This document shows, piece by piece, positions 1 through 33,771 of a stretch of DNA of 33,771 nucleotides. The DNA comes from Bacteriovoracaceae bacterium. GTDB lineage: Bacteria; Bdellovibrionota; Bacteriovoracia; Bacteriovoracales; Bacteriovoracaceae. The stretch lies in the NCBI GenBank assembly GCA_947446575.1, contig CANFHC010000032.1, forward strand, positions 1 to 33,771. The letters run 5' to 3'. A program made the translations under genes and the position numbers. Within the stretch, counting starts at the first letter, position 1. Every line of letters begins with the position of its first letter. Under the pieces are notes generated by a model, which saw nothing but the letters and a program-made list of their open reading frames with translations, was not told the origin of the DNA and searched no databases.

Positions 1-1168
1 AACGGTCTTGGATCACTTGGCATAACTTTAAAGAGACACCGATGTCACTATTTCTTAAAACTAGTTCCACTGATTCAATAACTCTTTCATCAAAGCGAGA
101 TGGTATTTGCATTAAGCTTCTTAGGTCAACTCCACTTGTATCGTATAATCGTTGGTTCACAAGTTGTTCGAATCTTCTTTCTTGAGAGGGAGGAATTTGT
201 CCACCACCTCTTTTTTCGATTTCAATTGAAACTTCATCTACAGTGATATCACCTCTGAAGTATAATCTTAAACCTTGGATCTCTTGTCCGATTCTCATTC
301 CTTGGCTTAAATCGAAACTTAAGCGAGTAGAGTCGAAGCTAATATTTTGTATTGAACTTGCTTGTTGATTATTAACCATTAAAGAAGCTTGTCCCATTCC
401 GCGAGCACTTCTAGCGACAACTGTTACACGCTTAACAATTTGGCCTTGTCTTTCCATTCCTAAATTAAACATTCTAAACAATTCAAGGCCACCTTCTTGC
501 TGAATTCGCTCATTGAGCTGCTGTCTGACAACTTCAACTTGTGACTCTGGTGGACGACATGGGCCACGGCAATCAGAACCAGAATTCTCAAGCAGATTAA
601 AGATAATTTTTTCGACATAGAAGCGCCCTTGCATACTCAGTTCAATTGATCTTAAAGAAAGGCCTACAACGTTAGCGAATGGATCGACTCGAAAATTGTA
701 TTGGGCCATCTGGCGCGCCACTATTTTAGAGCTCTCGATCGACTGACCATTTAACACAAGAGACGCTTGCCCTTGGCCTTGTTCAGTACTCGCAACGATT
801 GTGATACTTTGGATTCTTGAACCTTGTAATTGAGAGCGGATATAAGAGTCAGCAATTAAATCCAGTCTACTTGCTCGATCAAAATAACGTTGAACGTTTT
901 CTTCGACTACGCTTGCTGAGCTAGAATTTCCATTTCCGTTACCATTTCCCCATGGATCGTTGGGTAAATTGGGTTGTGTTGGCTGAGTAGGCTGATTGGG
1001 AAAATTTGGTTGTGTCGGTCTATTTGGTTGATTGGGAAATTGCGGAAGTCCAGGCTGTTGTCCCGGTTGCCCTGGACGACCCTGACCTTGTCCCCATCCA
1101 ATCGAGTCAGCAGATACAGAAGCTGATGCTAATAGAAGTGCGCATAGAACGACATTTTTGAAACCCAT
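1..1168 (-). CDS. Secreted protein with Pro/Gln/Asn-rich linker and tandem repeat domains (3' end cut by window)
   Basis: Reading from an ATG at 1168 the frame stays open for 389 codons to the window edge, so the C-terminus is missing. A purine-rich Shine-Dalgarno stretch lies just upstream. Residues 1-20 are a signal peptide with a probable ASA/DS cleavage site. Residues 25-80 are low complexity, with P-N-Q-P and T-Q-P units followed by GN repeats. Three related domains follow, at about 88-193, 213-318 and 332 onward. The first two share a G-x-G-Q-A-S-L-x-x-N motif at residues 131-140 and 257-266, and the third carries a degenerate version near 375. Cys200 and Cys204 sit in the linker between domains 1 and 2. 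I do not recognise the family. Surface or periplasmic location is inferred from the signal peptide. Confidence 0.8.
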   Translation of the reverse strand, partial: MGFKNVVLCALLLASASVSADSIGWGQGQGRPGQPGQQPGLPQFPNQPNRPTQPNFPNQPTQPTQPNLPNDPWGNGNGNGNSSSASVVEENVQRYFDRASRLDLIADSYIRSQLQGSRIQSITIVASTEQGQGQASLVLNGQSIESSKIVARQMAQYNFRVDPFANVVGLSLRSIELSMQGRFYVEKIIFNLLENSGSDCRGPCRPPESQVEVVRQQLNERIQQEGGLELFRMFNLGMERQGQIVKRVTVVARSARGMGQASLMVNNQQASSIQNISFDSTRLSFDLSQGMRIGQEIQGLRLYFRGDITVDEVSIEIEKRGGGQIPPSQERRFEQLVNQRLYDTSGVDLRSLMQIPSRFDERVIESVELVLRNSDIGVSLKLCQVIQDR

Positions 1169-1357
1169 TTTTCCCCCTCAGAAAAAGCCTAAGATCATAG
1201 GCAATATCGATAAAGCAAAGTGGATGCCGTTAATTTAGTCGAAATTTGGTTTCAACTTGGCCCGTTTTGAGTAAAATCCCAAGGAGTCAGTATCATTTTG
1301 TCTATTTTGCTTTTATGGTAGTGATCTTTCGCCAAAATTTTTATGGGAAATTAAATT

Positions 1358-2167
1358 ATGACAAAAAATAATCTTCGCCTTAACTTTACTAAGATGAATG
1401 CAACTGGAAATGATTTTATCGTCATCGATAATCGCAATAGTTTTGTTGAAGCTGAAAATAGACAGCTGTGGAGTAAACTTTGCACGCTGAAAATTGGCAT
1501 CGGCGCTGACGGTGTACTTCTTTTAGAAAAAAGTTCGAAAGCAGACTTTCGTATGCGTTACATCAACGCCGATGGTGGGGAAGTCGAAATGTGCGGCAAC
1601 GGTGGGCGTGCGATCACGGCCTTTGCTCATGAAATCTTAGAAACCAAAAAAGATTCCTACCAGTTTGAGACGATGAACGGGATTTACGAATGCTCCCTTG
1701 ATCCAGTTCACGGCTATAGATTAAAAATGACTGAACTCTACGATGTAGAAAAAATTAATCTAGACTCCATTGATATAAAAAATAAACATTCGATGTATAT
1801 GAACACAGGGGTCCCTCATTGTGTTTTTGAAGTGGAAGACATCACTAATTATCCTGTCTTCGAAAAAGGCAAAAGTGTGCGCTACAATCCTCTTTTTGCA
1901 AAAGGGTCTAACGCTAATTTTTATGAAATCATCGGGACTAAACATTTAAAGGTCAGAACCTATGAGCGTGGAGTGGAAGGCGAAACGCTTTCTTGCGGAA
2001 CGGGAGTCACGGCAACGGCGATTGCCGCTGCAAAGATCTATAAATGGAGTGATGAAATTCAGATTGAAACTTTAGGAGGCAAACTTGCTGTGCAATTTAA
2101 TGCTGACTTTAGTGCTGTTTATCTTTGTGGAAAAGTCGAAAAAATATTCGAAGGCCTAGTTAATTGA
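1358..2167 (+). CDS. dapF: Diaminopimelate epimerase
   Basis: This cytoplasmic enzyme converts LL- to meso-diaminopimelate for lysine and peptidoglycan synthesis. The 269-residue protein has the normal family length. The two catalytic cysteines are in their expected motifs: Cys79 in MCGNGGRA and Cys213 in SCGTGVTATA. The N-terminal M-x-A-T-G-N-D-F signature (residues 13-20) and GADGVL are also present. The stop codon overlaps the end of the convergent transglycosylase-like gene by 12 bases, with no terminator between them. The gene stands alone, divergent from the truncated repeat-protein gene to its left. The Shine-Dalgarno sequence is weak (GGGA about 9 bases before the ATG). Confidence 0.97.
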   Translation: MTKNNLRLNFTKMNATGNDFIVIDNRNSFVEAENRQLWSKLCTLKIGIGADGVLLLEKSSKADFRMRYINADGGEVEMCGNGGRAITAFAHEILETKKDSYQFETMNGIYECSLDPVHGYRLKMTELYDVEKINLDSIDIKNKHSMYMNTGVPHCVFEVEDITNYPVFEKGKSVRYNPLFAKGSNANFYEIIGTKHLKVRTYERGVEGETLSCGTGVTATAIAAAKIYKWSDEIQIETLGGKLAVQFNADFSAVYLCGKVEKIFEGLVN

Positions 2168-2704
2168 AGCAATCATTCTCATACGTTTTTCAACTTTAAC
2201 ACTATAAAGGTTTTTAAACTTTTTAGTGTGTGAGTGGTAACGAGCAAACCATTGAGAATCGTTTTTCGAGTGACGCTTCTTTAAGATATTTAAAATTTCT
2301 GCCATTTTTGAAAGAGCATAGTTTTCATCTTTTTTAAGACGTTTTGAATTTAACTTATCAAGACCTAAACGAACAAATTCTTTGTTCCAAATTTCCGTAT
2401 TGATTTGAGCTAGAGATAAATCACCAGTTGTTGAAATTTTTGAGTTAACGAAATCACTTTCTGTTCCAATAATAGCGATCATTAATTTTGGATCAACATT
2501 ATATTTTTTTGTAGTTAAATATAAAGAATAAGCAATACGATTTCTTACATTTTTTTGTAATTCTGGTTGAACAACTTTAATCATCTTAGCAATTAGATTA
2601 ACGTTGTTTCTTGTTACATCAGTTACGACAAAACTCTTTGGCATTGCTGCCGTAGAGATAAGTGATGTAACGATAAATGCAGTAATAAGTTTGTTTAATT
2701 TCAT
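2156..2704 (-). CDS. Secreted lytic transglycosylase-like (SLT-fold) protein
   Basis: The start at 2704 is chosen because a GGGGG Shine-Dalgarno run precedes it and a signal peptide follows (residues 1-22). A longer frame from 2788 has neither. The 182-residue protein carries a short SLT/lysozyme-like core: IIGTES around Glu82, the likely catalytic acid, then TTGDLSLAQIN at 93-103 in place of the usual GAxGLMQ. The N-terminal third is helical and has no recognised domain. The family cleaves peptidoglycan glycan strands to anhydromuropeptides. Here the SLT motif is divergent, so the activity is probable rather than certain. Its 3' end overlaps dapF by 12 bases on the opposite strand. Confidence 0.75.
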   Translation of the reverse strand: MKLNKLITAFIVTSLISTAAMPKSFVVTDVTRNNVNLIAKMIKVVQPELQKNVRNRIAYSLYLTTKKYNVDPKLMIAIIGTESDFVNSKISTTGDLSLAQINTEIWNKEFVRLGLDKLNSKRLKKDENYALSKMAEILNILKKRHSKNDSQWFARYHSHTKKFKNLYSVKVEKRMRMIASIN

Positions 2705-2859
2705 GTTGCCCCCGCAATGCTTAAGTTGCAGGACTAGTGCCAAGTTTAAATTCTTAAATACTGGAAATGATCCATAAAAATTGACCATATTTTCGATAGT
2801 GTTAAATTTTTAGACAGGCCTTTCTGGAATCCCATAGACTTATAGCTTCTATGTTATAT

Positions 2860-2892
2860 CAAGGTGCTGGCTTTATAGGAGCGTGCACCTTG
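2860..2892. repeat. 8-bp inverted repeat upstream of the Cys-repeat protein gene
   Basis: CAAGGTGC (2860-2867) and GCACCTTG (2885-2892) form a perfect dyad with a 17-base loop, about 53 bases before the ATG at 2945. No T-run follows, so it is not an intrinsic terminator. It could be an operator or a 5'-leader hairpin. Confidence 0.4.
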
Positions 2893-2944
2893 AAAGGATC
2901 AATGAGATAAATTATCGTTTTTCAAATAACTATTTGGAGGTTTT

Positions 2945-3409
2945 ATGAAGGCTTTTTTCCTAGTCCTATCTCTATTTCTTAGTGTTGCGTTCGCTGGAGA
3001 TAGGTCGACTGCTTATAATGTTATCTGTAAGCCTATGCCATTTGAAACAGATAGAGCTAACTGCATGTCGATTGTAAAACGTTATTCATACTTTGATGAT
3101 CGCGGTCTTCAATTGTGCGTAAAACTCAATTTTGATAATAACAAGTTAGCTTGTATGCAAATTATTGGTGATAAGGTGTATGAATCTTTTGAGATGGATT
3201 CATGTGTTAATCAAACCTTTGATACTCAAAAAGTGCAATGCTTACAAGATAACGGAACTCCTTATAATCCAAACAAACCAACATGCGTTCCACGTGAAGA
3301 AACAATTAAAGAGCTTTCAAACAGTTTATTTGATCTCCGTAATGGTAATTTAAGAAATGCAGATGCAAGAATCAACTCACTGTTAGCTCGTTTTACTAAC
3401 TGTAATTAG
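2945..3409 (+). CDS. Small secreted protein with three C-x4-F-x6-C repeats
   Basis: A clear TTTGGAGG Shine-Dalgarno precedes the ATG. Residues 1-17 are a signal peptide (AFA/GD). Three tandem units of about 30 residues each carry C-x4-F-x6-C followed by Met or Leu, at Cys28/40, 58/70 and 87/99. Two more cysteines (114, 153) give an even total of eight, which fits paired disulfides in the periplasm or outside the cell. The C-terminal 40 residues are polar and helical. I do not recognise a family. The gene stands alone, divergent from the transglycosylase-like gene. Confidence 0.82.
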   Translation: MKAFFLVLSLFLSVAFAGDRSTAYNVICKPMPFETDRANCMSIVKRYSYFDDRGLQLCVKLNFDNNKLACMQIIGDKVYESFEMDSCVNQTFDTQKVQCLQDNGTPYNPNKPTCVPREETIKELSNSLFDLRNGNLRNADARINSLLARFTNCN

Positions 3410-3531
3410 TGATAATTTCTTTTAGATAATCAATTTGAATGTTAATTATCACTATTTGATATTTTTTTTATTGGTATTTCTCTTCGATTATCGAATGCGT
3501 CTAGTAAACGATGCATGGAGGAGAAATACTT

Positions 3532-4329
3532 ATGAAGAAAAAACAATTCCTAGTCTCGAGTGTCCTGGCCTTGGGGCTTATACTTTCTTCGTGTGGAAAA
3601 AAAGCTAATAACAATCCTAATGGTGAAATCACGAATGGTTCTTCGATTGAAGTTATTCCTGTGCCCAATCACTCTACCAAAGGTTTAGATCTTGGAGTTG
3701 CCAAAAGTTTTGGTGTAATGGCCTATGTTTCAATATCTTCTGCGCCCACATCAAACATATCGGGAAAAGTTGGTTTAAAGCCAGGCTTGCGTTCTTTAAT
3801 CACAATAAACCCGGCAACAGAAGTTGATGGTGGCTCAGTAGAAATTTATGCTGGTGACGATGTTGGCGATCACCAAAGTTATATTACAATGGCAAGAGAA
3901 GATTTAATTGCAGCTTATAAAGACGCTGCAGGAAGAAATCCGGATAAAGATAAGATTGAAGCCTATAATGGAAACCCTAGTGGAAAAATTCTACCCGCTG
4001 GTGTGTATAGTTGGTCTAATGGGGCAACTCTTCCCACAGATGTTACATTAGAAGGAACAGACACTGATGTTTGGATTTTTCAAATTAATGGTGATCTTAC
4101 TGTTTCACAAAATACTCGAATCAATTTAAGCGCAGGAGCAAAAGCTCGCAATGTCTATTGGCAAGTGAGTGGGAAAGTTACTCTGGGGTCTAACAGTCTT
4201 ACGGTTGGAACAATCATGAATCAACAAACAATGGAATTAAAACCCAATGCTCGAGTTATTGGTCGAATAATGTCAAAAAACGGTAAAGTATTTTTAAGTC
4301 AAAATACAATATCGAGATCAGAGATATGA
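3532..4329 (+). CDS. Ice-binding-like (DUF3494) lipoprotein
   Basis: The start at 3532 has GGAGGAG upstream and begins a lipoprotein signal ending in the lipobox LSSC. An in-frame ATG at 3511 lies before that Shine-Dalgarno and is unlikely. After a short Asn-rich linker comes a DUF3494 (ice-binding-like) beta-solenoid: L-G-V-A-x-x-F-G-V near the N-terminus, a central A-Y-x-D-A-A-G-R helix, then L-P-A-G-V-Y and D-x-W-I-F-Q-I-N-G-x-L repeats, N-V-Y-W-Q-V and G-T-I-M. This order is characteristic of the family. Known members bind ice or act as adhesins, while many mesophilic members have no known role. The lipid anchor suggests display on the outer membrane. A bidirectional terminator follows directly. 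Confidence 0.85.
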   Translation: MKKKQFLVSSVLALGLILSSCGKKANNNPNGEITNGSSIEVIPVPNHSTKGLDLGVAKSFGVMAYVSISSAPTSNISGKVGLKPGLRSLITINPATEVDGGSVEIYAGDDVGDHQSYITMAREDLIAAYKDAAGRNPDKDKIEAYNGNPSGKILPAGVYSWSNGATLPTDVTLEGTDTDVWIFQINGDLTVSQNTRINLSAGAKARNVYWQVSGKVTLGSNSLTVGTIMNQQTMELKPNARVIGRIMSKNGKVFLSQNTISRSEI

Positions 4330-4330
4330 A

Positions 4331-4358
4331 AAAGGCTCCCTCGGGAGCCTTTTTTTTT
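4331..4358. terminator. Bidirectional intrinsic terminator
   Basis: A GGCTCC / GGAGCC stem (4334-4339, 4344-4349) with a CTCG tetraloop is flanked by A-run and T-run, so it can serve both the DUF3494 gene (+) and the convergent lipoprotein gene (-). Confidence 0.93.
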
Positions 4359-4959
4359 AGAATTTGTACGCAATATCCCCAAATGGTGTTGCTGCTGAAC
4401 TTCTTGGGAACATGAGAATTTTTGCCCCTAAAGTAACTGTCCAGTTGTCATTGAAAAAATTCATCCCCAAATCTGATTGCCCATAAAAGAAATGATTTTT
4501 ATAAGAAGGAATAGTAATCAGGTCGTCTTTATTTCCAGCAGTAAGTCCAGCAAAATTCCAACTCACATAATTGGCCCTAATCGAAGCAAACAGTTCAAAA
4601 GAATTTTTTCGGTAAGAAAATATTGGTCCGACATAAACTGATTTGCTTCGCTCAATTCCTGATCCGTATCCTGCTCCAAAAAAACTTGCGAGAGAAAATC
4701 CATTGTCTTTGCGGTTTAAAAAAGAATATTTTCCGAACGCATGCAACACATATCCAATTTGACTTTCAAGGCCCACTCCCAGATCTAAATTTTCGGTGAT
4801 GCCTCTTTCATACTTCACACCTGTGACTGGTAAGCTTGCTGTGATTAGGTTTTGATCAATACCTAATGTGCGAGCAGTTGTAGCCGTGTTCATGGGAGCA
4901 ACTGAGCAGCCAGAAATGATGAAGAGAAGACAAGCAGAAAGATTGAAGTAAGATTTCAT
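4357..4959 (-). CDS. Putative outer-membrane barrel-like lipoprotein
   Basis: The 200-residue product has a lipoprotein signal with the lipobox I-S-G-C at about residues 15-18. The rest has alternating hydrophobic/polar strands rich in Tyr, Phe and Gly (for example G-V-G-L-E-S-Q-I-G-Y and F-F-G-A-G-Y-G-S-G) and ends in Phe. That pattern is usual for small outer-membrane beta-barrels. No named family is recognised. A lipobox together with barrel-like strands is unusual, because most barrels have ordinary signal peptides. The gene ends in the shared terminator with the DUF3494 gene and lies just downstream of the tRNA on the same strand. Confidence 0.75.
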   Translation of the reverse strand: MKSYFNLSACLLFIISGCSVAPMNTATTARTLGIDQNLITASLPVTGVKYERGITENLDLGVGLESQIGYVLHAFGKYSFLNRKDNGFSLASFFGAGYGSGIERSKSVYVGPIFSYRKNSFELFASIRANYVSWNFAGLTAGNKDDLITIPSYKNHFFYGQSDLGMNFFNDNWTVTLGAKILMFPRSSAATPFGDIAYKF

Positions 4960-4981
4960 TTTTTTCCTTTGTAGTTAAAAC

Positions 4982-5012
4982 AAAAAAGCCCCGCATTTCT
5001 GCGAGGCTTTTT
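4982..5012. terminator. Intrinsic terminator behind the tRNA gene
   Basis: An 8-bp stem (4988-4995 with 5000-5007, one G-T pair) and a four-base loop are flanked by A- and T-runs, immediately 3' of the minus-strand tRNA. Confidence 0.9.
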
Positions 5013-5014
5013 AT

Positions 5015-5091
5015 TGGTGGGTCAACCGGGACTTGAACCCAGGACCACCCGGTTATGAGCCGGGAGCTCTAACCAACTGAGCTATTGACCC
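5015..5091 (-). tRNA. tRNA with CAU anticodon (Met elongator or lysidine-type Ile2)
   Basis: A 77-nt cloverleaf with encoded CCA reads on the minus strand. The acceptor stem is GGGTCAA/TTGACCC, the D arm GCTC-AGTTGGTTA-GAGC, the anticodon stem CCCGG/CCGGG with loop CTCATAA, and the T arm CTGGG-TTCAAGT-CCCGG. The anticodon CAU with a GG-starting, fully paired acceptor stem excludes the initiator. Elongator Met and tRNA-Ile2 (modified by TilS) cannot be separated by eye. Confidence 0.95.
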
Positions 5092-5163
5092 AATACTTAA
5101 AATCCTTATGGTTTATAAGTTTATATCGCTTGAGAGCTTTTTTGCCAATCATAAAAGTTATTA

Positions 5164-5192
5164 TTGAAGCAAAGGATATTCTGACTTACAAT
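5164..5192 (+). promoter_or_regulatory. Sigma70-type promoter placing transcription start at the ATG
   Basis: TTGAAG (5164-5169), a 17-base spacer and TACAAT (5187-5192) precede the ATG at 5199 by six bases. The expected transcription start coincides with the A of the start codon, and no Shine-Dalgarno is present, so the mRNA is probably leaderless. Confidence 0.65.
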
Positions 5193-5198
5193 TTTTCC

Positions 5199-5609
5199 AT
5201 GCATAAACTTCTTTTCATAATGGTCGCGACCTTATTTCTTTCCCTAGAGGCCCAGGCGAAAATCGGCCTGAATGTGAGCCTTATTTATAAAAAGGGAATT
5301 GGAAAAGGGTTTTTCTTATCTACTGAGCAGCATTCTATCGAGCAAGTCGATGAGCGCGAGCAAGTGACAATTCAAATGAAAAATGGAATCAAAGCGGAAT
5401 TGTCGGCCTATTACGTTCAAAGTGTCCATGAATATGGCCCGTCTGGATTTGTACGCGTTAAAGGTGAAATCTATGACCAGGCCGGAAAAGTCGTAAAAAC
5501 TCTGAATGAGCCCAATCTTGATATCTATCTTGGTGAGAGCAGAAAAATATCTCACGAAGAGCGAAATGAAGAAGAAGTGGATCTCATCATTACCCCAGTA
5601 TCATTATGA
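5199..5609 (+). CDS. Small secreted protein of unknown function
   Basis: The start at 5199 is chosen because it begins a signal peptide (about residues 1-20, ending A-Q-A/K) and lies six bases behind a good -10 hexamer. The open frame extends upstream into the tRNA, which cannot be coding. The mature 117-residue protein looks beta-rich and ends with an acidic stretch. No family is recognised. Its stop overlaps the tlyA start (ATGA), so it is translated with tlyA and the LOG gene. That link may be transcriptional only. Confidence 0.75.
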   Translation: MHKLLFIMVATLFLSLEAQAKIGLNVSLIYKKGIGKGFFLSTEQHSIEQVDEREQVTIQMKNGIKAELSAYYVQSVHEYGPSGFVRVKGEIYDQAGKVVKTLNEPNLDIYLGESRKISHEERNEEEVDLIITPVSL

Positions 5610-6334
5610 GCAAAGACCGCGCGGATAAAGTTTTGGTTGAAGCAGGTCTTGCTCCCACTAGATCTCAGGCCAGTCTACTTATTGATGAGGGTGTCGTTTT
5701 TTATCAAAATCAAAAAGTGGAAAAAGCTTCGCAAAATGTAACTGCAGAAGGACTCGAAGTTAGAAAAGATGTTCTGTATGTTTCTCGTGGTGCTCATAAA
5801 ATTGAGCGTGCACTGGAGCGTTTTAATGTTGAGGTTCTCGATAAAATTATTGCAGATGTTGGAGCTTCAACTGGCGGATTTACAGATTATGTTTTGAGGT
5901 CTGGTGCTAAAAAAGTTTATTGTTTAGACGTGGGCCACGATCAACTGGCAGCCTCATTAAAAAGTAATTCTCAAGTCGAAAATCACGAAGGGGTAAATAT
6001 TAAATTTCCTTTCGAGCTTTCTGAATTAGTAGATGTAGCTGTTGTAGATCTCTCTTTTATTTCCTTAAAACTAGTTTTAAAAAATATTTTTGCATTGGTA
6101 AAACCTGAAGGAAAAATTGTGGCGTTAGTTAAGCCGCAATTTGAAGTTGGTCGAGATGGTTTGGATAAAAATGGCATCGTTAAAAGTGAAGGCCATCGCC
6201 TGGTCATGCTCTCTGATTTGAAAGCGTGGTGTGAAAAAGAAAAAATGAAAGTTCTGAATCAATGTGAATCTCCAATTCTTGGTAAAGACGGAAATAAGGA
6301 ATACTTTTTCTATTTCGATAAAGGACAATTGTAA
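5606..6334 (+). CDS. tlyA: TlyA family RNA methyltransferase (S4 + FtsJ-like domains)
   Basis: TlyA enzymes transfer a methyl group from SAM to ribosomal RNA (2'-O of 16S C1409 and in some species 23S C1920). The old name 'hemolysin A' is misleading. The 242 residues fit the family. An N-terminal S4 RNA-binding domain (about 1-60, R-A-D-K-V-L-V-E-x-G-L-A-x-T-R-S-x-A) is followed by a Rossmann methyltransferase with V-S-R-G-A-H-K, the SAM-binding D-V-G-A-S-T-G-G-F-T-D and V-D-L-S-F-I-S-L. It starts within the stop codon of the previous gene and ends sharing one base with the next start (TAATG), so the three genes are co-translated. Confidence 0.93.
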   Translation: MSKDRADKVLVEAGLAPTRSQASLLIDEGVVFYQNQKVEKASQNVTAEGLEVRKDVLYVSRGAHKIERALERFNVEVLDKIIADVGASTGGFTDYVLRSGAKKVYCLDVGHDQLAASLKSNSQVENHEGVNIKFPFELSELVDVAVVDLSFISLKLVLKNIFALVKPEGKIVALVKPQFEVGRDGLDKNGIVKSEGHRLVMLSDLKAWCEKEKMKVLNQCESPILGKDGNKEYFFYFDKGQL

Positions 6335-6873
6335 TGAAAATGCTTTGTGTGTTCTGTGGTTCAGCAGAAGGCTCCTCACCAAAATATCTTGAGATGGCAC
6401 GTTCACTTGGTGAATTCATGGCCCAAAATAATATCGGACTTGTTTATGGTGGAGCTACTATCGGTGTCATGGGAGCAGTGGCCGATGCTGTTCTTAGCAC
6501 AGGCGGTGTTGTCATAGGAATTATTCCAAAAACGTTGGTGAATTACGAAATTGCTCACCCTGGACTAACCGAACTGCATATTGTTGAAGGCATGCACGAG
6601 CGAAAAAAAATGATGTACGACAAGTCTCACGCATTTTTGAGTTTACCAGGTGGAATGGGAACTTTAGATGAGATGTTTGAGATCCTAACGTGGTCGCAAT
6701 TAAAATTACATGAGAAACCAATGTTTATTTATAACTTCCAAGGTTTCTATGACTCATTGCTTGAATATCTCCGCCACGCCAATAAGGAAGGTTTTATAAA
6801 ACCGGCCCATATGGAGTTGTTGCAAGAATTAAAAGATTCTGCCAGCTTGAAAGCGAAGATTGGATCCTTATAA
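6334..6873 (+). CDS. LOG family nucleoside 5'-monophosphate phosphoribohydrolase
   Basis: LOG-family enzymes hydrolyse the N-glycosidic bond of (cytokinin) nucleoside 5'-monophosphates, releasing the base and ribose 5-phosphate. The 179 residues match the family. The diagnostic P-G-G-x-G-T-x-x-E motif is at 105-113 and the paired Arg90-Lys motif precedes it. G-L-V-Y-G-G at 35-40 is the Rossmann nucleotide-binding segment. In bacteria the enzyme usually serves nucleotide housekeeping. The start overlaps the tlyA stop by one base. Confidence 0.92.
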   Translation: MKMLCVFCGSAEGSSPKYLEMARSLGEFMAQNNIGLVYGGATIGVMGAVADAVLSTGGVVIGIIPKTLVNYEIAHPGLTELHIVEGMHERKKMMYDKSHAFLSLPGGMGTLDEMFEILTWSQLKLHEKPMFIYNFQGFYDSLLEYLRHANKEGFIKPAHMELLQELKDSASLKAKIGSL

Positions 6874-6874
6874 A

Positions 6875-6903
6875 TTGCCAAGGTTTTAAAAAGCCACTAT
6901 AAT
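6875..6903 (+). promoter_or_regulatory. Near-consensus sigma70 promoter for the cytochrome c gene
   Basis: TTGCCA (6875-6880), 17 bases, then a perfect TATAAT (6898-6903). The predicted start near 6910 leaves a leader of about 44 nt that contains a GGGAGAG Shine-Dalgarno. This is the best promoter seen in the window. Confidence 0.8.
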
Positions 6904-6953
6904 TTGAGACTCAATTAAGATTTTTTATTTAAATTTTCAGGGCGGGAGAGTCC

Positions 6954-7469
6954 ATGACAAGGTTAATAGTATTTTTAAGTGTTCTAGCTGGTTTAATTCT
7001 TATGCTAGTTCTCTTCACTTTTAAAACGCTTCCAGTTTCAAACGAAAAATTTGATCTTCAAAAAACAGCGAAAGAATTCGCAACTCACCAAGAACTTGTA
7101 AAAGAAATTACTTCTCCAAAAGAGCTTGAGGTAGTTTCTGAAGTTGCTGAAGTTGAATATGCACCAGTTGTAGATTTAAACACTCCAGAACTTGTAGCAG
7201 GAAATAAACTTTTCGGACAATGTATTGCTTGTCACGGAAAAGGCGGAGAAGGAAAACCTTCTCAAAAAGCTCCTCACATCGGTGGACAATATGATTGGTA
7301 TATCGAAAAACAATTAACAGATATGAAAGCAGGCGCGCGTATCAACGTAGCGATGAATCCAATTGTAAAAGGACTTAGTCCAGCGGATATGAAAGCAGTT
7401 GCTGCTTACGTAAATAAACTTCCGTGGAATAAAGAAGCTTACATCGCGGCTCTTAAAGCTAAGAAATAA
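6954..7469 (+). CDS. Membrane-anchored class I cytochrome c
   Basis: An N-terminal uncleaved-looking membrane helix (residues 4-22) is followed by a Glu/Val-rich linker to about residue 75 and one cytochrome c domain. The haem site is C90-I-A-C93-H94. Met134 in V-A-M-N-P is the probable axial ligand, and S-P-A-D-M-K-A-V-A-A-Y-V is the usual C-terminal helix of the c553/c4 group. The domain should sit in the periplasm and shuttle electrons between respiratory complexes. A strong promoter precedes it, and only two bases separate it from the gamma-carbonic anhydrase-like gene. Confidence 0.92.
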   Translation: MTRLIVFLSVLAGLILMLVLFTFKTLPVSNEKFDLQKTAKEFATHQELVKEITSPKELEVVSEVAEVEYAPVVDLNTPELVAGNKLFGQCIACHGKGGEGKPSQKAPHIGGQYDWYIEKQLTDMKAGARINVAMNPIVKGLSPADMKAVAAYVNKLPWNKEAYIAALKAKK

Positions 7470-7471
7470 TC

Positions 7472-8005
7472 ATGCCTCAATATTCCTTCAAAGGAATTAG
7501 TCCAGAAATTCATAGTGGAGTGTACATCGCTCCCAGTGCCGATATCATTGGCAAAGTTATTCTTGAAGAAAACTCAAATATTTGGCATCAATGTGTCGCT
7601 CGTGGTGACGTGAATTGGATTCGTGTTGGTAAAAATACAAACGTACAAGACCTCACGATGTTACATGTAACAAAAGACTTCGCTCTTACGATTGGTTCAG
7701 AAGTGAGCATTGGTCACTCAGTGACGTTACATGGGTGTACGATTGGCGATCACTGCCTCATTGGAATGGGTGCCATTATTATGGATGGCGCAGTCATTGG
7801 AGAGCATTGTGTTGTGGCTGCTGGTAGTTTAGTTCCTCCTGGAAAACAATATCCTGCGGGCTCGATGATTATGGGAAATCCGGCTGTCGTCAAGAGAGAG
7901 CTTACGTCTGATGAGAAAAATCTTTTTGGAAATCATTATAAAGCTTACGTTGGTTACAAAGACGAATACCTAGATTCTAATTTAGTTAAAAAATTAGATT
8001 TTTAG
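7472..8005 (+). CDS. Gamma carbonic anhydrase family protein (left-handed beta-helix)
   Basis: The 177-residue protein has hexapeptide repeats throughout and the YrdA/PaaY-like arrangement. The three likely metal-binding histidines are His65, His82 and His87 (G-H-S-V-T-L-H-G), with the family spacing. R-G-D at 44-46 and the C-terminal G-N-P-A-V-V-K-R are also typical. Members bind Zn or Fe and some hydrate CO2, while others have unclear activity. It starts two bases after the cytochrome c stop, so the two are one transcript. Whether they work together is unknown. Confidence 0.92.
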   Translation: MPQYSFKGISPEIHSGVYIAPSADIIGKVILEENSNIWHQCVARGDVNWIRVGKNTNVQDLTMLHVTKDFALTIGSEVSIGHSVTLHGCTIGDHCLIGMGAIIMDGAVIGEHCVVAAGSLVPPGKQYPAGSMIMGNPAVVKRELTSDEKNLFGNHYKAYVGYKDEYLDSNLVKKLDF

Positions 8006-8009
8006 TCAG

Positions 8010-8026
8010 TGTCTATTTTTTAGACA
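8010..8026. repeat. Small inverted repeat after the gamma-CA gene
   Basis: TGTCTA and TAGACA flank a T5 loop. The stem is short and no T-run follows, so terminator function is doubtful. Confidence 0.3.
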
Positions 8027-8155
8027 ATATCGTTTCATTCTTACTTGATCACTTCTTGTATTATTGACCTTTTAATTCAACATTTCCCCCAAGCTTATAG
8101 GCACGATAGTTGCTCATAAAACCCTAAGTTTACCATTTATCACTGAAGAGGCTTT

Positions 8156-10138
8156 ATGAAGTACATCTTAGTTATTACTTTCATGCTTGGATTATCATCA
8201 AATTTAATGGCCCAAGACCTAGAGAAGGTAAATGCAATCATTAATAAATATAAAATTACAGCTGAAAGACCTAAAGCATGTCCATTACAATCAAAAAAGT
8301 TTTCAGATTTGCTGGCAAAAACTGAAGCGATAAAGAATATTTTCAAAAGTAATTGTTTGCAGAAAGATGAAAGCAAAATGGCTGAGGTTTTAAACTCTGT
8401 AAAAGATATTCAAGATGAACTTAAAAAAAGAAATATCATAGAGAAAACGGTTGATGGAAAAACAATTATTAGTGCAATCACGGGCAGTGATGCACCAACT
8501 TCGACTGACTCAACAACAGCTAGTTCTGGATCTGCTGTAACGGCATTAAATGGAATTAAGTTTTCAACACTTTTCTCAAATATTACAACGATGATAAAAA
8601 AGAACCAATGTAATATGGAAGATGGTCGAGTTTTAGAAATGACTGCCGATCTTATTTACGATTCAACTCAGTTAGGGCTCCTTTCTGGAAATCAAATTGG
8701 ACTCATTGTCGCGGGTGGTGGATTTATAGTCTCATCAGCACTTCGACTTATTGATATGATTTTCAACCAAAGATTTGATTTCGAAAAAAACCAAGACAGA
8801 CAAACATTTATTAAACTTAATTGCTCATTTTACGATATTAGAAAAGATTTAGAGAGCCAAGGTGTGCTTGAAATCGAAAATAATTCTAATCGTGATGATT
8901 TAAGAGATACAAGAGCTTTAATTGAGCAGATGATTTATTCAATTAAAGATATGGATAAAGAAAAAATTGATCAGAAAAAAAAGTTAGATTTTATGGATGA
9001 AGCAACCGTTTCTTCTTTAGTGGGTGATGTTGCTGTTTTTAAGAAAACACTTACTAGAATTAAGGTCTATCTCTCTAATGGAATTGTTGAGTCGAACGAT
9101 AATCCAAGTGAGACACAAAAATTATTGATGATCACCAAACTTGCTCAAGATTATGACTTAGTCAGAACTCAACTTAATGATTATAGATTGCTTAAAGTAA
9201 GTACGGTCCCAATGTTGGATGACTTGTTTTTAATGGAGTTAAGAAAATACGATTCTCTTGATGAGAGTTTTTATCAAACTCTCAATATAAGTGCAAAAGA
9301 TTTTAATGATAACTATAGAGCAAAATTTCTTTTTCATGTGTTTCGAATATTAAATGACATTGCCATTAAGGAAGAACTTGCTTCTATGCAAAATGCTGAT
9401 GCTAAAAAAGAAAAAGTGCAAGATTTACAAAAAAAGCAAGAGCTTTACACTGATAGATTACAAGAGCTTAAAAAAGTAGAAGATCGCTTAGTAAGAGTTA
9501 TTTCACCAAGAGAATACTCTGCTACCGATGATGGATCAGATAATATGGTCTCATTATTGGAGAATTACAAAAATATCAGTGAGCAAATCTATGGAGAATG
9601 GGGTGATAAATTTCTCAAGTACACGACGCAGAAAAGTTATGATGAAACAAAAATATTTAATGAGAAAATAGATCGTTTTAATAAGAAATACAGTGATCTA
9701 ATAAAGAATTTTAAAGTTGATAGTTCTCCTGCAAATTTTGCTTGCCAAGACATTCAGAGAATTAGATTTAGTTATAAGTATGCGGATAGTTTAGTTCAAG
9801 AAGGATATGACTTTATCGTTACGAATAAAGATCTATTCTATACTGATGCAAAAAATTATTACAATGCTGAATTAGATGAAGAATCCAAAGGCGGATTTAG
9901 CAGTATTGAAAAGATTCAACGTCATTATAAGTCGACAATCTTAGCGATAAAAAAATTAAAAAATGAACAGATTGACCCAAGTGATGAAGAAAAGTATTTA
10001 TCAAGAAATTTTAGTGGAAGATCTTACTTAGGAAGATCGATGTTGGATGTTTCAAAAGCCAAGAGTATGGCAAGAGTTATTCAAGACAAGTTTCAACAAT
10101 TAAATTGTAATAAAATTTTAGTAGATGAAATAAATTAG
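8156..10138 (+). CDS. Large secreted protein of unknown function
   Basis: The 660-residue product starts after GAAGAGG with a signal peptide (about residues 1-19, LMA/QD). It then shows a Ser/Thr/Ala-rich linker near 115-130 and one glycine-rich hydrophobic stretch (about 175-200) that could span or insert in a membrane. A long, mostly helical body follows, with a strongly charged coiled-coil-like segment around 415-450. Six cysteines are scattered through it. No known family is recognised. It stands alone, with a 64-base convergent gap to the acyltransferase gene. A structural or cell-envelope role is possible but nothing in the sequence decides it. Confidence 0.85.
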   Translation: MKYILVITFMLGLSSNLMAQDLEKVNAIINKYKITAERPKACPLQSKKFSDLLAKTEAIKNIFKSNCLQKDESKMAEVLNSVKDIQDELKKRNIIEKTVDGKTIISAITGSDAPTSTDSTTASSGSAVTALNGIKFSTLFSNITTMIKKNQCNMEDGRVLEMTADLIYDSTQLGLLSGNQIGLIVAGGGFIVSSALRLIDMIFNQRFDFEKNQDRQTFIKLNCSFYDIRKDLESQGVLEIENNSNRDDLRDTRALIEQMIYSIKDMDKEKIDQKKKLDFMDEATVSSLVGDVAVFKKTLTRIKVYLSNGIVESNDNPSETQKLLMITKLAQDYDLVRTQLNDYRLLKVSTVPMLDDLFLMELRKYDSLDESFYQTLNISAKDFNDNYRAKFLFHVFRILNDIAIKEELASMQNADAKKEKVQDLQKKQELYTDRLQELKKVEDRLVRVISPREYSATDDGSDNMVSLLENYKNISEQIYGEWGDKFLKYTTQKSYDETKIFNEKIDRFNKKYSDLIKNFKVDSSPANFACQDIQRIRFSYKYADSLVQEGYDFIVTNKDLFYTDAKNYYNAELDEESKGGFSSIEKIQRHYKSTILAIKKLKNEQIDPSDEEKYLSRNFSGRSYLGRSMLDVSKAKSMARVIQDKFQQLNCNKILVDEIN

Positions 10139-10202
10139 GTAATTACCTCTATAGAGCACTCACAAATGTTTACCTGTAGAAAAAAGTGTTCTGAGAGATT
10201 GG

Positions 10203-10850
10203 TTATTTTTTACTATATGTCTTGGCCAGTTCTTCGCCAAGCTCAATTTTTAATCCCACCACTTCAGAAAGTTTTTGAAAATCTTCCCTTTTTGATTCAG
10301 GGGGAATGATTATTGGCTCGCCTATGACTACTATAATTTTTGAAAATGGTTTTGGTATTCTAAATTGATCCCAACTTTTTTTAATTACCCAAGATTTTTC
10401 AGCATAGGGAGAAAGAGGAAGAATGGCACATTGGCAAAGTCTGGCAATTTCAATAATGCCAGGTTTAACAATATGAGGAGGGCCTTTAGGTCCATCAACA
10501 CTTAATGCTCCTGGAAATCCTTTTTTCATGTTTTTTACAATTTCAATCATGGCCTTCCTTCCTCCACGAGTAGAACTTCCTCGCGCAGGTTTGTGGCCGA
10601 ATTTAGCACAAGTCACAGCAACTAGTTCGCCATCCTTAGATTCTGATATCACCATCGAGAAGTGCTCGCCTATATGAGAAAAAATCGCACCAATTAAGTT
10701 TTGATGCCAAAGAGCATAGGCGAATGTTTTATGAGTGCTTTGGTTTATTGCTTTTTCTTTATTTTCTAGTCCGATGAATTCATATCGATAAGTAAGATGT
10801 AAAAGGCGAATAAAATAATAAATTATTTGGGCGATTATTTTAGTTAACAT
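10203..10850 (-). CDS. DUF374 family lysophospholipid acyltransferase-like protein
   Basis: The ATG at 10850 is chosen because it lies just after the stop of the upstream oxygenase gene. A frame from 10901 would overlap that gene. The 215-residue protein has the DUF374/LPLAT features: an N-terminal hydrophobic helix, A-L-W-H-Q-N with the acyltransferase His, a G-S-S-T-R-G-G-R-K-A segment and the family-typical V-D-G-P-K-G-P. Members are thought to acylate lipid A precursors or other envelope lipids at the inner membrane, and exact substrates are unknown for most. It is cotranscribed with the 2OG-Fe(II) oxygenase gene. Confidence 0.85.
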   Translation of the reverse strand: MLTKIIAQIIYYFIRLLHLTYRYEFIGLENKEKAINQSTHKTFAYALWHQNLIGAIFSHIGEHFSMVISESKDGELVAVTCAKFGHKPARGSSTRGGRKAMIEIVKNMKKGFPGALSVDGPKGPPHIVKPGIIEIARLCQCAILPLSPYAEKSWVIKKSWDQFRIPKPFSKIIVVIGEPIIIPPESKREDFQKLSEVVGLKIELGEELAKTYSKK

Positions 10851-10854
10851 ATTT

Positions 10855-11436
10855 TTAAAGAATAGTTGTTCGAAACCAGCCGGCGATGGAGTAGCGCTCA
10901 CTGTCTGTTGGTCTTACTTCATGATAAATTTGATTACTTAAAAAGCAAACTAAACTTCCCACTTTAGGAGTTATATCGATTTCAATAATCTCTGGATTTT
11001 TACGGTTAAATATTCGCAGCTCTCCACCCGATACAGGGGTATTGAGATAAGTAACAAGGCTTACCAATCGCTCATTGCTTCCTGCGAATTGATCAAGATG
11101 CTTTTTATAAAACCCATTTTTATCATAGCGAGCAAAATGTCCTTCAAATTGTTTCAGGCCTAAATAAAGGCTTTGATTTAGAAACTGCATCAATTCGAAT
11201 ACTTTTTTTAAATACAAGTCTTGGGCAGGACCTTGTTGTTCGTTAAGCCAAAAAATGGAATCGTTTCTTATTTCCAGACTTTGGTGAGTAGCATTTCCTT
11301 TCCCAATTTTTGCAACTTGTAGGGGAAGAAGTTGCATTTCCGCAATGAGGTTGTCGCTAGTGGCCTGATCTAAAAACATATCGCAAGCAAACCAGCCGCG
11401 ATCAATGAGGGAAGTTAATAGCAAATCTTTGTCCAT
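10855..11436 (-). CDS. 2-oxoglutarate/Fe(II)-dependent dioxygenase, prolyl-4-hydroxylase-like
   Basis: The 193 residues carry the full iron and 2OG site of the superfamily: His113-x-Asp115 (K-H-L-D-Q-F), distal His172 (I-Y-H-E-V) and Arg181 (E-R-Y-S-I-A-G-W-F) for 2OG binding. The surrounding sequence resembles the SM-20/prolyl-4-hydroxylase group. Related bacterial enzymes hydroxylate proteins, including the translation machinery, but the target here cannot be read from sequence. It lies upstream of the DUF374 gene on the same strand. Confidence 0.88.
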   Translation of the reverse strand: MDKDLLLTSLIDRGWFACDMFLDQATSDNLIAEMQLLPLQVAKIGKGNATHQSLEIRNDSIFWLNEQQGPAQDLYLKKVFELMQFLNQSLYLGLKQFEGHFARYDKNGFYKKHLDQFAGSNERLVSLVTYLNTPVSGGELRIFNRKNPEIIEIDITPKVGSLVCFLSNQIYHEVRPTDSERYSIAGWFRTTIL

Positions 11437-11507
11437 AATGAAACCTATCTTAGAATTTTTTGGAGATCAATGCTACTATAGTTAAAAAATTGTTAAAGGA
11501 GCTTGTT

Positions 11508-12428
11508 TTGAACGTTCAGATTTCATGGTGGGTCGGATTTCATCTTTTTGTTTTTATAATGTTGGCCCTAGATCTAGGATTTTTTCACCGCAAAGATAAG
11601 CCAATTTCAGTAAAAGAATCGCTTTTTTGGACTGTTATTTGGATTAGTTTAGCCTTAATTTTTAATTTGGGAGTTTATGTTTTCATGGGACATCAAGATG
11701 CTTATGAATTTCTTACTTGCTATATTTTAGAAAAAAGTTTGAGTGTTGATAATATTTTTATTATGACTGTGATTTTTGGCTATTTTAAAGTTCTGCCAAA
11801 GTTCCAGCACCGCGTTTTGTTCTGGGGTATTTTAGGTGCCTTAGTAATGCGCATTGTTTTTATTTTAGGTGGAGTGAGTCTTATTTCACATTTTCGCTTT
11901 GTTCTTTATTTTTTTGGAGCTTTCCTTATTTACACCGGAATCAAAATGCTTTTTGCCAGCGAAAAAGAATTGAATCCGGAAAAAGATCTAGTTTATAAGT
12001 TTTCCAAAAAATATTTTAAAATGACTCCTGATTTTCATGGAAAAAATTTTTTCATTAAACTAAATCATTCCTATTATATGACTCCACTTTTTATGGTGCT
12101 CATGATTATTGAATCAACTGATGTTATTTTTGCCCTCGATTCCATCCCGGCCACTTTATCAGTGACGAAAAATCCTTTCATTGCTTACACATCAAATATT
12201 TTTGCTATTTTGGGATTGCGATCTCTCTATTTCGCATTTGCTGGAGTTGTAAACCTCTTTCGCTTCTTAACTTATGCGCTTTCATTTGTCTTGGTTTTTA
12301 TTGGAACCAAAATGCTTGTTGCTCATTATTATGAGATTTCTACAGGAGTTTCACTTGCAATCGTTTTGGGCACTATTGCCATTTCCATAGTGGCCTCTTT
12401 AATATTTCCAGAAAAAAATAAAGCTTAG
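11508..12428 (+). CDS. TerC family integral membrane protein (first copy)
   Basis: The TTG at 11508 is preferred over the TTG at 11460. AAAGGAG lies six bases before it, and its N-terminus aligns with that of the paralogue at 14568. The 306-residue protein has about nine membrane helices with the TerC/Alx signatures: L-D-L-G-F-F-H, E-K-S-L-S-V-D-N-I-F, the Q-H-R-V-L-F-W-G-I-L-G-A cytoplasmic turn, and E-S-T-D-V-I-F-A-L-D-S-I-P-A. Acidic residues inside the membrane are thought to bind metal. TerC/Alx proteins are linked to Mn2+ export and protein metalation. The last four bases overlap the LysR gene stop (TTAG). Confidence 0.93.
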   Translation: MNVQISWWVGFHLFVFIMLALDLGFFHRKDKPISVKESLFWTVIWISLALIFNLGVYVFMGHQDAYEFLTCYILEKSLSVDNIFIMTVIFGYFKVLPKFQHRVLFWGILGALVMRIVFILGGVSLISHFRFVLYFFGAFLIYTGIKMLFASEKELNPEKDLVYKFSKKYFKMTPDFHGKNFFIKLNHSYYMTPLFMVLMIIESTDVIFALDSIPATLSVTKNPFIAYTSNIFAILGLRSLYFAFAGVVNLFRFLTYALSFVLVFIGTKMLVAHYYEISTGVSLAIVLGTIAISIVASLIFPEKNKA

Positions 12429-13300
12429 ATTGATTTAATGAGCTTTGTTGCTATAGGGTTATCAATAGTTCTTTTTGAACTTATAACCCAATACTCTTCT
12501 TTTATATTAGGAAGTGTTCCAATCTTAAATAAGTTTTTTTCTCGTACCAAATTTAGAGCAGCAATATCAGGAAGTGCGGCCAGGCCTGCTCCTTGTGAAG
12601 CAAAAATCTTCATTAAAGATGTGTCTTGAGTTTCTAATTCGCTAACAACCTTTATTTTTTTAGTTTCAAAAAAAAAATCTAAATCATGCCTTAATTTTGA
12701 ATGATGAGTTGGCAATATCATAGGAACACCAGAAAGTGATTTGGGAAAGTTTTGTTTGCAAGAAAGAAATTGTTTAGCTCCATAAATGGAAACTGGTGCT
12801 TTCACAAAAGACTTACTATTCATATTTTTGTCGCGAGAAAAATCACCTGCATAATTTGAAATAAAACAATCTATGTTTCTTTGCAGTAATTCAGTAGTAA
12901 GTTCTTCTTGAGATCCTTCGATGATACTCACAAAGCATTCCCCAAATGAGCGCGCCTTTTGAGCAATTTCCCAGACAATTTGTTTGGGGACACTATCGAG
13001 AGCACCTAATTTTAATGTTGTTTTAGCTGAATAAGATTTTTCTTTTACAACCTGCAAGAGTTCTTGACCTAAAAGATTGATTTCATCGGCATACTTCAAA
13101 ACAACTTTCCCCGCATCAGTTAAGATTAACTTTCTATTTTTTCTTTCGAAAAGAGTTATTTGTAATTCTTCTTCTAATTGTTTTAGTTGTGCACTAAGAG
13201 CGGGCTGACCAATTAATAATTTTTCTGAAGCTTTTGAAATACTTCCAGTAGTTGCTATCTCTTTAAAGTAAATGAGGTGGTGATAATTTAACCAGTCCAT
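12425..13300 (-). CDS. LysR family transcriptional regulator, NhaR-like
   Basis: A strong AAGGAG precedes the ATG. The 291-residue protein has the LysR winged helix (residues 1-62), whose opening L-N-Y-H-H-L-I-Y-F-K-E-I-A and G-S-I-S-K-A-S-E-K-L are very close to NhaR, the Na+-responsive activator of the nhaA antiporter gene. The rest is the two-lobed substrate-binding domain. It is divergent from the baeRF gene, with LysR-type dyads between the two, so it probably controls itself and the baeRF-TerC transcript. The effector may be an ion or pH signal by analogy with NhaR (inference). Confidence 0.92.
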   Translation of the reverse strand: MDWLNYHHLIYFKEIATTGSISKASEKLLIGQPALSAQLKQLEEELQITLFERKNRKLILTDAGKVVLKYADEINLLGQELLQVVKEKSYSAKTTLKLGALDSVPKQIVWEIAQKARSFGECFVSIIEGSQEELTTELLQRNIDCFISNYAGDFSRDKNMNSKSFVKAPVSIYGAKQFLSCKQNFPKSLSGVPMILPTHHSKLRHDLDFFFETKKIKVVSELETQDTSLMKIFASQGAGLAALPDIAALNLVREKNLFKIGTLPNIKEEYWVISSKRTIDNPIATKLIKSI

Positions 13301-13347
13301 AATTTTCTCCTTTGCTGATCATAGCTTGTGGCTATCTCCGAGATCGA

Positions 13348-13389
13348 TTCGATAAAATCGAATTATTTCTACCTTATTATCGATTTTAT
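13348..13389. promoter_or_regulatory. Paired LysR-type operator sites
   Basis: TTCGAT-AAA-ATCGAA (13348-13362) is a perfect dyad that contains T-N11-A, the LysR box. The ten-base ATAAAATCGA in it recurs inverted at 13380-13389, about 29 bp (near three helical turns) away. This fits the recognition/activation site pair of divergently transcribed LysR systems. Confidence 0.6.
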
Positions 13390-13446
13390 TAAAACATAAA
13401 ACTCAACGACAATTGTCCTAATCATAGAAAATCCAAGGAGGATTCG

Positions 13447-14535
13447 ATGAAGGAACTAATGAATCAAGACCTAAAAGCGATCACTGAGGCGAGCTCTACT
13501 CCTATGATTTCGATCTATTTATCCAGAGATGCAAGTCTCGACATGAGAGCATTAACTGAAAAATGGAGAGAGTCATTAAGCAAAGCAGAATTTTACCTCT
13601 TAAAAGATTATACGCGGTCTTTTGTTCACACTTTCATGGAGCCTTTGAGGATCGCCCCCTTTTTAGAAACTTTAGATCACTTAGATAAAGGAGTGATCGT
13701 TTTTTATAGCACTGATCATCAAGGCTATATTCGCGTCCAAAGTCCAATAAATGATTTAGTGGTAGTGGCCGATAGCTTTCACATAAAACCATTGCTTCGA
13801 ATTAAAAACACAGAGAGAGGGTTTTTTCTCGTCTCTATAAGCTCTAAAGTTGTAAATGTATCTGTAGAAACGAATGGACATTTGTACCGGATGGACTCTA
13901 TTAAAAATCCTTTGGAGGAAGAAGATCTGAATTCAAATAAAAGTAAACCTGATGCCAAAGATTTTATTTTTCACGCAGCAGCTGAATTGAACAAATCTTT
14001 AGCACTCTACAAATTGCCAATTATCCTGGCTGGAGTTAAAGACCATCTAGGTCATATGAAAAAACACCTAAGTCATTCAATGGTTTTAGAAGATGCAATT
14101 GTAGGCAATGTCGAGAGAATGAAAGCGGACGAACTGCGCGAGAGATGTTTTGAATTGCTAGAACCTTATTACCGCCAAAAAGAATTAGAGGCCATCGATG
14201 AGCTCAATCTTGCGGTAAAAAGAAATCATGCAATTACTTATATAGAAGATATTGCCGTAAGCGCAATTTACGGTAAGATAAGAAAGTTATTTGTCGTTGA
14301 AAATAAGCAATTGTGGGGGACGGTAAATAAGAACACGGGGGAGGTCTTTATCTCTCCTAAACAAACGAACTCTCATGATGATGATATCCTAGATGATATC
14401 TGTCAGCTGGTTCTTGCGAAGGGGGGAGAAGTGGTAGTGCTTAGAGATGCTACAAATGTAAAAGGTTATGTAGCAGCAGCAATTGTCACGGATAAATCTC
14501 ACTTGTATGATGTAGAGCAATCTTATTCGACTTAG
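13447..14535 (+). CDS. baeRF family (bacterial archaeo-eukaryotic release factor-like) protein
   Basis: The start has a strong AAGGAGG. The 362-residue protein resembles the bacterial homologues of archaeal/eukaryotic aeRF1: an N-terminal domain with I-S-I-Y-L-S-R, a central domain with G-V-I-V-F-Y-S-T and D-S-F-H-I-K-P-L-L-R, then an RNase-H-like and an L7Ae-like C-terminal part (R-K-L-F-V-V-E, A-K-G-G-E-V-V-V-L). In aeRF1 these regions handle peptide release and ribosome contact. I see no convincing GGQ loop. Ribosome rescue, stress or hibernation roles have been proposed for the family. Only 32 bases separate it from the second terC gene. Confidence 0.72.
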   Translation: MKELMNQDLKAITEASSTPMISIYLSRDASLDMRALTEKWRESLSKAEFYLLKDYTRSFVHTFMEPLRIAPFLETLDHLDKGVIVFYSTDHQGYIRVQSPINDLVVVADSFHIKPLLRIKNTERGFFLVSISSKVVNVSVETNGHLYRMDSIKNPLEEEDLNSNKSKPDAKDFIFHAAAELNKSLALYKLPIILAGVKDHLGHMKKHLSHSMVLEDAIVGNVERMKADELRERCFELLEPYYRQKELEAIDELNLAVKRNHAITYIEDIAVSAIYGKIRKLFVVENKQLWGTVNKNTGEVFISPKQTNSHDDDILDDICQLVLAKGGEVVVLRDATNVKGYVAAAIVTDKSHLYDVEQSYST

Positions 14536-14567
14536 TTTTCTATATATTTTTTGAGGTTTTATTAATT

Positions 14568-15491
14568 ATGTTTAACAGTCATAGTCTTTTAGAATGGATG
14601 GCCTTTATGGCCATCATTTTTTTTATGTTATTCCTTGATCTTGGCGTTTTTCACAAAAAAGTTCATAAAGTTTCTATAAAAGAGTCACTCGTATGGACTG
14701 CTGTTTGGGTGACCTTAGCACTCGGGTTTAATTTTTATATCTATCATTCAATGGGAAGTCAGGCTGGATTAGAATTCCTCACTGGATACATTATTGAGAA
14801 ATCACTGAGCATTGATAATATTTTTGTCATCTCATTAATATTCACTTATTTCAAAGTTGATAGTCAGCATCAACACCGCGTTTTATTTTGGGGCGTGCTA
14901 GGAGCTTTGGTTTTTAGAATTATTTTTATCTTTGCGGGGGTCGCACTCATTCAAAAATTTGAATGGATGATTTATATTTTTGGTGGTTTTTTAATCTTTA
15001 CGGGATTAAAAATGCTCAAAGACACAGAAAAGAAAGTTGAAATAGACAACAATCCTCTAATTAAATTTGCTAGAAAACATTTTAGGATTTCTGACAAGTT
15101 TGTGGGGGAGCATTTTACTGTCGTTCAAAATGGGAAAAGATTTTTCACACCACTTTTTTTAGTTCTTATCATGATCGAGAGTACTGATATTATCTTTGCG
15201 GTAGATTCTATTCCTGCCATTTTAGCAGTGACACCTGATCCTTATATTGTTTTTACTTCAAACGTATTTGCTATCTTAGGATTGCGATCTTTGTACTTTG
15301 CTCTAAACGGATTAATGGAAATGTTTGAGTATATCGGTTTTGCTTTGTCGGGTATTCTCGTATTCGTTGGAACGAAGATGGTAATCACTCCTTTTTATCA
15401 TATTCCAACTTTTATTTCGGTGGCAGTGATTATAGTAATGTTATTGTCATCTATTGCAGCTTCCGTTTATTTTCCAAAACAAGCTAAATGA
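14568..15491 (+). CDS. TerC family integral membrane protein (second copy)
   Basis: This 307-residue paralogue of the first TerC shares its layout: L-D-L-G-V-F-H, E-K-S-L-S-I-D-N-I-F, Q-H-R-V-L-F-W-G-V-L-G-A, E-S-T-D-I-I-F-A-V-D-S-I-P-A and A-I-L-G-L-R-S-L-Y-F-A. All membrane acidic residues are kept in both copies. It follows the baeRF gene on what is probably the same transcript, whereas the first copy lies on the other side of the LysR gene. The function, probably metal (Mn2+) export, follows from the family. Confidence 0.93.
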   Translation: MFNSHSLLEWMAFMAIIFFMLFLDLGVFHKKVHKVSIKESLVWTAVWVTLALGFNFYIYHSMGSQAGLEFLTGYIIEKSLSIDNIFVISLIFTYFKVDSQHQHRVLFWGVLGALVFRIIFIFAGVALIQKFEWMIYIFGGFLIFTGLKMLKDTEKKVEIDNNPLIKFARKHFRISDKFVGEHFTVVQNGKRFFTPLFLVLIMIESTDIIFAVDSIPAILAVTPDPYIVFTSNVFAILGLRSLYFALNGLMEMFEYIGFALSGILVFVGTKMVITPFYHIPTFISVAVIIVMLLSSIAASVYFPKQAK

Positions 15492-15572
15492 AATACCAAG
15501 GAATATTGTTCCTGCACTATTTAATTATCCGTTTTTCCATTAGGATGTACTGATCAATTGCTTGGAGGAATC

Positions 15573-15989
15573 ATGAAGCATCTTAGTTTAATTACTGCAT
15601 CTCTATTTTTAATGCTCATTTCTCCACTTGCAAAAGCATCTCTCAATTTGAATGTTAAAATTGGTCAGTTGGTTGGAACACAAATTGTTGAAGTAAATAA
15701 AACAATCGCAGCTGATTATAATAAAGATATTGTCATCACTTCTGCAGGCTTAAAAAATAAAATCGTTCTAAGCTTAAGAAAATTCTCAAATGTTTTAGTT
15801 AACGGTAATAAAATTAATCCAGTTCAAATAGATATGAAATTAGTCAACGATATGAAAATGATTATCGGCCATCCTCAGACCGTTACTTCTTTTTACAATC
15901 GTTCAGCTGAGTTTGCCGTCCGCTCAAGTGGAATTCCCACAGATGCAGCAGATTTAAATGTTTCGCTAAATTTTGAAGAAACAAATTAG
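15573..15989 (+). CDS. Small secreted protein of unknown function
   Basis: The ATG at 15573 lies behind TTGGAGG and begins a signal peptide (residues 1-22, AKA/S). The mature part of about 115 residues is beta-rich, has no cysteines and opens with repeated Leu-Asn-Val-type alternation, which would suit a periplasmic or surface protein. No family is recognised. Its stop interlocks with the stop of the convergent GNAT-like gene (TTAG). Confidence 0.75.
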   Translation: MKHLSLITASLFLMLISPLAKASLNLNVKIGQLVGTQIVEVNKTIAADYNKDIVITSAGLKNKIVLSLRKFSNVLVNGNKINPVQIDMKLVNDMKMIIGHPQTVTSFYNRSAEFAVRSSGIPTDAADLNVSLNFEETN

Positions 15990-16384
15990 TGAATTATTTT
16001 CTTTAAGAAGTTTTCCATCCTATCAAAAATACTCTGATCCATTCTTTCTGCTTGGTTTTTACAAATCTTGATTGCTAGACAATCTTCATCTCGCGCCAGT
16101 TGGTCTAAAAAATCCATCATGGCCTTATAGCTTTTAATATTAGTTTGATAGATTTCACGAATCTCTAATATTTTTCCAATATACGGACATAATGCAACTT
16201 TGTAACTAATAGTTCCCAAACATTCATCAGCTTCAAAGACTCCTATGAGTTTGGGTCCATTATTGATTTGGTAGTTTTCGTGTTTTAATGAGTACTCGTA
16301 AAAAGACAAAGGATATTCTTTTTGATTGAGAATATTGTAAGCTTTTTCAAAGTCTTCCCTGACTGTGATTAATCTTATTTCCAT
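15986..16384 (-). CDS. Probable GNAT-like acetyltransferase
   Basis: The 132-residue protein begins M-E-I-R-L-I-T-V-R-E-D-F and continues with L-I-G-V-F-E-A-D-E-C-L-G-T-I-S-Y, the usual beta-strand pair of GNAT proteins. I-L-E-I-R-E-I-Y-Q follows where the acetyl-CoA strand would be, but the R/Q-x-x-G-x-G/A pyrophosphate loop is not clear. It may be a degenerate or non-canonical member. No Shine-Dalgarno is present. A TAGCAT -10-like element sits six bases before the ATG, so translation may be leaderless. Confidence 0.55.
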   Translation of the reverse strand: MEIRLITVREDFEKAYNILNQKEYPLSFYEYSLKHENYQINNGPKLIGVFEADECLGTISYKVALCPYIGKILEIREIYQTNIKSYKAMMDFLDQLARDEDCLAIKICKNQAERMDQSIFDRMENFLKKIIH

Positions 16385-16390
16385 TAAACC

Positions 16391-16418
16391 ATGCTAAAGG
16401 GGTTCAGGAAAAGTGCAA
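16391..16418 (-). promoter_or_regulatory. Possible promoter for a leaderless GNAT-like gene
   Basis: On the minus strand, TTGCAC (16413-16418), 16 bases, then TAGCAT (16391-16396), six bases before the ATG. The match to consensus is moderate. Confidence 0.35.
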
Positions 16419-16451
16419 TGAAAAAATAGATTAAATTAATAAGATTGCAAT

Positions 16452-16467
16452 AGTATATCAATATACT
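16452..16467. repeat. Perfect AT-rich palindrome
   Basis: AGTATAT-CA-ATATACT is a 7+7 dyad lying between the GNAT-like gene and the response-regulator fossil. It could be an operator for the GNAT-like gene. Confidence 0.45.
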
Positions 16468-16475
16468 CAGAAGAA

Positions 16476-16541
16476 TTATTCGGCATCGATTAAACGATAA
16501 CCAACTCCGCCCTCGGTAGAGATTAAGCTGCCTTTAAAAAA
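16476..16541 (-). pseudogene. C-terminal remnant of an OmpR/KdpE-type response regulator
   Basis: A minus-strand frame different from the kinase frame reads L-I-S-T-E-G-G-V-G-Y-R-L-I-D-A-E then stop (TAA at 16476-16478). This is the hallmark end of OmpR-family winged helices (T-x-x-G-V-G-Y-R-L), especially KdpE-like ones. An in-frame TGA at 16548-16550 closes it upstream, so only about 20 codons survive. The remnant overlaps the last few codons of the histidine kinase gene. The simplest reading is a deletion that removed most of a regulator gene and joined its tail to the kinase 3' end. Confidence 0.6.
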
Positions 16542-17242
16542 GTTAATTCAAAGCTAGTACCATGATTATTAGGATGAAAATCTGAAGTCTGGCTTTCAAC
16601 TTTTACCTCTACGCCATAAAGGTCTAAGAATAATTTCACAAGCGGCATGCCAAATCCAGTTCCTTTTTCTCCTGCAGTCCCAGGTCTTGAATTTTCTTTG
16701 TTGTAGGAGAAAATATTCGAGAGTAACTCTTCTGGTATGCCAATACCTTGATCAGAAATTTTCACAATAATATTATTAGCAGTCTCTTTTAAATCAATAG
16801 TGATCGTGGAATTTGGATTAGAAAATTTAATGGCATTAGAAATAATATTTTTAAAAATATTATTGCTCAAACTTACATATTCTGCGAGAACTACAGAGTT
16901 TATGTCTTGCTGCTCTTTTTTATAAACAAGTGAAATGTTTTTTTCTTTCATTTTTTCTAAAAATGTAAATTGATTTTCTGCAATGATGGCATCAATACTC
17001 ACTACTTCCATTTTCAATTCTTTTTTTCCTGAATAAAAAGCTTGTAGTTCACGAACTAAATTTAATATTTGAGATATGGAGTCGGTTGAGCGCTTCATCC
17101 GCGCGACCAGTTTTTGTAATTCAAGAGGACAGCGGTCCTCTAAGACTTCTAAACTCATTCCTAAAATTTGCAGAGGATTAGATAAATCATGGCAAAGTAA
17201 ACGCAACAGTTCTTCAGTCTTAATAGTATTGTCATGTGCCAT
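16523..17242 (-). CDS. Soluble histidine kinase without a sensor domain
   Basis: The ATG at 17242 has AGGAGA eight bases upstream. The 239-residue protein is only a kinase core: dimerisation helix with phospho-acceptor His18 (L-L-C-H-D-L-S-N-P-L-Q), N box (F-K-N-I-I-S-N-A-I-K-F-S), G1 (I-S-D-Q-G-I-G-I-P), a well-conserved ATP lid (G-E-K-G-T-G-F-G-M-P-L-V) and G2 (G-T-S-F-E-L-T-F). No membrane or sensory domain precedes it. Its partner regulator is reduced to the fossil immediately downstream, so it must act through another regulator, as a subunit in a phosphorelay, or not at all. Confidence 0.9.
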   Translation of the reverse strand: MAHDNTIKTEELLRLLCHDLSNPLQILGMSLEVLEDRCPLELQKLVARMKRSTDSISQILNLVRELQAFYSGKKELKMEVVSIDAIIAENQFTFLEKMKEKNISLVYKKEQQDINSVVLAEYVSLSNNIFKNIISNAIKFSNPNSTITIDLKETANNIIVKISDQGIGIPEELLSNIFSYNKENSRPGTAGEKGTGFGMPLVKLFLDLYGVEVKVESQTSDFHPNNHGTSFELTFLKAA

Positions 17243-17296
17243 AAACAAAATCTCCTAGGATGATTCAATTTAAGTTTACGTCTAATTCTAATTTAT

Positions 17297-18346
17297 TTAA
17301 GGCAGTGGTAATTTTGGCCGTCTTAAGTTTATCACAAGAGTGGGAGCGTTAATGAGCGATCCAATGACTCCGAGAAGACATCCTAATGCAATATCAATGG
17401 TCCGCAAGCGCGCAAGATCAAAACTCCCTTGTGAATTTGGTGAAGATATTTCCAAAAGAAATAAAATAAGTGCAGCAATAAAAATATTACCCAACCAATA
17501 ATTACGAATAAGTCCTAACGGTGCAAAACAGGCGGCGATTAAGACAAAAAGAATCAGACTTATTGGATCATGACCTAAATTAATTAAAAAAGCTGCAATC
17601 ACAACTCCGACAAAAGTTCCTAAAAGTCTTTGAGCGCTTTTATAAAAACTTTGATAACTATCAGGCAACATCACAATTAAAGTTGTTCCTACAACCCAAT
17701 AGCCGCGGCTAATATGCATCCAGTTGGCAAGTAAGTATCCAATGGTAATAGTGCTTGCAAATACAAAAGCAAATTTTGTTGAACTATTTTGATTTATTAT
17801 TTTTTTGAAAGTTTTTCTTTTGCTCGCCATGAATTCAGCAGGGTGCTTTGAAAAAAGAAATACCAAAATCAGACAAATAATATAATTGAGAAAAGCTAAC
17901 GAAAAATAAAGCATGATTGGCCAAAAGTGATCAAGCATTCCAGGAGTGCCAGCAGCTGTTAAGATTTGTAAGGCCATAAAAAGAAGCAGGCGCTCCAATT
18001 CAACACCGTAATCTTTAGATTTCCCTAAGATAAAAGAAATTAAAAATAAAGAGAGTGCAGTAAAAAGTATTTTTCCAGAGAGGAGCGCTCCAATATAAAA
18101 AGCGAGGGAAAGTAGTATATAGGTGACTAATAAATGTGAGAGTCGCTGTTTTAATGGACCGAAGTGATCATTTAAAATAAGAACGAATCCAAAGAGTGCA
18201 CCAAAAATTGAAATTGGTAATTGATTGAGCGCAAAGCCCAGAATTAAAGGCAAAGTCGTGCACAATGAACAGAGAACCATGCGAGGAATGGGAGTTGGAG
18301 TAGATTCAATTTTTAATGTTTTTTCTAAATGTTCTTTAAATGGCAT
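17297..18346 (-). CDS. FUSC-like inner-membrane transporter
   Basis: The 349-residue protein has about ten to eleven hydrophobic segments. They include the conserved FUSC block R-G-Y-W-V-V-G-T-T-L-I-V-M-L-P-D with K-S-A-Q-R-L-L-G-T-F-V-G-V-V-I-A after it, as in the AaeB/YccS aromatic-acid efflux group. It is shorter than AaeB or YccS (about 650-700) and lacks a big soluble domain. Export of an aromatic or organic acid is the family expectation, and the substrate is unknown. A TTGGCA-N17-TAATAT promoter stands eight bases before the ATG without a Shine-Dalgarno. Confidence 0.85.
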   Translation of the reverse strand: MPFKEHLEKTLKIESTPTPIPRMVLCSLCTTLPLILGFALNQLPISIFGALFGFVLILNDHFGPLKQRLSHLLVTYILLSLAFYIGALLSGKILFTALSLFLISFILGKSKDYGVELERLLLFMALQILTAAGTPGMLDHFWPIMLYFSLAFLNYIICLILVFLFSKHPAEFMASKRKTFKKIINQNSSTKFAFVFASTITIGYLLANWMHISRGYWVVGTTLIVMLPDSYQSFYKSAQRLLGTFVGVVIAAFLINLGHDPISLILFVLIAACFAPLGLIRNYWLGNIFIAALILFLLEISSPNSQGSFDLARLRTIDIALGCLLGVIGSLINAPTLVINLRRPKLPLP

Positions 18347-18354
18347 TGGTCGAT

Positions 18355-18383
18355 ATATTAGGTTCTATAGCGCCCAATGCCAA
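18355..18383 (-). promoter_or_regulatory. Sigma70-type promoter next to the FUSC start codon
   Basis: On the minus strand TTGGCA (18378-18383), a 17-base spacer and TAATAT (18355-18360). The ATG (18346) follows after eight bases, so the transcript should start at or within two bases of it. Confidence 0.6.
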
Positions 18384-18391
18384 TTAGTAAT

Positions 18392-18691
18392 TTATTCTTG
18401 TGGTGGTTGTGGAACAACGAAAGCTTTTACGCTTAATTGAAAACAGTAATAATAATTGCATCTTGGATTAACTGTGCTTTCACAAGTTGATCTAAAAACA
18501 ATTTTATCATTGCTCATAATACCTAAGATTCGCATAGTCGTTTCACAGTCGCGTCTAGCAATGTCTGGGCTTTGACTATTAGAAATAAGAACTGTATTTG
18601 TATCGATCCACGCTTCTTTAGATTGAGTATCTTCGGCGTGAACAAATGGGATCAAAGCAAAGAGTGTCAGTGAGAGTAATAGTGCTTTCAT
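18392..18691 (-). CDS. Small secreted Cys-containing protein
   Basis: GGAGG precedes the ATG and residues 1-19 form a signal peptide (VHA/E). The mature protein of about 80 residues has four cysteines in its second half (R-R-D-C, S-T-C, P-R-C, Y-Y-C), probably two disulfides, and a Pro/Gln-rich tail. No family is recognised. It is divergent from the mmsA-URC operon. Confidence 0.75.
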   Translation of the reverse strand: MKALLLSLTLFALIPFVHAEDTQSKEAWIDTNTVLISNSQSPDIARRDCETTMRILGIMSNDKIVFRSTCESTVNPRCNYYYCFQLSVKAFVVPQPPQE

Positions 18692-18749
18692 GGCGGGTCC
18701 TCCAACGATTGATTCAGATTAAATTGCACCAATATTACGCTCGAATGTC

Positions 18750-18783
18750 AAACAACTAAGAAATACGTGCGTCAAAGTTGTTT
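18750..18783. promoter_or_regulatory. Inverted repeat with T-run in front of the mmsA-URC operon
   Basis: AAACAACT (18750-18757) and AGTTGTTT (18776-18783) are perfect complements around an 18-base loop, followed by T residues. It resembles an AT-rich terminator, but no plus-strand gene lies upstream to need one. An operator or leader attenuator for the operon is possible. Confidence 0.4.
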
Positions 18784-18855
18784 TTTTCATTGGTAAAGCC
18801 ACGTCTTTTAAGCATAGAATTTTATCTTTTTAAAAGTATTAAGGAATATAAAGTT

Positions 18856-20352
18856 ATGAGTTCTTCAATTAGTGTCAAAATTCCCTCACAAGTAATTTCT
18901 TGTCAGAATTTTGTTAATGGTAAATTTGTTAATGGTAGTGGAGAAAAAATTCAAGTTGTCAGTCCCTACAATGGAAAACCCATTGGTGAATTTTTTAGCA
19001 CGACTTCAGCTGAAGTGAACCTAGCTGCATCGGCTGCTGCTAGCGCCCAAAAACTTTGGGCCGATGTGCCGATGAAAGAGCGCACGAAAGTGATGTTTAA
19101 TTTCAGAAATATTTTACTACGTGACCTTGAAGAGATCGCTCATTTAAAAAGTGCTGAGTCTGGAAAAAATTTAGATGAAGGCAGGGCCGGTCTGATGAAA
19201 GGAGTAGAAGTTTTAGAATTTGCTATTGCACTTCAAAACTTAGACTTAGGTGGACGCGTAGAAGTTTCTCGCGGAGTAAGCTGTGAATACAGACGTGAAG
19301 CTGTTGGAGTTGTTGCTAATATTACTCCTTTTAATTTTCCAGCGATGGTTCCAATGTGGACAATTCCTATCGCACTTACTTTAGGAAATGCTTATATTTG
19401 GAAGCCTTCAGAAAAAACGCCACTAACATCTTTGAAGATTGCGAGTGCCTTGAAAGAAGCAGGTCTTCCTGATGGACTTTTTCAAGTTCTTCAAGGAACT
19501 AAAGAAACAGTTGAAGCCATTATTGATAATCCAAATGTTAAAGCTATTGGATTTGTCGGATCAACAAAAATTGCTAAAGCTATCTATGATCGTGGAACTC
19601 AATTAGGTAAAAGAGTGCTCGCTTTAGGTGGAGCAAAAAACCACATCGTCCTTCTACCAGACGCTAATCCAGATATGGCCGGTGTTGGTATCAGTGATTC
19701 ATTTACTGGATGTGCGGGACAAAGATGTATGGCCGCTTCAGTCTTACTAGTCGTTGGTGAAAGAAAGGATACAGAAAAACATATTGAAAAAATTATTGCT
19801 CGCGCTAGTTCACTAAAATTAGGAATGGACATGGGAGCAATTATTACAAAAGCTCAAGTGAAGTTTCTTCATGAGGCCATCACAAGTGCAGAAAAAGCTG
19901 GAGCAAAAATTCTTCTTGATGGAAGAGGTGCTGTGGCACCAGCTGGAATGGAAGAAGGAAATTGGATTGGGCCTACGATCTTAGACGATATTCAACCAGG
20001 ATCTGAGGCTGCTAAAGTTGAACTCTTCGGACCAATTATCAGTATCATCAGATGCCCTGATATCACGCATGCAATGGAAATTGAAAATAGTGTTGAATAC
20101 GGAAACGCTTGTTCAGTCTTTACTTCTAACGGAGCTCTCGCTGAAAAAGTTATTAAGATGGCAAGCACTGGTATGGTGGGAGTCAATGTTGGAGTTCCAG
20201 TACCAAGAGAGCCATTTTCTTTTGGAGGAATCAATGCTTCAAAATTTGGTCACGGTGATATCACTGGAATACATTCGTTGGATTTCTGGTCGAATATTAA
20301 AAAAGTAACAGTTAAATGGGAAAAACAAAACGACAACAATTGGATGTCGTAA
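18856..20352 (+). CDS. mmsA: Methylmalonate/malonate-semialdehyde dehydrogenase (CoA-acylating)
   Basis: The ATG at 18856 gives 498 residues, the family's normal length. The longer frame from the TTG at 18778 adds sequence unlike the family. Marks of the MMSDH branch of aldehyde dehydrogenases are N-I-T-P-F-N-F-P-A-M-V-P-M-W, W-K-P-S-E-K-T-P, F-V-G-S-T-K-I-A and F-T-G-C-A-G-Q-R-C-M-A with catalytic Cys291. MMSDH oxidises (methyl)malonate semialdehyde with NAD+ and CoA to propionyl- or acetyl-CoA. As the first gene of an operon with URC1, URC4, upp and udk it would suit removal of the C3 semialdehyde formed from pyrimidine breakdown (inference). Confidence 0.92.
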   Translation: MSSSISVKIPSQVISCQNFVNGKFVNGSGEKIQVVSPYNGKPIGEFFSTTSAEVNLAASAAASAQKLWADVPMKERTKVMFNFRNILLRDLEEIAHLKSAESGKNLDEGRAGLMKGVEVLEFAIALQNLDLGGRVEVSRGVSCEYRREAVGVVANITPFNFPAMVPMWTIPIALTLGNAYIWKPSEKTPLTSLKIASALKEAGLPDGLFQVLQGTKETVEAIIDNPNVKAIGFVGSTKIAKAIYDRGTQLGKRVLALGGAKNHIVLLPDANPDMAGVGISDSFTGCAGQRCMAASVLLVVGERKDTEKHIEKIIARASSLKLGMDMGAIITKAQVKFLHEAITSAEKAGAKILLDGRGAVAPAGMEEGNWIGPTILDDIQPGSEAAKVELFGPIISIIRCPDITHAMEIENSVEYGNACSVFTSNGALAEKVIKMASTGMVGVNVGVPVPREPFSFGGINASKFGHGDITGIHSLDFWSNIKKVTVKWEKQNDNNWMS

Positions 20353-20369
20353 ATAGAGGTTAGGGTTTT

Positions 20370-21629
20370 ATGGGTAACGAATTTACAAGATCAGCGCATG
20401 TTATTTTAACGTCGCATTCAAAACAAGTTTACAAACATAGTTTGCCAATTCATTGGGGAGCAAAAAATCCGACTGAACGTGGGCCAGTTATTGCTTCTCT
20501 TACAGATTTAAAAGAGCGAAATGCAATTGGAACTCATAGCGGAAGTTATGCTGTTTATCGCGCATTATCGATTGCCCAAGGATCATACGATACCAATCAC
20601 AAACCAGATCTTCATAATACTGAAAGTCCGGTAAAGATTGGTCCTTATGAGTCTTGGTTTGATCCTGAAAAAATGGTTTCAATCGATCCATGGGGATTAG
20701 ATGTGCAAATCAATTTCAAAAAATTCTACGATGATGGTTATGACATCAGACCAACAATTTCGGTCACACAGGCGCATTTACAACTTCCAGAAATTCACCA
20801 AGCAATTGCTGCTGGAAGATTAAAGCCAGATGGAAAAATTATTAAAGAAAACATGGATATCAAAGTAACAAAAGTTGCGATGGAGCCAGTTTGGTATTTG
20901 CCAGGAATCGCAAAACGCTTAGGCGTTGATGAAGGTGAGCTAAGAAAAATTCTATTTCAAGAAACAGGTGGAATGTTTCCAGAGCTTGTGACTCGTCCAG
21001 ATTTAAAAGTTCTCCTTCCTCCTATTGGAAGCACTACTGTTTATATTTTTGGAAATGCTGCTGATCTTGCCAATCCAGAAATTGAACTTACTTGTCGAGT
21101 ACATGACGAATGTAACGGATCAGATGTTTTTGGTTCAGACATTTGTACATGTCGTCCGTATTTAATTTATGGAATTGAAGATGCCGCTCGCACGGCTCAA
21201 AGAGGTGGTGTTGGTATCATTGCCTACTATCGAAAAGAAGGACGCGCTTTAGGCGAAGTGACAAAATTTCTTGTCTACAACGCTCGTAAAAGACAACTTG
21301 GCGGAGACTCAGCTGCTACTTATTTTAGAAGAACTGAATGTGTTGCTGGTGTTGAAGATGCAAGATTTCAAGAATTGATGCCAGATGTATTACAATTTTT
21401 CGGAATCAAAAAAATTCATAACCTTCACTCAATGAGTAATATGAAATACAACGCTATCGTAAAAAGTGGAATCGAAGTTGTAAACCGCATTCAAATTCCA
21501 CCAGAACTAATTCCAGAAGATGCTCAAGTTGAAATTGAAGCAAAAAAAGCGGCGGGATACTTTACTCCAGATGAAGTTAAATCTGGTGCAGATTTAGAAA
21601 AAGTGAAAGGAAGACCAATAGATGAATAA
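20370..21629 (+). CDS. urc1: URC1-type GTP-cyclohydrolase-II-like protein (uracil catabolism)
   Basis: The 419-residue protein has a long N-terminal region absent from RibA (about 1-200) followed by a cyclohydrolase-II-like domain. The zinc site is kept, Cys248-x10-Cys259-x-Cys261 in E-C-N-G-S-D-V-F-G-S-D-I-C-T-C, with the same spacing as RibA. The RibA E-G-R-G-I-G-L loop has become E-G-R-A-L-G-E, which argues against simple GTP use. In Lachancea kluyveri, URC1 is required for uracil degradation and is thought to open the pyrimidine ring of a uracil nucleotide. The gene sits 17 bases behind mmsA and overlaps the DUF1688 gene by eight, so the pair is co-translated. Confidence 0.88.
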   Translation: MGNEFTRSAHVILTSHSKQVYKHSLPIHWGAKNPTERGPVIASLTDLKERNAIGTHSGSYAVYRALSIAQGSYDTNHKPDLHNTESPVKIGPYESWFDPEKMVSIDPWGLDVQINFKKFYDDGYDIRPTISVTQAHLQLPEIHQAIAAGRLKPDGKIIKENMDIKVTKVAMEPVWYLPGIAKRLGVDEGELRKILFQETGGMFPELVTRPDLKVLLPPIGSTTVYIFGNAADLANPEIELTCRVHDECNGSDVFGSDICTCRPYLIYGIEDAARTAQRGGVGIIAYYRKEGRALGEVTKFLVYNARKRQLGGDSAATYFRRTECVAGVEDARFQELMPDVLQFFGIKKIHNLHSMSNMKYNAIVKSGIEVVNRIQIPPELIPEDAQVEIEAKKAAGYFTPDEVKSGADLEKVKGRPIDE

Positions 21630-22836
21630 GACTACTAATAATTACACAGAAAAAGACCTCGATTTTTTATTATCACCAGCAGCGATTAGACAAAGTGCTG
21701 AGGCAATTTTTGATTTAACAAAAAATGGAAAAACTCATTTCACTTACCACCCAGAAAAATTTGATGGAGTGGTTGATTATGTTTTAGAAGTGATCAAAGA
21801 CAATTATCCAACTTTGGATATTCCTTTCCACTCTCGTTGGGGACATTTTCGTGTAGGTGGATTTAATCGTGTACTTGATCTCGATTCAAAATTAAAAAAT
21901 GCAGATTCATTAGAAGTAGCAAGAACAAAACTTGATCTAGCTATTACTTCAGTTCTTCTTGATGCTGGAGCAGGTGCTGAGTGGAAATACAACGAAGCAA
22001 ATAGTGGAAAAAGTTTTAATCGCTCGGAAGGTTTAGGAGTAGCAAGCTTCTATCTTTTTATGGGAGGAAATCTCTCAGATGCTGGTAAATTACAAGCAAC
22101 AGCGACAGGACTTCAGAATTTAACTCGCGAAAAACTTAGCGATGCTTTTCAAGTAAGTCCTTCAAATCCATTAATTGGAGTTGATGGAAGACTTATGTTG
22201 CTTAGAAATTTAGGAAATACAATCGCAGATAAAAAAGACTTATTTCCAGGCGGTCGCCCCGGAAATCTCGTTGATTATTTAAATACGCGTTACGGAAAAA
22301 ATTTCACAGGCCCGCAACTATTGCGTGCCGTGCTGGATGGTCTTGGAGAAATCTGGCCCGGACGAGTAAGAGTTGCTGGAGTTAATCTTGGAGATATCTG
22401 GCCGTATGAAAAAGTTCCAGGAGGCTTGGCTGCCTTTCATAAACTTTCTCAGTGGATGACATATTCACTTTGCGAACCTCTTATGGAAGCTGGATTTAAT
22501 ATTACTGATGTCGATAAACTAACGGGACTAGCGGAGTACAGAAATGGTGGACTGCTTTTAGATCGTGGTCTTATTACTATGACTGATGCAAAACTATTAG
22601 ACGTTGCCCACAAACCAGAATCAGAAGTTTTGATTGAGTGGCGAGGCCTAACGATTGCTCTACTAGATCGAATCGGAGCTGACGTTCAAAAAAAATTAAA
22701 TAAGTCATCGACAGAATTTCCTCTAGCGAAAGTTTTAGAAGGTGGAACATGGTGGGCCGGAAGAAAAGCAGCACTTGCTCTTCGCGCAGATAGTTCTCCG
22801 CCGCTAAAAATTGATAGTGATGGAACAGTATTTTAA
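21622..22836 (+). CDS. urc4: URC4-type DUF1688 protein (uracil catabolism)
   Basis: This 404-residue protein is a full-length DUF1688 member. It has L-L-S-P-A-A-I-R-Q near the start, S-R-W-G-H-F, L-D-A-G-A-G-A-E-W-K-Y, R-S-E-G-L-G-V-A-S-F, G-V-D-G-R and L-T-G-L-A-E-Y-R-N-G-G-L-L-L-D, and ends G-G-T-W-W-A-G-R. In yeast, loss of URC4 causes ribosylurea to accumulate, so the protein is thought to act on that ring-opened intermediate and free urea. The enzymology is incompletely known. It overlaps urc1 by eight bases and is followed by upp after 30. Confidence 0.9.
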   Translation: MNKTTNNYTEKDLDFLLSPAAIRQSAEAIFDLTKNGKTHFTYHPEKFDGVVDYVLEVIKDNYPTLDIPFHSRWGHFRVGGFNRVLDLDSKLKNADSLEVARTKLDLAITSVLLDAGAGAEWKYNEANSGKSFNRSEGLGVASFYLFMGGNLSDAGKLQATATGLQNLTREKLSDAFQVSPSNPLIGVDGRLMLLRNLGNTIADKKDLFPGGRPGNLVDYLNTRYGKNFTGPQLLRAVLDGLGEIWPGRVRVAGVNLGDIWPYEKVPGGLAAFHKLSQWMTYSLCEPLMEAGFNITDVDKLTGLAEYRNGGLLLDRGLITMTDAKLLDVAHKPESEVLIEWRGLTIALLDRIGADVQKKLNKSSTEFPLAKVLEGGTWWAGRKAALALRADSSPPLKIDSDGTVF

Positions 22837-22866
22837 TTTAAAGTTATATATAATTTGGAGCTGATT

Positions 22867-23496
22867 GTGAAAAACGTACACGTAATTGAACACCCACTAT
22901 TAAAACATAAACTGGGTTATCTTCGCGACAAAACGACAAACTCAAGTGAGTTTCGTGAAATCGTTAAAGAAATTTCTAAAGTTCTAGCTTATGAAGCTAT
23001 GAAGGGTTGGACACAGATGGAAACTATTTCTATCGAAACTCCAATTGCTAAAACAAAAACTGAAAGAATTAAAAATCCACCAGTCGTCGTGTCTATTATG
23101 CGCGCTGGAAATGGAATGTTGGATGCAGTTTTATCAATGATTCCCATTTCTAGTGCTGGCTATATTGGAATTTATCGCGATAAATTCATTCATAACACTG
23201 TTGAGTATTATTTTAAAATGCCAGAAAATGTTAAAGGAAAAGACATCCTTCTTTGTGATCCTTTAATTGCAACTGCAGATACAATTGTGGCGGCCATTGA
23301 CCGCTTAAAACAATATGAAGTGGGAAAAATTAAAGTTCTTTCAATCTTAGCAAGCAAGTTTGGTTTAGAGAAAGTTTTACACTTTCATCCCGATGTTGAA
23401 GTTTATACCATTAATATTGAACAAGAGATAAATGAATCAGGTTACCTCGTTCCAGGACTTGGGGACGCAGGCGATCGTTTATACCAAACTAAGTAA
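22867..23496 (+). CDS. upp: Uracil phosphoribosyltransferase (URC6-like)
   Basis: The GTG at 22867 has GGAG six bases upstream, and its N-terminus fits the family (V-K-N-V-H-V-I-E-H-P-L-L-K-H-K-L). A TTG at 22855 overlaps the Shine-Dalgarno. The 209-residue enzyme makes UMP from uracil and PRPP. I-M-R-A-G-N-G-M-L and the C-terminal G-L-G-D-A-G-D-R-L-Y are intact. The PRPP loop reads D-P-L-I-A-T-A-D-T (residues 131-139) instead of the usual D-P-M-L-A-T-G-G-S. In the URC pathway this step (URC6) primes uracil for ring opening. Confidence 0.92.
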   Translation: MKNVHVIEHPLLKHKLGYLRDKTTNSSEFREIVKEISKVLAYEAMKGWTQMETISIETPIAKTKTERIKNPPVVVSIMRAGNGMLDAVLSMIPISSAGYIGIYRDKFIHNTVEYYFKMPENVKGKDILLCDPLIATADTIVAAIDRLKQYEVGKIKVLSILASKFGLEKVLHFHPDVEVYTINIEQEINESGYLVPGLGDAGDRLYQTK

Positions 23497-23508
23497 AAAA
23501 ATAAAAAG

Positions 23509-24123
23509 ATGAAATTAAACAAACCATATATTATTGGAGTCGCAGGTGGAAGTGGATCGGGTAAAACTTATTTTGCTCGTGAGCTTCAAAGAATTTTAGG
23601 CGATAAACTTTGCACAATTCTTTACCAAGACAATTATTACATTGATCAGTCTCATCGCTTTGATGGAGACGGTGGATCAGTTAACTTCGATCATCCTAGC
23701 AGTTTAGATTTTAATTTATTGGCCTTTGGGCTCGCTCAGCTTAAAGAAGGAAATAATATTGATGTTCCTCTTTATGAATTTGCCACCCATAAGCGATTGG
23801 CCCAAACAGTTTTATGTGAACCAAAGAAAATTGTTTTAGTTGATGGGATTTTAATTTTAGATTCAGCAGTAGTTAGAGCGCAATTGGATGAAGCTATCTT
23901 CTTTGATACACCAGAAGAGTTGCGTTATCAACGCAGACTCGATCGAGATGTAAACGAAAGAGGAAGAACTCCAGAAGGAGTGAAAAAGCAATTTGATCTC
24001 CAAGTGCGACCGATGCATGATCAGTTCGTCCAGCCTTCAAAATCTCACGCTCAAACAGTGGTATGTGATTTAGGTGAATACAGTGAAGCTCTAAAATTAT
24101 TTACGAAACGTTTATGTGAATAA
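23509..24123 (+). CDS. udk: Uridine kinase
   Basis: The 204-residue P-loop kinase has G-G-S-G-S-G-K-T (about 13-20), Y-Q-D-N-Y-Y and N-F-D-H-P-S-S-L-D-F, the uridine-binding signatures, then V-D-G-I-L-I-L and R-R-L-D-R-D-V-N-E-R-G-R for the lid. It converts uridine and cytidine to UMP and CMP with ATP/GTP. Lying 12 bases after upp in the URC operon, it would feed nucleosides into the same UMP pool. A 22-codon frame begins on its stop codon (TAATG). Confidence 0.93.
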   Translation: MKLNKPYIIGVAGGSGSGKTYFARELQRILGDKLCTILYQDNYYIDQSHRFDGDGGSVNFDHPSSLDFNLLAFGLAQLKEGNNIDVPLYEFATHKRLAQTVLCEPKKIVLVDGILILDSAVVRAQLDEAIFFDTPEELRYQRRLDRDVNERGRTPEGVKKQFDLQVRPMHDQFVQPSKSHAQTVVCDLGEYSEALKLFTKRLCE

Positions 24124-24191
24124 TGAAAATGAAATTGCAGATGGCGAAATCGTTGGAAGAGTTTTTAAAAAGCAATAGAGAAATTTATTAG
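24123..24191 (+). CDS. Possible 22-residue microprotein coupled to udk
   Basis: The ATG shares one base with the udk stop (TAATG), as between tlyA and the LOG gene. The predicted product is a short basic amphipathic helix beginning M-K-M-K-L-Q-M-A-K-S-L-E-E-F. Its TAG interlocks with the TAA of the convergent response-regulator gene (TTAG), the same arrangement seen at two definite gene pairs here. It could be chance or the relic of a longer gene. Confidence 0.3.
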   Translation: MKMKLQMAKSLEEFLKSNREIY

Positions 24192-24895
24192 CCGTTAACG
24201 ACTTCACCTATAAAACGGTAACCACTTCCCCAAATCGTTTTTAAAAACTTAGGATTTTTAACATCGTCTTTTAATTTTGAGCGCAGTCTACTGATTAAAA
24301 CATCTATAGTGCGGTCAATACTGTCCCATTCAATTCCTCTGAGTTTATCTACTACTTGCTCACGCGAGAGCGTTACTCCAGGGTTTTGCATAAAAAGACA
24401 AAGCATCTCAAATTCCATTGTTGTTAAATCCAAAACATCACCTGATAGAGCAACTGTAGCTTTTACGAGGTCGACGACGAGGTCTTGTGATTTGAAAATT
24501 TTATTAACGAGTTGTTGATTTTGAAACTGATTATCTGTTCTTCTTAAAACAGATTGGATTCTTGCCAGAAGCTCTCTTGGTTCATATGGCTTTGGTATAT
24601 AGTCGTCTGCACCTAATTCTAAGCCAACTAAACGATCATTCAAATCTCCACGAGCAGATAAAATAATAATTGGAGTGGAAGATGTATCGCGGATTTCTTT
24701 GCAAACTTCAAATCCAGTTTTATCAGGCATATTAATATCTAAAACGATTAAATGTGGTTTATGCTTGTTAAAAAGCTCAAGACCTAGTGTTGGATGAAGT
24801 GCAGTGATGACTTCAAAATCATATTTAGATAAAAAATCTGAAAGTAATTCATTTAGTTCATTATCGTCATCAATTATAAGAATTTTTTTTTTCAT
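24188..24895 (-). CDS. OmpR family response regulator
   Basis: The 235-residue protein is complete. The receiver domain (1-120) has the acidic pocket I-D-D-D, phospho-acceptor Asp53 in V-L-D-I-N-M-P-D, conserved S-A-R-G and K-P-Y-E-P-R-E. The C-terminal winged helix (about 135-235) has T-T-M-E-F-E-M-L and R-T-I-D-V-L-I-S-R-L-R-S-K-L and ends near G-S-G-Y-R-F. No kinase gene adjoins it, so it is an orphan here. The sensor-less kinase at 16523-17242 is one candidate partner. No Shine-Dalgarno is visible. Confidence 0.93.
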   Translation of the reverse strand: MKKKILIIDDDNELNELLSDFLSKYDFEVITALHPTLGLELFNKHKPHLIVLDINMPDKTGFEVCKEIRDTSSTPIIILSARGDLNDRLVGLELGADDYIPKPYEPRELLARIQSVLRRTDNQFQNQQLVNKIFKSQDLVVDLVKATVALSGDVLDLTTMEFEMLCLFMQNPGVTLSREQVVDKLRGIEWDSIDRTIDVLISRLRSKLKDDVKNPKFLKTIWGSGYRFIGEVVNG

Positions 24896-24970
24896 ACTTT
24901 TTATTCTCGCATAAGCTTTACCTACTTAGGGTAGCAAAAAATTTCTTATCGCGTCCACAAAAACCACGTT

Positions 24971-24976
24971 TACAAT
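24971..24976 (+). promoter_or_regulatory. -10-like TACAAT in front of the AEC transporter gene
   Basis: TACAAT ends eight bases before the ATG at 24985. No Shine-Dalgarno is present and no good -35 is found at 17 bases, so this is a weak leaderless-promoter candidate. Confidence 0.35.
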
Positions 24977-24984
24977 TATTTACA

Positions 24985-25932
24985 ATGGATTCACTATTAA
25001 CTTCTATGAATAATTTTATAGTTATTTTTCTATGTATGATAGCTGGAGTTCTTTGCAGGAGATTACGCGCATTTCCAGCGAGTACTGCTCAATCTCTTAA
25101 CGCATTTATTATTTATCTATCCCTACCTGCACTTGTTATTTCTCAACTTCCAAAACTTTTTCTTAAGATGAAATTTGTAGGATTGTGGTGGGTGCCAGTT
25201 TCAATGGCATGGATTAGTTTTGTATTATCCTTTTGCTTTTTTGCATTTTTGGGAAAATACAAAAAGTGGTCTAACGCCAAAATTGGCGCTCTCATACTCA
25301 CCGCAGGATTAGGTAATACTTCTTTTGTTGGTTTTCCTATTCTAGAGGCCATTATTGGCCATCACGCAATACCTATTGGAATTTTAGTAGATCAACCTGG
25401 CAGCTTTCTCGTCCTTTCAACATTAGGGATTATGGTTGCCGCATTTTTTTCAGGCACTCATGTTAATACAAAATATATTTTTAAAAAAGTTTTAACTTTT
25501 CCACCATTTATTGCACTTCTCTTTTCTGTCGGTTGGGCCATTTCTGGACTTTATGGTGAAGAAGTTTTGCAATCCCCAATAGAGAAAATTGCTATGACTT
25601 TAGTTCCGCTCGCTTTGTTTGCGGTGGGCTTTCAGTTGAAATTTGATTTATCCATTTTAAAAAGAAGAAGGTTTCCACTGGCGATAGGACTTTCGTTTAA
25701 GTTAGTGCTTATTCCAGCCTTTTTTGCTTTTTTTTATTTAAAAATATTAGGTGAAAATGATTTAGCTGCAAAGGTGACAGTATTAGAATCTGCAATGGCC
25801 ACTATGATTTCTTCAGCTGTCGTTGCTACAGAGTTTCATTTGGATACAGAGCTCGCTAATTTAATGGTGGGAATCGGAATACCGCTATCTTTAATTACAG
25901 TTCCATTATGGAATCATTTTCTGTTTCAGTGA
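24985..25932 (+). CDS. AEC (auxin efflux carrier) family transporter
   Basis: The 315-residue protein has about ten membrane helices in the two five-helix halves of the AEC family. Recognisable parts are G-V-L-C-R-R-L, Y-L-S-L-P-A-L-V-I at the first crossing, and G-L-G-N-T-S-F-V-G-F-P-I, the family's central motif. V-L-E-S-A-M-A-T follows in the second half. Bacterial members export or exchange organic anions such as malate, and the substrate is not determinable. The gene has no Shine-Dalgarno. Its end overlaps the convergent trhA gene by seven bases. Confidence 0.9.
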   Translation: MDSLLTSMNNFIVIFLCMIAGVLCRRLRAFPASTAQSLNAFIIYLSLPALVISQLPKLFLKMKFVGLWWVPVSMAWISFVLSFCFFAFLGKYKKWSNAKIGALILTAGLGNTSFVGFPILEAIIGHHAIPIGILVDQPGSFLVLSTLGIMVAAFFSGTHVNTKYIFKKVLTFPPFIALLFSVGWAISGLYGEEVLQSPIEKIAMTLVPLALFAVGFQLKFDLSILKRRRFPLAIGLSFKLVLIPAFFAFFYLKILGENDLAAKVTVLESAMATMISSAVVATEFHLDTELANLMVGIGIPLSLITVPLWNHFLFQ

Positions 25933-26573
25933 ACGAGTTTCGAAATAACCAGAAAATGCAAACTCGCTCCGACAATGACTAGGAGATGAAAAATTTCGTG
26001 GTAACCAAAAATTTTTGGAAATGGGTTTGGTTTTTTTAATGCATAAATAACTGCACCAGTAATATAAACGACTCCACCAGAGTAAAGGAAAATTAAATCT
26101 TTAGTACTTAAGACATCACTAAGTTCTGCTCTGTAAGGTAAAACAAGTAAACCGGCAGTGACGTATAGAATAGACGAAAGCCATTTTGGGGCATTGGCCC
26201 AAAAAAGTGATTGGAATATTCCCAAAAAAGCAGCTCCCCAAACCAGCTCCATTAATTTTATTCCAGTATCCATGGGAAGTTTTAATAAACAAATGGGAGT
26301 ACTCGTCCCAGCTATTAAAATATAAATAGCCGCATGATCAAGCCTCTTCATGAACATTCTCTGTTTTGGATTCCAGTTAGGTCGGTGATAGAGTGCACTG
26401 ATTCCAAATAGAGCGATTAAGCTAAAAGAATAGATAAGAGCGGGTATGAAGTGTCTAACGTCTTGGGCTTGACCCATCAGCATTGCACACGCACCTAGGG
26501 CCATAAAAAAGGCAGCTTGGTGAGAGTGACCGCGAAGTAATGGTTTTGAGAGTGCATTTTTTGTCGTGCTCAT
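25926..26573 (-). CDS. trhA: TrhA/hemolysin III family (PAQR) membrane protein
   Basis: The 215-residue, seven-helix protein has the bacterial PAQR residues: H-S-H-Q-A near the start, I-S-A-L-Y-H-R-P, R-L-D-H-A-A-I-Y-I-L-I-A-G-T and F-G-Y-H-E-I-F-H-L-L-V. The Ser/His/Asp set is the proposed metal-dependent hydrolase site of the wider CREST superfamily. Some bacterial members affect membrane-energetics homeostasis, and the 'hemolysin' label is historical. It overlaps the AEC gene convergently by seven bases. Confidence 0.93.
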   Translation of the reverse strand: MSTTKNALSKPLLRGHSHQAAFFMALGACAMLMGQAQDVRHFIPALIYSFSLIALFGISALYHRPNWNPKQRMFMKRLDHAAIYILIAGTSTPICLLKLPMDTGIKLMELVWGAAFLGIFQSLFWANAPKWLSSILYVTAGLLVLPYRAELSDVLSTKDLIFLYSGGVVYITGAVIYALKKPNPFPKIFGYHEIFHLLVIVGASLHFLVISKLVH

Positions 26574-26627
26574 GACTTCTACAATAGTATTTAAAGCTTG
26601 AGTCTTAAAGTAAAATAATTGTCAAAT

Positions 26628-27662
26628 TTAGATTTTGGTATTGAGTTGACCGCAAGCAGCTAGGATATCATCGCCTTTTGTTCCCCGAATGAGCGCCGGC
26701 AACTTATAACTTTCTAATATTTTTTGAAAAGCTTCGACTCTAATATTTTCAGGTCTTTCATATTCTGTTCCAGGAAACGGATTGAATGGGATAAGATTTA
26801 TTATAGCTTGTTTTCCTTTCAGCAATTCTCCTGTGGCGTGAGCATCAAAGTCAGAATCATTAAAATTTTTTATAAGTAGATACTCGTAAATGACATATTG
26901 TTTTCGTTTTAGAGGAATCAAGTCGAGATATTTTAAAATTTCTTCTAGAGGGTAGCGCTGATTGATAGGAATAAGTTTATTTCTTTTTTCTTCAATGGAA
27001 GAGTGTAGTGAAAGTGCAATATTCACTCCCGGTATTTCATTGTTCCATCTTAATAATCCTGGAAGATACCCCGCAGTGGAGACGGTAATTTTTTGAACAC
27101 CAATACTTGTTCCGTGTTGATCAAGAAAAATTTCAATGGAAGTTTTAACAGCATCAAAGTTATGAAGTGGTTCACCTTGTCCCATATAGACAATGTTTTT
27201 TAATTGATGATCTGCTGGCCTCTGCTTTTTTAACCAGCGATCTGCCAAGATAAATTGACCAACAATTTCATGAGTTGCTAAATGTCTTTTTAACCCTTGA
27301 GTTCCTGTAAAACAGAAAGAACATTTCATTGCACAACCAACCTGAGTAGACAGACAGATTGTATATTTATTTTGAAAGGGAATAAGTACCGTTTCCACTT
27401 TCAATCCATCGCTCATTTGAATTAAAAACTTTGCAGTATGATCGCTGGATTCATGAACATCGATGATTATTGGTAGCTCAAAGTTGAAGTTTTCTCGCAA
27501 GTATTCTTGAGTGGCAAGTGCAAGATTGTGAGTGCAAGGTTCAATGTTTTTTTGTTTGTAGTGCCAATTAAAAAGCAATGAGGCGCCAGACACTGAAAGA
27601 TCATTTTCTTCCAGTATTTTTGTAAGTTCTTTAAAATTATATTGATAAAAAGATGTTTTCAT
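26628..27662 (-). CDS. rlmN: Dual-specificity 23S rRNA/tRNA m2A methyltransferase
   Basis: RlmN is a radical-SAM enzyme that methylates C2 of A2503 in 23S rRNA and A37 of some tRNAs. The ATG at 27662 gives 344 residues in line with the family. A GTG at 27704 would add 14 unusual residues, and neither start has a Shine-Dalgarno. The [4Fe-4S] motif is Cys110-x3-Cys114-x2-Cys117, followed by M-G-Q-G-E-P-L and the S-T-A-G region. The C-terminal A-C-G-Q-L cysteine (about 337) is the catalytic partner that carries the methyl group. Confidence 0.95.
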   Translation of the reverse strand: MKTSFYQYNFKELTKILEENDLSVSGASLLFNWHYKQKNIEPCTHNLALATQEYLRENFNFELPIIIDVHESSDHTAKFLIQMSDGLKVETVLIPFQNKYTICLSTQVGCAMKCSFCFTGTQGLKRHLATHEIVGQFILADRWLKKQRPADHQLKNIVYMGQGEPLHNFDAVKTSIEIFLDQHGTSIGVQKITVSTAGYLPGLLRWNNEIPGVNIALSLHSSIEEKRNKLIPINQRYPLEEILKYLDLIPLKRKQYVIYEYLLIKNFNDSDFDAHATGELLKGKQAIINLIPFNPFPGTEYERPENIRVEAFQKILESYKLPALIRGTKGDDILAACGQLNTKI

Positions 27663-27726
27663 TCTTGAGGTAATTCGTAGCACGGAAATAGGTATAAATT
27701 CCACTATGAAATATTGAAAATCTCAT

Positions 27727-27732
27727 TATCAT
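27727..27732 (+). promoter_or_regulatory. -10-like TATCAT before a small lipoprotein gene
   Basis: TATCAT ends six bases before the ATG at 27739. The gene lacks a usable Shine-Dalgarno and the -35 is poor. Confidence 0.35.
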
Positions 27733-27738
27733 TAAGAG

Positions 27739-28158
27739 ATGAAAAAAATTAATTTAAGCTTCTTGGTTGTTCTTATGCTCTCAGCTTGCACTCGATCTCC
27801 AGAAAAACCAAAGCTAACAATAAGCGAGTATACTCAACAGGCAGTTATCATTAAAGGCGTTTTAGAAAAAATATTAGCTGAAACAGACTATAAAAAAATG
27901 CATGAAATTGCCCAGGCGGTTGAAAGTTCAAGGGCTGTTAATTGCATAGCTATATCTGAAGAATGTAATGTGTATGGTGAAGTCTTAAATAAAATTGTTG
28001 AAGGCACGCAAAAGGGGCTTCCAGGAGAGGCTGAGAATGTGGCTATCTATAAAAAGATTGGTGACCTAGATCGCTCCATAACTGAAGGACATGAAAAACT
28101 AGCAGAAGACTGGAAGTTATATATCAACGCAAAATCGAAAGCTGAAGAAGGAAAATAA
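27739..28158 (+). CDS. Small lipoprotein of unknown function
   Basis: The 139-residue product starts with a lipoprotein signal ending at the lipobox L-S-A-C (residues 14-17). The mature part is helical and charged, with two cysteines close together (N-C-I-A-I-S-E-E-C). No family is recognised. The gene lies 76 bases from the rlmN start in the divergent direction. It probably has its own leaderless promoter. Confidence 0.75.
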   Translation: MKKINLSFLVVLMLSACTRSPEKPKLTISEYTQQAVIIKGVLEKILAETDYKKMHEIAQAVESSRAVNCIAISEECNVYGEVLNKIVEGTQKGLPGEAENVAIYKKIGDLDRSITEGHEKLAEDWKLYINAKSKAEEGK

Positions 28159-28281
28159 GAGACTTAGAACTGTCTATAGTTTAGTCAGTTTTGTAAGTTT
28201 TACCAAGGCGTCTTAGTATCAATTGAGATAACTCCGGCAAATGGCATTATTAGGCATTCATACTAAACATGGAGCTAAATT

Positions 28282-29421
28282 ATGTCTTTGAGTCGTAATA
28301 CTGTATTAACCGCTATCACACTTGCTACTTTATCAACTTTAAGCTTTAGCGCCACGGCTGCTAGTACTTCTGTTTGTAGTGATCCAATTCAAAAAATCTG
28401 TACAGATACTCAAGGCCAGCGGGCCGATAGAGCAAAATATGTAGCTGCTTTGAAAGCAGAAATTTCAGCTGAAGCAGAAAGAAATGCAGCACCTAGAATT
28501 GAAGAAATGAAAAAGCAAATTAAGCCTATTCGTTTTATCAAAAGAGCATTGGCTAAATTAAAAATTAGAAACCAAGAAATAATGAAATCAGCGAAAACAA
28601 GAATAGGCGGATTTGAATCAGTTGTAACTAATAATGGAAATGTTCAAAGATTAAAAAATTTAATGTACTCAGCTATCGATACAAGTAATTTTAGTGCGAA
28701 TTCAAAAGTTCAATTTAAAGAAAATATTAAATCAATAGTCATTGGTAACTTTGCAGACTTTTTAGAAAGAACAGATTTAGAAAACGATGTTTTGTCTCAA
28801 ATTTTAGCAAATGCTTGTGGATCAGATGGATTGATCGATAATGCTTTCGCTACCACTATTAAAGGTGAACGCTACGTTCTTGTTTGTCCAGGCTTCTTGA
28901 TTACTCTAAATCAAACAGCAAGCGATTCAGATCGTTTCAACAGCATCCTGCATGCGATCTCACATGAAATGGGTCACCATATCGATAATAGCAAAATTGG
29001 AAATGATTTATACGCTCCTTACTTGGGATGTTTAGCGAAAAATTATTCTGATCGTTTTCAACAGACAGCTGATGACCAAAAATTTTGTAAGGCCAATGAA
29101 AAAGAGCCAGCAAAATGTAATGAAAAAGTTGCTCTTAGCCATGCAGGAGAGTTGATCGCGGATCAATGGGGGCTTCGTACGACTTCGATTTACTTAAATG
29201 AAGAAAGATATTCTTCTGGAGATGCTGAACAAATGTTGACTGATAGTTGGGCAAAACTTTGTGGAACGGGAGATGAAGGAATTCACCCTACGGGAGACTT
29301 TAGAATCGGTACTCTGATGAGAAAAAATCCAGGGATCAATGGGTTCTTAGGATGTAATACTTCTGAGACAGATGCAAAACCAGCTTGCACTTTTGATGGA
29401 GAAGTTTCGGCTTCTAACTAA
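28282..29421 (+). CDS. Short secreted neprilysin-like (M13-type) zinc metallopeptidase
   Basis: ATGGAGC precedes the ATG, and residues 1-26 form a signal peptide. The 379-residue protein lacks the large N-terminal lobe of M13 peptidases but keeps the catalytic order. D-N-A-F with downstream P-G-F-L corresponds to the neprilysin substrate-binding strand. His228-Glu229-x-x-His232 is the zinc site, then Glu290-x3-Asp294 (E-L-I-A-D, 58 residues after the second His; 59 in neprilysin). Last comes His335-x5-Arg341 with N-P-G-I-N-G-F-L-G-C. Cysteines suggest disulfides. It should cleave peptides outside the inner membrane. A clear terminator follows. Confidence 0.8.
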   Translation: MSLSRNTVLTAITLATLSTLSFSATAASTSVCSDPIQKICTDTQGQRADRAKYVAALKAEISAEAERNAAPRIEEMKKQIKPIRFIKRALAKLKIRNQEIMKSAKTRIGGFESVVTNNGNVQRLKNLMYSAIDTSNFSANSKVQFKENIKSIVIGNFADFLERTDLENDVLSQILANACGSDGLIDNAFATTIKGERYVLVCPGFLITLNQTASDSDRFNSILHAISHEMGHHIDNSKIGNDLYAPYLGCLAKNYSDRFQQTADDQKFCKANEKEPAKCNEKVALSHAGELIADQWGLRTTSIYLNEERYSSGDAEQMLTDSWAKLCGTGDEGIHPTGDFRIGTLMRKNPGINGFLGCNTSETDAKPACTFDGEVSASN

Positions 29422-29430
29422 AGAGATAAT

Positions 29431-29458
29431 AAGGCCCGGAGTAATCCGGGCTTTTTTT
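29431..29458 (+). terminator. Intrinsic terminator after the metallopeptidase gene
   Basis: GCCCGGA (29434-29440), GTAA loop, TCCGGGC (29445-29451) and seven T residues. Confidence 0.95.
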
Positions 29459-29465
29459 ATTTAAA

Positions 29466-30074
29466 CTAATTGACCGTCACCCAAACATTACTAATTCCAT
29501 TTCTTCTAACGAGCACATTAAAAATTTGACCATTATCAGGATGTAATCTTATACATCCATGACTTGCTGGATTTCCCAATTTCCCCCAATTCCCTCTAGT
29601 TGTTCCATGAATCGCATAACCACCTCTGATGAAAACAGCGTAGGGCATATTACCCAAGCCATTATAATCTCCGTCGGGATACTTAGTAGAAGTATAGCGG
29701 TCATAAATTCTGCCATCTGGATGTGTATCGAAGTCAGGCGTCGTGTATCCTGCTTTACCTGTAGATGTTTTCCAGGTGTAAGTTAAAACTCCATCGATAT
29801 AGAGATAAAGTCTTTGTGCACTTTTATCAACGTCGGCCCAAATTTTACAAGAGTTGCGATAGCAGCTAGGACTCAACATTTCTAAGATATCAACTTCTAG
29901 GTGAGATGGTTTACCAGTTGTTTTTTCATAGTCTTCATCCATTTCTTTTAATTGTTTTTCTATCGTAGGTGATCTTGGATCCAATTCATCAAAAACGTTA
30001 TTTCCTTTTATATGTTTTGCGTTAGCGGTGCCGTTGTATAATGTCAATGCGAATGCTAAAACTAATGCTTTCAT
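29466..30074 (-). CDS. Secreted L,D-transpeptidase (YkuD domain)
   Basis: The 202-residue protein has a signal peptide (about 1-19, ANA/K), a helical linker and a C-terminal YkuD domain. The domain contains R-L-Y-L-Y-I-D-G, I-H-G-T and the catalytic S-H-G-C-I-R-L near the end. L,D-transpeptidases make 3-3 cross-links in peptidoglycan or attach proteins or D-amino acids to it. In predators such enzymes may act on the predator's own wall or the prey wall, and sequence does not tell which. Two further cysteines (S-C-Y-R-N-S-C) precede the domain. It is convergent with the peptidase gene. Confidence 0.93.
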   Translation of the reverse strand: MKALVLAFALTLYNGTANAKHIKGNNVFDELDPRSPTIEKQLKEMDEDYEKTTGKPSHLEVDILEMLSPSCYRNSCKIWADVDKSAQRLYLYIDGVLTYTWKTSTGKAGYTTPDFDTHPDGRIYDRYTSTKYPDGDYNGLGNMPYAVFIRGGYAIHGTTRGNWGKLGNPASHGCIRLHPDNGQIFNVLVRRNGISNVWVTVN

Positions 30075-30362
30075 ATTCTAATCTCCTTAAAAAGTTTAGC
30101 TTTCTTCGAGCATAATTATTTTTACCATTTAAGAAATTGAGGTAGCAAAGTAAGTTTCAGCTAAGTTTTTTTTTGAAAGTCACGAGTTCATTACACTCAT
30201 TATATATTTTCTCACTATGAAAAATATTTCTATGAGTCTTCAAATAATTAAAAATTATAGACCAAAAAATTTCTTGTTATGTATTTGAAAAATATCACTC
30301 TCTGTCTTGACTGTGGTGGCCCAATTGATAGTCTCAGAAGGTTCACTTCCCAAGGAATAAAA

Positions 30363-30911
30363 ATGGATCTAGAGTGGAAAAAGTTAGATGAACATTCTTA
30401 TAAAGCAGGATACAAAAGATTTTTAAAAAAAGCTTTTAGTCTGCCTAACGGTGAACACCGCGATATCGATATAAAAGATGAAGGTAAAACTGTTTGCATT
30501 TTTGCCATGACAACTACTGGAAGTATTTTAATGACGAGACAGTACCGTCCAGGTCCTGAAAAAATCCTTACGGAATTACCAGGAGATTATATTGGCTTTG
30601 ATGAAGTACCTATAGTGGCCGCTAGAACAAAACTAGTAGAGGAAACAGGTTATGAAGGAGACTTAGAGTTTATTTGTACATCTCTGGATGGAGCTTACTC
30701 AAACATGGTTCGACATAATTTTGTAGCTAAAAATTGCGTGAAGAAAAATGCTCTCCATCTCGATCATGTAAAATTTGTTGAAGTTGTTGAGATGTCACTA
30801 AAAAATTTTATTCAACATTTGCGAGCAGGACAACTAACAAATTTAGACACTGGTTATCTGGCCCTTGATTATCTAGGAATATTCCATTTCAATGAACGAA
30901 AAAAAGAATAA
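30363..30911 (+). CDS. Nudix hydrolase, ADP-ribose pyrophosphatase-like
   Basis: The ATG at 30363 is chosen for its AAGGA seven bases upstream. The longer frame from 30279 has no Shine-Dalgarno. The 182-residue protein resembles the NudF group: R-Q-Y-R-P-G-P followed by E-L-P-G-D-Y-I, then the Nudix box with A-A-R-x-x-L-V-E-E-T-G-Y (E-E of the metal site intact, though the first part of the box is altered: D-E-V-P-I replaces the usual G-E-x-x-x). The family hydrolyses nucleoside diphosphates linked to X, such as ADP-ribose. The gene stands alone. Confidence 0.82.
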   Translation: MDLEWKKLDEHSYKAGYKRFLKKAFSLPNGEHRDIDIKDEGKTVCIFAMTTTGSILMTRQYRPGPEKILTELPGDYIGFDEVPIVAARTKLVEETGYEGDLEFICTSLDGAYSNMVRHNFVAKNCVKKNALHLDHVKFVEVVEMSLKNFIQHLRAGQLTNLDTGYLALDYLGIFHFNERKKE

Positions 30912-30981
30912 GTTTTCTTAAAAATTGACTCCTGCAAATTTACTTCTTACTCTATTAGCTAATAAATCTTAGTGAGGTAGT

Positions 30982-31488
30982 ATGAATTGTTTAAGAGTAA
31001 CTTTTCTTTTTCTAATGTTGTTGAGTGCATCTGCTTTTGCAAAAAGTGAAGGTCATATTATTACTGCGAGTAGTACAAAATCATCGTTGAGCATTTTTAA
31101 AGATAGTTACGATGAAGTTCAAGGCTCATTTGATGCTACGGCTGCTTATGATTATTCTTTTGCTCAAGGATTAATGTTGGGCGCAGATTTTGGAACTTCA
31201 ATATATTCAAATAGTAGTTTTTGGTCACTAGCAGTTGGACCTGGATATAATTTTAATAAACAAGATATTGAGAATTCTTATTATGCGACAGCTAAAGTTG
31301 GAGCAGCATCAAGCCATTACGGTTCATACTCAACTACCTATGCACTTGTGACACTGAAAGGTGGAAAACGATTTAAATTAATGGAGCACGTAAGTTATGT
31401 TCCTGGAGTAAGCATTTCTAAAGTATTTGTAACGGGCTCAGATCCAACGCTTACATTTGAAATTTTTAGAATCGCAATAATTTTTTAA
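30982..31488 (+). CDS. Small outer-membrane beta-barrel-like protein
   Basis: The 168-residue product begins with a signal peptide (about 1-20, AFA/K) and continues as alternating beta-strands rich in Tyr, Ser and Gly. It ends I-A-I-I-F, with the terminal Phe expected of proteins handled by the Bam machinery. The size suits an eight-stranded barrel of OmpW/OmpX dimensions, but no family is recognised. A strong bidirectional terminator follows, shared with the convergent AhpD-like gene. Confidence 0.75.
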   Translation: MNCLRVTFLFLMLLSASAFAKSEGHIITASSTKSSLSIFKDSYDEVQGSFDATAAYDYSFAQGLMLGADFGTSIYSNSSFWSLAVGPGYNFNKQDIENSYYATAKVGAASSHYGSYSTTYALVTLKGGKRFKLMEHVSYVPGVSISKVFVTGSDPTLTFEIFRIAIIF

Positions 31489-31530
31489 TTTTATTTATAC
31501 GCTCGAAGAGATCTTGAATAATCAAACATA

Positions 31531-31585
31531 TAAAAAAAGAGCATCTCAAAATTATTAAATAATTTGAGATGCTCCCATTTTTTTA
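31531..31585. terminator. Bidirectional intrinsic terminator
   Basis: A 12-bp stem GAGCATCTCAAA (31539-31550) / TTTGAGATGCTC (31563-31574) extends by five more pairs past a bulge. A-run and T-run flank it on both sides. Confidence 0.93.
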
Positions 31586-32542
31586 TTGTTTTGTTATGGC
31601 TGTCATACCAACTTTTTTAGCTTGTGTTTTTGTATGTCTCATAATTTGTCCCACTTCTCTTTTAAAAGTTTTTTCATCGGCTTGAGATCCATTTAAAACT
31701 GTACTCCAAAGTCGAGTGACTGAAGCCATCGCAATTGCTTCGCGAAGTTCGCTGGTATTAGCGCCATTAACCTTTGCCGCTTCCGTAGAATAATAAGTAC
31801 ATTGAGGGCATGACATTTGAGATGCCACTCCCAGACTAATAAGTTCTTTTGCTTTGGCTGAAAGTTCTGTTTCTGGATTTAGTTCAACAGCTTTCATCAT
31901 TTTCCAAGCACTCGCTATACCATTTTCAGGAAACATGCGTAGTAGAGTTGGTACGGAGCCAAGTGTTTGCTCCATATCCTTATAGGCACTTTCAGAATCG
32001 ATAACTGCAATTGGTTGCATTGCTTTTTCTTGCTCAGAAGAACTGGAGCTAGCATCTTTAATTGGTTTGGTAAGTTCAGCTCTCATGTGGGCCATCATTT
32101 TATCAACATCTTTTGCGGCATCCGCTTCAGTCATTTGCACTCCACCAACATAAGTACCCCAGTGACGTGTTAATGCCGCCATTCCGACTGCCTCTTTAAT
32201 TTCGTCTTCACTAGCTCCATTCACCTTAGCTGCTTCAGTGTGAAGGTACACACAGTAATGACAAGGGATTTGAGATGCAACCGCTAATCCTATAAGCTCT
32301 TTTAGACGAGCAGGCAAAACTGTACTTGAGCTTAACTGAATACTTTTCATTTCTTCCCAGGCCGCTGGAAGTCCTGCTGTTGGAAATGATTTAATAAAGG
32401 TCGGCACAACTCCTAAAGTCTTTTGAATATCATCATAAGCCTTTTGCAAGTCGGCGTTTGATGTCGTCATAGTCGAGGCTGCAGAGGTAAAATTATTAAG
32501 AGAAAGTATTGTTAATGTCAGCACTGTTAATAAAAATTTCAT
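31583..32542 (-). CDS. Exported two-domain AhpD/carboxymuconolactone-decarboxylase-like protein
   Basis: AGGAGA precedes the ATG. Residues 1-22 are a signal peptide. Two homologous CMD/AhpD domains follow (about 30-160 and 181-310), 151 residues apart and joined by a Ser-rich linker. Domain 1 has the peroxidase-type C94-x2-C97-x3-His101. Domain 2 has C245-x2-C248 but Ser252 in place of His. AhpD uses such a CxxC as a thiol-dependent peroxidase or disulfide partner of AhpC, normally in the cytoplasm as a single domain. Export of a fused pair to the periplasm is unusual. A peroxide or disulfide-exchange role is inference. Confidence 0.88.
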   Translation of the reverse strand: MKFLLTVLTLTILSLNNFTSAASTMTTSNADLQKAYDDIQKTLGVVPTFIKSFPTAGLPAAWEEMKSIQLSSSTVLPARLKELIGLAVASQIPCHYCVYLHTEAAKVNGASEDEIKEAVGMAALTRHWGTYVGGVQMTEADAAKDVDKMMAHMRAELTKPIKDASSSSSEQEKAMQPIAVIDSESAYKDMEQTLGSVPTLLRMFPENGIASAWKMMKAVELNPETELSAKAKELISLGVASQMSCPQCTYYSTEAAKVNGANTSELREAIAMASVTRLWSTVLNGSQADEKTFKREVGQIMRHTKTQAKKVGMTAITKQ

Positions 32543-32671
32543 ATAAAAGTCTCCTGTTGAAGTTCTATAGCTCCATATATTAGTATCGGAGCATAATTAG
32601 CTAACAGCAATTCCATTGGTGTTAAATATTGATTTGTCTTATGAATAAAATACTAAAAAGGAAAATGATCA

Positions 32672-33133
32672 ATGATAAGAAACTCTGCAAAGGCCATAAT
32701 TTTTCATGAAGGTAAAATCTTATTCATTAAAATGTTAAAAGATAATAAGAATTATTATATTTTGCCTGGTGGCGGACAAGATAAGTTTGAAAATTTGCAA
32801 GAGGCAGTCTTAAGAGAATGTTTAGAAGAAACAGGCTATGCCGTTAAAGTTTTAGATATTCTTTTTGTTCGTGATTATATTGCGAAAAATCATGAATTTG
32901 GTCTCATTGATCCAGGATTTCATCAAGTAGAATTCATGTTTGAATGTCGAATTGATTCATCGATCGATCAGGTACAGGCTACAATGCGAGACCTTCATCA
33001 AATTGACCTAGAATGGGTCGCGCTAAATGAATTAAGATCAAAAAATATTTATCCAAAAATATTGCGTGAAAAAATTCCTTTATACTACGAAGGCAAGGGA
33101 GCAAGAGTGATCTATTTAGGTGATGTTAATTAA
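32672..33133 (+). CDS. Nudix hydrolase
   Basis: The 153-residue protein has a complete Nudix box, G-G-G-x5-E-x7-R-E-x-x-E-E-T-G-Y, at about 33-56, in a MutT-like fold beginning R-N-S-A-K-A-I-I-F. The active-site glutamates for Mg2+ are present. The substrate (an oxidised or unusual nucleoside phosphate) cannot be assigned from sequence. A weak AAAAGGAAAA purine stretch lies upstream. The gene is monocistronic, between the AhpD-like gene and the small acidic protein. Confidence 0.9.
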   Translation: MIRNSAKAIIFHEGKILFIKMLKDNKNYYILPGGGQDKFENLQEAVLRECLEETGYAVKVLDILFVRDYIAKNHEFGLIDPGFHQVEFMFECRIDSSIDQVQATMRDLHQIDLEWVALNELRSKNIYPKILREKIPLYYEGKGARVIYLGDVN

Positions 33134-33265
33134 GAGAAAACTTATTTTTTCTTGGTTTTATTATCCGAGTATTTCTCACAAGTATAAAACTTCATAAAAA
33201 AAGCTCCAAATTTTTTCAAATTTAGTTACACTAAAAGCACAAACACACTTTCAAAGGATTGAATT

Positions 33266-33550
33266 ATGCAAATGGAAAGAAGCACGATTATCGAATTTTT
33301 AAAATCAGACCCGGAATTAGATTTTAATCCAAACGATATGTCACTTATGGACTTAATCGATGTTCTAATCGATAGAGTAAGTGAATCAGAATTAGATTAT
33401 TCAATTCTTTCTACTGCATTCGTGAACAAAGTTCACCCAGATCGTTTTGAAGATTTTCATGAATCAGTTATGAACCAATACGATACAATTAGAGATGGTG
33501 AAGAAATTCCAGAACCAGTTTTAGATAGAATCGCTGCTCAATACAGATAG
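33266..33550 (+). CDS. Small acidic protein of unknown function
   Basis: The ATG follows AAAGGATT. The 94 residues are acidic (many Asp/Glu), helical, without cysteines or a signal peptide, so cytoplasmic. The sequence D-L-I-D-V-L-I-D-R-V-S-E-S-E-L-D-Y repeats an acidic heptad-like pattern. No family is recognised. A strong terminator follows, so it is probably a separate transcript. Confidence 0.75.
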   Translation: MQMERSTIIEFLKSDPELDFNPNDMSLMDLIDVLIDRVSESELDYSILSTAFVNKVHPDRFEDFHESVMNQYDTIRDGEEIPEPVLDRIAAQYR

Positions 33551-33555
33551 TATTT

Positions 33556-33587
33556 TAAAGGCCCAGACTTAGTCTGGGCTTTTTTTA
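33556..33587 (+). terminator. Intrinsic terminator after the small acidic protein gene
   Basis: GCCCAGAC (33561-33568) / GTCTGGGC (33572-33579) with a three-base loop and a run of eight T residues. Confidence 0.95.
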
Positions 33588-33595
33588 TTTAAAAC

Positions 33596-33771
33596 CTAAA
33601 TTATCATTCCACCAGAAACTTCTATTCTCTGAGCATTGATCCAATGATTCTCTCCATTCAAAAGACTAGCTACATCACCACCAATATCGTCTGTCTCACC
33701 AACTCTTCCCAAAACTGTTTGCGAAGCGATGCCTTTACTTTTTGGATATTGAATAAATTTTGAAGATTTCG
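33596..33771 (-). CDS. Short-chain dehydrogenase/reductase, C-terminal fragment (5' end beyond window)
   Basis: The minus frame runs from the window edge to TAG at 33596-33598, giving 58 residues. They contain L-G-R-V-G-E-T-D-D-I-G-G-D-V-A-S-L-L and W-I-N-A-Q-R-I-E-V-S-G-G-M, the standard C-terminal block of NAD(P)-dependent SDR enzymes. The catalytic and cofactor parts lie outside the window, so substrate cannot be guessed. It is convergent with the acidic-protein gene across the terminator. Confidence 0.88.
   Translation of the reverse strand, partial: KSSKFIQYPKSKGIASQTVLGRVGETDDIGGDVASLLNGENHWINAQRIEVSGGMII

Follow-up and report, generated by a model that had tools for sequence, protein, structure and literature searches.

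In the window, the whole stretch of 33,771 nucleotides that was analysed, a small peptidase gene is found on the forward strand together with a frequent neighbour and putative expression signals. The features on which the following discussion relies are listed below, in the order of their coordinates.

27739-28158, strand +: small putative lipoprotein gene, a frequent neighbour of the peptidase gene.
28271-28274, strand +: GGAG, Shine-Dalgarno-like in sequence, 7 bases 5' of the ATG.
28282-29421, strand +: predicted miniature M13-like metallopeptidase, an open frame of 379 codons plus stop that begins with ATG and has orthologues.
28282-28362, strand +: signal-peptide-like N-terminus, residues 1-27 (cleavage site placed by eye; pLDDT below 50).
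28375-28401, strand +: C32-x7-C40, the probable counterpart of the N-terminal C-x7-C of M13.
28402-28611, strand +: residues 41-110, predicted helical, in place of the ~300-residue M13 lid (from the model and the neprilysin alignment).
28840-28848, strand +: N187-A-F, putative substrate strand, equivalent to neprilysin N542-A-F544.
28963-28977, strand +: H228-E-M-G-H232, putative zinc site and general base (HExxH in all 15 rows of the alignment of close relatives).
29149-29163, strand +: E290-L-I-A-D294, putative third zinc ligand and Asp (from the neprilysin alignment and family conservation).
29284-29304, strand +: H335-P-T-G-D-F-R341, equivalent to neprilysin H711-x5-R717.
29431-29454, strand +: intrinsic-terminator-like hairpin and T run, just past the peptidase stop.

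Regarding the neighbourhood, the gene order is a gene which we take to be RlmN-like (26628-27704), the lipoprotein gene, the peptidase gene and an L,D-transpeptidase gene (YkuD, 29466-30074). The same order is kept in genome G001, where the peptidase is absent between lipoprotein and transpeptidase, and the peptidase is thus an accessory gene in its genus, either lost in G001 or gained elsewhere. The lipoprotein carries a lipobox-like Cys17 and two further cysteines that are invariant in seven aligned sequences, and has no Pfam match at E 0.01. Of 129 genomes searched, 15 carry it, namely all 14 members of the genus and one further genome in the family. It lies less than 500 bases from the peptidase, on the same strand, in 10 of the 12 peptidase-bearing genomes of the genus (five times upstream, five times downstream); it is some 5 kb away in G004 and on a separate contig in G010. 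A functional link between the two genes is possible. That the two are obligate partners was rejected as a firm claim, since the searches of G001 and G007 recovered the lipoprotein and no 379-aa orthologue. Further along, on the reverse strand (31583-32542), lies the gene of a 319-aa protein with a signal-like N-terminus and two carboxymuconolactone-decarboxylase stretches, which looks like an internal duplication.

The frame of the peptidase gene is open over its 379 residues, just as the sequence-only reading had described it. The source genome, from Bacteriovoracaceae, a family in Bdellovibrionota, is a draft in 71 contigs with a completeness of 95.5%. Matches to the peptidase (E ≤ 1e-3) occur in 17 of 97 genomes, its own included, and in 12 of 14 within the genus, where orthologues show 53-76% identity and, with start codons chosen by us, lengths of 373-382 aa (n = 10); relatives that are 54-76% identical also appear in nine Bacteriovorax sp. 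or Bacteriovoracaceae records, all of them metagenome-assembled genomes. Nine residues (N187, A188, H228, E229, H232, E290, D294, H335 and R341) are invariant across the 15-row alignment, which joins the window protein to 14 relatives. For the two closest orthologue pairs, dN/dS was 0.058/1.029 and 0.062/0.717, a ratio of ~0.06-0.09 (NG86), while synonymous sites are mostly near saturation in the remaining pairs. Judged from these substitution rates, the gene is under purifying selection. Given the orthologues in the genus, the invariant active-site residues and the low dN/dS, neither the frame nor its motifs are due to chance. Secretion is suggested by residues 1-27, which resemble a Sec signal peptide to the eye.

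The motifs N-A-F, HExxH, ExxxD and His-x5-Arg, on which the sequence-only reading had built its proposal of a miniature, neprilysin-like M13 peptidase, are all present where it had placed them, and the spacing that it gave is correct: His232 precedes Glu290 by 58 residues, and His587 precedes Glu646 by 59 in neprilysin. In an alignment built on a profile of 54 family sequences, N187 corresponds to N542 of neprilysin, H228, E229 and H232 to H583, E584 and H587, E290 to E646, D294 to D650, H335 to H711 and R341 to R717. These neprilysin numbers are the chain index plus 53, verified on Asn542, Glu646 and Arg717, which are named in PMC4908401. Among 64 family sequences, for which HExxH was an entry requirement, E290 is kept in 64, D294 in 63, R341 in 62 and H335 in 58. 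The Asn of NAF is present in just 41 of these 64 wider relatives, and the family is therefore not uniform.

The mature peptidase has ten cysteines, and the close orthologues, 11 with the window protein counted in, retain every one of them. Four of the ten map to cysteines of neprilysin in the same alignment (C250 to 620, C327 to 694, C358 to 734 and C369 to 746), and cysteines 179, 202, 269 and 279 have no counterpart there. A C-x7-C near the N-terminus is found in all eight full-size M13 proteins of the phylum that served as our comparison set (for L065, when the whole frame is read); as the segment in the window protein aligns non-significantly when taken singly, C32-x7-C40 was equated with it by spacing and position. 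The neprilysin partners of the two C-x7-C cysteines are 734 and 694, and a further bridge links 620 to 746. With matching cysteines at hand, the three M13 bridges could form: presumably, going by these pairs, C32-C358 and C40-C327, through which the C-x7-C would tether the N-terminus to where the catalytic half ends, and C250-C369 as the third. Counted over the 64 sequences, C327 is kept in 63, C32 in 61, C40 and C250 in 60 each, C369 in 59 and C358 in 58. Disulfide cysteines are generally well conserved, according to PMC2259306.

Single-sequence searches gave little guidance as to the family. The sequence-only reading had proposed a search with the M13 profile PF01431, and this check went against it, as the window protein scores 12.9 bits for a cut-off of 24.5. 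The best PF01431 score among the 14 close relatives is 19.1 bits, and M13 matches were obtained for 4 of the 15 aligned proteins (best E 1.1e-3). Compared with NCBIfam, the single protein has sub-threshold matches only, including one to BhsA in the N-terminus (residues 7-70), far below the cut-off. In a Pfam scan of 25 members, 24 fall below every cut-off; the exception, L020, belongs to the 15-row alignment, whose other 13 relatives reach no Pfam cut-off, and ten diverse family members exceed no cut-off of either Pfam or NCBIfam. Likewise, phmmer and the 15-row profile returned no zincin, and hence no M13, among the matches listed from the PDB.

Since matches of this kind were indecisive, deeper family profiles were built from 66 distinct relatives, 52 found by hmmsearch (E ≤ 0.1) and 14 taken from the 15-row alignment, HExxH being present in 64. 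In hhalign, these 64 members match the eight full-size M13 proteins with a probability of 98.3 and an E value of 1.3e-14 over 241 columns, which run from the helices ahead of the NAY strand to the cysteine past H-x5-R, compared with 8.3e-6 for M48 and 0.32 for a reversed M13 control. With the 15-row alignment, the lead of M13 is small (2.1e-6 vs 7.4e-6 for M48), and the depth of the profile thus matters. Indeed, a diverse profile of 54 of the 66 relatives was needed to find M13 in the PDB, where, among 177,635 distinct sequences, neprilysin (1dmt) is matched at E 1.9e-10. M13 proteins (neprilysin, ECE-1, three PepO-type, one Lactobacillus and one Haemonchus) fill the first 12 places among distinct sequences, seven at E ≤ 5.8e-7 and five at 0.003-0.014, and the first non-M13 sequence, an M48 protein, follows at E 0.077. 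A YpfJ-type Zn_peptidase (PF04228), considered for a resemblance in CG, CP and HExxHH, was set aside; it was found in one genome out of 59 from the phylum and is absent from that of the window.

The predicted fold points in the same direction. The AlphaFold2 model of the window protein, computed from the 15-row alignment and no templates, has a pLDDT of 83.4 and a pTM of 0.83. In Foldseek against the PDB, the nine best rows are all M13 at a probability of 1.00 (best E 8e-4), with a modest TM of 0.48 by query length. In VIA-align, the first 15 entries are all M13 (Z 12.9-18.9; 281-311 residues matched at rmsd 4.4-6.4), most of them covering the model from a start at residue 28 or 29 up to residue 371 or 372, and in neprilysin the chain from 57-76 to 748-750; the next entry is ZMPSTE24 (Z 5.5), and Ste24p stands at Z 4.5. 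The high rmsd and modest TM might be accounted for if only half of the two-domain target is shared. A fold unrelated to M13, the outcome that the sequence-only reading had named as speaking against it, was thus not obtained in either search. In the BFVD, the top match is weak and is a mimivirus metalloproteinase (E 0.012). It is the family profiles together with the fold, and not PF01431 by itself, that settle the family assignment.

What sets the protein apart is the near-absence of a lid. Between the C-x7-C, counted from its first Cys, and HExxH lie 196 residues, compared with 465-480 in the eight full-size M13 proteins, which makes the window protein ~270 residues shorter over this interval and bears out the short N-terminal part that had been claimed for it. 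M13_N (PF05649) has no match in the window protein at E ≤ 10, in a search whose HMMER filters drop most weak matches. In the model, residues 44-79 and 85-108 form helices, and the alignment with neprilysin picks up again at about residue 109. Aligned singly to M13, none of the segments 28-60, 44-110 and 112-165 is significant; the last of these coincides with the helix pair that precedes NAY in M13, a region also covered by the deep profile alignment. Modelled in isolation (pLDDT 79.7, pTM 0.61), the N-terminal part retrieves unrelated, mostly helical entries at Z ≤ 5.7, with no M13 in the best 50. The preference of neprilysin for peptides has been attributed to its enclosed chamber (PMC4121237). 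With the lid missing, an open cleft is therefore likely in the window protein, and the predicted cleft is likely to be more exposed than in M13.

Within the phylum, the family is widespread and diverse. The 15-row profile (E 1e-3) matches in 86 of 368 Bdellovibrionota genomes, and the 54-row profile (E 1e-9) in at least 166 of 368 genomes and at least 93 of 181 genera, a count that misses weaker family members and may include some full-size M13, as the threshold lies just under the strongest M13 score, 7.3e-9 (9 genomes). No match was found in a plasmid collection searched with the single protein, no match to the peptidase was confirmed in viral contigs, and an origin from a mobile element was rejected on these searches. 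A second, larger relative exists in the genome of the window itself (G000:C16:36500-40500), a 635-aa frame with NAF, HEIAH, EAFAD and HPNSALR and without C-x7-C, which was found by the deep profile and missed by the single-protein search. A subgroup of ~370 aa from several families (L124, L127, L128, L139, L140, L143, L144 and L145) keeps C-x7-C, HExxH, ExxxD and mostly H-x5-R, has replaced NAF (e.g., by NDVYY or SEIYY) and shows VGG where others have CPG. A 787-aa frame (L017/L052, G033:C14) adds long extra N- and C-terminal parts to the peptidase region. Members also occur side by side. In two adjoining pairs, L050 with L134 (G138:C15) and L133 with L132 (G139:C1), one copy has HELSH and the other NELSQ, and the copies that lack both zinc histidines are possibly inactive paralogues beside intact ones. 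In a neighbouring pair at L109 (G360:C53), the second copy keeps HExxH and a Glu replaces the Asp of ExxxD.

Other explanations have to be weighed against an M13-type peptidase. It appears very unlikely that the protein is an M48-like gluzincin whose resemblance to M13 comes from the common zincin core. Its NAFA strand, HExxH and ExxAD do align with M48, and PF01435 is matched in 6 of the 15 aligned proteins (best E 3.4e-4), L020 exceeding the cut-off by 0.6 bits (20.9 vs 20.3, over the 53 residues 181-233); yet the window protein has no M48 match listed at E ≤ 10, M13 outscores M48 in the deep hhalign comparison, in the PDB profile search and in structural superposition, where the Ste24-type entries stay at Z 4.5-5.5, and H-x5-R and the M13 cysteines match neprilysin positions. 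An M35-like (aspzincin) peptidase is highly improbable, even though PF14521 provides the top Pfam score of the window protein and weak matches in 8 of the 15 aligned proteins (best E 2.4e-3). Its score of 17.3 bits misses the cut-off (30), and the match stops at residue 230, inside HExxH, and so does not reach the third ligand. Where an aspzincin would have Asp as that ligand, 64 of 64 sequences keep Glu290, 58 residues further along and at the M13 position.

An M13-like fold that no longer works as a peptidase, and whose role would be binding or that of an inhibitor decoy, is unlikely, albeit less so than either of these families. It could draw on the copies without zinc histidines that G138 and G139 hold beside intact ones and on the copy without ExxxD in G360, but none of the 11 close orthologues, the window protein among them, has lost a catalytic residue, and the dN/dS of the two closest pairs is low. 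As to the short length being an assembly or frameshift artefact, with the lid of a full-size M13 lost by error or decay, the chance is next to nil: the source is indeed a draft assembly, but the frame comes with a start site and a signal-like N-terminus of its own, the 10 orthologues are alike in length, the same architecture recurs across the phylum, and a separate full-size M13 is encoded in the same genome.

We thus return to the M13-type reading and to how closely it can be drawn. The catalytic-half fold, NAF, HExxH, ExxxD, H-x5-R, the four cysteines at neprilysin positions and the N-terminal C-x7-C are shared with M13 enzymes such as neprilysin, ECE-1, PepO and Zmp1, and in this respect the M13 identity originally proposed holds. 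It does not hold as regards the PF01431 score, M13_N and the C-terminal Trp (a C-x-x-W or V-x-I-W end), which is present in 8 of 8 M13 proteins, whereas the window protein ends in ...PACTFDGEVSASN. For these three reasons it is not filed as a canonical M13 member, and a more fitting label is an M13-like sister family or variant. The full-size M13 of its own genome (G000:C7, 657 aa) has a homologous catalytic half and C-x7-C and matches the profile of the small family weakly (E 2.2e-4); it differs in having PF05649 (residues 36-398, 139.7 bits) and PF01431 over the cut-off and 466 residues, instead of 196, between C-x7-C and HExxH. Size-reduced zincins have been described before, namely the mini-zincins and the mini-Glu-zincin Acel_2062 (M95), whose authors argue for derivation from larger proteins; according to that work, the relatives of Acel_2062 are minimal scaffolds of ~110 residues and belong to a different family (PMC3890501). 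In the window protein, by contrast, the reduction is confined to the lid, and the catalytic half of M13 is retained together with its C-terminal part.

Taken together, we consider it probable, at roughly 0.8, that the gene encodes an exported, disulfide-rich zinc endopeptidase that consists of an M13 catalytic half with almost no lid. By the roles of their neprilysin counterparts, His228, His232 and Glu290 would hold the zinc, Glu229 would activate water, and Asn187 and Arg341 would grip the substrate backbone; His335 and Asp294 presumably assist catalysis, as we assume from the same counterparts. With ~70 residues standing for a lid of ~300, the active site may be less enclosed and may accept larger or unfolded polypeptides, which would probably be cleaved ahead of hydrophobic residues, either extracellularly or in the periplasm.

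Bdellovibrionota is a phylum that includes obligate predators (PMC11656739). No mention of M13 was found in the main text of that paper, and among the papers listed in our literature searches, which covered few subscription papers, neither a miniature M13 nor any M13 from Bdellovibrio was seen to be reported. A use on prey proteins, raised as a possibility by the sequence-only reading, found no support in the analysis. A broader view, which we put forward tentatively and regard as somewhat doubtful, is that the phylum harbours a large, diversified and poorly labelled family of lid-less M13 peptidases, in which the size-selecting domain was lost or never present, an oligopeptidase fold would serve as a general proteinase, and active copies and local duplicates lacking the zinc site would stand side by side in some genomes. 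The family also points to a gap in annotation, 24 of 25 scanned members lying below Pfam cut-offs although the deep profile matches in at least 93 of the 181 genera. Finally, a natural M13 catalytic half that keeps its cysteines and has hardly any lid would offer a direct test of the role of the lid in substrate size and specificity.
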